Shown here one piece after another: positions 1-64,000 of a stretch of DNA of 64,000 bases. The stretch is from Rhodospirillaceae bacterium bin65 (GTDB lineage Bacteria > Pseudomonadota > Alphaproteobacteria > Bin65). Location: contig MPMX01000008.1 in NCBI GenBank assembly GCA_002238725.1, positions 1-64,000 on the forward strand, written 5' to 3'. Both the position numbers and the translations under genes were made by a program. The notes beneath the pieces are model-generated. The model was not told the origin of the DNA. It saw nothing but the letters and a program-made list of their open reading frames with translations, and did no database searches. Numbering within the stretch: the stretch's first letter is position 1; the number at the start of each line of letters is the position of its first letter.

Positions 1-75
1 TGGTGGGCGCGGCTGGGTTCGAACCAGCGACCCCTGCCGTGTGAAGACAGTGCTCTCCCGCTGAGCTACGCGCCC
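1..75 (-). tRNA. tRNA-Val (anticodon CAC)
   Basis: The minus strand folds as a complete cloverleaf. The seven-base acceptor stem GGGCGCG pairs with CGCGCCC, the D stem is GCTC/GAGC, and the anticodon loop TTCACAC reads CAC (valine, GUG codons). The T arm contains GGTTCGAACC. The 3' CCA is encoded and coincides with the left edge of the window. Confidence 0.95.
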
Positions 76-271
76 CCGGCCGGCCCGCCGCGCCTTAGCG
101 CAGTTCCCCGGTTTCCGCCCGCACAGGCAGCGGGCCGGGGCGCCTGCCGGCGGCGCTATCTATGGACCGGACCGAGCGGGTGTCAAGGCGGCCGCGGGGC
201 GGTGCGCCGGCCAGTGGGCCCGGTCCGTTCGAATGGCGAGCAGAATATTTCCTATTTTGTATGTTTTTTCC

Positions 272-300
272 TTGACATTTCGGCTCCCGGGCCCTATATC
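272..300 (+). promoter_or_regulatory. sigma-70-like promoter, TTGACA-17-TATATC
   Basis: TTGACA at 272-277 and TATATC at 295-300 are separated by 17 bases. This is the best match to the housekeeping promoter consensus noticed in the left part of the window. It points towards livH, about 715 bases downstream. The intended transcript (liv operon leader or an independent small RNA) cannot be decided from sequence. Confidence 0.5.
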
Positions 301-527
301 GGGCCTGTCAACGCCCGAAATGCGCCTGCCGCGGCGCACGGGCGCCTCTCCCGATGTCCCAAATGTCGATCCCTTCGCCGCCGGTCCGCCAGGACCGGCT
401 ACAAGAAGGCGGCGACCGACCTGACCGGCCGGTCGGGTTGCACAACCCGTCGGTTTCCATCCGTTCGGGACACCCATCCGCAATCTGTGGATCGCCGGAG
501 AGAGGATGTCGAAAAAAAGTCGATATC

Positions 528-539
528 TAGACCGGTCTA
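528..539. promoter_or_regulatory. 12-bp palindrome TAGACCGGTCTA, possible TetR-type operator
   Basis: The palindrome is perfect. Its half-site TAGACC resembles half-sites bound by some TetR-family repressors (the E. coli NemR box uses TAGACC half-sites with a spacer). No TetR gene lies nearby. A related imperfect palindrome occurs at 46221-46234. The function is inferred from symmetry only. Confidence 0.35.
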
Positions 540-921
540 TCTATCCCGACCGAACAGCGGCATCTGCCGTGCCGCCCAGGCGGAAATATCGGTTTTCCGC
601 CATTTCCGCCGGGCGCTTGCCCCCGCCCATCGTTTCGACCGGAGCGATTTTGAGAACCGCGGTATAGAGAATATGTTCCTGTACGGCGCCGATTGTTGCA
701 CCGTGGGCGGTAGATTTTTCCACTCCGCGGTTGCGCCGGAAAGTCAGCATCGGGCCGCCCTTGCGGTGCGGTGGCTTTCTTCGGGCCGGACGCGAACGCG
801 CTTGCATGGCGCGCTCCGGTGGCTAAGGTTGCGCGGTTCTCGCAGAAGGCCCGGACCGCGGCGCGGGGCGCGGGACCGGGGCCCGCCGAGACCAAGCGTA
901 TTCAAGGAGCGACAGCCGCCC

Positions 922-1011
922 ATGGCCGGATTTGCAGGCGTTTGTTCCCGCGGCATGGCCGCAGACGGCCGGGCAGGGCGCCGGCGGCGCGGCCAGCGGG
1001 GTCTGCGCTAA
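922..1011 (+). CDS. possible 29-aa Arg-rich leader peptide upstream of livH
   Basis: An ATG at 922 follows an AAGGAG motif at 904-909 and opens a 29-codon frame that ends with TAA at 1009-1011, three bases before the livH ATG. The C-terminal half is dominated by arginine and glycine (RAGRRRRGQRGLR). The tight coupling to livH is what makes it noteworthy; it could act in translational coupling or as a leader peptide. The spacing of 12 bases from the ribosome-binding motif is long, and Arg-rich frames arise by chance in GC-rich DNA, so this is tentative. Confidence 0.25.
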   Translation: MAGFAGVCSRGMAADGRAGRRRRGQRGLR

Positions 1012-1014
1012 CCC

Positions 1015-1953
1015 ATGTATCACGTCGCCTATTTTCTCGATCAGCTGATCAACGGCGTCACCCTCGGCGCGATCTACGGCCTGGTCGCCATCGGCTACAC
1101 GATGGTCTACGGCATCATCGGCATGATCAATTTCGCCCACGGCGAAATTTTCATGATCGGCACGTTCGTTTCGCTGATCGTCTTCCTGCTGCTCGGCCTC
1201 GCCGGCGGCGTCTGGCTGCCGCTGGCGATCCTGATCGTGCTGCTCGCGGCGATGCTGTTCACCGCGATCTACGGCTGGACGCTGGAGCGGGTCGCCTACC
1301 GGCGGTTGCGCGCCTCGCCGCGCCTCGCCGCGCTGATCACCGCCATCGGCATGTCGATTTTCCTGCAGAACTACGTCCAGCTTCTGCAGGGTGCGCGCAA
1401 CAAGCCGCTGCCGCCGCAGATCACCGGCGGCGTCGAGGTGGTGAACACCTCCAACCGGGCCGGCGAGGCCTATGCGGTGTCGCTCAGCTACCTGCAGATG
1501 CTGATCATCGTGTTGACGATCGTCCTCATGGTGGTCTTCACCGTCCTGATCACCCGTACCGCGCTGGGACGGGCGCAGCGGGCCTGCGAGCAGGACCGCG
1601 GCATGGCGGCGCTGCTCGGCATCAATGTCGACCGCACCATTTCGCTGACCTTCGTGATCGGCGCGTCCCTGGCCGCGGTCGCCGGCCTGATCTTCATGCT
1701 GCGCTATGGCGCGACGGACTTCTTCGTCGGTTTCCTGACCGGGCTGAAGGCGTTTACCGCAGCGGTGCTGGGCGGCATCGGCTCATTGCCCGGCGCCATG
1801 CTCGGCGGCCTGCTGATCGGACTGATCGAGGTCTTCTTCGCCGGCTATTTCAACCTGGAATACAAGGATGTAGCCACCTTCACGGTCCTTGTGCTGGTGC
1901 TGATCTTCCGGCCGACCGGCCTGCTCGGCAAACCGGATATCGAAAAGGTCTAG
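1015..1953 (+). CDS. livH: branched-chain amino-acid ABC transporter permease LivH
   Basis: This is a 312-residue inner-membrane permease of the HAAT (branched-chain amino acid/amide) ABC importer family. It opens with the family pattern of a first helix followed by NGVTLGAIYGLVAIGYTMVYG and then NFAHGEIFMIGTF, and it carries the conserved GINVDRTI and LGGIGSLPGAMLGG segments near the C-terminus. Length is normal for LivH. It starts the livH-livM-livG-livF-DUF6867 operon, with livM four bases downstream. The substrate is not determined by sequence; leucine, isoleucine and valine are typical, but HAAT importers also take amides and other small molecules. Confidence 0.93.
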   Translation: MYHVAYFLDQLINGVTLGAIYGLVAIGYTMVYGIIGMINFAHGEIFMIGTFVSLIVFLLLGLAGGVWLPLAILIVLLAAMLFTAIYGWTLERVAYRRLRASPRLAALITAIGMSIFLQNYVQLLQGARNKPLPPQITGGVEVVNTSNRAGEAYAVSLSYLQMLIIVLTIVLMVVFTVLITRTALGRAQRACEQDRGMAALLGINVDRTISLTFVIGASLAAVAGLIFMLRYGATDFFVGFLTGLKAFTAAVLGGIGSLPGAMLGGLLIGLIEVFFAGYFNLEYKDVATFTVLVLVLIFRPTGLLGKPDIEKV

Positions 1954-1957
1954 GGCG

Positions 1958-3531
<1,574 letters not shown>

Positions 3532-3535
<4 letters not shown>

Positions 3536-4469
3536 CCGGCCCGGCAAACGGCAGGGAACCGGGCGGCAACGGCGCTGGTGACGGTGCTGGCAACGGGGCC
3601 GCCGCCGGCGTGCGGCCGCTGCTCACGGTCGAGCATCTGACCATGCGCTTCGGCGGCCTTGTCGCCATAGACGACGTTTCCTTCCAGGCCGCCGACCGCA
3701 AGATCACGGCGATCATCGGCCCGAACGGCGCCGGCAAGACGACGGTGTTCAATTGCCTGACCGGCTTCTACAAGCCCACGGTCGGCCGCCTCACCCTGGA
3801 GCTGGAAGGGCGCGGGCCGATCTTTCTGGAGCGAATGGAGGGCTTCCGCATCGCCAGCCGGGCCCGGATCGCGCGGACCTTCCAGAACATCCGCCTGTTT
3901 CCGAAGATGACGCTGCTGGAAAACCTGGTCGTCGCCCAGCACAACAAGCTGATGCGGGCCTCCGGCTATACGGTGCGCGGCCTGTTCGGCTTCGGCTACC
4001 GGCGGGAGGAGGAAAAGGCGGTCGAACAGGCGCGCTACTGGCTGGAGCAGATCGGTCTGGTCGACCGGGCCGACGACGATGCCGACAGCCTGCCCTATGG
4101 CGACCAGCGGCGGCTCGAGATCGCGCGGGCCATGTGCACCGAGCCGGTGCTGCTGTGCCTCGACGAGCCGGCGGCCGGCCTGAACCCGCGGGAGAGCGCC
4201 GATCTCAACGATCTGCTCACGTTCATCAGGAACGAGCACCGGATCGGCATTCTGCTGATCGAGCACGATATGAGCGTGGTCATGCAGATTTCCGACCACA
4301 TCGTCGTGCTGGACTACGGCAAGAAGATATCCGACGGCGATCCCGAATTCGTGCGCCAGGACCCGGCGGTGATCCGCGCCTATCTGGGCGAGGAGGAAGA
4401 GGAAGACCTGCCCGATATCGTGAAGCAGGATCTGTTGGCGGACGGCGCCGGCGGCGCGGGGGCACCGTC

Positions 4470-4473
<4 letters not shown>
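3532..4473 (+). CDS. livG: branched-chain amino-acid ABC transporter ATP-binding protein LivG
   Basis: This is a 313-residue ATPase. The GTG start at 3532 overlaps the livM TGA (GTGA). The first ~26 residues are a Gly/Asn/Ala-rich tail that family members normally lack. The Walker A motif GPNGAGKT lies at residues 63-70. The ABC signature appears as LPYGDQRRLEIA, the form seen in LivG proteins, followed by Walker B (LLCLDEPAAGLNP) and the switch histidine in LLIEHDM. It powers the LivHM permease together with LivF. A longer frame extends upstream through livM, but it is a shadow. Confidence 0.92.
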
Positions 4474-5206
<733 letters not shown>

Positions 5207-5207
<1 letters not shown>

Positions 5208-5554
5208 TGGCGGCGCTGCTCGGAGTTCCGGACCTGCTGATCACCCTGTTCGTCACGGCGATCATGGTCGGTTTTGCCGCCTTCATCACCGGCCAGGCGC
5301 TCGCAAGCACCTGGCGGCCGTTCTGGCAGATGTTCCCCTACGGCCTGATGCTCGGTTTTGCCGACCGGTTCCTGGTCTGGGGCCTGTTCGACCATGTCGA
5401 CGGCCTGTCGGTCACCGGCTATGTCATCGACACGGCCTATCTGATTGCCGTTGGCCTGGCCGCTTACCGTCTCACCCTGGCGCGCAGGATGGTGAACCAA
5501 TATCCCTGGCTCTACGAGCGCGCCGGCCCGTTCGGCTGGCGGGAAAGGCGGTAA
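5207..5554 (+). CDS. DUF6867 family small membrane protein
   Basis: This is a 115-residue protein whose ATG overlaps the livF stop codon, so it belongs to the liv operon. Two or three hydrophobic segments are visible (near residues 8-30, 45-65 and 70-90), with the pattern TGQALASTWRPFWQM between the first two. Small proteins of this type are repeatedly found directly behind livF in alphaproteobacteria, and I assign it to DUF6867 by that context and pattern. The role is unknown; an accessory or regulatory subunit of the importer is the simplest guess. Confidence 0.75.
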
Positions 5555-5782
5555 GGGAAGCCGGTTGATCAATCCATTCGAACCGGCCGGAATCCCTGTC
5601 GTTTGCGCATTCTTGACGAGGACGTGAAGCGGCTTCCTCGTTGCTAAGCGATTTCGTCCTGCTAGTATATCGGCCGAACTGTCGGCAACTTTGCCCGGCA
5701 GTACCATAGAGGAAGAGGCCGTTCCCCGTGCCGCGAGCCGGGGACGGCAGGCACCAACCGCAACAGCAGGGAAAAATCAGAC

Positions 5783-6886
<1,104 letters not shown>

Positions 6887-6918
6887 TCCTGCAACGCTCC
6901 GGCAACGGAGCCTGAAAC

Positions 6919-6952
6919 AAAAAAGCCCGGCGGGAAACCGCCGGGCTTTTTC
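6919..6952. terminator. bidirectional rho-independent terminator after livK
   Basis: A ten-base stem AGCCCGGCGG / CCGCCGGGCT with a GAAA tetraloop is flanked by an A run on the left and a T run on the right. It can therefore stop transcription of both livK (plus) and the convergent mucR (minus). Confidence 0.92.
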
Positions 6953-6976
6953 TTCGGGCCGTTTGCCTGATACGCG

Positions 6977-7420
6977 TTAGTTCGTGACCCGGGCTTCCGG
7001 CTGTCCGCCGCGCCCGCGACGGCCGAGGCCGATGCGCTTGGCGAACTCCGAACGCCGCTTGGCATAGTTCGGCGCGACCATCGGATAATCCGCCGGCAGC
7101 CCCCATTTCTGGCGGTATTCGTCCGGCGACATATCGTAGGTCGTCCGCAGGTAGCGCTTCAGCATTTTCAGCTTTTTGCCATCTTCAAGGCACACAAGAT
7201 ATTCCGGCGTCAGCGACCGGCGCACCGGCACGGCCGGTTTCGGCGCCGCCTCCGCGGCCTGCGCTTCGCCCAACGCATTGAGCGAATTGTGAACGGTCTT
7301 GATCAGATCCGGAATTTGGTTCGTCGCGGTCGCGTTGTTGCCAACATAGGCCGAGACGACATCAGTGGTCATCCGGAGCATCCCCTCTCGGGAGATAGGC
7401 TCCGTGCTATCGTTACTCAT
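6977..7420 (-). CDS. mucR: MucR/Ros family transcriptional regulator with degenerate zinc site
   Basis: This is a 147-residue DNA-binding regulator of the alphaproteobacterial Ros/MucR family. The N-terminal region (residues 12-50) is the helical part found in MucR proteins. The core at 69-130 (SLTPEYLVCLEDGKKLKMLK, then MSPDEYRQKWGLPADYPMVA and PNYAKRRSEFAK) is diagnostic. In zinc-binding members the site uses Cys, Cys/Asp and two His. Here Cys77 and Asp80 remain, but both histidine positions are Tyr90 and Thr94. Mesorhizobium homologues that fold without zinc are known. An AAGGAAG motif precedes the ATG. The AT-rich 7421-7610 region upstream is a plausible site for autoregulation, since MucR proteins prefer AT-rich DNA. 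Confidence 0.9.
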   Translation of the reverse strand: MSNDSTEPISREGMLRMTTDVVSAYVGNNATATNQIPDLIKTVHNSLNALGEAQAAEAAPKPAVPVRRSLTPEYLVCLEDGKKLKMLKRYLRTTYDMSPDEYRQKWGLPADYPMVAPNYAKRRSEFAKRIGLGRRGRGGQPEARVTN

Positions 7421-7912
7421 ACCCCGCTTCCTTTTGTTTTGCGTTTTGACTTACATGCAGACTCACCATTTTTACGGTGTTAATCCGCACGCACGCATCG
7501 CGATCTATTGCACAGCATTAACAGAATGTCAATTTCCATAATTTCAGTTTCTCTTCGATATTTCAGACTGTTATTCGATCTCGTTAACCCGATACTCATA
7601 ATTTGTGTCAATCGGGCCGGCGAAATCTCTGTTGTCATTCGGTCGTCTTGCTGCCGGCTTGGCGTGTTTTCAGGCTGCATTGAACGGCCGTGCCGCAGAC
7701 CTCTGCGGAAGCGGGCGGCGGCAGGCCGGCATGGAATTGCCTTCGGATCGCGATGAGAGTATACGAGATCGTGTCGTCGGATCGGTGCGATCCGCGATAT
7801 CTGGTGGTCAGGACCAGGTTTTGTTGCCGGCTGGCACAACGACGCCCGGCGCATCGCGCGCCGGCCTGTACGCAAAGTGGCCGGGCTCCGCCGGCCAGCG
7901 AAGGAACGGCGA
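7421..7912. other. AT-rich divergent control region mucR / rpiB
   Basis: About 490 bases separate the divergent mucR and rpiB. The left 190 bases are clearly AT-richer than the rest of the window, with several TTA/TAA and ATTT runs. That fits a MucR or H-NS-like target region by composition. Open frames here have no convincing coding pattern. No clear sigma-70 promoter was picked. Confidence 0.5.
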
Positions 7913-8359
7913 GTGAAACCGAAAACCGTAGCCGTTGCATCGGATCATGCGGGCTTTGCTCTCAAGGCCGCCCTGGCCGAAGATCTGCAAAACCTGGGCC
8001 ACACGGTCTTGGATCTGGGCCCGGCAACGGCGGACCCCGTCGACTATCCGGATTTCGGCCATGCCCTGGCGCGGTCGGTGGCAGCGGGCGACGCGGAGAT
8101 CGGTGTGGCCGTGTGCGGCACCGGTATCGGCATCAGCATCGCGCTCAACCGCCACCGGGGCGTGCGGGCGGCGCTGTGTCACGATAGCCTCTCGGCGCGC
8201 CTGTCGCGCCAGCATAATAATGCCAATGTTCTGGCGCTGGGCGAGCGGTTGATCGGGTTCGAAACCGCCCGCGACGCGCTACGCACTTTCCTCGAAACGC
8301 CGTTCGACGGCGGCCGGCACGAGGCGCGGGTCGACAAGATCGACCGCGGCGCCGGATGA
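7913..8359 (+). CDS. rpiB: ribose 5-phosphate isomerase B
   Basis: This is a 148-residue enzyme interconverting ribose 5-phosphate and ribulose 5-phosphate in the cytoplasm. The signatures ASDHAGFALK (substrate phosphate and active-site region) and VCGTGIGISIALNR (with the catalytic Cys) are intact, and HNNANVLALGERLIG closes the core. I chose GTG at 7913 because AAGGA at 7901-7905 sits seven bases upstream and the protein then starts at the family position; a longer ATG start at 7877 would add 12 unrelated residues. It heads the run rpiB-glyA-nrdR-rib, a common alphaproteobacterial order that links pentose phosphate and one-carbon metabolism to riboflavin synthesis. Confidence 0.93.
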   Translation: MKPKTVAVASDHAGFALKAALAEDLQNLGHTVLDLGPATADPVDYPDFGHALARSVAAGDAEIGVAVCGTGIGISIALNRHRGVRAALCHDSLSARLSRQHNNANVLALGERLIGFETARDALRTFLETPFDGGRHEARVDKIDRGAG

Positions 8360-8392
8360 CCGGCTGCCCGGCGCTCAACCGAAGATACTCTG

Positions 8393-9703
8393 ATGACAAG
8401 CTCCGGCGCCGCAACGATTCTGCCCTTCGACGACAGTTTCTTCACCGCTTCGCTGCAACAGTCCGACCCGGAACTGTATGACAGCATCCGGGCGGAACTG
8501 GGCCGCCAGCAGGACCAGATCGAGCTGATCGCCTCCGAGAATGTCGTCTCCCGCGCTGTGCTGGAGGCCCAGGGCTCGGTGCTCACCAACAAATATGCCG
8601 AAGGCTATCCGGCGCGCCGCTATTATGCCGGCTGCGATCATGTCGATGTCGCCGAGAGCTTGGCAATCGAACGGGCTAAACAGCTCTTCGGCTGCGGCTT
8701 CGCCAACGTGCAGCCCCACTCCGGGGCGCAGGCGAATACGGCCGTCATGATGGCGCTGCTCAAGCCGGACGATACGATTCTCGGCCTTTCTCTGGCGGCC
8801 GGCGGGCATCTGACCCACGGCGCCGCCCCGGCGCTTTCCGGCAAATGGTTCGACGCGGTCCAGTACGGCGTGCGCGAGGACGATCACCTGATCGACTACG
8901 ACCGGGTCGCCGCGCTGGCCGAAGAGCACCGCCCCAAGCTCATCATCGCCGGCGGATCGGCCTATCCGCGCTTCCTCGATTTCGCCCGCTTCCGTGAGAT
9001 TGCCGACAGCGTCGGCGCGACGCTGATGGTGGACATGGCCCATTTCGCCGGCCTGGTGGCGGCGGGCGTGCATCCGAGTCCGGTGCCGTATGCCCATATA
9101 ACCACGACCACGACCCACAAGACTCTGCGCGGCGCGCGCGGCGGCATGATCCTGACCGACGATCCGGATCTGGCGAAAAAGATCAATTCGGCTGTGTTTC
9201 CCGGTTCCCAGGGCGGGCCGCTGATGCACCAGATCGCCGGCAAGGCCGCGGCGTTCAAGGAAGCGCTCACGCCGGAATTCAGGGATTATTGCCGGGCCAT
9301 CGTCGCCAATGCGAAAGCATTGTCGGCCCGTTTGGTCGAGCGTGGATTCGCGATGGTCGCCGGCGGCACAGACACCCATCTGATGCTCGTCGACCTGCGC
9401 CCGAAGCAGGTAACGGGCAACATTGCCGACGAAAGCCTGGAGCGGGCCGGGATCACCTGCAACAAGAATGCGATCCCGTTCGATCCCGAGAAGCCGACCG
9501 TGACTTCGGGGATCAGGCTGGGCACGCCGGCCGCAACGACCCGCGGCTTCGGCATTGCGGAATTCGAACAGGTCGGCGACCTGATTGCCGATGTGCTGGA
9601 AGGGCTGGCGGCCAATCCCGGGGACAATTCGGCAGCCGAAGCTGCAGCCCGGGAAAAGGTCCGCGCGCTGTGCCGGCGCTTTCCGGTCTATTCGGGCATG
9701 TAG
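8393..9703 (+). CDS. glyA: serine hydroxymethyltransferase
   Basis: This is a 436-residue PLP enzyme converting serine and tetrahydrofolate to glycine and methylene-tetrahydrofolate. The PLP lysine is Lys243 in [11 protein letters not shown]. Other family landmarks are LIASENVVS (near 45), NKYAEGYP (66-73), QPHSGAQAN and [10 protein letters not shown]. Length and domain layout are normal. It starts 33 bases after rpiB and is followed at 80 bases by nrdR. Confidence 0.96.
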
Positions 9704-9783
9704 CAGCCCGGCGAAGCGGCGGCCCGGCAATGTCGCGGCGTTGAAGGCGGCGCGACGTCGAGGTTCGAAAAGGAGAGAGGGCC

Positions 9784-10260
9784 ATGCGGTGTCCGTTCTG
9801 CGGGGGTGAAGATACCCAGGTCAAGGATTCGCGGCCGACCGAGGACGGGTCGTCGATCCGGCGGCGGCGCTTCTGCGCGTCCTGCGGCTCCCGGTTCACG
9901 ACCTTCGAGAGGGTGCAGCTGCGCGACCTGATGGTCGTCAAGAAGAACGGCCAGCGCGTACCGTTCGACCGCGATAAGCTGTTCCGCTCCATCGCGATTG
10001 CCCTGCGCAAGCGACCGATCGACGAGGAGCGAATCGACCGGATCGTCAACTCGATTACGCGCCGGCTCGAGAGTTCCGGCGAATCGGACATTCCCGCAAA
10101 ACATATCGGAGAGCTGGTGATGGAGGCCCTGGCCGGTCTCGACCAGGTCGCCTATGTGCGCTTTGCCTCGGTCTACAAGAACTTCCGCGAAGCCAAGGAT
10201 TTCGAGCAGTTTCTCGGCAGCCTGGGCGATCGGGAAGAAGAAGCGGCGGCCGAGGATTGA
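9784..10260 (+). CDS. nrdR: transcriptional repressor NrdR
   Basis: This is a 158-residue repressor of ribonucleotide reductase genes. The N-terminal zinc ribbon uses CPFCG (3-7) and CASCG (31-35). An ATP-cone domain follows ([20 protein letters not shown] at about 52-71). A GGAGAG motif sits upstream of the ATG. The stop codon overlaps the TTG start of ribD (TTGA), so the two are translationally coupled. This glyA-nrdR-rib linkage is conserved in alphaproteobacteria. Confidence 0.96.
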
Positions 10261-11366
10261 GCGACGCTGCCGCAGATCGCCGCTGGCTGACGACGGCCCT
10301 GACTTTAGGCCGGCGCGGCCTCGGCACAACCGCGCCCAATCCGGCGGTCGGTTGCGTACTGGTTAATGACGGCCGGGTCGTCGGGCGCGGCTGGACCCAA
10401 CCCGGCGGCCGGCCGCATGCGGAAGCCGAGGCGCTGCGGCGTGCCGGCGAATCGGCCCGCGGCGCGACCGCCTACATCACGTTGGAGCCCTGTTCCCACC
10501 GGGGCCGCACACCGCCCTGCACCGATGCGTTGATAGAGGCCGGAGTGGCGCGTGTCGTGACTACACTGGAGGATCCCGACAGCCGCGTTGCCGGCTCGGG
10601 CCTCCTGAAGCTTGCGGCCGCCGGGATTGTCGTCGAATCGGGTGTTTGCGGGGATTCTGCTGCCTACGATCTCGGTGGCTATCTGATGCGCCGACGCGCA
10701 GGCCGCCCGCGCATATCCCTCAAGCTGGCGACCAGCCTGGACGGACGGATCGCGACCGCGGGCGGCGACAGCCAGTGGATTACGGGGCCGCTCGCCCGGG
10801 CGCGAGGTCACGCGCTGCGGGCGTCTCACGACGCCGTCATGATCGGCATCGGCACTGCGCTGGCAGACGATCCGCTGCTCACCTGCCGCCTGCCGGGCGG
10901 CCGGCGGCGGACCATTCGAATTGTCCTCGATTCGCATGCCAGGCTGCCGGCCGAGAGCCGCCTCGCCCGGTCTGCCGCCGAACATCCCGTCTGGCAATTT
11001 TCAACTGTCGGCGAAGCACCCGCCGAAACGCCGGTCCGCCGGTTTTCCGTCATTGCCGACGGCACAGGCCGGCCCGATCCGGAGGCGGTTGCGGCGGCGC
11101 TTGGGGCCGAGGGGTTGAACGATGTTCTGGTCGAGGGCGGCGGGCAGGTGGCTGCGAGCCTGATGCGCGCCGGTCTCGTGGACCGGCTTTACTGGTTCCG
11201 CGCCGGCCTTGTGTTGGGCGGCGATGCCCGGCCGGCAGTCGGCGATCTCGGCCTCGACCAGGTCGCTGACGCGGGCGGATGGCGCTTGCGCTCTCGCAAA
11301 CCCTACGGCGGCGACCTGCTCGAAACCTGGCATCGCGATTGGGAGGTGGGCGGCAGCCCGGCCTAA
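10257..11366 (+). CDS. ribD: bifunctional diaminohydroxyphosphoribosylaminopyrimidine deaminase / uracil reductase RibD
   Basis: This is a 369-residue enzyme for the second and third steps of riboflavin synthesis. The deaminase domain (1-145) has the zinc site HAEAEAL and [11 protein letters not shown]. The reductase domain (about 150-360) has [24 protein letters not shown] and [15 protein letters not shown] is used as the start because it overlaps the nrdR stop and no in-frame ATG or GTG precedes the conserved core. RibD acts with RibE, RibB and RibH encoded directly downstream. Confidence 0.94.
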
Positions 11367-11374
11367 GACAGTCC

Positions 11375-12007
11375 ATGTTCACGGGAATCGTAACGGATAT
11401 CGGCCGTGTTCGCAGCCTGACCCGGCCGGAGGGCGGCGACACAAGGTACGAGATCGAAACGGTGTACGATACCGCCGGCATTGCCATCGGCGCGTCGATC
11501 GCGTGCAGCGGGGTATGCCTGACTGCTGTCGAGACCGGCCCGGGCTGGTTCGCCGTGGAGGCGTCGGACGAGACCCTGTCCTGCACGACGCTGGGCGAGT
11601 GGCGCGAAGGCCGGCGCATCAATCTGGAGCGTGCCTTGCGGGCGCAGGACGAGTTGGGCGGGCATATCGTCTCCGGCCATGTCGATACGGTTGGCCGTGT
11701 CGTATCCCGCACACCGGCATCGGGCAGCGAGGTCTACCGCTTCGCCGTCGGCCGGCCCTTCGGCCGCTTCATCGCGCCCAAGGGTTCGGTCGCGGTTGAC
11801 GGTGTTTCGCTGACGGTCAACGCTGTAAAAGACGGAGTAGATGGCGGCGACACACGGTTTTCCGTCAACCTGATCCCGCACACGCTGGCGGTGACCTCCT
11901 TGGGCGATTTGCAGCAGGACAGCCCGTTCAATCTGGAAGTGGACCTGATGGCGCGCTACGTTCAGCGCATGTTGGCGTTCGGCAAGACATCCGGCGCTTC
12001 CGCATAA
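11375..12007 (+). CDS. ribE: riboflavin synthase, alpha chain
   Basis: This is a 210-residue enzyme dismutating two lumazines to riboflavin. It consists of two tandem beta-barrel repeats, beginning MFTGIVTDIGRV, with GGHIVSGHVDTVGRV in the middle, where the second repeat (GRFIAPKGSVAVDGVSLTVN) takes over. The ATG at 11375 gives the universally conserved N-terminus; the upstream extension of this frame overlaps ribD and is not coding. It lies eight bases after ribD. Confidence 0.95.
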   Translation: MFTGIVTDIGRVRSLTRPEGGDTRYEIETVYDTAGIAIGASIACSGVCLTAVETGPGWFAVEASDETLSCTTLGEWREGRRINLERALRAQDELGGHIVSGHVDTVGRVVSRTPASGSEVYRFAVGRPFGRFIAPKGSVAVDGVSLTVNAVKDGVDGGDTRFSVNLIPHTLAVTSLGDLQQDSPFNLEVDLMARYVQRMLAFGKTSGASA

Positions 12008-12035
12008 GCGGGCGGGCTAACGGGAAAGTATCAGC

Positions 12036-13211
12036 GTGAGCAATCGCGATCGTCTAAGTCTGGTATCGAAGCAGGACGTGCGCCGCGCGTCGGACGATCT
12101 GGCCTTCCTGTCGCCGATCGAGGAAGTCATCGAGGATGCGCGCCGGGGCAAGATGTTCATCCTGGTCGATGACGAGGACCGGGAGAATGAAGGCGATCTG
12201 ATCATCCCGGCCGAGAAGGCGACGCCGGAGGCGATCAACTTCATGGCCAAATTCGGCCGCGGCCTGATCTGCCTTGCCATGACCGGGGAGAGGGCGGCCC
12301 ACCTCGGCCTGCAGCTGATGCCGCAGAAGAACAACAGCCGGTTCTCGACGGCGTTTACCGTTTCGATCGAGGCGCGCGAAGGGGTGACGACCGGCATCTC
12401 CGCCCACGATCGGGCGCACACCATCGCGGTTGCCATCGACGAAGCGTCGGACGCCAGCGCGATCACGACGCCCGGCCATGTCTTCCCGCTGGTCGCCCGC
12501 GACGGCGGCGTACTGGTGCGCACCGGCCACACCGAAGCAGCGGTTGACCTGGCGCGGCTGGCCGGCCTGCATGCCTCCGGCGTGATCTGCGAGATCATGG
12601 ACGAGGACGGCTCGATGGCACGCCTGCCGCAGCTCGTGGCATTTGCGCAGTTCCACGGCCTCAAGATCGGCGCGATCGACCACCTGATCGCCTACCGCCG
12701 CCGCTTCGACAAGATCGTCGAGCGGGTCGAAGAGGGCGATTTCACCTCCGATTTCGGCGGTGCGTTCCGCGCCATTGTCTATCGCAACCGGATTTCCGGC
12801 ACTGAGCATATCGCGCTGGTCAAGGGCGAGATTGCCGACGGCGCGCCGGTCATGGTCCGGATGCATGCGCTCAACGTGTTCAGCGATCTCCTGTATCAGG
12901 CGGGCACGAGCAAATCGGGCGAACTCCAGCGGGCCATGCGGATGATCGGCGAAGCCGGCCGCGGCGCGGCCGTCCTGATCCGCGAGCCGCTGTCGCTGGC
13001 TACCTCCGGCCATCTGGGCAACCGCGAATCGGTCGGCGACGGCGTCGGCGGACCGCAGGGCGAACTGCGCAATTACGGCGTCGGGGCGCAGATTCTGACC
13101 GACCTCGGCATCCGCGACATGCTCCTTCTGACAAACAGCAACCGGACCGTGATCGGCCTGGACGGATACGACCTGTCGATCGGCGGCCGCATTCCCATCC
13201 CGAACAAATAA
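12036..13211 (+). CDS. ribB: 3,4-dihydroxy-2-butanone 4-phosphate synthase fused to a RibA-like domain lacking the zinc site (RibBX type)
   Basis: This is a 391-residue protein. Residues ~25-225 are a complete RibB domain with DDEDRENEGDLI, the RFSTAFTVSIEAREGVTTGI segment and the TPGHVFPL loop, so ribulose 5-phosphate conversion is expected. The C-terminal ~165 residues align with GTP cyclohydrolase II, but the zinc-binding pattern (a Cys, a stretch, then Cys-x-Cys) is absent: the equivalent segment reads HALNVFSDLLYQAGTSKSGE, with no cysteine. GTP cyclohydrolase activity is therefore unlikely. RibB proteins with such an inactive RibX domain are known in proteobacteria, so a separate ribA is expected elsewhere. 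GTG start. Confidence 0.92.
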   Translation: MSNRDRLSLVSKQDVRRASDDLAFLSPIEEVIEDARRGKMFILVDDEDRENEGDLIIPAEKATPEAINFMAKFGRGLICLAMTGERAAHLGLQLMPQKNNSRFSTAFTVSIEAREGVTTGISAHDRAHTIAVAIDEASDASAITTPGHVFPLVARDGGVLVRTGHTEAAVDLARLAGLHASGVICEIMDEDGSMARLPQLVAFAQFHGLKIGAIDHLIAYRRRFDKIVERVEEGDFTSDFGGAFRAIVYRNRISGTEHIALVKGEIADGAPVMVRMHALNVFSDLLYQAGTSKSGELQRAMRMIGEAGRGAAVLIREPLSLATSGHLGNRESVGDGVGGPQGELRNYGVGAQILTDLGIRDMLLLTNSNRTVIGLDGYDLSIGGRIPIPNK

Positions 13212-13225
13212 AGGCGCAAGCCCGC

Positions 13226-13660
13226 ATGACCTACCGCCCGCCCCACATCCTCATTGTCGAGGCGCGGTTCTACACCGACATCGCCGATCTTCTGGTCCGG
13301 GGCGCCGAAGCCGTGCTGACGGAGGTGGGCGCCACCTGGGAACGGATCGAGGTGCCGGGCACGTTCGAAATTCCCGCGACGATCAATTTTGCCCTCGATC
13401 GGTTCGACGGCTTTGTGGCGCTGGGCTGCGTGATCCGGGGTGAGACCACCCACTACGACTATATTTGCTCGGAAAGCGCACGCGGCCTCCAGGAATTGGC
13501 GCTGCACAAGCGCGCGCCGATCGGCTACGGTATCCTGACGACGGAAAACAGGGAGCAGGCCGTTGCGCGGGCCGATCCGAAGCAGAAGGACAAGGGCCGG
13601 GACGCCGCCGTGGCCTGCCTGCGCATGATCGAGGTGAAGCGCCGCTTCACCGGCACCTGA
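13226..13660 (+). CDS. ribH: 6,7-dimethyl-8-ribityllumazine synthase
   Basis: This is a 144-residue lumazine synthase, joining the RibB and RibD products. Landmarks are VEARFYTDIADLLVRGA near the N-terminus, VPGTFEIPATI, and ALGCVIRGETTHYDYIC, in which the catalytic histidine follows GETTH. The length is on the short side, as for alphaproteobacterial decameric types. It lies 14 bases after ribB and five before nusB. Confidence 0.95.
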   Translation: MTYRPPHILIVEARFYTDIADLLVRGAEAVLTEVGATWERIEVPGTFEIPATINFALDRFDGFVALGCVIRGETTHYDYICSESARGLQELALHKRAPIGYGILTTENREQAVARADPKQKDKGRDAAVACLRMIEVKRRFTGT

Positions 13661-13664
13661 GCCG

Positions 13665-14249
13665 ATGACGACGGCCCCTGCAGGGAAGAGCGGCGCCCCG
13701 GCCGGCGCCGGACCCGGCACAGGCCGCCCGACAGACCGGCAATCCGGCCGGCGCTCCGACCGGCGGACGCAGGCCAGGATTGCAGCAGTCCAGGCGCTGT
13801 ATCAGCTCAGCGCGACCGACGCCGCGCCCGATGACGTGGTCGACGAGTTTCGTCTGCATCGGATGCGCGAAGCAGGCCCGGCTGCCGCAGCGGACAAGGC
13901 GCTTTTCACCGAAATCGTGCAGGGCGCCTGCAGCGACCGGGCGGCGCTCAACCGGATGATCGAGGGATCGCTGTCGGAAAACTGGGCGCTGGAGCGGATG
14001 GACCGCGTGCTGGTGGCCCTGCTCAATGCCGGGGCCTGGGAACTGCACGGCCGCAGCGAAACGCCGGCCCGGGTCGTCATTGCCGAGTATGTCGACGTCG
14101 CCCGGGTCTTTTTCGACAATCGCGAGCCGGCTTTCGTCAACGGCATGCTCGACAGGCTGGCGCGCACGCTGCGTTCCGGAGAATTTTCAGAAGCAACGGA
14201 TTTACATGAGACGGTCGAGAACGCCGGGCCGGTCGAACCGGAGACCTAG
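13665..14249 (+). CDS. nusB: transcription antitermination factor NusB
   Basis: This is a 194-residue all-helical RNA-binding protein of the rRNA antitermination complex. The core starts near residue 34 (RTQARIAAVQALYQLSATD) and contains WALERMDRVLVALLNAGAWEL and VVIAEYVDVARVFFDNREPAFVNGMLD (split here as two recognisable blocks). The first ~30 residues are a Gly/Ala/Pro/Arg-rich tail not found in typical members. The ribH-nusB-thiL order is conserved in the group. Confidence 0.93.
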   Translation: MTTAPAGKSGAPAGAGPGTGRPTDRQSGRRSDRRTQARIAAVQALYQLSATDAAPDDVVDEFRLHRMREAGPAAAADKALFTEIVQGACSDRAALNRMIEGSLSENWALERMDRVLVALLNAGAWELHGRSETPARVVIAEYVDVARVFFDNREPAFVNGMLDRLARTLRSGEFSEATDLHETVENAGPVEPET

Positions 14250-14252
14250 GCA

Positions 14253-15236
14253 GTGGCGGACCGGACGGCCCGGTCGGGCGAATTCGACCTGATCGCCCGG
14301 TTTTTCGCGCCCCTGGCGGCCGCCTGGCCGGGCGCCTACGGTCTGGAAGACGACGCCGCCCTGCTCGGTGTCTCCGACGGCATCGACCGGGTGGTGACGA
14401 CCGATGCTCTGGTCGAGGGCGTGCATTTCCTGCCGGACGACCCCCCGGACCGCGTGGCCCGGAAGGCGCTGCGGGTGAACCTTTCCGATCTGGCTGCTAT
14501 GGGGGCAACGGCTGAAGCCTATACCCTGGCGCTCCAGATCCCGGCGGAGCGGGACGATGACTGGATCGCCGCCCTGGCGCGGGGGCTGGCTGCGGACCAG
14601 GCCCGGTTCGGCGTCACCCTTATCGGCGGCGACACGGTGAGTGCCCGCGGACCGGCGTTGCTGTCGGTCACGGCGATCGGCCGACTCTCCCACGGTGGCC
14701 CGCTGCGCCGCAACGGGGCGGCGTCCGGCGACGATGTCTACATCTCTGGGACGATCGGGGACGGCGGTCTTGGCCTGCGTGCCCGTCGCGGTGAAGCGGC
14801 GGATCTCGACTCCGTTCAACGGCAATATGCCGTCGACCGCTATCGACTTCCCGAACCGCGGGTTGCGCTCGGTCCGGCACTGGTCGGGACGGCGAGCGCC
14901 TGCCTCGATGTGTCCGACGGACTGGTTGCGGATCTCGGCCATCTGGCGCGCGCCTCGGGGCTCGCCGCGGAAATCCTGATTGACAATGTGCCGTGGTCGG
15001 AGGCCGCCGCCGCATCCCGGGATTATCCGGCCACCGAGCGCATCGCAGCCGGCGACGATTACGAACTCCTGTTCACGGCGCCGCCTGTGCGGCGCGACAC
15101 CGTAAAGGCGATCGCGCAGGCGGCCGGAACCCCGGTCGCCCGCATCGGTAGAACGCTGTCCGGATCCGGTGTCCGGGTGCTGGACAGCGGCGGCGTAGCG
15201 CTCGTCCTCGGGACGACCGGCTGGCGGCATCGCTGA
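14253..15236 (+). CDS. thiL: thiamine-monophosphate kinase
   Basis: This is a 327-residue AIR-synthase-fold kinase making thiamine diphosphate. Seen in order: GEFDLIARFFAPL, EDDAALL, TTDALVEGVHF (metal and nucleotide site), RKALRVNLSDLAAMGA, IGGDTVSARGP, CLDVSDGLVADLGHLARASG and AAGDDYELLF. It starts with GTG three bases after nusB. It is the last gene of the rib-nusB-thiL run. Confidence 0.94.
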   Translation: MADRTARSGEFDLIARFFAPLAAAWPGAYGLEDDAALLGVSDGIDRVVTTDALVEGVHFLPDDPPDRVARKALRVNLSDLAAMGATAEAYTLALQIPAERDDDWIAALARGLAADQARFGVTLIGGDTVSARGPALLSVTAIGRLSHGGPLRRNGAASGDDVYISGTIGDGGLGLRARRGEAADLDSVQRQYAVDRYRLPEPRVALGPALVGTASACLDVSDGLVADLGHLARASGLAAEILIDNVPWSEAAAASRDYPATERIAAGDDYELLFTAPPVRRDTVKAIAQAAGTPVARIGRTLSGSGVRVLDSGGVALVLGTTGWRHR

Positions 15237-15320
15237 TCCGGCCTGTCCGCCGCAAAGTTGTCACATTGATAGCCCTTGAGGGTTTCGGCATTGTCCAGCC
15301 GCGGCGCCGGGGCTGCGACC

Positions 15321-15350
15321 GCGCGTCAGCCTTACTCACGCTGACTGCGC
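15321..15350. other. hairpin between thiL and hppA
   Basis: GCGCGTCAGC and GCTGACTGCGC can pair around a nine-base loop with one bulged T. No U run follows on either side, so it is not an obvious intrinsic terminator. It sits in the 240-base gap that should also hold the hppA promoter, which I could not pick out. Confidence 0.35.
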
Positions 15351-15476
15351 GAGAGAAAAAGTCCGGCCAGGGTTTCCGGCCTCACCGTAAACCGCACGTT
15401 TTGGGACCGCCGAATTCGTTACAGCGCCCCGAAACAGACTCCTCGAAGTGAATCTTGGGAAGAGGACACTCCTGAA

Positions 15477-17564
15477 ATGGATTGGGTACCGTATTTCGCG
15501 CTGGTTTGCGCGCTGCTTGCGGTCGTCTACGGCATCGTCACCAGCCGGCAGGTGCTGTCGGCCGACGCAGGCAACGAGAAGATGCAGGAGATTGCGGGCG
15601 CCGTCCAGGAAGGCGCACGCGCCTATCTGAACCGCCAGTATATGACGATCGCCGTTGCCGGCGTCGGCATCGCTGTCATTGTCGCCCTATTGCTGGGAAT
15701 CTGGGTCGCTGTCGGGTTCGTGATCGGCGCGATCCTGTCCGGCGCGGCCGGCTATATCGGCATGAATGTCTCAGTCCGGGCCAATGTGCGGACGGCCGAA
15801 GCAGCGCGGCAGGGCCTCGCCCAGGGCCTGAGGATCGCCTTTCAGGCCGGCGCCGTCACCGGCATGCTGGTCGCCGGCCTCGCCCTGCTGGCCGTTGCCG
15901 GATACCTGCTGATCCTGAACGCCCTGGGCACCGACCAGCGCGGCCTGATCGATGCGCTGGTGGCGCTCGGTTTCGGCGCGTCGCTGATATCGATATTCGC
16001 CCGCCTCGGCGGCGGCATCTTCACCAAGGGCGCCGATGTCGGCGCTGACCTGGTCGGCAAGGTCGAAGCCGGGATTCCCGAGGACGATCCGCGCAATCCG
16101 GCCGTGATCGCCGACAATGTCGGCGACAATGTCGGCGACTGCGCCGGCATGGCGGCCGACCTGTTCGAGACCTATGCCGTGACCATCGTCGCCACCATGG
16201 TGCTGGCGCTGATCTTCGGAATGCCGGAGGGCCTGATCTATCCTCTCGCCATCGGCGGCGTCTGCATTATCACGTCGATTATCGGCACCTATTTCGTGCG
16301 CCTCGGCGCGTCGAACAACATCATGGGCGCGCTGTATAAGGGCTTCATCGCGGCATCGGTCCTGTCGCTCGCCGGGATCGCGGTGGTGACCGAACTGGTC
16401 GTCGGTTTCAGCAAGGCCTACAACGCAGGCGGCACTGCTTTCACCGGGATGGAGTTGTTCATCTGCGCCGTGATCGGTCTGGTCGTGACCGGGCTGATCA
16501 TCTGGGTCACGGAATACTACACCGGCACGAATTACCGGCCTGTGCGCTCGGTCGCCAAAGCGTCGGAGACCGGCCACGGTACGAATGTCATTCAAGGCCT
16601 CGCCATCTCGATGGAGGCAACGGCCCTGCCGGCGATCATCATCTGCGTGGCCATTCTGGCGACCTACCTGCTGGCCGGCCTGTTCGGCATCGCCATTGCC
16701 GTCACCGCGATGCTGGCGCTCGCCGGCATGGTCGTGGCGCTGGATGCCTACGGCCCGGTAACGGACAATGCCGGCGGCATCGCCGAAATGGCGGACCTGG
16801 AAGAGGAAGTGCGCAAGACGACCGATGCGCTGGACGCCGTTGGCAACACGACCAAGGCGGTGACCAAGGGCTATGCCATCGGCTCGGCCGGCCTGGGCGC
16901 GCTGGTGCTGTTCGCCGCCTATACCCAGGACATCGCCTTTTTCAAGGCGGCCGGAGTGCCCTTCTTCAAGGACGTCGAGGTCAATTTCTCGCTGTCCAAC
17001 CCTTATGTCGTGGTTGGCCTGATCGTCGGCGGCCTGCTGCCCTACCTGTTCGGCGCCATGGGCATGACCGCCGTCGGCCGCGCCGCCGGGTCGGTCGTGG
17101 TCGAGGTGCGGCGCCAGTTCCGCGAGATCGACGGCATCATGGAAGGCACCGGCAAGCCGGAATACGGCCGCTGCGTCGACCTGCTGACCAAGGCGGCGAT
17201 CAAGGAAATGATCGTGCCGTCGATGCTGCCCGTCCTGTCTCCGATCGTCCTGTTCGTTGTGATCTGGGGGATCGGCGGCAAGTCAGCGGCGCTGTCCTGC
17301 GTCGGCGCGATGCTGCTCGGCGTGATCGCCACCGGCCTGTTCGTGGCCCTGTCAATGACCGCCGGCGGCGGCGCTTGGGACAACGCCAAGAAATATATCG
17401 AAGACGGCAACCATGGCGGCAAGGGCAGCGAGGCCCACAAGGCCGCCGTGACGGGCGACACCGTCGGTGATCCCTACAAGGATACTGCCGGCCCGGCCGT
17501 CAACCCGATGATCAAGATCACCAACATCGTCGCCCTGCTGATGCTGGCCGTGCTGGCGCATTAG
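15477..17564 (+). CDS. hppA: membrane-bound proton-translocating pyrophosphatase, K+-independent type
   Basis: This is a 695-residue integral membrane enzyme with about 15-16 helices that couples pyrophosphate hydrolysis to ion pumping. The catalytic motif region [20 protein letters not shown] is at 182-201, followed by [19 protein letters not shown]. The residue pair that separates subclasses is visible: Lys460 and Thr463 in [10 protein letters not shown]. Potassium-dependent pumps normally have Ala460, so this should be the potassium-independent proton pump. Monocistronic, with a terminator 20 bases behind it. Confidence 0.95.
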
Positions 17565-17584
17565 CCGGCGCACGCAGTCGCCAG

Positions 17585-17620
17585 AAAAAACCCCCGGCGC
17601 GCGCTGCGCCGGGGGTTTTC
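17585..17620. terminator. bidirectional rho-independent terminator hppA / bamE
   Basis: The stem AAAACCCCCGGCGC / GCGCCGGGGGTTTT (14 bp) has a five-base loop GCGCT. An A run on one side and a T run on the other allow termination of both convergent genes. Confidence 0.93.
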
Positions 17621-17645
17621 TATGTCCGTTGTCGTCGGCCCTGTC

Positions 17646-18203
17646 TCAAAGTCCGTACGATTTCCTACTCTTTCCGGTCACGGCGCGGCGCCGGACGATC
17701 AGGTCGATCATGCTGCGGAAAAAGCCGGGTTCCTCAGCATCGGTTTTCGTCGTGCGCGAAGTCTGCGCGACCTTGCGCGCGTCCTTCAGCCCGTAGGTGC
17801 GGATACGCTTGATCGTCTGCTTGTCGTCGAACTGCAATTCGATGACCTGTTGGGCCTTCACGGCCGGCTTGAAGAAAGCCACCGTTTCTTCCCGTTTGCT
17901 GATGTAGAACCAGGTCTTGTCGTCGAACGCAGACACGGTGGAAGGCGGACCCAGGACGCGCCGAACATCCGAAGCTGTGGTAATTCCCTGGCGGATGTGG
18001 ATCATGTCTTCATCTTCGGCGGCGTTGCCCCGAATATCGACGCGCGGCGAGCAGGCCGCCAGCGCGAGCGCCGCGCCGACGGCGGCGGCCAGCGCAAGGC
18101 GCTTCGCCGCCGGTCCTGCGAAGGGGCGCAGGGCTCGGCAGGCCGCCGGCCGGGCAGGCAATCCCCGATCAATTCCGCAATGCGTGTCCGCCATCGTTAC
18201 CAT
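17646..18203 (-). CDS. bamE: outer membrane protein assembly factor BamE (SmpA/OmlA lipoprotein)
   Basis: This is a 185-residue predicted lipoprotein. A hydrophobic segment ends in LAACS, with the lipidated cysteine at residue 51. The BamE core follows: IRQGITTASDVRRVLGPPSTVS, then TWFYISKRE and VIELQFDD. I start at the ATG ending at 18203 because an AGGA motif lies eight bases upstream. That makes an unusually long pre-lipobox region, and a later non-ATG start cannot be excluded. It transcribes divergently from the CBP3 gene, an arrangement common in alphaproteobacteria. It assists the BAM complex in outer-membrane protein insertion. Confidence 0.88.
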   Translation of the reverse strand: MVTMADTHCGIDRGLPARPAACRALRPFAGPAAKRLALAAAVGAALALAACSPRVDIRGNAAEDEDMIHIRQGITTASDVRRVLGPPSTVSAFDDKTWFYISKREETVAFFKPAVKAQQVIELQFDDKQTIKRIRTYGLKDARKVAQTSRTTKTDAEEPGFFRSMIDLIVRRRAVTGKSRKSYGL

Positions 18204-18406
18204 CCGATCGTTCCTGATTCCGGCGCGGATCGCCCGACTGCGGTTGCGCGACCGGTTTGCGCAATGACTTGCCGGGCGCGTCACCGAAAATACCTGTCGG
18301 TATCCCCGATTCGATATCGCGCGCCGCTTGGGGGAAGTCAATCGAGTCCGCCGCCGCACCGGTTACCGCTGGCGTTGCTGCCGGGGCCGGATCGTAACGT
18401 GAGCCC

Positions 18407-18964
18407 ATGACCTTCTTCGACCGTCTGGAAACGATTTTCAGCAAGCAGCGTCGTCGTGGCCGCGCGGCCGCGCGCGCACTCTATGCCCGGATCGTTGAGG
18501 TGGCGCGCCGCGAGCATTTCTACCGGGCGCGCGGCGTTCCCGATACGCTGGATGGCCGCTTCGAACTCCTCGCGCTGCACACCGTGCTGGTCTGCCGCCG
18601 CTTTGCCGCCGAAGGCGAAGCCGGCGCCCTTCCCGGGCAGCATCTGTTCGACATCATGATCGAAGACCTGGAGGTCAACCTGCGGGAACTCGGCGTCAAC
18701 GATCCCTCGCTCGGCCGGCGGGTCAAAGAGATGGCGCGTGCCTTCTACGGGCGGCGCGATGCTTATGCCGCCGCGCTCGACAGCGGTGACCGGGCTGCTC
18801 TGGAGCAGGCGGTTGCACGCAACCTTTACGGTACGCTTGAGCCGGTGCGGGACAACGTAGCCTGGGCGGCCGACTATATTGAAACGACGGCGCGGATGCT
18901 CGCCCGACAATCCCTGACATCCATCGAGGCGGCGGACATCCGGTTCCCGGAGGTGGTGTCGTGA
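18407..18964 (+). CDS. ubiquinol-cytochrome c chaperone family protein (CBP3/UQCC1-like)
   Basis: This is a 185-residue protein of the CBP3 family, homologous to the mitochondrial factor that assists cytochrome b of the bc1 complex. Family features are the early LYARIVEVARREHFYRARGV, the DGRFELLALHTVLVCRR helix, and FDIMIEDLEVNLRELGVNDPSLGRRVKEM (two adjoining blocks). The stop overlaps the GTG of the next gene (GTGA). The CBP3-YceD pairing ahead of rpmF-plsX is typical of alphaproteobacteria. Confidence 0.9.
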   Translation: MTFFDRLETIFSKQRRRGRAAARALYARIVEVARREHFYRARGVPDTLDGRFELLALHTVLVCRRFAAEGEAGALPGQHLFDIMIEDLEVNLRELGVNDPSLGRRVKEMARAFYGRRDAYAAALDSGDRAALEQAVARNLYGTLEPVRDNVAWAADYIETTARMLARQSLTSIEAADIRFPEVVS

Positions 18965-19512
18965 CCGGGACCCGGCGCTGGGACGACGCGATAATCGATG
19001 TCGCCACCGTTCCGCCGAGCGGCATATTCGTCAGTCTTTCGGCCGGCAAGAGTGACCGGCGCGCCATTGCCGACCGCCTTCAGCTGCCGGCCGTCGAGGA
19101 CTGCACAGCGACCTTTTCGATTCGGCCGCAACCCGGCCGCGGCACCCTGATCGAGGGGCGGCTGTCGGCCCGGCTGGTCCGCCGTTGCGTGGTGACCGGC
19201 GATCCGATGGATGAAAGGATCGACCAGTCAGTCGATTGTCTGGTCGTTGCCGAAGAACCGGCGTCTCCGGAGGACGATGTCGAAGAGGAAACTGACTACG
19301 AGGTTGCGCCGGACGGCCGGGTCGATCTGGCCGAGCTGGCGGTCCAATTGCTGGCGGTCTCGATGACGGCCTATCCGCGCGGGCCTGGCGCCGACGAAGC
19401 CGTAGCCGCTTTTGAGGCGCCGGCGGCGGAAATTCCGGACAATCCCTTTGCGGGCTTGGGTGCCCGGATGGGTATGACGGCCGGCGAGGATGGCGACGAC
19501 GAAGGCTGCTGA
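18961..19512 (+). CDS. yceD: DUF177/YceD family protein (23S rRNA accumulation protein)
   Basis: This is a 183-residue acidic protein. The diagnostic stretch is GRLSARLVRRCVVTGDPMDERI in the middle, followed by an acidic region and DLAELAVQLLAVSMTAYPR. Two C-terminal segments (FEAPAAEIPDNPFAGLG) match the family end. YceD homologues are needed for 23S rRNA accumulation and usually lie directly upstream of rpmF, as here. It starts with GTG overlapping the CBP3 stop. Confidence 0.88.
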   Translation: MTGTRRWDDAIIDVATVPPSGIFVSLSAGKSDRRAIADRLQLPAVEDCTATFSIRPQPGRGTLIEGRLSARLVRRCVVTGDPMDERIDQSVDCLVVAEEPASPEDDVEEETDYEVAPDGRVDLAELAVQLLAVSMTAYPRGPGADEAVAAFEAPAAEIPDNPFAGLGARMGMTAGEDGDDEGC

Positions 19513-19607
19513 AGCGGCGTCAACCCTGTCGGCCGGGCTCCGGTCGTGCGACCGTTGGTCCTTGTCGCTCCTCGGGAAAATCGCTAAGTATCGCCTTCGA
19601 CAGACAC

Positions 19608-19635
19608 CGCCCCGGCCCCCGCCGGGGCGTCTTTC
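19608..19635 (+). terminator. terminator-like hairpin just upstream of rpmF
   Basis: CGCCCCGG and CCGGGGCG form an eight-base stem with a six-base loop, followed by TCTTTC. It lies 13 bases before the rpmF ATG. It may end the CBP3-yceD transcript or attenuate reading into rpmF-plsX-fabH. The U run is short. Confidence 0.5.
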
Positions 19636-19647
19636 GTGAGCCGGATT

Positions 19648-19830
19648 ATGGCAGTACCGAAATCGAAAATATCGAAATCCCGCCGCAACATGCGGCGCGC
19701 GCATGACAGCCTTGTTGCGGCCAATGTCGCAGAATGCCCAAACTGCGGCGAGATCAGGCGCCCGCACCATGTCTGCGGCGCCTGCGGCTATTACAAAGAC
19801 CGCGAGGTCGTCGACGCGGCGGAAGCCTAG
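19648..19830 (+). CDS. rpmF: 50S ribosomal protein L32
   Basis: This is a 60-residue ribosomal protein. It starts [20 protein letters not shown], the universally conserved N-terminus, and has the CPNCG and CGAC zinc-type pairs (residues ~32-50) and [11 protein letters not shown] at 19648 was preferred to the GTG four codons upstream for that reason. Confidence 0.96.
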
Positions 19831-19924
19831 GACATACCGGGCGCGCCTGTGCTAACAGACGGCGACCGGGCGGACGCGCCGGCGTTTCCGGCGCCGCCGG
19901 GCAGGATCTGATACGGGCGAAACA

Positions 19925-21013
19925 TTGAGCGATCGGTCCATCATCGCGCTGGACGCCATGGGCGGCGACAATGCCCCCAGGAGCGTGCTGCGCGGCGCGA
20001 CCATCGCGAAACGCCGTTATCCCGATCTCGAATTCCTGATCTTCGGCGACGAAGCGCGCCTGGCGCCGATGATGAAGCGGATGATCCGATTGCGCCGCTC
20101 GTCAACGATCGTCCATACGCCCGATGTCGTCTCGGCAGACGAGAAGGCCGCGACAGCGCTGCGCAGCGGCCGGAATTCCAGCATGCGCAAGGCGATTGAC
20201 GCGGTTCGGAGCGGCGAGGCCGCAGGTGTCGTTTCGGCCGGCAACACCGGTGCGCTGATGGCGATGGCGAAGGTGGTGCTGAAGACCGTTCCGGGCATCG
20301 ACCGGCCGGCCATGGCCTCCTTCTTCCCGACTATGCGCGGCGAGACCGCCATGCTCGACCTGGGCGCCAACATCGAATGCTCGGCCGACAACCTCGTCCA
20401 GTTCGCCATGATGGGCGAAACCTTCGCGCGCACCGTACTCGGGTCGCTCCGACCGACCGTCGGGCTGCTCAATGTCGGCTCCGAGGAGGTCAAGGGCCAT
20501 GAGGAGCTGCGCGAAGCGCACGCCATTCTGAAGGAGAGCAGCCTTGCCTACAGAGGCTTCGTCGAAGGCGACGACATCGCCGCCGGTACCGTCGATGTCG
20601 TGGTTGCCGACGGATTCAGCGGCAATGTCGCGCTGAAAACAGCCGAAGGCACGGCAAAGCTGGTCAACGAGTTCGTGCGCCAGACCTTCAAGAGTTCGCT
20701 CCTTGCCGCAATCGGCTATCTGTTCGCCCGCCGCGCCCTTATCAAACTGCGCGCCCGGGTCGATCCCCGGCGCTACAACGGCGCCACTTTCCTCGGCCTG
20801 AACGGTATCGTGGTCAAATGTCATGGCGGCTCGGATGCATTGGGATTTGCGACGGGCGTCGGCGTGGCGCGCGACATGATCCGAAACGGGTTCATCGACA
20901 GGATGGTGCAGGAATTTCACGAGCCGGTCGCCTCGGAGGCGGGCAGGAGCCGGACGGCGACGGAATCGAATACGGTCCTCGGCATGGGTGCGCAGGCGGT
21001 GTCTTCGTCATGA
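19925..21013 (+). CDS. plsX: phosphate acyltransferase PlsX
   Basis: This is a 362-residue enzyme making acyl-phosphate from acyl-ACP, feeding phospholipid synthesis. Motifs: [13 protein letters not shown] at the start, [37 protein letters not shown] and [20 protein letters not shown] start. The stop overlaps the fabH ATG (ATGA). The C-terminus runs about 15 residues past the usual end. Confidence 0.95.
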
Positions 21014-21987
21014 GCGGCCCGGTCGATGCGATCGTCACCGGGGTGGGCGCCTACCTGCCGGCAAATGCGGTCAGCAATTCGGACCTCGAAATGCGGGTCG
21101 AGACGTCGGATGCGTGGATTCAGGCGCGCACCGGCATCCGACAGCGCCATGTCGCGGCCGACGGCGAACTGACCTCCGACCTCGCCCTGGCAGCAGCCCG
21201 GGCAGCCCTGACGGATGCCGGGGTCGATGGCGCCGAACTGGACCTTATCGTTCTTGCGACGACAACGCCTGATTCCACCTTCCCGGCCACCGCCACGAAA
21301 GTGCAGGCGGCGCTCGGCATGACTCAGGGAGCAGCCTTCGACGTTCAGGCGGTTTGCGCCGGTTTTATCTACGCCGTCAGCGTGGCCGCGAACGCCCTGG
21401 CCGCCGGCCAGGCCGCGAAAGCCTTGGTGATCGGTGCAGAAACCTTTACACGCCTGCTCGACTGGAACGACCGGTCGACCTGCGTGCTGTTCGGCGACGG
21501 CGCAGGCGCCATCCTGCTGGAGGGCCGACCCTCGAACGGCGCCGACCGGACCGGTGTGCTGTCGAGCCATCTGCATTCAGACGGCCGCTACTACGATTTG
21601 CTGTATGTCGACGGCGGCCCGTCTTCCACCGGCACGACCGGCCATGTCCGCATGCAGGGGCCGGAAGTGTTTAAGCACGCGGTCAACAAACTGTCGGACG
21701 CGGTGCGCGAGGCGCTCGCCGCCAACGACCTGGAATCCGGCGACGTCGACTGGTTCGTGCCGCACCAGGCAAACAAGCGGATCATCGACGGCACGGCGAA
21801 AAAACTCGGCATCGACCCGGGCAGGGTGATCCTAACGGTCGACCGGCATGCCAACACCTCCGCCGCCTCGATCCCGCTCGCGCTCCATCAGGGCGTTGCG
21901 GACGGTCGAATCAAGAAGGGCGACCTGGTCGTGCTGGAGGCCATCGGCGGCGGCTTGTCCTGGGGCGCCAGCGTCATCCGCTGGTAA
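21010..21987 (+). CDS. fabH: beta-ketoacyl-ACP synthase III
   Basis: This is a 325-residue condensing enzyme that starts fatty-acid elongation. The catalytic triad is visible: Cys in [10 protein letters not shown], His in [11 protein letters not shown] and Asn in [25 protein letters not shown]-type binding residues appear as [11 protein letters not shown]. It is translationally coupled to plsX (ATGA). Confidence 0.95.
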
Positions 21988-22038
21988 GCGCGCCGCGGCC
22001 GGACATGCTCGTCGAGCGTGCAGCGGCCGGAATTGCCC

Positions 22039-23370
22039 ATGATTACCCAGCAGACTCCAGCGGCCTTCTGTGACCCGTTGCCGGACGCGGTCGATGTCGC
22101 GATCATCGGCGCCGGTATCGCCGGCACGGCCACGGCATATTTTCTGGCGCGCGCGGGCGTATCGGTCCTGCTCTGCGAGAAGGGACGGGTTGCCGGGGAG
22201 CAGTCCAGCCGCAACTGGGGCTGGGTGCGGCAGCAGGGCCGCGACGAGGCCGAACTGCCGATCATGATCGAAGCCAACCGCTTGTGGCGCGGATTGGCCA
22301 AAGAAACCGGCGAGCCCGATCTCGCCTTCACACCCTGTGGATGCGTTTATGTCGCCCCGGATCCGCAGAAACTGGCGAAGTTCGAGGGCTGGTGCGAGAC
22401 CGCGCGCCGGCACCAGCTCGATACGCGGATGCTGACCGGCGACGAGGTCGCCGAACTGCTACCCGGCGTAGCCGGCGAATGGATAGGCGGTATGGTCACG
22501 CCTAGCGACGGCCGCAGTGAACCGCAGACGGCCGTTCCGGCGCTCGCCCGCGCCGCGAAGCGCCTCGGCGTCGTCATCGCAGAAAACTGCGCCGTGCGGA
22601 CTCTCGATCTGCAAGGCGGGCGCCTTGCCGGCATCGTCACCGAGCAGGGCAGGGTCCGTTGCGGAAGCGTCGTGCTGGCCGGCGGCGCCTGGTCCGGCGC
22701 GTTCGCGGGTAATGCTGGGATCGAGGTGCCCCAGCTCCTGGTCCGGGCGACCGTCATGCGCACCGGGCCAGCGCCGCCGGTCGTCGGTCCCAACGTATCG
22801 CTGGCCGGCCTCGCTCTGCGCCGGCGCGGCGACGGCGGCTATACGGTAGCGACGGGCTTGGCCGATCATTTTGTCGGGCCGCCCTCATTCCGGCATGCGC
22901 TGCGTTTCCGCAAGCTGCTGAAGCGGTCGGCCCGGGAACTCAGGCTGCTGCCTGCGGCGCCCACAGGCTATCCCGGCGCATGGGGCGCGGCGCGGCGCTG
23001 GACCGCCGACGCAGAGACGCCTTTCGAGCGAGTCCGCGTACTCGATCCTGTGCCCTCGCGTCCCGCTATCCGGCGCATTCGCGCGCGGCTGCCGGAGTAT
23101 GTCCCGGCGCTGAGGGATGTCGGCTTTGCCGGGGCCTGGGCCGGAATGATCGACGTAACTCCGGACGCGGTACCCGTGCTCGGCGAGGTCGATGCGATGC
23201 CCGGTCTGTTCGTCGCGACGGGGCTCAGCGGGCACGGATTCGGCATCGGGCCGGCGGTCGGCCGAATCGCGGCGGACATGGTTCAGGGCCGCGCGCCCGG
23301 TCAAGATCTCGACAGGTTCCGTCTACGCCGCTTCTTCGACGGCAGCGCGATCGTACCCGGTCCCTACTGA
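22039..23370 (+). CDS. FAD-dependent oxidoreductase (DAO/glycine oxidase-like family)
   Basis: This is a 443-residue flavoprotein. An N-terminal dinucleotide-binding fold (VAIIGAGIAGTATAYFLARA) is followed by the NWGWVRQQGRDEAELP motif, typical of D-amino-acid oxidase-type enzymes acting on amines or amino acids. The C-terminal FAD contact GLFVATGLSGHGFGIGPAVG is intact. ATG at 22039 was chosen over the GTG seven codons earlier; neither has a good ribosome-binding site. It interrupts the usually direct fabH-ihfA neighbourhood, so it looks like an insertion into the fatty-acid/IHF run. The substrate is unknown. Confidence 0.85.
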   Translation: MITQQTPAAFCDPLPDAVDVAIIGAGIAGTATAYFLARAGVSVLLCEKGRVAGEQSSRNWGWVRQQGRDEAELPIMIEANRLWRGLAKETGEPDLAFTPCGCVYVAPDPQKLAKFEGWCETARRHQLDTRMLTGDEVAELLPGVAGEWIGGMVTPSDGRSEPQTAVPALARAAKRLGVVIAENCAVRTLDLQGGRLAGIVTEQGRVRCGSVVLAGGAWSGAFAGNAGIEVPQLLVRATVMRTGPAPPVVGPNVSLAGLALRRRGDGGYTVATGLADHFVGPPSFRHALRFRKLLKRSARELRLLPAAPTGYPGAWGAARRWTADAETPFERVRVLDPVPSRPAIRRIRARLPEYVPALRDVGFAGAWAGMIDVTPDAVPVLGEVDAMPGLFVATGLSGHGFGIGPAVGRIAADMVQGRAPGQDLDRFRLRRFFDGSAIVPGPY

Positions 23371-23487
23371 CGGCGTGAACGGTCCGTCCGGCAGCAAGCG
23401 CGTCGCGAAACACCCGGCGGCCGCGGCGCGCCGTTCCGCTCGAGCGGTCCTCGCCGGGACCGCATGGAAAGAAATCTGGCGATTTTC

Positions 23488-23517
23488 TTGACGTTTTAGA
23501 GGGTTGGCGGCTAAACC
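23488..23517 (+). promoter_or_regulatory. possible ihfA promoter (TTGACG-18-TAAACC)
   Basis: TTGACG at 23488-23493 and TAAACC at 23512-23517 are separated by 18 bases and lie 24 bases before the ihfA ATG. This gives ihfA its own promoter, independent of the upstream oxidoreductase. The -10 element is a weak match. Confidence 0.4.
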
Positions 23518-23540
23518 TGTCGGCTGTTGGGGAGACGGTA

Positions 23541-23843
23541 ATGCCAGCAAGCACGATAACGAGAGCCGATCTGGGCGAGGCGGTCTACGAGGAGATCGGG
23601 CTGTCGCGCAACGATTCGGCCAGACTGGTCGAATCGGTTCTTGCCGAATTATGCGATGCGCTGGTCAGCGGAGAGAATGTCAAGATTTCTTCTTTCGGCA
23701 GTTTCATGTTGCGAAACAAGGGCGAGCGGACCGGCCGCAATCCAAAAACCGGCGAGGAAGTGCCGATTTCGCCCCGCCGCGTCCTGGTCTTCCGGCCATC
23801 GAACATATTGAAAGAGCGCCTGAACCGGCCGGACAGCGGCTGA
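23541..23843 (+). CDS. ihfA: integration host factor subunit alpha
   Basis: This is a 100-residue HU/IHF-fold DNA-bending protein. [20 protein letters not shown] starts the chain, the DNA-intercalating arm has [12 protein letters not shown], with the key proline, and the end [12 protein letters not shown] is typical of the alpha subunit. It pairs with IhfB, encoded elsewhere. Confidence 0.95.
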
Positions 23844-23892
23844 CGCTGCTGTTCCACCGGCGGACGAGCACCGCTGACAGGATTGAGAAACC

Positions 23893-24573
23893 ATGGCGTC
23901 CCCGAACGACGATCCCCTGCACGACGATTCCCGGCATGGCGATCAGGGGCCGACCCGCCGCACCAAGTCGGCGGACGCCTTCCGCACCATCAGCGAGGTT
24001 TCGGAAGAAGTCGGCGTGCCGCAGCATGTGTTGCGTTTCTGGGAGACCAAGTTCAGCCAGATCAAACCGTTAAAGCGAGGCGGCGGGCGGCGCTATTATC
24101 GGCCGGAAGATATCGATCTGCTCAACCGGATCCGGGCCTGGCTGTATGACGACGGATACACCATTAAAGGCGTCCAGAAACTTTTGCGGGAAGGCGGAGC
24201 GACGGCTGCCCCGGCAGCCAGCCGCGCTACCGCCGCCGCAGAGCGGGCGCAGGCCGATGGGGGCAGCCCGGCGCCTGCCGGCCCGGCCGCGCCGGAGATG
24301 GGGCGGCAGCCGGCGCAACCGTCGGTGCTTCGCCGGCCGGCCCCGGCGTCTTCCGACATTGCTGGTGAAGATGCTGCCGGAGCCGGATCTGCCGCTGCGG
24401 CGGTCGATGGGGCGCGTCGCCCGGCCAATTCCGATATCGCCGATCCTGACCGCGGAATGCCTGAAGGGGTGACGGCGGACCGGATTCCGGTAGAGCGTGC
24501 CATCCTGGAAAGCCTGATCGAAGGTTTGGAAGAGGTTCGCGACCGGCTGCGCGGTCCGCCGCCGGAGCCGTAA
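23893..24573 (+). CDS. MerR family transcriptional regulator
   Basis: This is a 226-residue regulator. The winged-helix domain spans about residues 28-98 ([40 protein letters not shown], then the [20 protein letters not shown] helices). The rest is a low-complexity Ala/Pro/Gly-rich linker ending in a short helix ([16 protein letters not shown]). No cysteine effector site is visible. A MerR gene immediately downstream of ihfA is a conserved alphaproteobacterial arrangement; its targets are unknown. Confidence 0.88.
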
Positions 24574-24656
24574 ACCCGGCGCGCCGATTCGGATGACCGG
24601 AGCGCGCGGAGGCGCGTTGTAACCGAAGCCGACCTGTCCTATTTTCCCAAACGGTG

Positions 24657-24733
24657 CGGAGCGTGGCGCAGCCAGGTAGCGCGTCTGACTGGGGGTCAGA
24701 AGGTCGTGGGTTCGAGTCCCGCCGCTCCGACCA
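24657..24733 (+). tRNA. tRNA-Pro (anticodon GGG)
   Basis: A complete 77-nt cloverleaf: acceptor CGGAGCG/CGCTCCG, anticodon stem TCTGA/TCAGA with loop CTGGGGG (anticodon GGG), T arm GTGGGTTCGAGTCCCGC, and encoded CCA at 24731-24733. The DNA behind it changes composition sharply and carries mobile-element scars, so the 3' end may have served as an integration site. Confidence 0.95.
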
Positions 24734-24885
24734 TTTGAGAAACTGTTATATGGCGATTTTTTGTTTCGACATTGCAGTCATGAATGAATGGCAATGTGAT
24801 TGACAAACATTTTGGCGCAAATTTTGGTTTGCAAGGGGTGACGCTTTCGGCGCTTGCGTCAGTTCGGGTGCGCAACAGCCACGGC

Positions 24886-24930
24886 GTCATAACCTGAAGG
24901 TCGCAGGTTCGAATTCTGCCGCTCTGCCGC
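24886..24930 (+). pseudogene. tRNA-Met-like 3' fragment
   Basis: The sequence from GTCATAACC through a T arm (GTCGCAGGTTCGAATTCTGC) and a partial acceptor strand matches the 3' half of a bacterial methionine tRNA with a CAT anticodon. The 5' half is missing: the bases before the anticodon cannot pair with CCTGA. Half-tRNAs of this kind are typically left at the far end of elements that integrate into tRNA genes. Confidence 0.6.
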
Positions 24931-25268
24931 ATGTGGTCGGCGCGCTGCCGCAACGTCCTTCAGGGCTTCCGGGCCAAGCCCTCAACCGGTCGCCGTAAGG
25001 CGAAGTCAACGCCCTCTGTTGATGCGAGGGTTTCTTCGAACGATGCGGTGGATGCGGTCAGGTGCTGTTGTATGTCCGGCCTCTCATTACGACACGTCGC
25101 ACGCCGCGGACCCGCATGGAGATGCACGACCGGGTCCATATCGATTACGGGAGCTCGAAAGCTCTGCAACTGGAAACTGGATTTCCCGATCCCGTCTCGA
25201 TTGACCGTTTGTCCTTGCTTTTCCTCAGACCTGCCCACGTCCCCGACAGCTACCCGCTTTACCGCCTC

Positions 25269-25400
25269 TCAGGCGGCTGCGGGAGCCCGGCAACTCTCCT
25301 TCTTCGTCATCAGCGCCCGCACGATGCGCGCCATCCGGTTGGCCAGCGCCACGGCGTGCATGTCCGGCCGCTGGCCGGCAACACGCGTCCTATATTCGCG
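25269..25400 (-). pseudogene. C-terminal remnant of an IS110-family transposase
   Basis: The minus-strand frame ending at 25269 reads AVALANRMARIVRALMTKKE near its end. That is the characteristic C-terminal helix of IS110/IS1111-type DEDD transposases (usually VALANKxARxxWALLTRGE). Only about 40 residues are recognisable; the rest of the transposase and the element ends are gone. Confidence 0.55.
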
Positions 25401-25533
25401 ATGCCTCCAGGCAGGGTAAACCTGAACAATCCTTATGATACGCCTGCCTCGCTTCTCAATTTCAGGCAAGTCGTGTAGCTTGCATCGAAAGAAACCCCAG
25501 AGGCTCGCCGGTTCGAGCCGACGGCAGGTGCCC

Positions 25534-27051
25534 ATGATCGGTATCGGGTCTGCAACGGTTCTAAAGGGCGGCCATCTGGTCGACCCCTCCCAAGGTATCG
25601 ACCGGGTGGCCGACATCGCCGTTGTCGGCGGCAGGGTTGCCGCGGTCGGGCCGGAGGCTGCAGCGAGCGTTCCGGAGGGAGCCGAGACAATCGATCTGTC
25701 CGGCCATTACGTAAGCCCCGGCTGGTTCGATATCCACATCCACGCCTACGGGACGCTGGGCTTCGCCGACCCGGACAGCATCGGCATCCGCCAGGGCGTG
25801 ACGAGCTATGTCGACGCCGGCGGCCCGGGCATCGGCGTGATGGACGAGTTCGCGGCGCTGCTGGGCGGCCATACCGTCACGGACCTCTACGCCGGGCCGT
25901 ATATCAGGCCGATGGGCATAATCGGTGCCCAGTTCATCGAGGGCGACATCCGTAGCCTGATGAATTTTCCGGTCACGCAATGGGTCGATTTCATGGCCGA
26001 CCATCCGGGCCTGGTGCGCTATCTGAAAGTGGCGGCGCTGGGCAGCTACGGCACCGGGCCGCTCAAGATGGGTAAGGGCCTGGCCGAGATCATCGGCGTG
26101 CCTCTTTACGGCCATATCGGCGAGTATCAGCACCAGCCGGTCGATCCGTGCGTCTACGAGATCTTCAACATCTCGCAGCCGGGCGACATCATCACCCATC
26201 TGTACCACGCCAACGACGGTCCGGTTCTGGACGAGGACAGCCGGGTGCTGCCGGTGGTGCGCGACGCCGAGCGCCGCGGCGTCCTGTTCGATGTCGGCTT
26301 CGGCGCGTTCAATTTCGGCTGGGATCTTGCGGAAAAGTGCTTCGCGCAGGATCTTCGGCCTCACATCATCAGTTCCGACCTGCAACAGTTCAACGTCCTC
26401 GGCCCGGTCAAGTCGCTGGCCAACATTCTCGGTATTTTCCTGCATCTCGGCATGAGCTTGGACGAGGTGATCGACACAATTACCCACATTCCTGCGAAAG
26501 CGCTCGGCCTCGAGGATCGGATCGGCAGCCTCGCTCCCGGCATGCCAGCCGACATCACCGTTTTCGATGTCGAGGAGGGCGAATTCGAAGCTTTCGACAC
26601 CTATGCGGTGTCGCGCCGGATCGGTCGCCGCTTCGCACCCGTTCTGGCCTTCAAGCACGGGGTTCGATACGAAATCGACATGGAGCTGTGCCAAGACGAG
26701 CGCAACTGGATGATGCAGATCGCCGAGGACCATATACCCGAGGCGGCGGCGCGGCTCAGCGGCCGGCAGCGCGAATTCCTCGGCGCCCTGCGCCCGGCGC
26801 TGGAACCTCACCGCTGGACCTATTCGCTGGACGATATGGACCTTGCGACAGCAACCGCCCTCCAGGGCGTCGTGCACGCCGCAGCCCGGCGGACCGGCAT
26901 CCCGCTGCGCGATGCGCTGATGGCGCTTTACGGCGCCTTCCTGGACAGCCCCTTTACGATCCAGAGCGGCCTGCTTCTGCTGCAGATAGACCGGGACCTT
27001 GCGCTCGACCGGCTGGAAGCCGTCGCACGCGATTGCCGGGCTGCAGCCTAG
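25534..27051 (+). CDS. amidohydrolase family metallohydrolase
   Basis: This is a 505-residue TIM-barrel hydrolase. The metal site HIH is at residues 68-70 (GWFDIHIHAYG). A candidate carbamylated lysine lies in RYLKVAALGSYG, with further ligand histidines in YGHIGE and ITHLYHAND and an aspartate in HIISSDLQ. It resembles the EF_0837/AHA_3915-like amidohydrolases (COG3964), but a C-terminal extension of roughly 100 residues is present. ATG at 25534 matches the family N-terminus. It leads a same-strand group with a Rieske ferredoxin, a Rieske oxygenase and a binding protein, suggesting hydrolysis of an imported amide or cyclic compound before or after oxidation. The substrate is unknown. Confidence 0.8.
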   Translation: MIGIGSATVLKGGHLVDPSQGIDRVADIAVVGGRVAAVGPEAAASVPEGAETIDLSGHYVSPGWFDIHIHAYGTLGFADPDSIGIRQGVTSYVDAGGPGIGVMDEFAALLGGHTVTDLYAGPYIRPMGIIGAQFIEGDIRSLMNFPVTQWVDFMADHPGLVRYLKVAALGSYGTGPLKMGKGLAEIIGVPLYGHIGEYQHQPVDPCVYEIFNISQPGDIITHLYHANDGPVLDEDSRVLPVVRDAERRGVLFDVGFGAFNFGWDLAEKCFAQDLRPHIISSDLQQFNVLGPVKSLANILGIFLHLGMSLDEVIDTITHIPAKALGLEDRIGSLAPGMPADITVFDVEEGEFEAFDTYAVSRRIGRRFAPVLAFKHGVRYEIDMELCQDERNWMMQIAEDHIPEAAARLSGRQREFLGALRPALEPHRWTYSLDDMDLATATALQGVVHAAARRTGIPLRDALMALYGAFLDSPFTIQSGLLLLQIDRDLALDRLEAVARDCRAAA

Positions 27052-27081
27052 GCAGCGGCGGCAAGCGGCGCATCGGCAATC

Positions 27082-27444
27082 GTGACGGAGTGGCAGATCC
27101 TTGAGGGTATCGACCCGGCTACATCGGAGTTTCCGGCAGAAGCTACGCTCGGCTGCGAAACCATCCTCGTGTTCCGGACGGCAAACGGCTATCGCGGCAC
27201 CGAACCGCTATGCCCGCACCAGAAAGTGCCGCTAAAAACGGCGGTGCTGATGAGCGGCGACACCATGATCCGCTGTTCGCGGCATCACTTCATTTTCCGG
27301 CTGGACGGCGGCGCCGGCGTTAACTGTACCGGGATGCGGCTCACGACATATCCGGTTCGCGAAGTCGACGGACGGCTGGAAGGCGCTCTCCCCGATATCG
27401 AAGACCAAGCCCGGCAGACCGGAGCCGTGGTGCCCGCACCGTAA
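27082..27444 (+). CDS. Rieske [2Fe-2S] ferredoxin-like protein
   Basis: This is a 120-residue single-domain Rieske protein. The cluster ligands are in PLCPHQKVPL and IRCSRHHF, i.e. Cys-Pro-His, then Cys-x2-His. No signal peptide is visible, so it is cytoplasmic. It lies just upstream of a Rieske oxygenase and probably passes electrons to it. GTG start. No reductase is adjacent. Confidence 0.85.
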   Translation: MTEWQILEGIDPATSEFPAEATLGCETILVFRTANGYRGTEPLCPHQKVPLKTAVLMSGDTMIRCSRHHFIFRLDGGAGVNCTGMRLTTYPVREVDGRLEGALPDIEDQARQTGAVVPAP

Positions 27445-27458
27445 CGGAGGACCGTTCG

Positions 27459-28484
27459 ATGTTCCTGAGGAATTACTGGTATATCGCGGCCATGCCTCAC
27501 GAGATCGGCCGCACGCCGCTGCAACGCCATATCCTCAACGAAGCCATCGTCTTCTTCCGCAAGGAGGACGGGACGCCCGTCGCGATGGCCGACGCCTGTC
27601 CGCACCGCAGTATGCCGCTATCGCAAGGCAAGCTGATCGGGGACACGCTGCAATGCGCCTATCACGGGCTGGAATTCGATACGCAAGGCCGGTGCATCAA
27701 GATTTCCGGTCAGGCAAACGTGCCGCCGCGTTGCCGGGTCCGCACCTACCCACTGGCCGAGAAATGGCGCTGGATCTGGCTCTGGATGGGCGATCCCGAG
27801 GCCGCCGACCCCGCAGAAATTCCGGATTTTCACTGGAACGACGATCCGGAATGGACGCCGACCGGCGGCCATTTCTACATCGAGTGCAACTACAATCTGC
27901 TGGTCGACAATCTTCTGGACCTGTCGCACGAAACCTTCGTGCATCCGACCACGATCGGCAACGCGGCCGTCGCGGAAACTCCGGTGCGTACGGAATCCGA
28001 CGAGGCGGAAGTGCGCGTGCTGCGCCAGATCAATGGCCAGCCCGCGCCGCCGCTCTACGTCAAGCTCAAGGATTTTACCGGCGATATCGACCGCACCCAG
28101 AACATCACCTGGACGCCGCCGACCAACATCGTGATCGAATCGCGATCCATGCCGTCCGGCTCCAACGATCCGGACATGGTGCTGGAATACCGGGTCCTGA
28201 ATGGCATCACGCCGGCGACGGACCGGACGACGCATCATTTCTGGGCTACGCCGCGCAACTTCGCGCCGGAGGAAGCCGTGACGGAGGCGTTCCACGAAGG
28301 ATCCGTCCGGGCTTTCAGCGAAGATGTCGCCGTACTGGAACACCAGCAGGCGATGATCGAGCAGCAGGCGGCAAGCACCGGCGCGCCGCCGCGCTGGATC
28401 GATATCAATGCCGACCGCGGCGGCCTGCTTGCCCGCAGCGCGGTGAAACGTTTGTTTGAACTGGAACAGGCCGGCCAGGCCTGA
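27459..28484 (+). CDS. Rieske non-heme iron oxygenase, VanA-like
   Basis: This is a 341-residue oxygenase. The Rieske centre ligands are Cys47/His49 and Cys66/His69 (DACPHRSMPL, QCAYHGLEF). The catalytic iron site starts with NLLDLSHETFVH (His157, His162). Length and motifs fit the vanillate O-demethylase/phthalate dioxygenase alpha-type group. These enzymes hydroxylate or dealkylate aromatic or amide substrates. A strong CGGAGG ribosome-binding site lies nine bases upstream. With the adjacent ferredoxin it forms a minimal two-component system lacking only its reductase. Confidence 0.88.
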   Translation: MFLRNYWYIAAMPHEIGRTPLQRHILNEAIVFFRKEDGTPVAMADACPHRSMPLSQGKLIGDTLQCAYHGLEFDTQGRCIKISGQANVPPRCRVRTYPLAEKWRWIWLWMGDPEAADPAEIPDFHWNDDPEWTPTGGHFYIECNYNLLVDNLLDLSHETFVHPTTIGNAAVAETPVRTESDEAEVRVLRQINGQPAPPLYVKLKDFTGDIDRTQNITWTPPTNIVIESRSMPSGSNDPDMVLEYRVLNGITPATDRTTHHFWATPRNFAPEEAVTEAFHEGSVRAFSEDVAVLEHQQAMIEQQAASTGAPPRWIDINADRGGLLARSAVKRLFELEQAGQA

Positions 28485-28566
28485 ACCGACCGGAGTGGCG
28501 CTCCGGTTTTCCGCCCCTTCCGGCGGAAGGCGCCGGAACCGCCCCACACCATGAGGAGGGAAGACA

Positions 28567-29736
28567 ATGATCGGACGAATTGCACTAGGCGCCGTCGTTT
28601 TGGCGGCGCTCGGTACGGCGGTACCGGTACAGGCTAAGGAAATACGGCTCGGATTCATGACTCCGCTGTCCGGGCCCCTGACGTTTCTGGGTCGGGAGCA
28701 GGAAATGGGCATGCAACTGGCCCTCGAGCAGCTCGGCAACAAGCTTGGCGGCATTCCGGTGAAGGTGTTCAAGCAGGACGGCCGGATGAGCGCGGCGACC
28801 GCAAACCAGGCGGTGACCAAGCTGATGGAGCAGAACAGGATCGATATCCTCACCGGGCTGCTTCTGTCGAACCAGACGATCGCCATCACCAAGCCGGTCG
28901 CCGACCGGGGCATCTTCGTCATCAGCGGCGTATCCGGCCCCAAGCCGCTCGCCGGATCGAAGTGCCATCCCAACTTCTTCAACATTTCCTGGCAGAACGA
29001 ACAGCCGAGCGAAGCGTTGGGCAAATGGCTGACCGCCCGCAAAGTCGATAACGTCTATGCGATCAGCCAGAATTATGTCGCTGGTCGCGACCATGTCGCG
29101 GGCGTCTGGCATCACTACAAGGGCAAGCGCGTCGGCGAGATCTATGTCCCGCGCCGCCACAGCGATTATTCCGGGGAGATCGCGCGAATCCGTGCGGCCA
29201 AACCCTCTGCGGTCTTCATGTTCCTGCCCGGCCGCGGCGGCATCGCCTTTCTGAAACAGATGGGGGGCGCCGGACTGCTTGGCAAAATCAAGGTTTACGG
29301 CGGTTCCTGGGTCGCCGACGAGCATTCCTTCAAGGCAGTCGGCGATGCCTCCATCGGCGCGGAACTGTCGAATCCGTGGTGGGCGCAACTCGACAACCCG
29401 ACCAACAAGGCCTTCGTCGCCGCGTTCCGGAAGAAGTTCGGCCGCAACCCGGTGTTCTACGCCGCCTTCATGTATGATGTGATCAACCTGCTGAACGCCG
29501 CAGTCAAGCAGGCCGGCGGCATCGGCGACAAGGACAAGCTGCGCGCCGCGCTCCGCAAGGCAGACTTCAAGTCCGTCCGCGGCTCCTTCAAGTTCAATAG
29601 CAACCACTTCCCGATCCAGGATTACTACATCGGCAAGGTGGTGAAGAAGGGCGGCCAGCTGACCCACGAGGTGATCGGCAAGGCGTCCACCGGCGAAAAG
29701 GATCGCTACTACACACAATGCAAGATGGCTAAATAG
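28567..29736 (+). CDS. ABC transporter substrate-binding protein (branched-chain amino-acid/aromatic type)
   Basis: This is a 389-residue periplasmic protein with a signal peptide ending near residue 23 (VPVQA). The mature chain has the type I binding-protein start IRLGFMTPLSGPLTFLGREQ. A GGAGG motif precedes the ATG. It is placed tail-to-tail with a minus-strand livHMGF set that has no binding protein of its own, so the two groups almost certainly form one importer. The neighbours (Rieske oxygenase, amidohydrolase) suggest an aromatic or amide ligand rather than leucine. Confidence 0.88.
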   Translation: MIGRIALGAVVLAALGTAVPVQAKEIRLGFMTPLSGPLTFLGREQEMGMQLALEQLGNKLGGIPVKVFKQDGRMSAATANQAVTKLMEQNRIDILTGLLLSNQTIAITKPVADRGIFVISGVSGPKPLAGSKCHPNFFNISWQNEQPSEALGKWLTARKVDNVYAISQNYVAGRDHVAGVWHHYKGKRVGEIYVPRRHSDYSGEIARIRAAKPSAVFMFLPGRGGIAFLKQMGGAGLLGKIKVYGGSWVADEHSFKAVGDASIGAELSNPWWAQLDNPTNKAFVAAFRKKFGRNPVFYAAFMYDVINLLNAAVKQAGGIGDKDKLRAALRKADFKSVRGSFKFNSNHFPIQDYYIGKVVKKGGQLTHEVIGKASTGEKDRYYTQCKMAK

Positions 29737-29763
29737 CCGTCTTGAATGGGCGCTGACGAGAGA

Positions 29764-29791
29764 GGCCGCGGCATCCGCCGCGGCCTTTTTT
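29764..29791 (+). terminator. rho-independent terminator after the binding-protein gene
   Basis: The stem GGCCGCGGC / GCCGCGGCC has an ATCC loop and is followed by six T. It closes the amidohydrolase-Rieske-binding-protein transcript before the convergent liv genes. Confidence 0.92.
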
Positions 29792-29802
29792 GTGCCCCTG
29801 CG

Positions 29803-30504
29803 CTAAATCCCCAGATAACGCTCGATAACGTCCGGGGCGGCTCGCAGGGTGGCCGACGTGCCGGTCCATTCCACTCGACCGTTGCGGACGAAATAGTGCC
29901 TGTCGGCAAGGCGCATCAGGGCTTCGACATCTTTGTCGACAATCAGGATCGAAAGGCCCGATTCCTTCAGTTCGTCCAGCACCCGCCAGATTTCCTCCTG
30001 GATGAGAGGCGCAAGCCCCTCGGTGGCTTCGTCGAGGATCAGCAGGCGGGGGTTAGTCGCCAGGGCCCGGCCGATCGCCACCATCTGCTGCTCGCCGCCG
30101 GAGATCTGGTTGCCCATGTGGTGGCGCCGCTCGGCCAGCCGGGGAAACAGGTCGTAGACACGCTCGACGTTCCAGGGATCGGCGTCTCCCCGGCGGTTGG
30201 CGGAGGTGGCGAACAGGTTCTCGTAGACCGACAGGTTCGGAAAGATCTGCCGGCCTTCCGGGACCAGACCGATCCCCGCCTGGGCGATGCGGAACGCCGG
30301 CCAGCGGTCGGTGCGCCGCCCATCGAATGCGATCGTGCCCGAGCGCGGCGGCGTGAAGCCCATGATGGAGCGGACGGTCGTGGTCTTGCCCATGCCGTTG
30401 CGGCCGAGCAGTGTGACCACTTCGCCCTCGTTGACCTCCAGCGACATGCCGAACAGCGACTGGCTGTCGCCGTAATAGGTCAGGATTTCCTCAACCCGGA
30501 GCAT
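29803..30504 (-). CDS. livF: ABC transporter ATP-binding protein LivF (second liv system)
   Basis: This is a 233-residue ATPase. Walker A is GRNGMGKTT, the signature is ISGGEQQMVAIGRAL and Walker B is LLILDEATEGLAP. In the switch region the usual histidine position reads LIVDKDVEAL rather than a typical LVEQN. The ATG at 30504 lies one base after the livG stop. It is the last gene of the minus-strand livHMGF operon. Confidence 0.9.
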   Translation of the reverse strand: MLRVEEILTYYGDSQSLFGMSLEVNEGEVVTLLGRNGMGKTTTVRSIMGFTPPRSGTIAFDGRRTDRWPAFRIAQAGIGLVPEGRQIFPNLSVYENLFATSANRRGDADPWNVERVYDLFPRLAERRHHMGNQISGGEQQMVAIGRALATNPRLLILDEATEGLAPLIQEEIWRVLDELKESGLSILIVDKDVEALMRLADRHYFVRNGRVEWTGTSATLRAAPDVIERYLGI

Positions 30505-30505
30505 C

Positions 30506-31285
30506 TCACGCGCCGGCCTGCGGCAGGACCAGCCGATCCGCCCGGTCGCCCAGATAAGCGCGGCGGACCTCCGCATTACGGCGGATACTGTCCGGCGTAT
30601 CGGTGGCGACCCGCCGGCCGTTGACCAGCGCGCTGATCCGGTCGGCGAGCGAAAAGACGACATCCATGTCGTGCTCGATCAGGAGGATCGAATACCGGCC
30701 TTTCAGCGTGTCCAGAAAGCCGATCATGCTCTCGGTCGCGCCCGGCCCCATTCCTGCGGTCGGTTCGTCCAGCAACAGCAATTGCGGGTCGGTCGCCAGC
30801 GCCATAGCAATTTCGAGCTGGCGATGTTCGCCATGCGCCAGATTCTTCGCCAGCACGCCGCTGCGGTCGGCGATGCCGATCTCGCCAAGGATCGCCAGGG
30901 CTTTTTCGTTCAGGTGATGCGCCGCCTGCGCCGGACGCCAGAACCTGTAGCTGTGGCCGTCGACGGCCTGGGCCGCAAAGGCGACATTTTCCAGCGCGGT
31001 GAACGACGGGATAACGCTGGTGATCTGGTAGGACCGCGCCATGCCCAGCAGCGCCCGGCGGTGCACCGGCAAGGCCGTAATATCCCGTCCATTCAGGGCG
31101 ATGCGGCCGGTATCGGGCGGCAGCTCGCCCGCCAGCTGGGAAATGAAGGTGGTCTTGCCCGCGCCGTTGGGCCCGATCACCGCATGCACTTCGCCCCGCC
31201 GTACGTCGATATCGATCTCCTCGTTGGCGATCAGCGCGCCGAACCGCTTGGTCAGGCCTTCGACCGCAAGGACCGGATCGTTCAT
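30506..31285 (-). CDS. livG: ABC transporter ATP-binding protein LivG (second liv system)
   Basis: This is a 259-residue ATPase with Walker A GPNGAGKTT, the signature region LAHGEHRQLEIAMAL (the LivG type, with HGE in place of SGG), Walker B LLLLDEPTAGMGP and the switch LLIEHDMDVVFSLA. The ATG overlaps the livM stop. A much longer frame upstream is a shadow of livM and livH. Confidence 0.9.
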   Translation of the reverse strand: MNDPVLAVEGLTKRFGALIANEEIDIDVRRGEVHAVIGPNGAGKTTFISQLAGELPPDTGRIALNGRDITALPVHRRALLGMARSYQITSVIPSFTALENVAFAAQAVDGHSYRFWRPAQAAHHLNEKALAILGEIGIADRSGVLAKNLAHGEHRQLEIAMALATDPQLLLLDEPTAGMGPGATESMIGFLDTLKGRYSILLIEHDMDVVFSLADRISALVNGRRVATDTPDSIRRNAEVRRAYLGDRADRLVLPQAGA

Positions 31286-32265
31286 CGGCCCTCTCCCCCG
31301 CCTTCTCCACGGGGCCGGATGAGGCCGTAGATTCCGCGCCGGCCGAACAGCACGACCAGGATCAGCAGCGGCCCGAATATCGCCATCCAGTGCTCGGTGT
31401 AGTTGGAGATACCCTCTTCCAGCAGGACGAAGACCGACGTGCCGATGATCGGCCCGATCAGGGAATTCGCGCCGCCGACGATGACCATGATCAGCAGGTC
31501 GCCGGAAATGATCCAGTGCAGCTCGTCGGGGCTGACAAATTTTTGCAGGTTCATGTGCATGGCGCCGGCCAGCCCGGCGATGCCGCCGGAGATCATGAAG
31601 GCGACCAGTCGGTAACGGAACGTGTCGTAGCCCAGCGATTTCGCCCGCCGTTCGTTGTCCCGGCACGCCTCGATGACCCGCCCGAAACGCGAATGGACCA
31701 GCTTGTAGCTGACAAACAGGATCGCCAGCAGAACGGCGAGCGCGAAATAATGGAAGACCGCCGGATCGTCGAAGTTCAGGATCCCGAACAGCGGGCTTCG
31801 CCGGCTCAGCGGCAGACCCTCGTCGCCGCCATAGTCCTCGCCGATCCGGATCGCGTTCGCCAGGTAGTAGAGCATCTGGGCGAAGGCGAGCGTGATCATG
31901 ATGAAATAGACGCCGACGGTGCGCAGGACGATCAAGCCGACCAGCGCGGCCAGCGTCACCGAAAGAAGAATCGCCGCGGGATAGGCGACAAAGCCGTTTT
32001 CGACGCCGAAAAAGGCGAGCACGCCGACGACGTAACCGCCGGAGCCCAGGAACATGGCGTGGCCGAAGCTGATCAGCCCGCCGTAGCCGAGCAGGATGTC
32101 GAGGCTGACGGCGACCATCGACAGCACGACGATGCGCGAGGCGATCCGCACCAGGTAGGCGTCGCCGAAGAGCGGCACGATCAGCAGGACGGCAAAACCC
32201 GCCAGCATGATGGCGTGGCGCAGATCGAATTTCTGCGCGCCGAACAGGAAGGACCTTGGGGCCAT
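31282..32265 (-). CDS. livM: ABC transporter permease LivM (second liv system)
   Basis: This is a 327-residue permease of ordinary LivM length, in contrast to the 525-residue LivM of the first system. Landmarks are LDILLGYGGLISFGHAMFLGSG near residue 55, FIMITLAFAQMLYY and ANSLIGPIIGTSVFVLLEE. About eight hydrophobic segments are visible. It ends four bases inside the livG start. Confidence 0.9.
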   Translation of the reverse strand: MAPRSFLFGAQKFDLRHAIMLAGFAVLLIVPLFGDAYLVRIASRIVVLSMVAVSLDILLGYGGLISFGHAMFLGSGGYVVGVLAFFGVENGFVAYPAAILLSVTLAALVGLIVLRTVGVYFIMITLAFAQMLYYLANAIRIGEDYGGDEGLPLSRRSPLFGILNFDDPAVFHYFALAVLLAILFVSYKLVHSRFGRVIEACRDNERRAKSLGYDTFRYRLVAFMISGGIAGLAGAMHMNLQKFVSPDELHWIISGDLLIMVIVGGANSLIGPIIGTSVFVLLEEGISNYTEHWMAIFGPLLILVVLFGRRGIYGLIRPRGEGGGEGR

Positions 32266-32280
32266 GACGTGCCGGACGGC

Positions 32281-33219
32281 CTATCCGCGACCGGCTGCGA
32301 AAAGGCCGCTCGGCCGGAAAAACAGGACACAGGCCATGGCCAGGTAGATCGCCATGGCCGCGACCGCCGGCCCTGCGGTGTAGCCCAGGAACATCGGCAG
32401 GAGGAACCGTCCCATCGTATCGATCACGCCGATCAGGATGGAGGCGAAAAAGGCGCCGCGGATCGAGCCGATCCCGCCGATCACGATGACGACGAAGGTC
32501 AGGATCATGATTTCTTCGCCGATCCCGACCTGCACGCTCGTGAGCGGCGTGGTCATGACTCCGGCGAGGGCCGCCAGGCCGGCGCCCAGTGCGAACACTA
32601 GCGTGTAGAGGCGGTTGATGTTCATGCCGAGGCCGCCGACCATTTCGCGGTTGCTGGCGCCGGCGCGGATGAGCATGCCGATGCGGGTGCGCGAGATCAG
32701 GAGATACAGGCCGATGGCGACAGCGATGCCGACTGCGGTGATTGCAAGGCGATAGGAAGAGTAGGTCATCCCCGGCACGAGCTCGATCGGCGTGATCAGG
32801 GAAGGCGGTTTCGGGACGTCCATCGGCTCCGAGCCGAACAGGATCTTGGCGAATTCGTTGAAGAACAGCAGCAGGCCGAAGGTGGCGAGGACGTGGTCGA
32901 GATGCGATCCGACGTAGAGCCGGCGGAAGATCGAGAATTCGAGGACGGCGCCGAGCGCAACGGTGATCAGAACGCCGAGCAGGACGCCCAGCGTGAAGAC
33001 GACGGTCAGCGGCCAGACATCCGTCCAGCCGGTGAGCGCGGTCAGCCACGCAATGGATTGCGCGCCGAAGAAACCGCCCAGCATGTAGAGCGAACCGTGG
33101 GTCAGATTGACGAAATCCATGATCCCGAAGATCAGGGTCAGGCCGGCCGCCATCAGGAACAGCATGATGCCGAGTTGCACGCCGTTCAGGATTTGCTCTG
33201 CAATCAGCAATCCGGTCAC
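32281..33219 (-). CDS. livH: ABC transporter permease LivH (second liv system)
   Basis: This is a 312-residue permease starting with GTG at 33219. The family pattern NGVQLGIMLFLMAAGLTLIFG is followed by FVNLTHGSLYMLGGF. GGLGMNINRLYTLVFALGAG and VIGGIGSIRGAFFASILIG are conserved near the C-terminus. First gene of the minus-strand operon livH-livM-livG-livF. Confidence 0.9.
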   Translation of the reverse strand: MTGLLIAEQILNGVQLGIMLFLMAAGLTLIFGIMDFVNLTHGSLYMLGGFFGAQSIAWLTALTGWTDVWPLTVVFTLGVLLGVLITVALGAVLEFSIFRRLYVGSHLDHVLATFGLLLFFNEFAKILFGSEPMDVPKPPSLITPIELVPGMTYSSYRLAITAVGIAVAIGLYLLISRTRIGMLIRAGASNREMVGGLGMNINRLYTLVFALGAGLAALAGVMTTPLTSVQVGIGEEIMILTFVVIVIGGIGSIRGAFFASILIGVIDTMGRFLLPMFLGYTAGPAVAAMAIYLAMACVLFFRPSGLFAAGRG

Positions 33220-33352
33220 GACCGCGATTCTCCGACGAAGCCTGCCCTCCCGAAATCGGGAGTGGCGCTTCTCGCATCCCGGTTTCGGTCGGCGGCGAGA
33301 CTATGCCGAGTGATTCCGGCGGCGCAAGGCCGAACCCCGTATGCGGCTGGCC

Positions 33353-35065
33353 TCAAGTGAAGGCGTCCGCTTCGGCCGCCAGTTTCTCTGCCATCATGAT
33401 GACGGTGAGGTTCGTGTTGGCGCGCGGGATCGTCGGCATGATTGAGGCATCGATGACGTGCAGCCCCCCAACACCGCGCACATGGCCAGCTGCGTCGACC
33501 ACCGCCCCGGCATCGTCCGCGGCGCCCATGCGGCAGGTGCCGACCGGATGGTAGAAGGGGACCGCCCGGGCCTTCACCCATTCCGTCAGGGCGGCATCGT
33601 CCGCGATCAACTCCTTGGCGTCGTCGCCAGGCGCAATGACCTCCCGGATCAGTTTGCGGCGCAGCGGCGACGGGCCGGTGAGCAGCAGGTTTGCGGCCCA
33701 GGACCGCAGCCAGTTCGCCGCGCCGTAGCGGTTCAGGTCGCGCACCCGCTCCGAATAGCTTGCCGGAAAGAACTCGTGGACGACCCGCGCCAGGGCCGGG
33801 TGGCGGTAGATGGCGTAGGACATGCGCAGCGCGGCGGCCATCCGCCGGCTGTCCCGCTCGTCGGCCAGCAGGTTGAACTCGATGCGCGGCGACACCGTCG
33901 GGTCGGTCGTCTCGAGCGTCACGCGGCCGCGCGACATCGGCTTGTAGATGCAGCTCACCAGCCCGGCGAGCCGCTGGCCGAGCGGGTGCCACGACGACTT
34001 GTTGGTAACCGAAACATACATGTCGGAGTCCGGACAACCCTCGATTTTCGAGGAAAAGCGCAGGGCGACGTTCGGGGCCGCGCGCAGGCTCTTCGGTTGC
34101 CGGCCCGCCGGCTGGAGATAGGCCGCCATGGACACGGCCGGATGGTCCTGCAGATTGGCGCCTACGCCGGGCAGATCGGCGCGGACTTCGATGCCCAGTT
34201 TCTGCAGGTCGGCGGCCGGGCCGATACCGGCCCGCAGCAGCATGGCCGGAGTTTGCAGCGTACCGGCCGACAGGACGATCTCGGCGCCGGCGTGATCCTC
34301 GGCCGCGTCGCCCCTGCGAATCCGGACTCCGGTCGCCCGAATCCCTGAGGCAGGGTCTCCGTCGAACAGAATTTCCACGACATGCGCGTTGGCCAGGATA
34401 CGCAGGTTGGCGCGCCGGCGGACCTCTTCGGTAAGGTAGCCCATCGCCGTGCTGACCCGCTGCTCGGGCAGGCTGCTGATCGGCACCGCGCAAAAGCCGT
34501 TCTCCACAGCGCCGTTCATATCGGCGACGAAGCGATAGCCGTGCAGATCCTCGACCGCCTCGACCACCGCGCGGCAGAAGCCCGGCCATTGCTCGCGCCG
34601 GTGTCGGCGCACGGGGATCGGCCCGTCGGCGCCGTGCAACGGGCCGTCGAAGTCCAGGTCCGTCTCGAGCCGGCGATAGTGGGGCAGGACCTCGTCCCAG
34701 CCCCAGCCGGCTGCGCCGGCCGCGACCCATTCCTCGAAATCCCCGGGCATGCCGCGCAGCGCGATCATCGCGTTGATCGACGAGCCGCCCCCCATGATCC
34801 GGGCTTGCTCGTAGCGCCGCGGCACGGCGGACTCCGGGTCGTTGTGCGGCACCGGCGCGAAGTGGGCGCGCAGATGCGGCCAGAAATTATCCGGCCGGAA
34901 GAAGGTGAGATAATAGGTGTCGCGGACATCCGACGGCTCCCGGCCGGGCGGATAGTCCGGCCCGGCTTCGAGCAGCAGGACGTTGCGCTTCGGATCCTCG
35001 CTCAGCCGGCTCGCCAGCACGCACCCGGCGGAGCCGCCGCCGACGACAATGCAGTCCCAGATCAT
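33353..35065 (-). CDS. GMC family oxidoreductase (choline dehydrogenase-like)
   Basis: This is a 570-residue FAD enzyme. Seen in order: DCIVVGGGSAGCVLASRLSE at the N-terminus, MGGGSSINAMIALRG (GMC signature 1), IVLSAGTLQTPAMLLRAGIG (signature 2), and the C-terminal catalytic pair His in FYHPVGTCRMG and Asn in PRANTNLTVIMMAEK. These enzymes oxidise alcohols or choline-like compounds. The ATG overlaps the stop of the deaminase gene upstream (ATGA), so the two are co-translated and may act on one compound. Confidence 0.9.
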   Translation of the reverse strand: MIWDCIVVGGGSAGCVLASRLSEDPKRNVLLLEAGPDYPPGREPSDVRDTYYLTFFRPDNFWPHLRAHFAPVPHNDPESAVPRRYEQARIMGGGSSINAMIALRGMPGDFEEWVAAGAAGWGWDEVLPHYRRLETDLDFDGPLHGADGPIPVRRHRREQWPGFCRAVVEAVEDLHGYRFVADMNGAVENGFCAVPISSLPEQRVSTAMGYLTEEVRRRANLRILANAHVVEILFDGDPASGIRATGVRIRRGDAAEDHAGAEIVLSAGTLQTPAMLLRAGIGPAADLQKLGIEVRADLPGVGANLQDHPAVSMAAYLQPAGRQPKSLRAAPNVALRFSSKIEGCPDSDMYVSVTNKSSWHPLGQRLAGLVSCIYKPMSRGRVTLETTDPTVSPRIEFNLLADERDSRRMAAALRMSYAIYRHPALARVVHEFFPASYSERVRDLNRYGAANWLRSWAANLLLTGPSPLRRKLIREVIAPGDDAKELIADDAALTEWVKARAVPFYHPVGTCRMGAADDAGAVVDAAGHVRGVGGLHVIDASIMPTIPRANTNLTVIMMAEKLAAEADAFT

Positions 35066-35529
35066 CGGGAGAAGGTCACGTCGGGCGTCCGATACAGGGC
35101 ATTGCATTCCGCCTGACGCACGCCCTCGATCAATTCGAGCGGCCAACCGACCATGGCGGTGAAGCTCTCCACGGAGTAACTCCCGAAAGCAAACGCGACA
35201 TCTCCCAGGTCGCGCAGCCGCGCGCCCAGCACGAGTCTTGGTAATCCCGCATTGAACATAGCGCCCAGACACATCGGGCAAGGCTCGCAGGTGCCGTAGA
35301 AGGTGCAGTCCTCCAGGGTGCGCCGGTCCAGCGAGCCTGCCGCCGCGCGGATCGCGAGCAGTTCCGAATGCGCCGTCGGATCTCCGGTCGAGACCTTGAG
35401 GCTGCGTGCCAGCGCCAGGATTTCGCCGTCCGCGCCCGTGATTGCGGCGCCGAAGGGCTGCTCGCCGTGGGCCAAGCCGGCGCGCGCTTCGGCAAGCGCG
35501 CGCTCCATTGCCCGCTCGTGACGGTTCAT
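35062..35529 (-). CDS. nucleoside/cytidine deaminase family protein (guanine deaminase-like)
   Basis: This is a 155-residue zinc deaminase. The zinc and proton-shuttle site is DPTAHSELLAIRAAA (His and Glu) plus TCEPCPMCLGAMF (two Cys). The overall pattern (SLKVSTGDPTAHSE) fits bacterial guanine deaminase/tRNA adenosine deaminase-like nucleoside deaminases. ATG at 35529 begins the conserved helix; the longer frame upstream has no family match. It overlaps the GMC gene, an unusual coupling for a purine or pyrimidine salvage enzyme, so a different amine substrate is possible. Confidence 0.85.
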   Translation of the reverse strand: MNRHERAMERALAEARAGLAHGEQPFGAAITGADGEILALARSLKVSTGDPTAHSELLAIRAAAGSLDRRTLEDCTFYGTCEPCPMCLGAMFNAGLPRLVLGARLRDLGDVAFAFGSYSVESFTAMVGWPLELIEGVRQAECNALYRTPDVTFSR

Positions 35530-35836
35530 CGCCCTCCTCCGGAAAAGCAGCACAGGCAGCGCTTTGCAGACAATATTCAATTCCGGCGGGTAAGGTGCCG
35601 AGATTACTAACCCAAGGCAAGGAACGTTACCTGTGTGTGATTCGGCGGGTTCCTTTGACCCCCCGATTGTTGCAACGTCAGTGGGTTAGAATGCCGATCG
35701 GAATCCAAAGGCCACGCCGAACGACACGGTGGCGGCTACGGTAGTCGGCGAGGGCGGATCGATGCTACCCTGATTGCCGGAGTCTTTGGCCAGCCAGTAC
35801 ATTTCCGGGATTTCAGGGCAACAGGAACCATCGAGC
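35530..35836. other. divergent intergenic region deaminase / crotonase
   Basis: About 300 bases with no recognisable gene. TTGACC at 35655-35660 and TAGAAT at 35687-35692 resemble promoter elements but are too far apart to be a pair. Nothing else stands out. Confidence 0.4.
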
Positions 35837-36646
35837 ATGGAATCGTCGACTCGAACATCCGCGGTGCTGCAGACCCGCCAGCGGGACGCCGTTCTCTACG
35901 CCACACTCAATCGGCCGGAATCGGGTAACGCGCTGTCGCTCGAACTGCTCGGTTCGCTGCAGGACCTCTGGCAGCGGATGGAGGGCGACACCTCGGTTCG
36001 GGTGGTCGTTCTCGAAGGCGCCGGGCGGTTATTCTGCACCGGCCACGACCTGAAGGAGATTCTCAACAGCAACGAAGACGGCGGAGAATTCGCCCGCCGC
36101 ATGGCCGACACCTGCAATCGCATGATGCTGTCGATGAACCGCCTTCCCCAGCCCGTCGTCGCGAAGGTTCACGGGATCGCAACGGCCGCCGGCTGCCAGC
36201 TCGTGGCCACCTGCGACCTCGCCATCGCTTCCGCAGACGCGCGCTTCGGTACGCCGGGCGTCAATATCGGCACTTGGTGTTCGACGCCCTCGGTTGCGCT
36301 CAGCCGCGCCATCGGCCGCAAGCATGCCATGCAGATGCTGCTGACCGGCCGCCTCTACAGCGCGGACGACGCGTTTCGCATGGGCCTGGTCAACGAGGTG
36401 GTCCCGGCCCGTCGGCTCGATTCGGGCGTGGACGAACTGGCGGACGAAATCGCTTCCAAATCGCCCTACGCCATCGCGCTGGGCAAGCGCAGCTTCTATC
36501 GGCAACTCGAACTGGATATCGATGCCGCTTATGACTTTTCCGGCGAGGTTGCGGCGCGCAACGCGCATGCGGCCGACTCTAGGGAAGGCGTCTCCGCTTT
36601 CCTGGAAAAGCGGGCTGCCGACTGGCCTGGCCGCCACGGCAGCTAA
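35837..36646 (+). CDS. enoyl-CoA hydratase/isomerase family protein (ECHDC3-like)
   Basis: This is a 269-residue crotonase-fold protein. The first oxyanion-hole segment is RLFCTGHDLKEI and the second is HGIATAAGCQLVATCDLAIA. The catalytic glutamate positions of classical hydratases are not conserved in an obvious way: the segment after the second loop reads ARFGTPGVNIGTWCSTPSVAL. The reaction is therefore uncertain. ATG at 35837, with AGGA ten bases upstream. Confidence 0.85.
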   Translation: MESSTRTSAVLQTRQRDAVLYATLNRPESGNALSLELLGSLQDLWQRMEGDTSVRVVVLEGAGRLFCTGHDLKEILNSNEDGGEFARRMADTCNRMMLSMNRLPQPVVAKVHGIATAAGCQLVATCDLAIASADARFGTPGVNIGTWCSTPSVALSRAIGRKHAMQMLLTGRLYSADDAFRMGLVNEVVPARRLDSGVDELADEIASKSPYAIALGKRSFYRQLELDIDAAYDFSGEVAARNAHAADSREGVSAFLEKRAADWPGRHGS

Positions 36647-36670
36647 CCCGGCAGGATCCCGGTCGCCGGC

Positions 36671-36741
36671 ATGCCCATCAACCTGGCCGGATATCTGACG
36701 CGAGCGGCGCGCCGCCATCCCGACGCGCCGGCAATTCGGCG
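36671..36741 (+). pseudogene. N-terminal fragment of an AMP-dependent acyl-CoA synthetase
   Basis: ATG at 36671 starts MPINLAGYLTRAARRHPDAP, which is the typical N-terminus of fatty-acyl/aryl-CoA ligases (NLAGYLTRAARRHPD then PAIR). After about 24 codons the match stops and hydantoinase sequence begins in another frame. It is the truncated 5' end of a gene that probably belonged with the crotonase just upstream. Confidence 0.6.
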
Positions 36742-37401
36742 AGCGTCAGTGCCATCGCCTATGCCGGCAGCCGGATCGACAACCTGTCCCAATACTGGGT
36801 GCTGATCGAGGTTAACGAGGGCTCGTGCGGCGCGCGCTGGGGCAAGGACGGTATCGACGCCATCGACAATCTGATGGCCAACACGCGCAACAATCCGATC
36901 GAGGAGATGGAGTTGAGCGCGCCGGTAGTCTGCGAACGCTACGAGCTGCGGGACGAAGCACCTGCGGCTGGTCGCTGGCGGGGCGGCCTCGGCTCTGTGA
37001 AACGGTGGCGAATCCTAGCGGAGACGTCGATCGGCTCGACGGGCGATCACCGATCTGGCGGTCCTCCCTGCGGCCTGTTCGGCGGTGCGAACGGGCGGGC
37101 CGGAACCATGATTCACAATCCCGGACGACCGGATGAGGCGAACCTGTCTGCCAAGGTCAGTGGCTACCGCCTGTCTGCCGGCGACACCTTGGGGATCGTC
37201 GGCATCTGCGGCGCCGGAATGGGCGATCCGCTGGAACGTGATCCGGACGCGGTGGCGGAGAATGTCGCCAACGGGCTGATCGGACACGCCGAAGCCGAAT
37301 CGGCTCTTGGTGTCGTCGTCGGCGACGACTGTACGGTAAACTGGTTGGCCAACGAGGTCCGGCGGCGGCGCGTTAACACAGGGAAAGCTGGATTCCGCTG
37401 A
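36742..37401 (+). pseudogene. 3' fragment of a hydantoinase B/5-oxoprolinase gene
   Basis: About 220 codons match the C-terminal third of HyuB-type proteins: VNEGSCGARWGKDGIDAIDN, LMANTRNNPIEEMELSAPVV, ERYELRDEAPAAGRWRGGLG, then PPCGLFGGANGRAG and MGDPLERDPDAV. The N-terminal two thirds are missing and no start codon or ribosome-binding site fits. The fragment abuts the AMP-ligase fragment, pointing to a deletion or rearrangement joining two unrelated genes. Confidence 0.8.
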
Positions 37402-37650
37402 TCCGTGCAGCTTGTCGAACTGCCGGGAGTGTCGACGGCAGGGCGAATAGGGACCATGCGGCGATGAAATTTTTTTCGGCTTGACTTCAACTCGTTCCCG
37501 CAGGGTATGCCAAGGGCTGGCGCCCGAAATGCTGCGGGCCGGCGGCATGGAAATCTTCCGGTAGGTCTATGGGTTGTCACCGATCAGACCAAGACTTCGA
37601 TCTAATGTTGGTCTCCGGCGTAGCGGTAAAGCGGCCGCGCAAGGCCGGAA
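37402..37650. other. non-coding scar DNA
   Basis: This stretch lies between the hydantoinase fragment and the IS66-like tail. A short frame ending at about 37564 (GLAPEMLRAGGMEIFR) looks like the tail of some protein, but I cannot assign it. No intact gene is seen. Confidence 0.4.
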
Positions 37651-37734
37651 ATGCTCGAAACGATCGCCGCCGGCTCCCCGAACAGCCGCCTCGACGAGTT
37701 CCTGCCCTGGAACTTCGACAGCCAGTCGGGCTGA
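37651..37734 (+). pseudogene. C-terminal remnant of an IS66-family transposase
   Basis: The last 20 codons read AGSPNSRLDEFLPWNFDSQ before the stop. The RLDELLPWNW-like ending is characteristic of IS66 TnpC transposases. Only this tail remains. It supports mobile-element activity behind the nearby gene fragments. Confidence 0.45.
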
Positions 37735-37770
37735 CAAACCGGATTGGACGTTCTCTGCGCTTACACTTCG

Positions 37771-38499
37771 TCAGCACCCGAGCCGTTCTGCAAGCTCGAC
37801 CATGCTTTCGACTGCGAGGTCCACGCCTGGCGCGGCCCGGGCGTCTTCGATCCGGTCCTCAGCGTCCTCGGCCGGGCGGCGGATGAACGCGGTGCGCAGA
37901 CCACAGCCAGCGGCGGCGCGCAGATCGTCGTTGTGCGACGCGACCATCAGGCACTGCGCCGGTTCGAGCCCGAGCATGACCACGGCGCCAAGGTAGGCCT
38001 CGGGCCGCGGCTTGTAGTAGCCGGTGACCTCGGCCGACAGAATGGCATCCCAGGGCAGGCCGCCGCGCCTTGCCATGGCGACCAGCAGCGCGACATTGCC
38101 GCTCGACACAGCGGCCAGGATATAGCGCGTGCGCAGCCTGGTCATGCCCGGCACGGAATCGGGCCAGGGATCGAGCCGGTGCCAGGCCTTCGCGAGCCAG
38201 TCGAATTCCGCCTGGGTGAGCGTATCGGATGCAACGCCGAACTCGCCCAGCGTCTCCCGTAGATTGTCGCGGTTGAGATCGTCGGCGCGGATCGAGCGTT
38301 CGGCGCGCGCGACCGCTTCTTCCGGAGAGTCCGCCATCTTGCTGCGCTCCTTGAAGGCGACCGCAAAGGCGTTCCAGTCGAGCGAGAGGCCCTTTTCGCC
38401 GCCGAGCAACGCCTTGGCGTCGCGCGCGATTCCGCCCCGCCAGTCCACGACGGTGCCGAAAACGTCGTAAGTCAGCGCCTTGATCTCTCCAGGCTCCAT
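37771..38499 (-). CDS. haloacid dehalogenase type II / HAD hydrolase
   Basis: This is a 242-residue HAD-superfamily enzyme. Motif I is LTYDVFGTVVDWRGG, with the nucleophilic Asp. Motif II is AAVSSGN, motif III is the Lys in GYYKPRPEAY, and motif IV is MVASHNDDLRAAAGCGLRTA. The DVFGTVVDW and YKPRPEAYLGA patterns fit L-2-haloacid dehalogenases, which have Asp-Asn/Asp variations at motif IV; activity on other phosphate or halide substrates is possible. ATG at 38499 follows an AGAGGA motif. The upstream extension of the frame is not supported. Confidence 0.82.
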   Translation of the reverse strand: MEPGEIKALTYDVFGTVVDWRGGIARDAKALLGGEKGLSLDWNAFAVAFKERSKMADSPEEAVARAERSIRADDLNRDNLRETLGEFGVASDTLTQAEFDWLAKAWHRLDPWPDSVPGMTRLRTRYILAAVSSGNVALLVAMARRGGLPWDAILSAEVTGYYKPRPEAYLGAVVMLGLEPAQCLMVASHNDDLRAAAGCGLRTAFIRRPAEDAEDRIEDARAAPGVDLAVESMVELAERLGC

Positions 38500-39075
38500 C
38501 CTGTCCTCTCTGACCGACCCGAAATCGATAAGCGGTGCTTCACACGAAAATGCACCCGGCAGTTGCCCGGCTCTACGCACCGTAATCGCTCTCCGTCACA
38601 CGACATCGAGGCTGGGACCGACACGGTAACTCGAACAGCCGCACGAGCACTCATCGACAAAGAGCAGATCAGAATGCGACGGCATTGTGCCAAATCCGCA
38701 TCGCTTCTGTTCGGAAAATCCGCGGTGCGAAGCCATGTTTCTTACGGAGTCTGCGCATCAGCTTCAACGTCGCAGCCTTGTCGCGCCAGGATCGGATCGG
38801 AAGGTCCAGGAATTCACCTTCGTTGTCCGCTGCACGCCGGAGATACATTCGCCTGCCGCGGATCGCCAGCCTTGCACGACCGCGCGCGACAGGCGACCAT
38901 TGTATCCGTCATAGGCCGACGGAACGATCACCAACCAAGGGTTGCATAAGGCGTCACAATTTGGCTGAATCCGCTTGCGGCATCTAAGATGCATGAGATG
39001 AAGGAATCCTCAACTTATTGGTAAATAAAGATTAATAACTTTGAAAACGCATACCCTGACACTGCATGACGGAAC
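38500..39075. other. intergenic region with an IS6-type remnant
   Basis: The region contains the transposase remnant at 38669-38880. From about 38940 it becomes AT-rich (around 39000-39060), which should hold the promoter of the homocysteine methyltransferase-like gene. No other intact gene is visible. Confidence 0.55.
38669..38880 (-). pseudogene. IS6-family transposase remnant
   Basis: On the minus strand the frame ending at 38669 reads RGRRMYLRRAADNEGEFLDL, then RSWRDKAATLKLMRRLRKKH and GFAPRIFRTEAMRIWHNAVA. This matches the middle of IS6/IS26-type DDE transposases (RxYLWRAVDxxGEVLDxL, RDKxAALKLMRKLLKKQGFAP, VTDKLRSYxAA). The start, the end and the catalytic residues beyond this block are missing, and the last catalytic region has drifted (TEAMRIWHNA for TDKLRSYGA). 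Confidence 0.75.
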
Positions 39076-40032
39076 ATGACACATCCTGAGACCTTGGCGC
39101 CGGGCGGCAAAATTGCCCTGCTCGATGGCGGCGTCGGGCAGGAGTTGCACCGGCGCAGCGCGCGGCCGTCGGCGCCCTTGTGGTCGGCGCAGGTGATGAT
39201 CGACGAACCGGATCTCGTCGAGACCGTTCATCTCGAGTTCATCGAGGCTGGCGCGCGGATTGTTACGTTGAACAGCTACTCGGCGACTCCGCACCAACTC
39301 GCCCGCGCCGGCCGGGCCGGAATGTTTGACGCCCTTCAGGAAGCTGCCGTGCGCGCCGCGCAGGCCGCGCGCGACAGGAGCGGGCGAGACGTCCGGGTTG
39401 CCGGCTGCCTGCCACCGCTGACGACGTCGTACCGGCCGGACCTGACGCTGCCCGAAGATGTCTGCCTGGCGGAATACCGCAGGATCGTCTCGGCCCAGGC
39501 GGATCATGTCGACCTGTTCCTGTGCGAGACTCTGTCCACCGTAGCGGAGGCGCGTGTGGCGACGCGGGCGGCGCGCGAGACCGGCAAGACAGTGTGGACC
39601 GGACTCACGGCAGACGATGCAGACGGGAGCGTGCTGCGTTCCGGCGAGCCGGTCGCCGTCGGCGCCCGTGCGGCCCGCGACGCCGGTGCGGCCGCGGTGC
39701 TGGTCAACTGCTCGAGCCCGGAAGCCATCGCCCGGGCGCTGCCGCTTCTGGCAGGTGCCGGTATCCCGTTCGGCGCCTATGCCAACGGCTTCGTGTCCGT
39801 CGAGGCTCTCCAGCCGGGCGGAACCGTCGACGTGCTGGAGGCGCGGTGCGATCTGGGTCCGGCGGCGTATGCACAGCATGCGCTTGCCTGGGCGGCAGCC
39901 GGGGCGACGATTCTCGGCGGCTGCTGCGAAATCGGGCCTGCTCACATTGCAGAACTCACCCGGCAACTGGGCCTGGCGGGCTATGAGGTCGTCGCCGACC
40001 CGGAATTGAACGTGTCGACCCGCCGGGATTAA
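39076..40032 (+). CDS. homocysteine S-methyltransferase family protein
   Basis: This is a 318-residue TIM-barrel protein. LLDGGVGQELHRRS starts the barrel. The zinc-binding cysteines are in VLVNCSSPEAI and ILGGCCEIGPAHIAEL, as in MmuM/BhmT-type methyltransferases. Such enzymes methylate homocysteine with S-methylmethionine, betaine or similar donors. No partner domain for cobalamin is attached. It is a single gene; the donor is unknown, and nothing in the immediate surroundings indicates methionine synthesis. Confidence 0.88.
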   Translation: MTHPETLAPGGKIALLDGGVGQELHRRSARPSAPLWSAQVMIDEPDLVETVHLEFIEAGARIVTLNSYSATPHQLARAGRAGMFDALQEAAVRAAQAARDRSGRDVRVAGCLPPLTTSYRPDLTLPEDVCLAEYRRIVSAQADHVDLFLCETLSTVAEARVATRAARETGKTVWTGLTADDADGSVLRSGEPVAVGARAARDAGAAAVLVNCSSPEAIARALPLLAGAGIPFGAYANGFVSVEALQPGGTVDVLEARCDLGPAAYAQHALAWAAAGATILGGCCEIGPAHIAELTRQLGLAGYEVVADPELNVSTRRD

Positions 40033-40044
40033 TCCGGCGGGTCG
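40016..40044. terminator. hairpin overlapping the end of the methyltransferase gene
   Basis: CGACCCGCCGG and CCGGCGGGTCG form a perfect 11-bp stem around a seven-base loop that contains the stop codon. It separates two convergent genes (the next one ends at 40069 on the minus strand). It lacks a real T run, so it may stop transcription weakly or act as a 3'-end stabiliser. Confidence 0.45.
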
Positions 40045-40068
40045 TTCCTGCGACGCTTCGGGCGCAGT

Positions 40069-40509
40069 TCAGGCCTGGCGCATGGCGCCGTCCGCATCGG
40101 CGTAAGCCACTGCCTGGATCTCGATCAGGAACTCTTCCCTGACCAGACGGTCGACGATCAACAACGTGTTGGGCGGGTACTGCGTGCCGCCGAACAGCTT
40201 CGGAAACAGCTCCGCCCGGATCTTCATGAATGATTCGATATCCTGCGAATGGACGAGGTAGGTCGTGAAGACGACGATGTTGTTGAAACCGAGGCCGCAG
40301 CCCTCGAGGACCGCGCCCAGATTGTTGAGAACCTGGCGCATCTGGGCGTCGAAATCGTTCTTGCCGACGATGCTGCCGTCGAGCCCGACGGACAGCTGGC
40401 CAGCGATGTGCAGCGTCCTGCCGGGAGGTACGCTGGTGGCGTGCGAATAGAGACCTTGGGCGGGGCAGGTGTTCGGTGGGTTCAGGTAAGCGATGGAATC
40501 GGCCGGCAT
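40069..40509 (-). CDS. RidA family protein (reactive intermediate deaminase-like)
   Basis: This is a 146-residue protein of the YjgF/YER057c/UK114 family. Typical blocks are SHATSVPPGRTLHIAGQLSV, DAQMRQVLNNLGAVLEGCGL, and PNTLLIVDRLVREEFLIEIQ. The arginine that archetypal RidA proteins use to bind imines (in a C-terminal CR...VEI pattern) is replaced: the segment reads VDRLVREEFLIEI. It may thus belong to a RidA subgroup with another ligand. It diverges from the dioxygenase gene. Confidence 0.85.
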   Translation of the reverse strand: MPADSIAYLNPPNTCPAQGLYSHATSVPPGRTLHIAGQLSVGLDGSIVGKNDFDAQMRQVLNNLGAVLEGCGLGFNNIVVFTTYLVHSQDIESFMKIRAELFPKLFGGTQYPPNTLLIVDRLVREEFLIEIQAVAYADADGAMRQA

Positions 40510-40645
40510 CGTCGTTTCTTTCAAGACAGAGGAGACGTTGCCCAGCTTAGAGCGGCGGTCCGGAAAATTCGATTCCGATTCCGCTGAAACCTGCAATGCC
40601 CTGCGGGAAAGTGCTTCCTGGCCGAGAATGTGATAGGTAGTGACC

Positions 40646-41284
40646 ATGTCGGATCGCAGCATGACACGGCGAACCGTAGCGGCCGGGCTGGCGGCCGGGA
40701 CCGCAGGTGCGGCGGCGACGCTCTTCTGGTCCGGTGCCCGCTCGACGACCCTGGGCTATGCCTTTCGGGGACCAGCCGCCGACCGCAGCCTCGATCTTGC
40801 ACGGCCGGCAGCGTGCACGCCCGGCACGGCAGGGCAAACGGAAGGGCCGTACTACACGCCGTCCGCGCCGCGCCGCGCCAGCCTGCGCGAACCGGGCGGC
40901 GGCGAGCCGCTGGTCCTGCAGGGGCTGGTGCTGACACCCGACTGCCGCCCCGTGCCCGGCGCGGTCGTCGACCTGTGGCATTGCGACGAGCGTGGCCGAT
41001 ACGACAACAGCGGCTATCGCTACCGCGGCCATCAGTTTACCGATGCTGCCGGCGCCTTCTTCTTCGAGACGATCCGGCCCGGCCACTACACCGGGCGGAC
41101 GCCGCATTTTCATCTCAAGGTGCAGGGCAAGGAAACCCGCTTGCTGACCACCCAGCTCTATTTCCCGGACCTGAGGGATGCCAACCGCCGGGACTTCATC
41201 TATCGCGACGAACTCAGGATGCAGCTCGGTTGGGCCGGCGGTATCTGGCGGGCGCGATTCGATTTCGTGCTGGCCCCGGCCTGA
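40646..41284 (+). CDS. exported intradiol ring-cleavage dioxygenase-like protein
   Basis: This is a 212-residue protein with an N-terminal twin-arginine-like signal (MTRRTVAAGLAAGTAGAAA) and then an intradiol dioxygenase fold. Seen are TEGPYYTP, GAVVDLWHCDERGRYDN, RYRGHQFTDAAGAFFFETI, and the metal region RPGHYTGRTPHFHLKVQG with Tyr and two His. Classical enzymes use two Tyr and two His to hold Fe(III). This points to protocatechuate/catechol-type cleavage, unusually exported, as in several 3,4-dioxygenase-like Tat proteins. ATG at 40646 is seven bases after an AGGT motif. Confidence 0.85.
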   Translation: MSDRSMTRRTVAAGLAAGTAGAAATLFWSGARSTTLGYAFRGPAADRSLDLARPAACTPGTAGQTEGPYYTPSAPRRASLREPGGGEPLVLQGLVLTPDCRPVPGAVVDLWHCDERGRYDNSGYRYRGHQFTDAAGAFFFETIRPGHYTGRTPHFHLKVQGKETRLLTTQLYFPDLRDANRRDFIYRDELRMQLGWAGGIWRARFDFVLAPA

Positions 41285-41367
41285 GACGCAGCGCCGCCAC
41301 GCCAACGCCACAAGTCCAAAATGAGGCGGCGGGCGCGGCCGGCTCCAAGTGAAGGGGAGCGCAGGAA

Positions 41368-41991
41368 TTGGCTGAACCTGGCGCGCTGCGGAATGCCGAA
41401 TCGAACTGCCTGATCGTCTCCTGCCATCCGCTGAAAGACAGCCTGTGCCATCATCTGGTAGGCCGGGTCGAGGCGGGCCTCGAAGCGGGCGGCGTCGCCT
41501 ACGAGCATCTGGACCTTTACGAGCGCGGGTTCGAGGCAGCCCTCACCGCCGCAGAGCGGTCGAGCTATTTCGGCGACTTCGACGGCGGGGCGATCGGCGG
41601 GGAAACGGCTCGGCTGAAACGGATGGAGACGTTGATCCTGGTGTTCCCGACCTGGTGGTTCGGGATGCCAGCGCTGCTCAAGGGATGGTTCGACCGGGTG
41701 TGGGCGCCCGGCGTCGCCTTCGACAACGTGCCCGAAACGGGTGCGATTACGCCGGCGCTGGCCGATCTCAGATACTGTCTGGCGATCACGACGCTGACCT
41801 CGCCTTGGAAGATCGACCGCCTGTTCCTGCGCCAGCCGGTCAAACGGGTCCTGAAGGGCGCCATCCTCAAGGGTTGTGCGCCGCAGGCGGCCTTCGAGAT
41901 GCTGAGCCTCTACGGCGTGGCGGCGCTCGACGAAGCGCGCCTCGAAGGGTTCTGCCGGAAAATCGACCGGGCGGTGGCGCAGGTCAGTTGA
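41368..41991 (+). CDS. NAD(P)H-dependent oxidoreductase, flavodoxin-like fold
   Basis: This is a 207-residue flavoprotein of the MdaB/NQO type: IVSCHPLKDSLCHHLVGR near the start, ILVFPTWWFGMPALLKGWFDRVWAPGVAF (two blocks) in the middle, and a helix-rich end. The enzymes reduce quinones or FMN-linked substrates in the cytoplasm. TTG start at 41368. It lies 80 bases after the dioxygenase gene and could handle a quinone product. Confidence 0.82.
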   Translation: MAEPGALRNAESNCLIVSCHPLKDSLCHHLVGRVEAGLEAGGVAYEHLDLYERGFEAALTAAERSSYFGDFDGGAIGGETARLKRMETLILVFPTWWFGMPALLKGWFDRVWAPGVAFDNVPETGAITPALADLRYCLAITTLTSPWKIDRLFLRQPVKRVLKGAILKGCAPQAAFEMLSLYGVAALDEARLEGFCRKIDRAVAQVS

Positions 41992-42025
41992 GCGCGCGAA
42001 ATTCCCCGGGGTACGAGCCGGCGCC

Positions 42026-42274
42026 TTAGCCCGTAGTTTGGCCGCGGCCGTCGATTTCGGCGTGCATCGCCTTGACCGTGTCGCTTGCCGTGGTCTCGAA
42101 CAGCGCCGGGATGAGGGCGTGGACGAAAGCGGCGGCGCCGGCGCAGAACAGCCGGGCGCCGAAGCGCATGGCGAACGCCATATGCTCCGGATAGGTCTCG
42201 CCGACGCTGGCCGGATGATCGCGGAATGAGCTCAAGAACGTTCGTGTCGGGATGCTTGCTTCCTGCTGGCTCAT
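42026..42274 (-). CDS. DUF6356 family small membrane protein
   Basis: This is an 82-residue protein with one hydrophobic hairpin. The block AMRFGARLFCAGAAAFVHAL and then IPALFETTASDTVKAMHAEI is the recurring pattern of DUF6356 proteins. No function is known. It diverges from the Lrp-type regulator, whose control region it shares. Confidence 0.75.
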   Translation of the reverse strand: MSQQEASIPTRTFLSSFRDHPASVGETYPEHMAFAMRFGARLFCAGAAAFVHALIPALFETTASDTVKAMHAEIDGRGQTTG

Positions 42275-42432
42275 GGTTTTCGCTCTTCTTCCCGCCCGGC
42301 CGTAACCGACGGCAGATCGACCCGACAGGCCGAACGCGGCCCACTATCCTCTGATTCAAAATATCAGGCGTGCCGGAAGAAGATGTCCCAATTATTTTAC
42401 ATTTTCGCGATTTTTTGGGATATCATCCCCTC
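42275..42432. promoter_or_regulatory. divergent control region DUF6356 / Lrp regulator
   Basis: In this 158-base gap, bases ~42350-42428 are AT-rich (ATTCAAAATATCAGG, TTATTTTACATTTTCGCG), which suits binding by the adjacent Lrp-type regulator. I see no clear symmetric operator. Confidence 0.4.
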
Positions 42433-42894
42433 ATGAGCGTCAAACTCGATGAAGCGGACCTGAGAATTCTGCGATGTCTGCAGAGCGATGCGTCGGTCAG
42501 CATGGATGAACTCGCCGCGAAAGCGAACCTGTCCCGCAACGCCTGCTGGCGCCGCGTCAAACAGCTGGAAGAGCGGCAGGTCATCCGCGGGCGCGTCGCC
42601 CTGATCGACCCGGACACGGTCGATCTCGGCCTGTCGGTCTTCGTGATCATCCGCACCAGCGCCCACGAAAAGGACTGGCTCGGCAAGTTCGAGGAGGCGG
42701 TACGGACATTGCCGGAGATCCAGGGCGCCCACCGGATGACCGGCGACATCGACTATGTGCTCCGGCTGCGGGTCCCGAACGTCAAGGGCTACGACCGGTT
42801 CTACAAACGCCTGATCGCGAAAGTCCCGATCTCGGAAATTTCGGCGAGCTTCGTCATGGACGACATCAAGGATACGACGGCGCTGCCGATCTGA
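42433..42894 (+). CDS. Lrp/AsnC family transcriptional regulator
   Basis: This is a 153-residue regulator. A winged helix-turn-helix at 5-60 (LDEADLRILRCLQSDASVSM, AKANLSRNACWRRVKQLEE) is followed by an RAM effector domain (VDLGLSVFVIIRTS, GAHRMTGDIDYVLRLRVPN). It probably senses an amino acid and controls neighbouring genes, possibly itself and the divergent DUF6356 gene. The ATG at 42433 gives the family N-terminus. Confidence 0.9.
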   Translation: MSVKLDEADLRILRCLQSDASVSMDELAAKANLSRNACWRRVKQLEERQVIRGRVALIDPDTVDLGLSVFVIIRTSAHEKDWLGKFEEAVRTLPEIQGAHRMTGDIDYVLRLRVPNVKGYDRFYKRLIAKVPISEISASFVMDDIKDTTALPI

Positions 42895-42971
42895 ACCCGG
42901 ATTACAAGGCTCGGCCCGCGACCGGGCGCGGATTCCGCGTCAGGCTGTTTCGAGCCCGAGACGCGCCGGGC

Positions 42972-43676
42972 TCAGGCCGGCGTGGGCGCCGCGCTCTTCG
43001 CCACCGCTTCCTCCGCCTCCAGCACCTGCTCGAAGGCTTTCAGGAATACCGCCGGGTCCTGGGCGCCGGACACGGCATATTGCCGGTTGACGATGAAACA
43101 GGGCACGCCCTGAATGCCCATTTGCCGGGCCATCAGGTCTTCCTGCTGGATGCGCTCGGCATCCTCGTCGCTTGCGAGATAGGCACGGATCTCGTCTGCA
43201 TCCATTCCGGCGTCGGCGGCGAGTTCGACCAGCGTTTCCAGGTCGCCGATATCGCGACCCTCCATGAAACAGGCCTGGAACAGACGCTCCACGACCGCAT
43301 CCTGCAGGCCGGACCGGCCCGCCGAACCCTCTGCCGCCCGGCCTGCCCGGTCGATCAGGCGGTGCGAATCGAGGGTATTGGGCTGGCGCGCCATGCCGGC
43401 GAAATCGAAGTCGAGCCCGGTCGACGCTCCGGCCTCCCGAATCGCGGAATAAACATGCTCGGCCCGCTCGTCGCCGCCGAACTTGGCGGCCAGATAGGCC
43501 TTCCGGTCCATGCCTTCTGCCGGCATGTCCGGATTGAGCTGAAACGGCCGCCAGCCGACATAGACGTCGAGATCCGGCGGCCGGTGGGCGAGTGCCTCCT
43601 CGAAGCGGCGCTTGCCGACATAGCACCACGGGCAGACCGTGTCGGAGACAATATCGACGGTGATTTTCCGGGTCAT
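42972..43676 (-). CDS. DsbA family oxidoreductase (FrnE-like)
   Basis: This is a 234-residue thioredoxin-fold protein. The active-site motif is CPWC (residues ~15-18: DTVCPWCYVGKRRFEEAL), followed by the inserted helical domain and the cis-proline region GVPCFIVNRQYAVSGAQ. There is no signal peptide, as for FrnE/HCCA isomerase-like cytoplasmic members. The C-terminus is Ala/Glu-rich. Confidence 0.9.
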   Translation of the reverse strand: MTRKITVDIVSDTVCPWCYVGKRRFEEALAHRPPDLDVYVGWRPFQLNPDMPAEGMDRKAYLAAKFGGDERAEHVYSAIREAGASTGLDFDFAGMARQPNTLDSHRLIDRAGRAAEGSAGRSGLQDAVVERLFQACFMEGRDIGDLETLVELAADAGMDADEIRAYLASDEDAERIQQEDLMARQMGIQGVPCFIVNRQYAVSGAQDPAVFLKAFEQVLEAEEAVAKSAAPTPA

Positions 43677-43801
43677 GATCGCTCCTTGGGCATTCCGTTC
43701 GGGTACCCGCCGGCCGCGACGCGGGCCGGCCGGTCAGACGCCGGGCGCCTCAATCCGACAATAGGAACGGCCCCGGCAAAGTCAAAATGCGGCGGGCGGC
43801 A

Positions 43802-44959
43802 TTACCCCTCGTCGAGGCGGATCGTTTCGACACCGCCGTTGCGGACCGTCAGGGCGAGCTGACCATGCTTGAGCGCGAGGGCATCCTCGCCGAACAGGGT
43901 GCGGCGCCAGCCGGCGAGCGCAGGAACGTCCGCCTTGTCGTCGATCGCAATCCGCTCCAGATCGGCCACCGACGCGACGAGTTTCTGCGCGACCCGGCCC
44001 TTCTCGCAGCGTTCCTTCAGCAGCACCTTGAGAAATTCGACGACCGGCGCGGCGCCGGCCGGCAGCTCTTCCCGGATCGCGGCAGCTTGCGGTTCGGGCG
44101 CCGGCCCGTTCAGGCCGCGCTCGACCGCCTTGAGGATGGCCTGCCCGGCCGGACCCTCCGCCAGTCCCTTGGAGACGCCGCGCGTGCGGCCGAGTGCAGC
44201 GATGTTCCGGGGCGCGTTCGCGGCGATGTCGATCAGGGTTTCATCCCGGAATACCCGGTTCCGCGGGATGTTCTTCTGCTGCGCAAAGCTTTCGCGCCAC
44301 GCCGCCACCTGTTTCAGGACTCCGAGATATCGGGGCTTCAGCGAGCGCGACTTGACTCGCTTCCAGGCGTCTTCCGGCGTTGTGACGTAGGCAGTGGCGT
44401 CCTCGAGCGCCGCCATATCCGCGGCGATCCAGTCTTCGCGCCTTGCCGAGCAGATGCGCTCCCGCAGTTGCCGGTAGGCCGTACGCAGATGGGTCACGTC
44501 GGAAAGCGCATAGGAGAGCAGCTTGCCGGTCAGCGGCCGGGCCGCCCAGTCGGCGAAGCGCGCGCCCTTGTCGATCTGCGCCTTGGCCAGCTTGCGCACC
44601 AGTTGTTCGTATCCGACCTGGTCGCCGAAGCCGCACACCATGGCGGCGATCTGCGTGTCGTAGATAGGGGCAGGGGTTCGGCCCGTGAGGTTCACGAAAA
44701 TCTCGATATCCTGCCGGGCGGCGTGGAACACTTTCACGACATCGGGATTCTGCATCAGATTCCAGACCGGCGTAAGGTCCATGCCCGGGGCGAGCGGATC
44801 GATGGCGGCGGCCTCGTCCTCTCCGGCAAGCTGGATCAAGCACAATACCGGCCAGTAGGTTTTTTCGCGGATGAATTCGGTATCGACAGTGACGAACTCT
44901 TCGGCTGCCAGACGGGCGCACAGCGCGGCGACCTGTGCCGGATCGGTAAGGAGGGTCAT
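43802..44959 (-). CDS. rnd: ribonuclease D
   Basis: This is a 385-residue 3'-5' exoribonuclease for tRNA maturation. The DEDD residues are seen in VTVDTEFIREKTYWP (first Asp-Glu), FHAARQDIEIF and the ALSDVTHLRTAYRQL motif. An HRDC domain follows (RDETLIDIAANAPRNIAALG). The ATG at 44959 starts MTLLTDPAQVAALCARL, as in other RNase D proteins. Its start codon overlaps that of the divergent hydrolase gene within CATG, so the leader of each gene lies inside the other. Confidence 0.92.
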   Translation of the reverse strand: MTLLTDPAQVAALCARLAAEEFVTVDTEFIREKTYWPVLCLIQLAGEDEAAAIDPLAPGMDLTPVWNLMQNPDVVKVFHAARQDIEIFVNLTGRTPAPIYDTQIAAMVCGFGDQVGYEQLVRKLAKAQIDKGARFADWAARPLTGKLLSYALSDVTHLRTAYRQLRERICSARREDWIAADMAALEDATAYVTTPEDAWKRVKSRSLKPRYLGVLKQVAAWRESFAQQKNIPRNRVFRDETLIDIAANAPRNIAALGRTRGVSKGLAEGPAGQAILKAVERGLNGPAPEPQAAAIREELPAGAAPVVEFLKVLLKERCEKGRVAQKLVASVADLERIAIDDKADVPALAGWRRTLFGEDALALKHGQLALTVRNGGVETIRLDEG

Positions 44960-46052
44960 GACGGCGGTATACCGGAAGGTGCGCCACAGCGGAACGGCGC
45001 GCTTTGGCCTGCTGATCGCCGGCCTCGCTGTCGGCGCTGCGCAAGGAAGCAGCGCGCAGGCAAACGACTGGTCGCACCTGACTCGGCCGTGGCCCGGCGG
45101 ATCGGGCATCGAAAGTTTCGCGGGCCGGGATATCCGGTTTCCGACCGCCAGCCCGTTTGCGCCCACCGATACGGACAGCGCGGAAGGCGCGACCGGGGTC
45201 GGCACGCTCTACCTGCCGAAATCTACCGGCCCGGGCCGCCGGCCGGCGCGCAGCGTGCCGATCGTCATCCTGCTGCACGGTGCCAGCGGGGTGCGCTACG
45301 CGCGCGAGCATGTCTACGGCCGCCAGTTCGCGGCGATGGGGCTGGCCTCCGTTGCGGTCGACGTCTTCGCTGCCCGAAAGAGCGGTGGCGCCGGATTCGT
45401 GCGCCGGCTGATCGACGTTACAGAAACCATGATGATCGCCGATGCCTTCGCTGCGCTGCGCTGGGTCGTCCGCAAGCATCCCGTCGTCGACCCGCGCCGC
45501 GCCTTCGTCATGGGCTTTTCCTACGGCGGCATGGCGGCGGCCTACATGCTGGACCGCCGCATCACCGGGAAGCTCGGCCGCGGCCTCCGTTTCGCCGGGC
45601 ACATCGCGTTCTACGGCCCGTGCATCGCGCGCTTCGCCAAACCGCGGACGACCGGCGCGCCGCTCCTGATGATGTACGGCACCGCCGACGAACTGATCGA
45701 TCCCGCGCGCTGCCTGGCCTATCTCGACGACATGAAACGCGGCGGCAGCGCCGGCCGGCTGATCGCGATTGAGGGCGCGCCGCACCAGTGGGACGGCGGC
45801 TGGCCGCAATTCCGCATCGGACGGCAGATGCACGGCTGCCGGCTGCGCGTCGAGCCGGACGGCGCGATCCGCGACCTCAACACCGGGCTGGTCATGGCCT
45901 CGCCGGTGCTGCGCATGACCATCCTCGGCCTGTGTGTCGGCGGCCCGCCCTATCTGATCGGCCGGGACGACCGGGCCCGGCGCATCTCCAACCGCGCCGT
46001 CGGCGGCTTCCTGCGCGCAATACTGACGGGCAAAGAGCCGTTCGGGGGATAG
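44958..46052 (+). CDS. exported dienelactone hydrolase / alpha-beta hydrolase family protein
   Basis: This is a 364-residue protein with an N-terminal signal peptide (ARFGLLIAGLAVGAAQGSSA, cut near QA). The hydrolase core has SVPIVILLHGASGVR (oxyanion region), a nucleophile elbow FVMGFSYGGMAAAY (Ser), an Asp in YGTADELIDP and a His in GAPHQWDGG. The elbow with Ser instead of Cys and the long C-terminal extension (about 80 residues after the His) differ from classical dienelactone hydrolase. ATG at 44958 overlaps the minus-strand rnd start. Confidence 0.85.
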   Translation: MTAVYRKVRHSGTARFGLLIAGLAVGAAQGSSAQANDWSHLTRPWPGGSGIESFAGRDIRFPTASPFAPTDTDSAEGATGVGTLYLPKSTGPGRRPARSVPIVILLHGASGVRYAREHVYGRQFAAMGLASVAVDVFAARKSGGAGFVRRLIDVTETMMIADAFAALRWVVRKHPVVDPRRAFVMGFSYGGMAAAYMLDRRITGKLGRGLRFAGHIAFYGPCIARFAKPRTTGAPLLMMYGTADELIDPARCLAYLDDMKRGGSAGRLIAIEGAPHQWDGGWPQFRIGRQMHGCRLRVEPDGAIRDLNTGLVMASPVLRMTILGLCVGGPPYLIGRDDRARRISNRAVGGFLRAILTGKEPFGG

Positions 46053-46139
46053 AAGCGGCTTCACCGCTGTCGCCGCGGCCTGCGGCCGGGACACCCATTC
46101 GCCGGCGTCCTCTCCGGTCGGCGGGCAGGCAGTCGCGCG

Positions 46140-46169
46140 TGTCATGAAATGTCATGAAGTGTCATGTTC
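46140..46169. repeat. three tandem 10-bp repeats TGTCATGAAR
   Basis: TGTCATGAAA, TGTCATGAAG and TGTCATGTTC follow each other without gaps from 46140. The 10-base period places the same bases on one face of the helix, the kind of spacing used by cooperative binding sites. They lie 44 bases before the promoter-like element at 46213. Confidence 0.7.
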
Positions 46170-46212
46170 CGTCGCGACGGGCTCCCGTTTCGCGCCGCCG
46201 TATCCTGACGCT

Positions 46213-46239
46213 TTGACTGGACAGACCGTTCTGTACAAC
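46213..46239. promoter_or_regulatory. promoter-like boxes with embedded TetR-type palindrome
   Basis: TTGACT (46213-46218) and TACAAC (46234-46239) are 15 bases apart. Between them lies ACAGACCGTTCTGT (46221-46234), an inverted repeat with five-base arms ACAGA/TCTGT. A repressor site between -35 and -10 is a standard design for TetR-family control. No regulator or target gene is adjacent. The same AGACCG core occurs in the palindrome at 528-539. Confidence 0.4.
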
Positions 46240-46670
46240 GTGTTTCTCTTGGCGTGACTACGGCCAAGGGCCGAAGGAACACCATACATTGCGGTATTCG
46301 ACCGGGAGGGTCACAAGATATTGCGGTTCGCCAACCGGGGTTTGTGCGCACTTTTTTGTATACAGGGTATATTTTCACATCGTATTTTCCATGCTGGTTT
46401 CTCCATTCCAAACCGTCCCCCAAGGATCGGGCCGGCCCGGACCGCGGCAGACCGCCGTTCGTCCGTTCGCCCAAGACGTGATGATGTTCATATAATGTTC
46501 TCATGCACGGCGTCAAGCTTTTTTGGCGGCGGCTCCGTTCGCGGCGGCCATTGCGATATGAGCAGCTTCAGCGGCCGCTCGGCGCGGAACCGCACCGAGA
46601 TCGGGGAGAAGCCGCGCGGGGTCCTCAGAAGTCTCCGTGACATCGAGAGTTGTAACCGACTCCTGCGCCT

Positions 46671-47480
46671 TTAAACGGGCGCGGGGGAGTCCGCCCACCC
46701 CTCCCACACCAGCGCCAGCACGCGCAGGGGCGAGCCACTGCCCTGCTTGATCTTGAGCGGGGCTGTGAAGAGGACGCTGCCGGTCGGGGGCAGCAGGTCC
46801 AGGTTGGTCAGGCATTGCAGGCCATAGCGGCCGGCGCCGTGGATATAGTAGTGGCACGGGTAGGGCGGGCGCAGATGCATGGCCTGGCCGGCGTCGGTGC
46901 CGATGCACTCGCTGCCGAAGCCCATGACGTCGCGCTCCTCGACCAGGAAGCGCACGGCGTCGGTGTCCGGCCCCGGCGTATGCTGCCCTTCCTCGTCGAA
47001 ATTCTGGTAGGATTCGGGATCCTGCCGCTTCGACCAGTCGGTCCGCATCAGCACCCATGATCGCGGCGGAATCCGGCCGTGCTCCTCCTCCCAGTTGCGC
47101 AGGAAATCGGCCGATAGCAGGAAATCGGCGTTTTGCTCGGCATGCTTCGCGCAATCCACGACGCAGGCCGGCGCAACCATGTTTTCGACCGGCACGGTAT
47201 CCGTGCTGTTGTTGGGCAGGTTGCGGCCGGAGACCCAGTGGATCGGCGCGTCGAAATGGGTGCCGGTGTGCTCGCCGCAGGAGAAGTTGTTCCAGTAGGC
47301 GGCGAGGCCGCGGTCGTCGTAGCGCGACACCTCCTCGAGCCGGAACGGCCAGCACTGGCCCATCTCCGGCGGCAGTTCGATCTGCGGGAAATCGGGCGAG
47401 AGGGTCTGGGTCAGGTCGATCACGCGGATCTTCCGCTCGGATATGCCGCGGACCATGTCCAGCAGGGGGTTGGCGGTCAT
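46671..47480 (-). CDS. cyclase family protein (kynurenine formamidase-like)
   Basis: This is a 269-residue metallohydrolase. The signature is EHTGTHFDAPIHW (HxGTHxDxPxH), which binds zinc or manganese and marks the cyclase/arylformamidase family; the C-terminal KIKQGSGSPLRVLALVWEG fits too. Members hydrolyse N-formylkynurenine, isatin and other amide or lactone bonds. It is the last gene of a minus-strand group with the thiolase-like and DUF35-SDR genes, after a 139-base gap containing a palindrome. Confidence 0.88.
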   Translation of the reverse strand: MTANPLLDMVRGISERKIRVIDLTQTLSPDFPQIELPPEMGQCWPFRLEEVSRYDDRGLAAYWNNFSCGEHTGTHFDAPIHWVSGRNLPNNSTDTVPVENMVAPACVVDCAKHAEQNADFLLSADFLRNWEEEHGRIPPRSWVLMRTDWSKRQDPESYQNFDEEGQHTPGPDTDAVRFLVEERDVMGFGSECIGTDAGQAMHLRPPYPCHYYIHGAGRYGLQCLTNLDLLPPTGSVLFTAPLKIKQGSGSPLRVLALVWEGWADSPAPV

Positions 47481-47530
47481 GCTGCTTCCCTCATCGTTTT
47501 CTGCATCCTTCGGGACGGCCGGGACCCGCA

Positions 47531-47559
47531 GTAGGGGAGGGTTTCAAACCCTCCCCTAC
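47531..47559. repeat. 29-bp REP-like palindrome
   Basis: The left arm GTAGGGGAGGGTTT (47531-47544) and right arm AAACCCTCCCCTAC (47546-47559) are perfect complements around a single C. It lies between two co-directional genes and has no T run. Palindromes of this GTAGGGG...CCCCTAC type occur as dispersed repeats in various bacterial genomes; only one copy was seen here. Confidence 0.8.
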
Positions 47560-47619
47560 AATGCCGGTCGGATGTCGTTAAGCCACGCCTCCGCATAGGC
47601 CTGAAGTCCGTCGGGACGG

Positions 47620-48885
47620 TTATTCGCCATGGGCAAGCTCGCGTTCCAGGACCTTGGGATCGGTGCGCCAGCGTTCGTACCAGTCCTTTGCGACATCGCC
47701 GGGATAGATGTCCTCGGCGCCGCCCTGCAACGCCCCGACGATGGAACGGGCGAGCGCCGCCGGCGTCACCTTGGGCGGGCGCAGTTCCTGGTTCCATTCG
47801 ACGTCGAGCGGCCCCGGATAGAGGTTGATGACGCGCACGCCGGACCTGTGCATGCCGGCCCTCATCGCCTGCGCGAGCGAATGGGCCGCCGCCTTGGAGG
47901 CGGAAAAGGTGCTCTGGTCCGGCTTGTTGGCGAGGGCGAAGATCGACAGGATGTTGACCCAGGCCACCGCGTTGGTCTCGGTATCGGCGCCGCGCGCCAT
48001 CATCACCGGCCCGAATTCCTGGGCCAGGCGCAGCAGGCCGAAATAGTTGATCTCCATTTCCGCCCGGGCGTTCTCGGTGCCGTAGCGTCCGCCGACGCTG
48101 TAGGCCCGGTGCTGCTCGGCCGTGTTGACCAGGATATCGACCTTGGGGCCGATCTGGCCGGCGCAGCGCTTGACCGAATCCGGGTTGGTCACGTCCAGGT
48201 CGACCACCGTGACCTCGGGCAGCGCCCGGATTTCCTCGAAACCGGGGATCTTCTTCCACGGCGCGGCCTCGCCGACCCAGACCAGGTCGGAGCCGGCCGC
48301 GATCATCGCCCTGACGACCGCCTGGCCGACCGGACCTTTGCCGTCTGTGACGAAGACCTTGCGGAATTTCGGATCGCAGGTCAGTTCGCGCATCTGGGGA
48401 TCGTCGCTCATATGGGGCGTATCCTTTTCCGGCAGGGCCAGCAGCACGGCCTGTCCTGCGCGGTCGAGCATGGCGCGGATGCGGACCCGGGCCGGCGGTT
48501 CGGCGCAATCGCCATGGACGTGGACGATCAGGCTCGGCGCGTCATGCGGCCCGTCGCCGTCCAGCTTCACGATGCCGAGCCGCCAGGGCAGGCGCTCGCG
48601 GAAATAGTTCTCCATGGCGTGGCGCAGGGTGGTGTGCGCCACCAGTTCGCCGGTTCCGCTCTGGAGCGTCCAGTCCAGCCGGTCGGAGAGGCATTCCCGG
48701 CAGGCCTCGCGCGGCGGATACTGGACGGCGCCGCAGTCCCGGCAGACCTGGAGCTCGAACGCGCCGCGCGCCGCGCCGGAGGTTAGGCCGAGCGATATCC
48801 GGCTGCGCGGCGCCGGGGGCAGCATCGGCGCCCTCGTGCGCAGGACCGGGTTCTTGCGCTTCGGTTTGGTCAGCGGCTTCGCCAC
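47620..48885 (-). CDS. fusion of DUF35 zinc-ribbon/OB domain with a short-chain dehydrogenase domain
   Basis: This is a 421-residue fusion. Residues ~40-150 are a DUF35 protein: a rubredoxin-like ribbon with CxxC at Cys48/Cys51 and Cys62/Cys65, then an OB fold (GTGELVAHTTLRHA). Residues ~172-415 are an SDR fold. The usual catalytic tyrosine is Phe327 (STFSASKAA, where YSASKAA is normal); Lys331 remains. The nucleotide motif is VFVTDGKGPVG instead of TGAxxGIG, and NNAG is NTAE. Classical SDR oxidoreductase activity is therefore doubtful. DUF35 proteins pair with thiolase-fold enzymes, and the thiolase-like gene lies directly upstream (three-base gap). A shared acyl-CoA complex is inferred. Confidence 0.85.
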   Translation of the reverse strand: MAKPLTKPKRKNPVLRTRAPMLPPAPRSRISLGLTSGAARGAFELQVCRDCGAVQYPPREACRECLSDRLDWTLQSGTGELVAHTTLRHAMENYFRERLPWRLGIVKLDGDGPHDAPSLIVHVHGDCAEPPARVRIRAMLDRAGQAVLLALPEKDTPHMSDDPQMRELTCDPKFRKVFVTDGKGPVGQAVVRAMIAAGSDLVWVGEAAPWKKIPGFEEIRALPEVTVVDLDVTNPDSVKRCAGQIGPKVDILVNTAEQHRAYSVGGRYGTENARAEMEINYFGLLRLAQEFGPVMMARGADTETNAVAWVNILSIFALANKPDQSTFSASKAAAHSLAQAMRAGMHRSGVRVINLYPGPLDVEWNQELRPPKVTPAALARSIVGALQGGAEDIYPGDVAKDWYERWRTDPKVLERELAHGE

Positions 48886-48888
48886 GGA

Positions 48889-50058
48889 TCAGTCTCCCGC
48901 CGCCAGGATCGCCGCCGCCGAGCAGACGCCGCGGTCGTAGCTGATCATGCCGTAGCCGCCGACCAGGCCGATCTTCGCGTCCGGCACCGGCGTGCCGAGC
49001 GCCTGCCCGGTGACCTGCCGGATCGCCTCGACCGTGCCGAGGAATCCGCCGCCGCCGCCCGCCTGGCCGACGGAAAGCTGGCCGCCGGAGGTGTTGATCG
49101 GAAAGCTGCCGTCCACCGTCAGGCTGTGGCCGCGCACGAAGTCCGGCGCCTCGCCCTTGGCGCAGAATCCCAGATCCTCGAACTGCAGCATGTTGATCAC
49201 GGGATAGTCGTCGTAGGTCTCGAAGAAATCGATGTCGTCCGGGCTCACGCCGGCCATGCCGTACAGTTCGCCGCTGTCCATCGCCCAGCCGCCGCGATAC
49301 TGCACGGGATCGTCGGTGTAGGCGTTGTGCCGCTCGATGGTGCCGAGAATCCGCCCGAAGCTCAAGCCGAGGTCGCGCGCTTCCGCCTCGCGCATGACGA
49401 GGTAGGCCTCGGCGCCGGCGCAGGGCATGACGCAGTCGAACAGATGCACCGGCTCGGCGATCGGCCGGGCGCTCATATACTGGTCCAGGGTGAGCGGTAC
49501 TTTGAACAGGGCGTGGGGGTAGGCGAGGGCATTTTCGCGCTGGGCCACGCACATCTTGCCGAAATCCTCGCGCCGCGCGCCGTAGGTCCGCATGTAGTAG
49601 TCGGTCAGGAAGGCGAAGCTGGCGTTGGGCCCGCCGGTGCCGATCGGATAGACCGCGTCCTTACCGAACTGGCTGAAATTCTCCAGCCCCTGGCGGAAAC
49701 TGTCTATGTGGTTGGTGTCGCCGGCGACACAGGCGACGATGTCGGCGTCGCCGGCCTGGACCGCGCGCGCCGCCCGGCGCATCGCGACCACCCCGGTGAC
49801 GCCGCCCATCGGGATATAGTCGAGCCAGCGCGGCGTCAGCCCGTGATGCTGGACGATGCCGACGGCGGTATCCGGCGCCAGCGACATGCTGGTTGCGCAC
49901 ACGCCGTCGAACCGGTCCTTGGTCAGTCCCGAATCGCGGACCAGCGCGGCCAGGGCGCGCCCGATCCACCAATGGGCGCCCCGGGTCGAGAAGCGGACAT
50001 AGGGGATCGAGACCGGCGTCGTGACGACGATGCCGTCATACGGCGCGCGTCGGGTCAT
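48889..50058 (-). CDS. thiolase-like protein (SCP2/Ltp type) lacking the catalytic Cys and His
   Basis: This is a 389-residue thiolase-fold protein. At the place of the nucleophilic cysteine (normally NNNCATGS or similar) it reads MGGVTGVV, with Gly86. At the place of the C-terminal GH motif it reads NTSGGQLSVGQAGG, with Gln332. It therefore should not do ordinary thiolysis or Claisen condensation. DUF35-partnered thiolase-fold proteins such as Ltp2 act as retro-aldolases without the nucleophile, a plausible model here. ATG at 50058 overlaps the stop of a small upstream ORF (ATGA). Confidence 0.85.
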   Translation of the reverse strand: MTRRAPYDGIVVTTPVSIPYVRFSTRGAHWWIGRALAALVRDSGLTKDRFDGVCATSMSLAPDTAVGIVQHHGLTPRWLDYIPMGGVTGVVAMRRAARAVQAGDADIVACVAGDTNHIDSFRQGLENFSQFGKDAVYPIGTGGPNASFAFLTDYYMRTYGARREDFGKMCVAQRENALAYPHALFKVPLTLDQYMSARPIAEPVHLFDCVMPCAGAEAYLVMREAEARDLGLSFGRILGTIERHNAYTDDPVQYRGGWAMDSGELYGMAGVSPDDIDFFETYDDYPVINMLQFEDLGFCAKGEAPDFVRGHSLTVDGSFPINTSGGQLSVGQAGGGGGFLGTVEAIRQVTGQALGTPVPDAKIGLVGGYGMISYDRGVCSAAAILAAGD

Positions 50059-50204
50059 GGCCGGGGCGTCTCGCCCGAACCGGACGTGACCGTATCGGTC
50101 GCTGCCGCACCGCCTGTTCGGGCTTCGGTCCCCGCCTCGGTCAGGGCCGGGATCATCAGCCACGCCAATGCCAGGATAGCCGCCGCCCACCAGGGGGCCG
50201 GCAT
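50055..50204 (-). CDS. small hypothetical single-pass membrane protein
   Basis: This 49-codon frame starts 34 bases after coxL ends, and its TGA overlaps the thiolase-like ATG. Residues 4-20 (PWWAAAILALAWLMIPA) form one hydrophobic helix, which could also be a signal peptide; the rest is Thr/Gly/Ala-rich. Overlap with the next gene and placement in the operon favour a real gene, although no convincing ribosome-binding site is seen and I recognise no family. Confidence 0.4.
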   Translation of the reverse strand: MPAPWWAAAILALAWLMIPALTEAGTEARTGGAAATDTVTSGSGETPRP

Positions 50205-50237
50205 CCGTCTGTACAACGGCCGGCGCTTGTCCAAGGG

Positions 50238-52547
50238 TCAGGCCGCCCGGCGCGCGCCGTTCAGCACCCGGAAGACGGCGAGCGGCGTCGCCGGCATGTC
50301 GATATGGTCGATCCCGGTCGCCGGGCGCAGGGCATTGACCAGCGCGTTGATGACGGCCGGCGGCGCACCGATCGCCCCGGCCTCGCCCGCACCCTTGATG
50401 CCGAGCGGGTTGGTCGTGCAGTGCACGTTGCGGGTGTCGAAGCTGAAGAACGGGAAATAATCCGCCTTGGGCATGTTGTAGTCCATGAACGACCCGGTTT
50501 CGAGCTGGCCGCTCGCCGGATCGTACCAGGTGAATTCGTGCAGCGCCTGGCCGAGCCCCTGAACGATGCCGCCATGCACCTGGCCCTCGATCAGCAGCGG
50601 ATTGATCGTGTCGCCGAAGTCGTCGACCACCGTATAACGCAGAATCTCGATTTCGGCGGTCTCGGCATCGACCTCCAGTTCGACGATATGGGCGCCGTTG
50701 GGATAGGTGTCCGCTTCGGGCGTGCGTTCGAACGATTCGTCGAGCGGTTCGCCGTTCTCCTTCGCGTGGCCGGCGACATCGAACAGGGATACCTCCCGGT
50801 CGGTGCCGGCGACCCGGTAGGCGCCGTCGCCGTACTCGACGTCCCCGGGGGCGGCCTCCAGCATGTCGGCGGCGGTCTGCCGGCCCTTGTCAACGATGGC
50901 CGCAGCCAGCCCCAGCATTGCCGACCCGCCGACCGGGACGGAGCGCGACCCGCCGGTCATGCCGGGCGGGGCGCGGTCCGAATCGCCCTGGAAAATGCGG
51001 ATGCTCTCTGCGTCGATGCCGAGTTCGCCGGACAGGATCTGGCTGTAGGCGGTCTGGTGGCCCTGGCCGTTGTCCATCGTCCCGATGGCGACGGTGAGAA
51101 TGCCGTCGTCGCCGAAAGTGCCGGCCGCGACTTCTGGCGGGCCGCCGCCGCAGCGCTCGATATAGGTGGCGAGGCCGATGCCGCGATACTTGCCGCGCTT
51201 TGCCGATTCGGCCCGGCGGGCCTCGAAGCCGGCCCAGTCGGCCTGGGCCATCGTCTCGTCCATCAGCGCCTCGAACTCGCCGCTGTCGTACGTGTCGCCC
51301 AGGCAGGTGGCGTAGGGCATCTGCTCCGGCCGGATGAAGTTGATCCTGCGGATTTCGGCGGGCGACCGGCCCGTTTCCAGCGCTGCCATGTCGATGATCC
51401 GCTCGATGATATAGGCAGCTTCCGGCCGCCCGGCGCCGCGATAGGCGTCGACCGGCACCGTATTGGTCAGCACGCCCTTCACCGTCGTGTAGACGGCCGG
51501 GATGTCGTAGAGGCCGACCAGCATGTCCATGCCGAAACAGGCGACCAGCGGGGCGAATGTCGACAGATAGGCGCCTTCGTTGGCGAACGTGTCGGCGCGC
51601 AGGGCGAGGATTTTGCCGTTCCGGTCCAGGCCCAGCTTGCAGTAGGTGATGTTGTCCCGCGCCTGGACGTCGGAGAGAAAGCCCTCGGACCGTTCGGAGG
51701 TCCATTTGACCGGCCGCTTGAGCCGGCGCGCCGCCCAGATTGCCAGCGCCTGTTCCGCGTGCGGAAAGACCTTCATGCCGAAACCGCCGCCGACATGGCC
51801 GGTGGTGACGCGCAGGTGCGACGGATCGATTCCGAAAACGGGCTGGGCAAGAATATCGCGGATCAGGCTCGGTCCCTGGGTCGAGGCTGCGAGCGTCGTG
51901 CGCCCGCTCGCGGCGTCGTGTACGGCGAGCGCGCTGCGCGGCTCCATCGGATTTGCGACCACCCGGTTGTTGACCAGCCGGAGTTCGCAGACATGGTCCG
52001 CCCGGGCCAGCGCCGCCTCGACGCCGGCCTCGTCGCCCTTGTGCCAGTCGTAGATCAGATTGTTGGGGATGTGGTCGTAGAGCAGCGGGGCGTCGTCCGC
52101 CGTCGAATGTTCCGTGTGGATGGTAACCGGCAGTTCCTCATACTCCACTGCAATCCGCTCGGCGGCGTCGCGCGCCTGGGCCGCCGTCTCGGCCACGACC
52201 AGCACCACGGGATGGCCGACATAGCGCACGCGGTCGTCGGCCAGAATGCCGTGCGGCGAGTCGTGGCGCGCCGAACCGTCCCGGTTCTCGATGGGAATCA
52301 TGCAGGGCATGTCGCCGAGGCCGTCGGCGGCCATATCCGCGCCGGTCAGGATGCCGACCACACCCGGCAATCCCAGGGCATCGGCAATGTCTATCCCGAG
52401 AATGCGGGCGTGGGCGTGCGGGGAGCGCAGGACATGGGCCCAGACCTGGCCGGCGACGGAAGAATCGTCGGTATAGGCGCCTGCACCGGTCACAAGCACC
52501 CGATCCTCGACACGGGCCGCAGCCTGGCCAACTCCGAATTTGGTCAT
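50238..52547 (-). CDS. CoxL-type molybdenum-binding subunit of a xanthine dehydrogenase-family oxidoreductase (form II motif)
   Basis: This is a 769-residue large subunit. The chain starts VGQAAARVEDRVLVTGAGAY. The Mo-cofactor-contacting regions GGGFGMKVFPHAEQAL and DAYRGAGRPEAAYIIE are present. The AYRGAGR active-site sequence is that of form II (BMS-type) CO-dehydrogenase-like proteins, not the AYXCSFR of true CODH, so the substrate is uncertain. A terminal GGSRS-like loop occurs as MTGGSRSVPVGGSAM. The usual FAD (CoxM) and iron-sulfur (CoxS) subunits are absent from the neighbourhood, so it must recruit them from elsewhere. First gene of the minus-strand operon. Confidence 0.88.
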   Translation of the reverse strand: MTKFGVGQAAARVEDRVLVTGAGAYTDDSSVAGQVWAHVLRSPHAHARILGIDIADALGLPGVVGILTGADMAADGLGDMPCMIPIENRDGSARHDSPHGILADDRVRYVGHPVVLVVAETAAQARDAAERIAVEYEELPVTIHTEHSTADDAPLLYDHIPNNLIYDWHKGDEAGVEAALARADHVCELRLVNNRVVANPMEPRSALAVHDAASGRTTLAASTQGPSLIRDILAQPVFGIDPSHLRVTTGHVGGGFGMKVFPHAEQALAIWAARRLKRPVKWTSERSEGFLSDVQARDNITYCKLGLDRNGKILALRADTFANEGAYLSTFAPLVACFGMDMLVGLYDIPAVYTTVKGVLTNTVPVDAYRGAGRPEAAYIIERIIDMAALETGRSPAEIRRINFIRPEQMPYATCLGDTYDSGEFEALMDETMAQADWAGFEARRAESAKRGKYRGIGLATYIERCGGGPPEVAAGTFGDDGILTVAIGTMDNGQGHQTAYSQILSGELGIDAESIRIFQGDSDRAPPGMTGGSRSVPVGGSAMLGLAAAIVDKGRQTAADMLEAAPGDVEYGDGAYRVAGTDREVSLFDVAGHAKENGEPLDESFERTPEADTYPNGAHIVELEVDAETAEIEILRYTVVDDFGDTINPLLIEGQVHGGIVQGLGQALHEFTWYDPASGQLETGSFMDYNMPKADYFPFFSFDTRNVHCTTNPLGIKGAGEAGAIGAPPAVINALVNALRPATGIDHIDMPATPLAVFRVLNGARRAA

Positions 52548-52594
52548 CGTAATTCCTGCCTGTTGGATTGCCTGCACGCCGATAACTCTCCGGT

Positions 52595-52938
52595 GCGGAA
52601 ACGGTAATGCCGCGCCCGGCACGGTGCGCCAAACTTAACCCGGATTTCTCCCCACAGTCACGGCCTGCGTCGCGTCCAGGCGTTCGCTCCGCCAGGAGCG
52701 GGCCGAAAAGCGTAGCGGGGCCTACGGTTGAGGCCCGCGACGCCGCGGGCGGACGCCTGGGCGCGACCCGGAGGGCGTCGCTGTCGGGCCGGCATGGTGC
52801 GTCAAGCCGCTTGCCCGATGTCCCCGCATCGCGCTGCGCGGCTTTCCTGCCCTGCCGGCCCGACAGCGACGCGCAGGTCATGACTGTGGGGAGAAATCCG
52901 GGTTGGCGCGCCGGGCAGGGGCGGCAAGCGGATTCCGC
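52595..52938. repeat. nested inverted-repeat element (core 52637-52904)
   Basis: The core arms, 52637-52660 and 52881-52904, are perfect 24-base complements (left begins AACCCGGATTTCTCC, right ends GGAGAAATCCGGGTT). Outside, similarity continues imperfectly to about 52595 and 52938, with a six-base ACTTAA insertion on the left. Inside are two further stems: 52671-52687 with 52749-52765 (17 pairs, two of them G-T) and 52775-52794 with 52853-52872 (20 perfect pairs), each enclosing smaller hairpins. The whole can fold into one long branched structure. No target-site duplication or transposase is seen. It could be a MITE-like element or a structured RNA/DNA. Confidence 0.85.
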
Positions 52939-52964
52939 GGCGCCGGCGCCAACGGCGGAACCGG

Positions 52965-52990
52965 CCGGTTCGACCCGGTTCGACCCGGTT
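52965..52990. repeat. tandem decamer CCGGTTCGAC, 2.6 copies
   Basis: Two full copies at 52965-52974 and 52975-52984 are followed by CCGGTT. This is a short low-complexity run in the leader region of the metF-like gene. Confidence 0.7.
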
Positions 52991-53132
52991 CCGGCCGCGC
53001 CTGCGGCCGTACACGAAGCTGTGATTTCGGCCTTCGTTTTTTCGCTTTTCAACGGCGCATAATGGGCGTAGAGGCCGCTTCCACCCTGCATTGGTCCGCG
53101 CACCGCAGGTGCGCCGGGCCCGGCCGATCGGC

Positions 53133-54032
53133 ATGACCATGAATTTCGATCGTCGTTCCGCAGCCTATCTGCAGAATCCGCAACCGCTCTTGCAGCGCCT
53201 GCTGTCGCAGGTGTCGACGGAAACGCTGCCCGACGCGGATCAGGTCGACAAGGTGTGCGCGCACGTTCCGGCGGGCACACGGATCTTCGTCGCCTCGCTG
53301 CCGTCGCGCGACCGCGCCGATACGGTGGCCGCCGCGAAGACGCTGAACGACCGCGGCTACATCGCCGTCCCGCACATCGCGGCGCGGGCCTTGCCGAGCC
53401 ATGCGGCGCTGGAAGATTTCCTCTATCGCCTGACCGGCGAGGCCGGCTGCCGCGAGGCACTGGTGATCGCCGGCGACCGTCCGGAAGTGGCCGGGCCTTA
53501 TGCCGAAACCATGGATGTATTGCTGACCGGCGCGCTGGAGCGCCACGGCCTGCAGATCATCCATGTCGGCGCCCATCCCGAGGGCAACCGGATCATCGGC
53601 AAGGATGCGCTGCGCGAGGCCATGCGCAAGAAGGACTATTACGCTCGCAGCAGCGACGCCGACTTCGATTTCGTCACCCAGTTCGTCTTCGACGGCGCGA
53701 CGGTGGTCGATTGGGCGCAGAAGCTGCGCGGACTGGGCGTTGGCCTGCCGGTGCGACTCGGCATCGCCGGACCGGCCGATCTGGCGACCCTGCTGCGTTA
53801 CGCCAGGATCTGCGGCATCGGCGTCTCCACCCGCGCGTTGATGCGCCAGGGCGCCGGCAGCGTGAAGCTGATCCGCCGGACCGTGAAGCCGGACGACCTG
53901 ATCGCCGGCCTGGTCGCCGCTGCCGGCGAGGATCCGTTGCCGGAGATCGCCGGGCTGCACATCTTCCCGTTCGGCGGCGTCGGGCGGGCCATGGAGTGGC
54001 TGGGCGAAGCGCGGCGGACCGCCGGGCTGTAA
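53133..54032 (+). CDS. methylenetetrahydrofolate reductase family protein (MetF-like)
   Basis: This is a 299-residue flavoprotein-fold protein. The TIM-barrel pattern is recognisable in GYIAVPHIAARALPSHAALE, ALVIAGDRPEVAGPY, HPEGNRIIGKDALREAM, DADFDFVTQFVFD and GIAGPADLATLLRYARICGI. The last two correspond to the folate/NADH-contacting strands of MTHFR. It is embedded among catabolic genes rather than methionine genes, so it may channel a methyl or C1 unit released by an O- or N-demethylation to folate, or have a diverged substrate. ATG at 53133; a second ATG follows two codons later. Confidence 0.82.
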   Translation: MTMNFDRRSAAYLQNPQPLLQRLLSQVSTETLPDADQVDKVCAHVPAGTRIFVASLPSRDRADTVAAAKTLNDRGYIAVPHIAARALPSHAALEDFLYRLTGEAGCREALVIAGDRPEVAGPYAETMDVLLTGALERHGLQIIHVGAHPEGNRIIGKDALREAMRKKDYYARSSDADFDFVTQFVFDGATVVDWAQKLRGLGVGLPVRLGIAGPADLATLLRYARICGIGVSTRALMRQGAGSVKLIRRTVKPDDLIAGLVAAAGEDPLPEIAGLHIFPFGGVGRAMEWLGEARRTAGL

Positions 54033-54137
54033 GCGACCGGATCCGGACCGAATTAGGGGGCTGGCAGCCGGGACGGCAGCCGGTATGGTCGCGCGGTCTG
54101 CAACGGACCGCCGCGAAACCATCCCCGGAATTCCGCC

Positions 54138-54980
54138 ATGCCCGCCTATACCGTTTTCGACTATGCCGTCGCTGACAACGTCGCGACGATCACCCTGAAC
54201 CGCCCGGAAAAGCGCAACGCCATGTCGCGCGAGTTCTGGGACGAGATGAAGGCGGTCTTCGGAGCGATCGGCGAGGATCCGGCGGTACGCGCCGTCGTCA
54301 TCGCCTCGACCGGCCCGCACTTCACGGCAGGCATCGACCTGGCCCTGCTGGGTCAGCTGATCGAAACTTCCACCGGTCTCGAAGAATCGCGCAAGCGCGA
54401 ATGGCTGCGCCGGTCGGTCCTCGATTTCCAGGAGAGCTTTACCGTCATGGAACGGGCGCGGGTGCCGGTTCTCGTGGCGATCCAGGGCGGCTGCATCGGC
54501 GGCGGGATGGACATGATCACGGCGGCCGACATGCGCTATTGCACGGCCGACGCCTTCTTCCAGGTCAAGGAGATCGAGGTCGGCATGACGGCTGATGTCG
54601 GCACCCTGCAGCGCCTGCCCAGGACGATGCCGGACGGGCTGGCCCGGGAGCTGTGCTATACCGGCCGGCGCATGCGGGCGGACGAGGCAAAGGCCTGCGG
54701 CTTCGTCAACGCCGTATACCCGGACCATGAAACGATGCTGGCCGAGGTTGCGGCCATCGCCGGCAATATCGCGGCCCATTCGCCGCTCGCCGTGACCGGC
54801 ACCAAGGAGATGCTGAATTACACCCGCGACCACAGCATTGCCGACGGTCTCAACTATGTTGCGACCTGGAACGCCGGCATGATTGTTTCGGAGGATTTGC
54901 GCAAGGCGGCCGCCGCGATGCAGAGCAAGGAGACGCCGGAGTACGAGAATCTTGCTCTGGGCGGAGTCGCCGCCGGATAG
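54138..54980 (+). CDS. delta(3,5)-delta(2,4)-dienoyl-CoA isomerase-like crotonase
   Basis: This is a 280-residue crotonase. The oxyanion-hole segments are HFTAGIDLALLG and QGGCIGGGMDMITAADMRYC. The acidic pair of dienoyl-CoA isomerases is visible in FQVKEIEVGMTADVGTLQRL (Glu in KEIEVG, Asp in TADVG). The isomerase subgroup is therefore more likely than simple hydratase. It would help the degradation of unsaturated acyl-CoA made by ring opening. Confidence 0.85.
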   Translation: MPAYTVFDYAVADNVATITLNRPEKRNAMSREFWDEMKAVFGAIGEDPAVRAVVIASTGPHFTAGIDLALLGQLIETSTGLEESRKREWLRRSVLDFQESFTVMERARVPVLVAIQGGCIGGGMDMITAADMRYCTADAFFQVKEIEVGMTADVGTLQRLPRTMPDGLARELCYTGRRMRADEAKACGFVNAVYPDHETMLAEVAAIAGNIAAHSPLAVTGTKEMLNYTRDHSIADGLNYVATWNAGMIVSEDLRKAAAAMQSKETPEYENLALGGVAAG

Positions 54981-55006
54981 GCCGCCGCTTCGGCGGACGC
55001 GGTTCG

Positions 55007-56299
55007 ATGACCGAAACGGCATCCAGCGCCGGCCGGATCGGCAGCCGCAGCAACAGCGGCGGCCTGGTCTGGCCCGCCGAAGGCTGGAGCCGCGTACCGT
55101 TCGAACTGTTCTGCGATCCGGAAATCCACGCGCTCGAGGACGAACGGCTCTTTCGCGGCCCGCACTGGAGCTATGTCGGCCTCGAAATCGAACTTCCGGA
55201 GGCCGGCGATTACACGACCTGCTATGTCGGCGCGACGCCGGTGGTGCTGGTGCGCGACGAGGGCGGCGTGCTGCGCGGCTTCGTCAACCGCTGCGCCCAT
55301 CGCGGCGCCGAAGTCGTCCGCAAGCCGCGCGGCAACGCACGCGGCTTCACCTGCATCTACCATAACTGGAGCTACGACCGGGCCGGACAGGTAACCGGCG
55401 TGCCGTGGGAGAAGGGCCGCGGCGGCGTCGGCGGCTACGACGCGTCCTTCGACAAGTCTCGGCACCGGATGCAGCCGCTCAGGGTCGCAAGCTGGGCCGG
55501 GGTGGTCTTCGGCACGTTCTCCGACGATGCGCCGCCACTCGAAGACTATCTCGGTCCGGCGATCCGCGAGCGCCTGTCGGCGGTGTTCGCCCGGCCGATG
55601 ATGCTGACCGGCTATCAGCGCCACACGATCCGTGCCAACTGGAAGCTGCTCTACGAGAACTCCCGCGACTTCTATCACGCGCCCCAGCTGCACAAGTTCT
55701 TCGGCGCCTTCGGCATCGTCCAGCCGGACCAGGCGGCGCGCGCCGAGATGTGGCACGAGGGCACCCACTGCCTGCTCACGATCTACCAGGATCCCGGCGC
55801 CCCGAAGCCGCGCATCAGGCTGGAGGAGCCGCGGGTCGCCGCCTTTCGCACCGCGCTGCCCGACAACATCGCGATTTCGATCGTCGGGATTTTCCCGAAT
55901 TGCCTGTTCACGCTGATCGGCAGCGCCTTCAGCATCCGCCAGTTCCGGCCCAAGGCGCCGGACCGCTTCGAAGTCCACTACACCTATTTCACCTACGCCG
56001 ACGATCCGGAATGCCTGCGCGAGCATCTGTTCCAGAACAACCAGTTCGGCCCGGCGGGCTATGTTGCGATGGAAGACGCCGAAGTGGTCGAGAAGCTGCA
56101 GGCGCGGATCGCGCTGGGCGCGGAAAAGGGCGCCAGCCTGGTCGCCATGGACGGAACCGACACGACGCCCGACCGGGTCGATCACATGGTGAGCGAGGCC
56201 AACCTGCGCGCCATGTGGAAGGGCTATGCCCGGTTCATGGGCTTCGCGCCGCCGAAGGGCGGGACCGCCAAACCTGTCGCGGAGCGCCCGGACAGGTGA
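55007..56299 (+). CDS. aromatic ring-hydroxylating dioxygenase alpha subunit
   Basis: This is a 430-residue oxygenase component. The Rieske motif is NRCAHRGAEV with FTCIYHNWSYD (Cys-x-His, Cys-x2-His). The catalytic iron triad starts with NSRDFYHAPQLHKFFG (two His, bridging Asp). An Asp ligand is expected in the C-terminal part. The beta subunit overlaps directly downstream (GTGA). The pair resembles salicylate/anthranilate/benzoate-type dioxygenases. Ferredoxin and reductase are not adjacent. Confidence 0.92.
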   Translation: MTETASSAGRIGSRSNSGGLVWPAEGWSRVPFELFCDPEIHALEDERLFRGPHWSYVGLEIELPEAGDYTTCYVGATPVVLVRDEGGVLRGFVNRCAHRGAEVVRKPRGNARGFTCIYHNWSYDRAGQVTGVPWEKGRGGVGGYDASFDKSRHRMQPLRVASWAGVVFGTFSDDAPPLEDYLGPAIRERLSAVFARPMMLTGYQRHTIRANWKLLYENSRDFYHAPQLHKFFGAFGIVQPDQAARAEMWHEGTHCLLTIYQDPGAPKPRIRLEEPRVAAFRTALPDNIAISIVGIFPNCLFTLIGSAFSIRQFRPKAPDRFEVHYTYFTYADDPECLREHLFQNNQFGPAGYVAMEDAEVVEKLQARIALGAEKGASLVAMDGTDTTPDRVDHMVSEANLRAMWKGYARFMGFAPPKGGTAKPVAERPDR

Positions 56300-56787
56300 G
56301 CGGTATCGGGCTCGATGTCGACCGCGAGGCCCTGTTCGCGATCGAACAGATGAACAAGGCCTATGCCCGCTGCCTCGACGACGACCGGCTGGAGGAGTGG
56401 CCGGACTTCTTCCTCGACGATGCGCGCTACCTGATCCAGTCGCGCGAGAACCGGGACGCCGGCCTGCATGGCTACATCCTGTATTTCGAGAACAGGGCGA
56501 TGATGCGCGACAGGGTCAAGTCGCTGCGGATCGCCAACTACTACAACCTCCACACCGACCGCCATCTCATCGCCAACGTCGATATCGTCGGGGAGTCGGA
56601 AGGGGTCTACGACGCCAGGGCCAACTATGCCGTGATCCAGACCGACGCCGAAGGACATTCGGAACTGTTCTCCGCCGGCGAATATGTCGACCGTATCGAA
56701 TTCAGGGACGGGGTGCCGAAATTCCGGGAAAGGCTGGTCCTGCTCGATACGTCGAACATCGTCGGCTTATTGGCGGTTCCGCTCTAA
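56296..56787 (+). CDS. aromatic ring-hydroxylating dioxygenase beta subunit
   Basis: This is a 163-residue small subunit of the SnoaL-like fold: EQMNKAYARCLDDDRLEEWP, FFLDDARYLIQSRENRD, RDRVKSLRIANYYNLHTDRH, and the end GVPKFRERLVLLDTSNIVG. The GTG start overlaps the alpha subunit stop. It gives the hexameric alpha3beta3 enzyme its structure. Confidence 0.92.
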   Translation: MSGIGLDVDREALFAIEQMNKAYARCLDDDRLEEWPDFFLDDARYLIQSRENRDAGLHGYILYFENRAMMRDRVKSLRIANYYNLHTDRHLIANVDIVGESEGVYDARANYAVIQTDAEGHSELFSAGEYVDRIEFRDGVPKFRERLVLLDTSNIVGLLAVPL

Positions 56788-56892
56788 TCCGTTGTCCGCA
56801 GAACGGCGCTGGGCTATGACAGGACTCTACTGGCCAGCGGGCAGGGCATAGCCCGAACCGCCGGCCGATTGTGAGTCTGGGAGGAAACGTCC

Positions 56893-57885
56893 ATGAAGTT
56901 GCACAAATTCGCCGTTCCGGCCGTCGCCGCGGTTGCGCTTGCCGCCGGTGCGGTTCCCTCCGCGGTAAGCGCCGCGGAAGTCACGCTGCGCGGCGCCAGC
57001 TGTTTCCCGATCGGCGCCCCGCCGGGCCGGCCGTTCGAAGCGGTCGCCAAGGAAATCAACGCCAAGGGCAAAGGCGTCGTCCAGGTCAAGATGCTGGGCG
57101 GCGCGCCTGCCATCGGCAGCCCCTTTACCCTGACCCAGCGGATGGCCAAGGGCGCCTACGATATCGTTGGCTGCACGGAATCCTATTTCGGCAACGTGCT
57201 GCCCGAATCGCCTGTGCTGCGCCTGCAGGAAAAGAGCTTTGCCGAGTTGCGCAAGAACGGCGCCGTCGCCTATGTCCAGAAGCTGCTGAACGCCAAGGGT
57301 ATTCACTATGTCGGGCGGCACCACGATTTCGGCCCGTTCCATCTCTATCTCAGCAAGCCGATCACGGGGCCCGACCTGAAAGGCCTGCATCTTCGGGTGG
57401 CGCCGGTTTACACCGCCTTCTTCAAGAAACTTGGGGCAACGGTGCAACGGGCGCCGATGCCGCAAATCTACACGCTGATGGAAAACGGCACGGTGCAGGG
57501 TTACGGCTGGCCGCTGCGCGGGTATCCGCCGCCGTGGCACAAGGTGACCAAATACCGGGTCGATCCTGGCTTTTACCATTCGTCGCTGCATACGCTGCTC
57601 AACCTGCGCAAGTGGAAGTCGCTGAGTAAGAAGGCACAGGATATCATCACCGGCGTCGTGCTGGCACGGGAAGGTCAGGTCGAAGGCGCCAGCGAGACTG
57701 CGCAGGCGCTGAACAAAAAACAGCGCGCATGGCATGCCAAGGGCGGGATGAAAACGATCACCTTCAATGCAGCCGACACCAAGAAGTGGTCGGACACGGC
57801 GCGCGACGCGGCGTGGGAAGAAGTGATCCAGCGCAGCCCGGAGCACGGGCCCAAGCTCAAGGCGCTGTTCACCAGCGGGAGCTGA
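56893..57885 (+). CDS. TRAP transporter substrate-binding protein (DctP type)
   Basis: This is a 330-residue periplasmic protein. The signal peptide ends near residue 27 (SAVSA). The mature chain has the DctP pattern LRGASCFPIGAPPGRPFEAVAKEIN, KGAYDIVGCTESYFGN, LHLRVAPVYTAFFKKLGA and WHKVTKYRVDPGFYHSS. The binding-site Arg/Asn region is LRVAPVY. It heads a TRAP operon with dctQ and dctM. It sits behind a ring-hydroxylating dioxygenase, so an aromatic acid or similar carboxylate ligand is likely. Confidence 0.9.
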   Translation: MKLHKFAVPAVAAVALAAGAVPSAVSAAEVTLRGASCFPIGAPPGRPFEAVAKEINAKGKGVVQVKMLGGAPAIGSPFTLTQRMAKGAYDIVGCTESYFGNVLPESPVLRLQEKSFAELRKNGAVAYVQKLLNAKGIHYVGRHHDFGPFHLYLSKPITGPDLKGLHLRVAPVYTAFFKKLGATVQRAPMPQIYTLMENGTVQGYGWPLRGYPPPWHKVTKYRVDPGFYHSSLHTLLNLRKWKSLSKKAQDIITGVVLAREGQVEGASETAQALNKKQRAWHAKGGMKTITFNAADTKKWSDTARDAAWEEVIQRSPEHGPKLKALFTSGS

Positions 57886-57902
57886 TCTTTCCGGAATGAA
57901 AG

Positions 57903-57936
57903 GGTGGCCGGCCGGCGTTGGCCGGCCACCTTTTTT
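57903..57936 (+). terminator. terminator inside the TRAP operon
   Basis: GGTGGCCGGCC and GGCCGGCCACC form an 11-bp stem with a six-base loop and six T. It lies directly between the binding-protein gene and the small permease gene. It probably reduces transcription into dctQM, giving excess binding protein over permease. Confidence 0.9.
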
Positions 57937-57954
57937 CTGCTCCAGGTTGTGGCA

Positions 57955-58485
57955 ATGACGGCGTCATCTTCCTTCCTCGATCGGTTCGAATCGGTCTTCG
58001 AACAGGTGAATCGCTTCATCGCGGCGCTGGTTGCGGCGTCAATCGGCGCTTTTGCAGTCCTGATCCCTTTCGACCTTTTCCTGCGCAAGGTCGGTTGGGG
58101 AAACCTGCCGTGGCTTCATGAAGGCGCGGAATACGGCCTGTATGTCGGCGTGTTCCTGTCGGCGGCGTGGGTTCTGAACAAGGGCGCCCATGTGCGGGTC
58201 GACATAATCATCGCCGCCCTGCCGGATCGCGTCGCCCTGCGCCTCGAGAGAGTGCTGGATATCGCCGGCGCGTTGCTGTGCGCGGTCTTGTGCTACTGCG
58301 GCGTCGCCGGAATGATCAGCGAGTATGCGTTCGGCACGCTGCCGGACAAGGACCTGCGCATTCCCAACTGGTATATGCTGCTGGTCTTCGGCCTTTCCTT
58401 CGCTCTGCTGACCGTCGAATTCCTCCTGCGCTACCGCCGCGCCGGCAAAGCTGGCGCAGTGGCGTCTTCCGACGCAGGGTTCTGA
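57955..58485 (+). CDS. TRAP transporter small permease (DctQ type)
   Basis: This is a 176-residue membrane protein with four hydrophobic helices (near 19-40, 50-70, 90-115 and 130-155). The loop VGWGNLPWLHEGAEYGLYVGVFLSAAWVLNKGAHVRVD (adjacent blocks) has the conserved H-VRVD of DctQ proteins. ATG at 57955 lies 19 bases after the terminator T run. Confidence 0.88.
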   Translation: MTASSSFLDRFESVFEQVNRFIAALVAASIGAFAVLIPFDLFLRKVGWGNLPWLHEGAEYGLYVGVFLSAAWVLNKGAHVRVDIIIAALPDRVALRLERVLDIAGALLCAVLCYCGVAGMISEYAFGTLPDKDLRIPNWYMLLVFGLSFALLTVEFLLRYRRAGKAGAVASSDAGF

Positions 58486-58488
58486 GCG

Positions 58489-59964
58489 ATGGAATGGTAT
58501 TTCGCCATGTCCCTGCTGCTGGGGACCGTGTGCGTCTTCCTGTTCCTCGGCATGCCCGTGGCGTTCGCCTTCATGGCGGCAAACATTTTCGGCACAGCCC
58601 TGTTCATCGGCGATCTGGCGCTGACCGGCGATTGGACGATCGCGGCAATCGCGCTCGAAAGTATGCCGATGGAGTTCCATCTGGCGGTGCGCTATTCGCT
58701 GACGCCCATCGCGCTGTTTCTGCTGATGGGCGAGATCCTGTTGCAGACCGGGGTTGCCTTCAAGGCGATCGGCGCGATCGAGCGCTTGATCGCCCGGATA
58801 CCGGGGCGGCTTTCCGTCGTCTCGATTGTCGGCGGTACGGTCTTTTCCTCGCTCTCCGGCTCGACCATCGCCAACACCGCGATCCTGGGCAACGTCCTGC
58901 TGCCGGATATGGTGAAGCGCGGCTACAAGCCGTCGATTTCCATGGGGCCGATCATGGCGGTCGGCGGCATCGCCATGCTGATTCCGCCCTCGGCGCTGGC
59001 CGTGCTGCTCGCCAGCATAGCCGAGCAGTCCGTCGCACTGCTACTCGTCGCCGGGATCGTGCCGGGTATCCTGATGGCGATCCTGTTCTTCGCCTATGTG
59101 ATCGGGCGGTGCGTGATGGACCCGAGCCTGGCGCCGGGATACGAACCCGACGAGAGCCATCTCGACGTGCCGCTCACCGTTGCGATCAACCATCGCGGCT
59201 CGGCATTGTGGTCTGCCACCTATAGCGGCCAGGCCCTGCGCAGCGTCAACCGCATCCTGCCCTTCTTCCTCTACATCCTGCCGCTGTTCACGATTTTCGT
59301 CGTGGTCGTCGGCAGTATCTTCCTGGATTTCGCCTCGCCGACAGAGGCTGCGGCGCTGGGCTGCCTGGCTGCGCTGGGCGCCTGCTATTTCTTCCGGCTG
59401 TTCAAGAACAGGATCACCGTCACGGGCGTCGAAGGCGCGGAATTCGACTGGCGGGCCGTCGCCAAGGCGCTGGTCGAGACCGCCAAGATCAACACGATGA
59501 TCCTGTTCATCATCGCCGGCTCGCTGGTGTTCACCCAGTCGCTGGCGGTTTCGGGCGCCACCCGCGGCCTGCTCGAGAGCCTGACGGCGCTGCAACTCAC
59601 GCCGCTTACCGTCGTCATAATGATGATGGCGGTGTTGCTGTTCCTCGGCGCTTTCATGGACCAGGTGAGCATGCTCCTGCTCACGCTGCCGTTCTTCCTG
59701 CTCGGCTCGACGTCGCTGCAGGCAGTCTACAATATCGATCCGATCTGGCTGATGGTGCTGATCCTGATCACCATGGAGATCAGCCTGCTGACACCGCCTT
59801 TCGGACTGTTGCTCTACGTGATGAAAGGCGTGGCGCCGTTCGACGTGTCCATCGGGGCGGTTATCCGTTCCGCAATGCCCTTTATCCTGATCGAAATTCT
59901 CGTTCTGATCTTGCTGATCTTCGTCCCGGAGGTGGCGACTTGGCTGCCCAGACAGATCGGCTGA
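58489..59964 (+). CDS. TRAP transporter large permease (DctM type)
   Basis: This is a 491-residue membrane protein with about 12-13 hydrophobic segments. Conserved are GMPVAFAFMAANIFGTALF, AILGNVLLPDMVKRGYKPS, GGIAMLIPPSALAVLLASIA and ITMEISLLTPPFGLLLYVMKG. It overlaps nothing but lies three bases after dctQ. It uses a sodium or proton gradient to take up the carboxylate bound by the DctP protein. Confidence 0.92.
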   Translation: MEWYFAMSLLLGTVCVFLFLGMPVAFAFMAANIFGTALFIGDLALTGDWTIAAIALESMPMEFHLAVRYSLTPIALFLLMGEILLQTGVAFKAIGAIERLIARIPGRLSVVSIVGGTVFSSLSGSTIANTAILGNVLLPDMVKRGYKPSISMGPIMAVGGIAMLIPPSALAVLLASIAEQSVALLLVAGIVPGILMAILFFAYVIGRCVMDPSLAPGYEPDESHLDVPLTVAINHRGSALWSATYSGQALRSVNRILPFFLYILPLFTIFVVVVGSIFLDFASPTEAAALGCLAALGACYFFRLFKNRITVTGVEGAEFDWRAVAKALVETAKINTMILFIIAGSLVFTQSLAVSGATRGLLESLTALQLTPLTVVIMMMAVLLFLGAFMDQVSMLLLTLPFFLLGSTSLQAVYNIDPIWLMVLILITMEISLLTPPFGLLLYVMKGVAPFDVSIGAVIRSAMPFILIEILVLILLIFVPEVATWLPRQIG

Positions 59965-59994
59965 CCCCGGCGGACCCCGCCGTCCGGCCCGGCC

Positions 59995-61095
59995 TCACGG
60001 GTCCGGCCGTTCCCGGTCGCCGTAGCGCCGGCGGAAGATCGTCGGCATCACAAGGACGACCAGGGTAATCCGGATAACATGATGGCCGGCCACGAAGGCC
60101 GCCTCGACGCCGAGCGCCAGCGCGATCAGACTCATCTCGGCCAGCCCGCCGGGCGCGAGCGCCAGTACCAGCGCCGGGATCGACGCATCGACGAAGGCGG
60201 ACGCGGCGGCCGCCAGCAGGATAGTCAGCGAGATCATCAGGGCCGTCGAGCCGAGCGAATGCAGGACGAGGCGCAGAATGCGCCGGATCGGCACGCCGGC
60301 GAAGCGGGCGCCGAGGGTCGACCCGACGACGACCTGCGCCGCTGCGATCAGCGGACCGGGCGGGGCGACGGTGCTGACGCCGACCAGATGAAGCACGGCG
60401 CTCACGACCATCGGCCCGGTCAAGGCCGCAGCGGGAACTTTCAGGGCCTTTGCGCCGAAAAACCCGGCGATGCCGCCGGCGGTCAGAATCACGGCTTCGT
60501 CCAGCGGTATGTCGCCGAAATCAACGCCGAGCGGCACCCGGCTCCCCTGGTCGTACAGTCCCAGGGCTATGAAGCCGAAGGGTACGATCAGCACCGTTAT
60601 CAGCACGCGCGAGGCGTGGACGAGGGCAACCGTGAGATAGTCGCCGCGCATTTCCTGCGCGACCAGAACCATTTCATTGAGACCGCCCGGCGTGGCCGCG
60701 CAATAGGAGGTCACCGGGCCGTGCCCCAGACGCCGGAAATAGATGTAGAGCATGCTCGTACTGACGCCGACATAGACGAGCAGCGCCAGGACGGAAGCCC
60801 ACCATTCGGGAATTTGCGCCGCCATCTCCGGCGTGAACTGTGCGCCCAGCATGACTCCGATGATGGCGATCAGCGGCTGGCGCACCTTCTGCGACGCGAT
60901 CATCGGCACGCCGGCGATCGAGGCGACCGTCGAGAAAACGAGCGCGCCGATCATCCAGGCGAGCGGCAGGTTGGCGAGATCGAACAGCCAGCCGCCGATG
61001 GCGCCGACAAGGAAGGTGACCGCGAGGCGGAATGCCCAGGTGCGGCGGGGCAGGGCGGCGGCGGCGGCCGGGTCCGCCGCATTGCGGCCGGTCAC
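59995..61095 (-). CDS. AbrB family (ammonia monooxygenase-like) membrane transporter
   Basis: This is a 366-residue membrane protein with two homologous halves, each ending in a PGG-type motif: [19 protein letters not shown] in the first half and [18 protein letters not shown] in the second. This duplication is the hallmark of AbrB-type proteins, which are of unclear transport function. The GTG at 61095 overlaps the stop of nadK (GTGA). Confidence 0.85.
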
Positions 61096-61859
61096 GGCAG
61101 GAACTGCTCGCGCAGGATGCGCTCTTCCAGATTGTGTTCGGGATCGAACAGCAGCGACAGAGTCATGTCGGCGGCTTGCCGGACGGTCACCGCCGCGACG
61201 TCGCGGACTTCGGTCGAATCCGCGACCGCACTGACGGGACGCTTCGCCGGCTCGAGAATCTCGAAGGTGACGGCTGCCTTGTCCGGCAGCAGGGCGCCGC
61301 GCCAGCGCCGCGGCCGGAAGGCGCTGATCGGCGTGAGCGCCAGCAATTGCGCGCCGATCGGAACGATCGGCCCTTGCGCCGACAGATTGTAGGCCGTGCT
61401 GCCGGCCGGCGTCGCGACGAGGGCGCCGTCGCACGCCAGTTCGGCCAGCCGCTCGACACCGTCGATAAGAATGCGCAGCTTTGCGGTCTGGTGGGTCTCG
61501 CGCAACAGCGATACCTCGTTGATCGCGACGGCTTCGACCGTCCGGCCGTCTACGGTCCGCGCCTGCATCGTCAGCGGATGGATATCGACACGCTGGGCTG
61601 CTTCGAGCCGTTCCGCCAGGCCCTCCGGCTCGTATTCGTTCATCAGAAAGCCGACACTGCCGAGATTCATGCCGTAGACGGCGACATCGCGACGCAAGGT
61701 CGTGCGCAGGGTCTCCAGCATGAACCCATCGCCGCCAAGGGCGACGACGCAGTCCGCCTGAGCCGGCGTCACGGTGGAATAGCGGGCGTTCATCTTGGCG
61801 AACGCCGCCTGCGCCTCGGGCGTATCGTCGGCAACGATCGAGAAGGACGGAACGGCCAT
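61092..61859 (-). CDS. nadK: NAD kinase
   Basis: This is a 255-residue enzyme phosphorylating NAD to NADP. The GGDG motif is in [15 protein letters not shown], and [13 protein letters not shown] and [19 protein letters not shown] are the other two family motifs. ATG at 61859 gives the family N-terminus ([15 protein letters not shown]); a TTG 21 codons upstream would add residues over a hairpin. It lies downstream of tctA with a 142-base gap. Confidence 0.93.
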
Positions 61860-61887
61860 CGGCAGCGCCTGTCGAGGTGCGGCGGGG

Positions 61888-61914
61888 CCGGTTGGCAACA
61901 CGCCAACCGGTTTT
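61888..61914 (+). terminator. short hairpin upstream of nadK
   Basis: CCGGTTGGC and GCCAACCGG form a perfect nine-base stem with a five-base loop, followed on the plus strand by TTTT. No plus-strand gene ends here. On the minus strand it lies in the nadK leader without a T run, where it could influence nadK expression. Confidence 0.45.
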
Positions 61915-62001
61915 CGGTTCAAGACATGGCTAAATTGCCGGCTGCCGTCAAACGGCGCGTCGCCTGCCTTGCGCCGGGCGCATGGCCTGGGGACGGACGG
62001 C

Positions 62002-63501
62002 TCACCCGCGCCCGGCGGCTATTCTTTCGCGCTGCCGGCGTCGGCGGTTGTTCAGAGCGATGGCGATCACCGCCACGGCCATGATTGCGACCAGACCGGC
62101 GGAGTAGGGGCGTTCGACGAAAATCGCCATATCGCCGCCGGCGGTGCCCAGCGCCTGGCGCAGCCGCGCCTCGAAGATCGGGCCGAGCACGACGCCGAGC
62201 ACGATCGGCACGATCGGAATATTGTGGCGTTTGAGGATGAAACCGATCAGCCCGAAGACCAGCGCCATCAGCGGATCGGTAATGTTGTAGTTCGCGGTGT
62301 AGGTGCCGACCAGCGTGAGGGCCAGGATCACCACGCCGATGAACCGGGTGTTGATCCGCGACAGCGCCACGATCATGCGGGTGGCGAACAGCAGGAAGAT
62401 CAGGATGACGACGTTCATCGCCAGCAGGGAAAGATAGAGGCCGGAGATGAATTCCGGGCGCGTCGCGAACAGTTCGGGTCCCGGGATCACGTTGTGGACC
62501 ATGAACACCGACAGCATCATGGCGGTCAGCGCCTCGCCGGGAATGCCGAGCGCCAGCAGGGGCACCAGCGCCGCGGCCGGCACGGCATTGTTGGCGGCTT
62601 CCGATGCGATCAGCCCCTCCGGCGCGCCCTTGCCGAACTGCTCCGGGGTCTTCGAGGTCTTCTGCGCCAGTGTGTAGCTGAAGAACTGGGCAAGGAATTC
62701 GCCGACGCCGGGCAGGATACCCATGAACACGCCGAAGCCCGACGAGGCGAACAGGGTCTTGGGATAGCGGAAGATCTCGGCGAGGCCCTGGAAGAACCGG
62801 CCGGTCAGCCGCGGCGGCTCACCCGATTCGTCCTCCCCCAGCAGCAGGACGAAAGCCTGCGACATGGCGAATAGGCCGAGGACCACCGGGATCAGCGGAA
62901 CGCCGCCCTGGAGCCAGACCTGGCCGAAGGTGAAGCGCTGGGTGTTGAACGCGGTTTCCAGCCCGACCGTGGCAAGGAACAGGCCGAAGGCCAGGGTGAT
63001 CGCGGCCGTCACCACCCGGCCGCGATGGGCGACAACGACCAGGACCATCGCCATCAGCGCCGCCATGGCGAATTCCGCCGAGCCGAAGTTCGAGGCGATG
63101 TCCGCCAGCGGCTGGGCCATCGCGATCAGTACGACCACGCTGACGATGCCGCCGACAAAGCTGGCGCTGTAGGCAAGCGACAGCGCCCGCCGGGCCTGGC
63201 CGGCGAGCGTCATGGGGTAGCCGTCGTAGGTCGTCAGCACGTTGACCGGCGTGCCCGGCGTGTTGATCAGGATCGCCGGGATCGCGCCGCCGTACCAGGC
63301 GCCCGAATAGATGCCGAGCAGCAGGGTGAGGGCGGTCAGCGGCTCCATCGTATAGGTCGCCGGCAACAACACGGCGATGGCGACCGCCGGGCCCAGCCCC
63401 GGGATCGCGCCGATGATGACGCCGCTGATCGCCCCGGCGAACAGGGCGATCAGGACATTCAACTGTCCGAGCTGGTTCAGTCCGGCGAGGATTGCGTCCA
63501 T
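62002..63501 (-). CDS. tctA: tripartite tricarboxylate transporter permease, TctA family
   Basis: This is a 499-residue membrane protein with about 12 segments. Typical of Tct[21 protein letters not shown] near the start, [40 protein letters not shown], and the [20 protein letters not shown] loop. It works with a TctB-like protein encoded just upstream and a TctC binding protein not in the window. Confidence 0.92.
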
Positions 63502-63519
63502 CGGCCTGCCGCGTTTCCG

Positions 63520-63999
63520 CTAGAAATACCGCTGGAGAAACACGCCGACGCTCTTGGGCAGGATGTTGTAAAGGTCGGCCGGCGGCACCCAGATTTCGAG
63601 ACCCAGGCGAAACAGCAGCGTCATGCCCAGCGTTGCGGCCAGCGCTGCCAGCAGCCATTTCGGCTGTCGCAGGCCGATTCGAAACCCGAGACCGGCAATG
63701 AAAACGAAGGTCGAGAAACCGTAGCCGACCACGCCGAGCGCGACGATATAGGCGACGTACCAGAGGAAAAATTCGGCCGATCGCAGCCACATCCACAGCT
63801 CGCCTGCCAGCGCGCCGCCGGCAAGAGCCGCATTAGAGTTTTCCCGGTTCCGCCAAAGTCTTACGGTATATATCAGAGAAACCGCTGTAAGCAGGCTCAG
63901 GGTCAGCAGCGGCATCAGCCAGGGCTGGGTGAACCAGCCTTCGTCGCCCGGGGAGGTGCCGGTCTGATACGGCATCAACGCCAGCCCCGCCGAGCCGAA
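63520..63999 (-). CDS. tctB: TctB family protein (partial, cut by the window edge)
   Basis: About 150 residues with four hydrophobic helices are visible from an ATG at 63975. The frame stays open to the right edge (FGSAGLAL before the ATG), resembling the FGS segment after the first helix of TctB proteins. The true start is therefore probably outside the window. The block WFTQPWLMPLLTLSLLTAVS and the C-terminal WVPPADLYNILPKSVGVFLQ fit the family. It lies 19 bases before tctA. Confidence 0.8.
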   Translation of the reverse strand, partial: FGSAGLALMPYQTGTSPGDEGWFTQPWLMPLLTLSLLTAVSLIYTVRLWRNRENSNAALAGGALAGELWMWLRSAEFFLWYVAYIVALGVVGYGFSTFVFIAGLGFRIGLRQPKWLLAALAATLGMTLLFRLGLEIWVPPADLYNILPKSVGVFLQRYF

Positions 64000-64000
64000 G

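Follow-up and report, generated by a model that had tools for sequence, protein, structure and literature searches.

Several thiolase-fold proteins that work with a DUF35 partner have been described. In the CtSal–CtShy bile-acid side-chain aldolase (9myr), CtSal has a Gly where thiolases carry their nucleophilic Cys and a YDCY motif in which Tyr302 is the base and Cys304 the acid, with roles proposed for Gln347 and for Gln352, the latter at the His position (PMC12329534). The steroid aldolase Ltp2–ChsH2 (6ok1) combines the thiolase fold with a four-Cys DUF35 partner, carries its Tyr base in a YDHF motif (PMC12329534), and performs a retro-aldol cleavage to a ketone and an acyl-CoA. A DUF35-type zinc-finger subunit also sits on the thiolase fold of benzoylsuccinyl-CoA thiolase BbsAB (7pxp), and the BbsCD dehydrogenase with its inactive SDR subunit, known here from a title cited in PMC10818641, offers an earlier case of a pseudo-SDR within an acyl-CoA pathway. 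The iad pathway of aerobic auxin (indole-3-acetate) degradation, a means for root bacteria to control auxin, has been described from loci of Variovorax, Bradyrhizobium, Achromobacter, and Ruegeria (PMC9613470, PMC12633357, PMC10374108). In Variovorax, IadCDE and IadJ produce dioxindole-3-acetate, which builds up when iadF, iadG, iadH, or iadI is deleted, with later intermediates unseen (PMC12633357). These four proteins form the middle of the pathway, and their roles had come from annotation.

The stretch of DNA analyzed here (the window) comprises 64,000 nucleotides from Rhodospirillaceae bacterium bin65. On its minus strand lie two adjacent open reading frames, exactly where an earlier note had placed them, which that note read as a thiolase-like protein and a DUF35–SDR fusion, the joining of DUF35 to a Tyr-less SDR being a combination it did not recognize. 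The combination turns out to be a described one. By sequence and gene order the pair is IadG and IadH of the iad pathway, as the proteins are ~65% and ~62% identical to those of Variovorax and occupy the same position in the iad order. That order is IorA-IorB-IadC-D-E-F-G-H-I-J in Variovorax, Achromobacter, Aromatoleum, and others, and C-D-E-F-G-H-I-J in V. paradoxus ISL-79 and V. beijingensis, in agreement with the CL14 gene numbering, which runs C, D, E, F, G, H-J (PMC10374108). The gene after iadH encodes IadI, which matches the solved isatin hydrolase A (5nna) with a phmmer E-value of 1.7e-108 and carries signature motifs described for isatin hydrolases (PMC6117287), both of which are conserved in its relatives. 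The window thus shares orthologous genes, their order, and the same isatin-to-anthranilate end with the published loci; it differs in holding only iadG-H-I together, the remaining genes being dispersed so that the iad set of the genome is spread over four contigs. Contig 26 carries an IadD homologue (65%) with IadE and IadJ adjoining, contig 17 an IadF homologue (48%), and contig 12 an IorA homologue (56%) with IorB; IadC was not found near IadD in this genome. The relatives with 95–97% identical IadG are Rhodospirillaceae bins associated with sponges, an origin given by the record name Spongia_Bin9, and the iad pathway appears to reach sponge-associated Alphaproteobacteria. While the genes and the pathway were already known, the assignment of a substrate and reaction, the YDDY variant, the reading of the SDR half of IadH as a pseudo-enzyme fused to DUF35, and the natural loss of that half are new.

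Table 1 Features of the iadG-H-I cassette and neighboring genes in the window
Feature	Position	Strand	Remarks
Intradiol ring-cleavage dioxygenase-like gene	40640-41281	+	Dioxygenase_C; a homocysteine S-methyltransferase-like gene lies upstream
IadI orthologue, isatin hydrolase (cyclase family)	46671..47480	-	GTHFDAPIH and GLQC signatures; gene after iadH
IadH orthologue, DUF35 + pseudo-SDR (most likely non-catalytic), 421 aa	47620..48885	-	GTG start; Pfam zf-ChsH2 + OB_ChsH2_C (DUF35) + adh_short
SDR-fold part of IadH	47629..48363	-	Degenerate TGxxxGxG; Asp181 at first Gly position
IadH Phe327, catalytic Tyr position of SDR	codon 47905-47907	-	
DUF35 part of IadH: zinc ribbon (Cys48, 51, 62, 65) + OB fold	48481..48780	-	PF12172 and PF01796 above gathering score
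IadG orthologue, thiolase-fold, Cys-less, 389 aa	48889..50058	-	ATG start; Pfam Thiolase_C_1
IadG Gln327-Leu-Ser-Val-Gly-Gln332	49063..49080	-	Gln347 and Gln352 of CtSal by alignment
IadG YDDY motif, Tyr282-Asp283-Asp284-Tyr285	49204..49215	-	Alignment counterparts: YDHF (Ltp2), YDCY (CtSal)
IadG Gly86, thiolase nucleophilic Cys position	49801..49803	-	98/99 homologues
Molybdenum hydroxylase large subunit	50238-52622	-	Resembles glyceraldehyde dehydrogenase alpha / CO dehydrogenase; stands alone immediately upstream of iadG
MTHFR-like protein, crotonase, Rieske oxygenase alpha/beta pair	53091-56787	+	
TRAP transporter genes DctP, DctM	56893-59964	+	

The pairing of the two genes holds well beyond this genome. 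Among 99 loci with an IadG, the partner is a same-strand DUF35–SDR fusion in 89, a bare DUF35 in 4, and a shorter fusion in 1, with the rest cut by contig ends; the named relatives belong to Variovorax, Bradyrhizobium, Achromobacter, Alcaligenes, Aromatoleum, Bordetella, Roseibium, Sulfitobacter, and Ruegeria. The genes are adjacent in nearly every locus and overlap by 4 bases in 60 of 88 measured cases, which fits coupled translation. By analogy with the aldolases above, IadG and IadH most likely form one complex. A search of viral contigs returned no relative.

IadG reads GG at residues 85–86, YDDY at 282–285, and GGQLSVGQ at 325–332. The YDDY motif, Gln327, and Gln332 are each present in 99/99 homologues and Gly86 in all but one, so that the Gly and Gln that the earlier note saw in place of the nucleophilic Cys and the GH His are not peculiar to this protein. 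Thiolases from the same group of genomes have Cys, HD, and GHP in the aligned columns where IadG has GG, YD, and GQ, and the conserved residue set together with this difference points to a coordinated change rather than chance. Essentially all 99 homologues lack the Cys nucleophile of thiolases as well as both His residues, those of HD and of GH, and the possibility that the Cys had moved to a shifted position, raised in the earlier note, was rejected, since a direct column comparison with thiolases shows none. The first reading had missed the catalytic Tyr of the aldolases, which is present as Tyr282 at the HD position. Judging from their homologues, the replaced residues of IadG, and those of IadH described below, are family-wide traits and not damage.

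The solved structure nearest to IadG by sequence is 9myr, CtSal with the Shy DUF35 domain, which an HMM search ranks first. An AlphaFold model of IadG (mean pLDDT 86.7, pTM 0.91) gives the same answer, as Foldseek returns CtSal of 9myr first (E 4.3e-32) and Ltp2–ChsH2 of 6ok1 second. In our tree all IadG proteins form one clade (100/99) adjoining CtSal (93/92), a sister grouping that is without strong support and in which some of the branches involved are long, while the Cys-thiolases lie across a fully supported branch. These include BbsB, which by alignment retains the thiolase Cys and the HD and GHP motifs that IadG does not. With CtSal, IadG shares the thiolase fold, Gly for Cys, the Tyr of a YDxY motif, both Gln residues, and a DUF35 partner, although the two proteins are only ~27% identical and the known general acids are missing: in place of the essential Cys304 of CtSal IadG has Asp284, and in place of the second Tyr (344) of Ltp2, whose YDHF is YDDY here, it has Gln332, each in 99/99 homologues. 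The closest folds and the gene adjacency lend good support to the earlier note's suggestion of an acyl-CoA retro-aldolase complex in a catabolic operon; the residue changes that it pointed out are normal in the CtSal/Ltp2 branch. A genome from the same family encodes a thiolase-like protein (locus L161, 1474-2652) that has YDDF and GGQISAGQ and lies on a long branch adjoining IadG; it may be a further Tyr-Asp aldolase, acting on some other substrate.

IadH joins a well-kept DUF35 part to an eroded SDR part. Its four zinc Cys are conserved in 89/89 homologues, as in the four-Cys partner of Ltp2 and unlike Shy, which has a Cys3His site and whose DUF35 is fused to a MaoC hydratase instead. The SDR half bears out the earlier note on both counts, Phe327 in place of the catalytic Tyr and a changed nucleotide motif. 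In the window the cofactor motif reads TDGKGPVG instead of TGxxxGxG; none of the 89 homologues has the full glycine motif, and the first Gly is Asp or Asn in 88/89. The Tyr position is F in 33, Y in 26, W in 16, T in 8, and other residues in the remainder (n = 89), and a complete Asn-Ser-Tyr-Lys set occurs in 4/89. A strict rule that Tyr and Lys never occur together was dropped, as 4/89 have both. Variovorax IadH shows the same erosion, with Phe for Tyr (FSASK) and a TDGK cofactor motif. IadH thus lacks the features of a catalytic SDR, while IadJ from the same genome is intact (TGGSAGIG, YSATK). The predicted model of IadH is nevertheless confident (mean pLDDT 90.9), and among solved SDR folds the nearest to its SDR half is 5u4s, which has NADP bound, so that the fold has been retained and the motifs have not. 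The SDR half is therefore most likely a non-catalytic scaffold, a pseudo-enzyme as far as its residues indicate. This arrangement differs from BbsCD, where BbsC and BbsD are separate subunits of an active dehydrogenase, without a DUF35 fusion.

The SDR half is also missing from some natural variants. In four loci, those of Paenalcaligenes (L061), Alcaligenes (L069), and two MAGs (L088 and L047), a bare DUF35 of ~135–160 aa replaces IadH; it is 39–57% identical to the DUF35 part of IadH, is directly followed by IadJ or IadI, and stands in loci that retain most of the iad set. In the IadG tree L061 and L069 fall together, with L047 and L088 placed elsewhere, and from these scattered positions the SDR half was probably lost at least three separate times. 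The idea that the SDR half serves as a dock for IadJ found no support in local co-occurrence: IadJ is nearby in 31 fusion loci and not in 31, and it is present in 4/4 SDR-less loci.

We consider it quite probable that IadG–IadH is a DUF35-dependent retro-aldolase of the aerobic auxin pathway that converts dioxindole-3-acetyl-CoA to isatin and acetyl-CoA, with the SDR half of IadH non-catalytic. The next gene encodes an isatin hydrolase, which settles that isatin is what this step has to yield, and dioxindole-3-acetyl-CoA is a beta-hydroxyacyl-CoA with exactly isatin and acetyl-CoA as its retro-aldol products. The mass balance (C10H9NO4 = C8H5NO2 + C2H4O2) closes with no redox step. In the sequence of events that we propose, dioxindole-3-acetate would come from IadDE, a Rieske oxygenase, acting with IadJ, a dehydrogenase, and would be turned into its CoA ester by the ligase IadF. 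Tyr282 of IadG would then take the proton from the C3 hydroxyl, the C3–CH2 bond would break, and isatin would be released; the acetyl-CoA enolate would be protonated by Asp284 or by a water held by Gln327/Gln332. IadH would dock on IadG through its zinc-ribbon/OB part, as in CtSal and Ltp2, and shape the substrate pocket, and IadI would finally hydrolyze isatin to isatinate. The reaction type is that of Ltp2, although IadG is predicted to release acetyl-CoA and Ltp2 propionyl-CoA, and the predicted substrate is an oxindole where that of CtSal is a steroid. It is likely, in our judgment, that IadG represents a new subclass of thiolase-fold aldolases with a Tyr-Asp pair (YDDY), that the acetate side chain of auxin is cut by retro-aldol to give isatin directly, and that the pseudo-SDR acts as a scaffold on the DUF35 partner. 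If this is correct, each of IadF, IadG, IadH, and IadI gains a defined reaction, IadH is a partner protein and not a dehydrogenase, acetyl-CoA is the predicted carbon gain, and DUF35–thiolase-fold aldolases take in indoles as well as steroids, with another pair of catalytic residues. In the openly accessible literature that we searched, we found no proposal of a retro-aldol step in auxin degradation.

Several points count against this model. The main difficulty is that Variovorax without iadI accumulates C8H7NO2, from which the authors infer reductive side-chain removal (PMC12633357); this is the formula of dioxindole and not of isatin (C8H5NO2), so that a retro-aldol model must assume reduction of isatin by other carbonyl reductases. 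Secondly, no CoA intermediate was detected in vivo. The spread of this genome's iad genes over four contigs, with IadC not found near IadD, and the four IadH proteins with an intact Asn-Ser-Tyr-Lys set also weigh against it. Lastly, we infer Asp284 as the general acid by analogy, from its place at the CtSal acid position, and the C304A, C304S, and C304H variants of CtSal are inactive (PMC12329534), leaving an Asp in this role without a tested precedent.

It is conceivable, though unlikely, that in the sponge-associated lineage the IadG-H-I cassette acts on another substrate, with the oxygenase and ligase elsewhere serving separate pathways. Such a reading would account for the distance of the cassette from iadDE, iadJ, and iadF and for the molybdenum hydroxylase large subunit that adjoins it both in the window and in a number of related genomes; against it, the same genome has an orthologue of each of IadD, E, J, F, and IorAB, and the match of IadI to isatin hydrolase A is very strong. 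We give still less weight to a variant in which IadG is the retro-aldolase but the SDR half of IadH is an active reductase (isatin to dioxindole) or an NAD(P)H-binding sensor. The dioxindole-formula metabolite seen in vivo (PMC12633357), the four homologues with a complete catalytic set, and the NADP bound in 5u4s are consistent with such activity, but the glycine motif is intact in no homologue, with its first Gly replaced in nearly all, the Tyr is absent in both the window and Variovorax, SDR-less variants exist, and an isatin hydrolase requires isatin, not dioxindole. The published, annotation-based assignment, in which a ketothiolase (IadG) and an alcohol dehydrogenase (IadH) work with IadF to remove the acetyl side chain reductively to C8H7NO2, is contradicted by the retro-aldol model and seems to us improbable: it has the Variovorax knock-outs, the metabolites (PMC12633357), and the general annotation of the proteins as thiolase and SDR in its favor, yet IadG and its relatives lack the thiolase residues, IadH of Variovorax itself has the eroded SDR motifs, IadH lacks an SDR domain in several iad loci, dioxindole is no 3-ketoacyl product, and an isatin hydrolase follows as the next enzyme.

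Beyond the cassette, the window holds several further genes (Table 1). No small or medium molybdenum hydroxylase subunit was seen beside the large subunit, which also stands beside iadG in L042, L141, and L142, lies at the edge of the contig in L143, and was not found in L140. The Rieske oxygenase of the window (55007-56296) was considered as IadD and rejected; it is ~26% identical to IadD, and the true IadD is the one on contig 26. The pair is nearer to AndAc/AndAd, an anthranilate dioxygenase, with a score of 341 bits that falls short of the family cut-off, and since anthranilate is the iad end product, a link of this AndAc/AndAd-like pair to the pathway is possible. A MarR gene beside the Ruegeria locus was considered as a link to the auxin-binding MarR 3CDH, which was not upheld, as the stretch holds transposase-like ORFs. 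TRAP systems, like that of the window, flank the iad loci of Roseibium, Sulfitobacter, and Paracoccus. In two Variovorax loci a second IadD/IadE-like pair, ~50% identical to the IadD reference, lies downstream of iadJ (L100, 14212-16280; L113, 14356-16175).

Follow-up and report, generated by a model that had tools for sequence, protein, structure and literature searches.

MITEs are usually regarded as short-lived debris of one insertion sequence. In the available text of PMC3116915, REPINs are described as doublets of REP sequences that form hairpins, with 71 and 110 bp as common distances between REPs. The element analysed here lies in a 64,000-nucleotide stretch of DNA from Rhodospirillaceae bacterium bin65 (the window; positions 1 to 64,000 of contig MPMX01000008.1) and has features of both classes; a search of the open-licence literature gave no published description of it.

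Overall organization of the element

The element has a length of 266 bp (positions 52638-52903, ends ACCCGGAT...ATCCGGGT) and consists of 33-bp TIRs surrounding two hairpin lobes. Its boundaries are defined by four empty sites, and L022 and L023 are homologues. An initial sequence-only reading of the window had proposed a nested inverted-repeat element of ~0.3 kb at 52595-52938; such an element is indeed present, but the proposed extent was too long. The left TIR (52637-52669, + strand), of which the first ~17 bases match IS1380-family ends, and the right TIR (52872-52904, - strand) were both recovered in an inverted-repeat scan and are 94% complementary over 33 bp, thus extending the perfect 24-bp outer repeat (AACCCGGATTTCTCCCCACAGTCA) that had already been noticed. 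The weaker symmetry further outwards, previously taken as part of the element, belongs to the target, as the empty sites already carry GCCCGGCACG...CGTGCAGGGC (CGTGCCGGGC in G005). These motifs form a pre-existing, imperfect target-site palindrome with its arms at 52614-52623 and 52907-52916.

The left lobe is a hairpin module in inverted orientation (52680-52758, - strand), identified by its predicted fold and by a covariance model described below, with stem arms within 52669-52767. The stem previously suggested for this lobe was recovered as the arm pair 52669-52704 / 52732-52767, which shows 72% ungapped complementarity. The right lobe (52784-52862, + strand; stem arms within 52775-52872) contains the conserved core CGCTTGCCCGATG-loop-CATCGCGCTGCGC; its perfect 20-bp stem (52775-52794 / 52853-52872), likewise seen before, is the start of a 23-nt arm pair with 96% complementarity. 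Between the lobes, motif counting and folding indicate a small junction hairpin, CCC-GGA-GGG (52767-52775), of which just two bases are paired in the best fold of the window copy. A CCC-N2to4-GGG motif is found mid-element in 36 of 80 elements, compared with 306 of 1600 shuffled sequences.

A scan of the whole window for inverted repeats with arms of at least 20 nt within 400 bp yielded four pairs, the best two of which (94% and 96%) are those of the element while the others reach 74-75%, in agreement with the earlier impression that nothing comparable occurs elsewhere in the window. The region 52600-52935 has a predicted folding energy of -258.4 kcal/mol (z -15.3) on the + strand and -244.2 kcal/mol (z -14.9) on the - strand, and on either strand none of 100 shuffled sequences folds as well. 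Comparison of the element with the Rfam covariance models gave mir-138 as the only match (20 bits, E 0.35), far below the cut-off of 50, and no matches at E 0.05 were obtained for 20 element loci.

Insertion site and flanking genes

The same intergenic site is empty in four genomes of the same genus (G001, G002, G003 and G005), with both flanks alignable. The empty site reads CAAACTTAGCG and the filled site CAAACTTA-ACCC...GGGT-TG-GCG, such that the 268 extra bases correspond to the element plus one dinucleotide. The left copy of the duplicated TA from the target TTAG lies at 52636-52637, while the right copy of the target dinucleotide, at 52904-52905, is now TG, one change from TA. The site sequences fit an insertion into TTAG with duplication of TA, followed by a change of the right copy to TG. 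Judged from this comparison of filled and empty sites, the element is a mobile insertion.

The flanking genes are those suggested earlier from the sequence, i.e., a coxL-like and a metF-like gene. The gene on the left (50238-52547, - strand; start codon chosen here) encodes a CoxL/xanthine-dehydrogenase-type molybdopterin subunit, with matches to the Pfam families MoCoBD_1, MoCoBD_2 and Ald_Xan_dh_C and NCBIfam matches below the cut-offs. The gene on the right (53133-54032, + strand; start codon chosen here) encodes a MetF-like protein, which matches PDB entry 7xg9 with an E value of 7.3e-47 and shows weak NCBIfam matches and no Pfam match at 1e-5. The element had been thought to replace most of the control region between these genes; instead it was inserted into this region, since its flanks align on both sides to the four empty sites. 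The target's own symmetry is already found in the empty sites, and the element was therefore added to the control region, none of which was replaced.

Inverted lobes between unrelated ends

Extraction from 301 loci gave 121 element entries, of which 103 could be oriented and 80 remained below 90% identity. Most cores measure 257-270 bp from one TA dinucleotide to the other, and a second group lies at ~296-299 bp. Members of this longer subgroup, with ~30 bp extra and a core of 296-299 bp, include L183, L211, L236, L239 and L298. Allowing the boundaries to shift by at most 4 bases, TA is present on both sides of 58 of the 80 elements, on one side of 19 and on neither side of 3. The elements carry different types of ends, with GAGC in 38, CCCG, the type of the window copy, in 20, CCAA in 13 and others in 6, while 3 are without an assigned type. 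Within an element the arms are 94.6% complementary, a figure inflated by selection as the extraction demanded 19/25, versus 33% between elements. The interior is common to all end types, so that the same core sits between unrelated TIRs.

The covariance model R1 was built from an alignment (A2) of 66 of the 80 non-redundant right lobes, the other 14 having been excluded by hand as weak or near-duplicate. The right lobe of the window copy, itself included in A2, matches R1 with 78.2 bits. The left lobe is matched on the minus strand with 47.1 bits in a search of 341 bases with filters off, and is not found with the default filters. Of 42 loci tested, 31 had any match to R1, and 20 had lobes on opposite strands. 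G313, G365 and G069 have 106, 57 and 40 lobe matches, respectively, and among the matches listed many form minus-then-plus pairs ~101 bp apart. Direct alignment of the interiors of the two halves exceeds the best of 20 shuffles in 46 of the 80 elements; the window copy is not among them, with a score of 51.5 against 60.5 for the best shuffle. R1, although built from right lobes, thus also recognizes the left lobe, on the opposite strand; both lobes are inverted copies of one hairpin, and the element is built from two half-units arranged head to head, as in REPINs.

Structural selection on the lobes

Covariation across the copies, which the sequence-only reading had proposed to look for, is strong in the lobes. 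In the right-lobe alignment 93.4% of the cells are paired, compared with 79.3% after shuffling, 147 cells are changed on both sides of a pair, compared with 45.6, and the covariation score is 0.333, compared with 0.099 for shuffled and at most 0.129 for slid versions; none of 500 shuffles equals any of these three values, a significance that is overstated because the lobe sequences are related. The remaining two of the five covariation measures do not stand out (28 and 53 of 500 shuffles). The internal loops contain bases conserved in at least 90% of the sequences, at alignment columns 17, 19, 29, 30, 33, 51, 55, 56, 66 and 68.

The mismatches within the lobes show a marked strand asymmetry. 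On the motif strand of the right lobes, 41 A.C and 3 G.T mismatch cells were counted (32:2 by 75% clusters, p 7e-8), which on the complementary strand, read from the outside inwards, corresponds to a G.U to A.C ratio of 41:3. The asymmetry is repeated in the left lobes when these are turned to the same orientation (31:8); in this left/right comparison the alignment of the right halves gave no structure, and the right-lobe values are those from A2 only. Pooled over whole elements, the mismatches (G.T 88, A.C 87) show no strand preference, whereas splitting them lobe by lobe reveals a strong preference, which on the + strand runs one way in the left lobe and the other way in the right; this would be expected of inverted copies that are each selected on one strand. 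The earlier idea that G-T pairs hint at selection on a single strand thus fails for the pooled counts but holds for the individual lobes. No bias is seen in the outer stem (27 to 38), nor can there be one, because its two strands are equivalent.

In a comparison with nearest relatives, the route to G.U was C-to-T in 58 cases and A-to-G in 23, and 8 changes went in the opposite direction. Strand-biased mutation could account for part of the wobble asymmetry, as 58 of the 81 routes fit C-to-T; C deamination alone would not produce the 23 A-to-G routes. Selection on a folded single strand would be expected to retain wobble pairs and keep A.C rare, as is observed on the inward-read strand, and the aligned lobes look as if the hairpins have been kept in shape by selection.

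Copies and distribution

In its own genome the element gives 20 BLAST places, including some self-matches, and the additional copies are partial. The ends of the element occur in six of seven genomes of the genus, with 69 matches versus none for a reversed control; the seventh, G006, has none. Full-length relatives are present in G001 and G003, with 92% and 90% identity, respectively, and many other genus copies are one-ended or cut at contig ends. In L024, L030, L031, L032, L036, L037, L038 and L043 a draft contig breaks off within or at the element, and copy numbers obtained from drafts are probably too low. The genus commonly contains half-units, comprising one terminal arm and one lobe, as well as solo terminal arms (L002, L003 and L042, among others), in some cases at sites shared by two genomes; in analogy with REP singlets they look like remnants. 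Both further copies, in the own genome and the genus, and the four empty sites were thus found where the sequence-only reading had advised a search, and the element is neither single-copy nor an inverted misjoin, the two possibilities that had been named against it.

At the level of the class, relatives were detected by BLAST in 38 of 385 genomes and with R1, at 1e-4, in 44 of 385. Over the phylum, R1 matches were obtained in 27 of 398 genomes, 14 from the same class and 13 from other classes. Fifteen loci from the phylum search, 13 of which are from other classes, were examined, and in five of them both lobes are recognized by R1 (L371, L374, L375, L377 and L378, the first three from other classes); several others show the same build by their folds and end repeats. 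A DNA pattern of the right lobe is present in at least 120 stretches of a genome collection. Among the matches listed, all titles name an alphaproteobacterial taxon or "Proteobacteria bacterium", including Inquilinus limosus, Rhizobium sp. NFR03, Neorhizobium galegae, Thalassospira mesophila and Agrobacterium vitis. The searches of phages, E. coli and viral contigs gave no match. A plasmid of Comamonas odontotermitis carries a full-length relative between genes, with 74.7% identity to L364, a copy from another class; R1 gives no match to this relative. R1 likewise gives no match to a 94-bp intergenic match (L344) between LacI- and AraC-family regulator genes on pRL12 of R. johnstonii 3841, which could represent either a RIME or a remnant of the element family.

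Candidate mobilizing transposases

A search of plasmids with the 31-base CCCG-type end returned IS1380-family ends, CTAGCCCGCATTTCTCAC, from Pseudomonas, Stutzerimonas and Bradyrhizobium. IS1380 genes with CTAGCCCGGATTTCTCAC ends are present in G002, of the same genus, and in G066 and G313, and G004 contains a related end; for the G002 insertion sequence one end only was found at the threshold used, and in G313 one of the two ends has diverged. The likeness is limited to the outer 17-20 bases of the 33-bp TIR. The IS1380 profile PF13701 was found in 11 of 20 genomes examined, and a search with it gave no match in the own draft genome or in G001, G003, G296 and G157, and no resident mobilizer of the window copy was found. 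In G002 (contig C127, L316) and G004 (contig C35, L318/L328), IS1380-type transposase genes contain a stop or a split frame, and the likely mobilizer may be decaying in these genomes. In G006, the sole genus member without the element, the IS1380 profile gave 17 matches, most of which are fragments.

PF13701 was not found in GAGC-type carriers such as G365 and G069; the other end types must therefore use other enzymes. Autonomous partners matching the GAGC and CCAA end types were not found, and a search of 30 loci for an autonomous copy with both 33-bp ends gave no clean pair at the length of an insertion sequence, with loose pairings only, in which one end matches at 13-16 of 19 positions. 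IS630, suggested by the CTAG/TA targets, was considered as mobilizer; DDE_3 is absent in the element carriers G001, G296, G319 and G372, and one IS630 of the own genome has different ends, TAGTGTAGTGTC. Y1_Tnp, representing RAYT, was found in 3 of 12 genomes and in none of the carriers G001, G002, G296, G319, G372 and G066. As several carriers lack them, neither IS630 nor Y1 transposases are likely to be the general mobilizers.

Proposed origin and alternative explanations

We consider it probable that the element is a non-autonomous, REPIN-like inverted doublet of MITE size, moved in trans by an IS1380 transposase, with hairpins under structural selection. The element comprises two half-units of ~133 bp head to head, each with its own terminal arm and hairpin lobe. 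In the CCCG subtype the outer arms imitate IS1380-family inverted repeats, and an IS1380 transposase encoded elsewhere is therefore the most likely mover, which would have brought the element into TTAG and duplicated TA. The lobes would be selected as folded single strands, either RNA or DNA, in the sense that runs from each end inwards, and most likely act on a transcript or a transposition intermediate that enters from their side.

A plain MITE, i.e., a deletion derivative of IS1380 with a functionless interior, in which template switching keeps the long repeats perfect and the folding merely follows from them, would also account for the IS1380-like tips and the CTAG/TTAG targets, and either palindrome correction or shared arm descent predicts the much higher complementarity of arms within than between elements. 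This explanation is nevertheless rather unlikely, since elements with unrelated ends have their interior in common and bases of the internal loops are strongly conserved, while template switching does not predict strand-specific wobble. The inverted hairpin doublet and the solo halves in the genome would suit a REPIN that owes its mobility to a RAYT, i.e., a REP-associated Y1 tyrosine transposase, but with Y1_Tnp in so few of the genomes searched and missing from all six carriers named above such an origin is improbable; moreover, TA duplication and long TIRs are not known as features of REPINs.

The position between two divergent genes might point to a cis-regulatory element native to this promoter. 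A native origin is refuted by the empty sites, which occur in four relatives with alignable flanks, and the element is present elsewhere in the genus, which makes this explanation very improbable. The chance that the element is an assembly artefact, created by an inverted misjoin, is negligible: many draft copies do stop at contig ends inside the element, but full copies occur at other sites in independent genomes, and the full-length Comamonas relative is part of a complete plasmid record.

Tentatively, the probable REPIN-like doublet described above might represent a phylum-wide mobile class with a constant inverted pair of RNA-like hairpins, each of which would be under selection in its folded form for the transcripts or single strands entering from its side. 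Such a class might survive in the long term by exchanging its outer arms, which would let different, unrelated transposases carry it, with the hairpin either making insertions tolerable from both directions, by terminating or processing read-through, or providing a signal that lets foreign transposases copy the element. Most interesting is that a non-coding element with ever-changing ends shows strand-specific conservation of its inverted hairpins. A single hairpin core persists, with strand-specific covariation, across Alphaproteobacteria and beyond. It can therefore be tested which features a non-coding mobile element has to keep in order to persist, and whether the hairpins act on transcripts from both sides. 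The covariance model also permits annotation of a hitherto unlabelled repeat, whose lobe matches reach 106 in one genome.

Comparison with known systems

Compared by description with the available text on the RIME, Sm and ABC repeats of rhizobia (PMC2573895), the element shares with these an intergenic position and a palindromic or mosaic build in Alphaproteobacteria. The Br-REP1 and Br-REP2 sequences of Bradyrhizobium, as presented in the available part of PMC5082802, are also adjacent, intergenic palindromes of Alphaproteobacteria; their printed consensus sequences, however, have 20 and ~40 nt and, by eye, do not contain the lobe core of the element.

The likeness to REPINs, as far as described in the available part of PMC3116915, concerns the two inverted hairpin modules that make up the unit, the occurrence of solo modules and the predicted folding as single-stranded DNA or mRNA, whereas a length of ~266 bp differs from the REP spacings given there. 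Unlike REPINs, the element possesses TIRs and a TA duplication, and Y1 transposases are absent from most carriers searched. With MITEs it shares the short length, TIR tips that match an insertion sequence family (IS1380-type), a target duplication, multiple copies and empty sites; it differs from MITEs in having a conserved hairpin core common to several unrelated end types and a length that is near constant across the class. The element is a real mobile element which joins MITE-like ends to a REPIN-like build.
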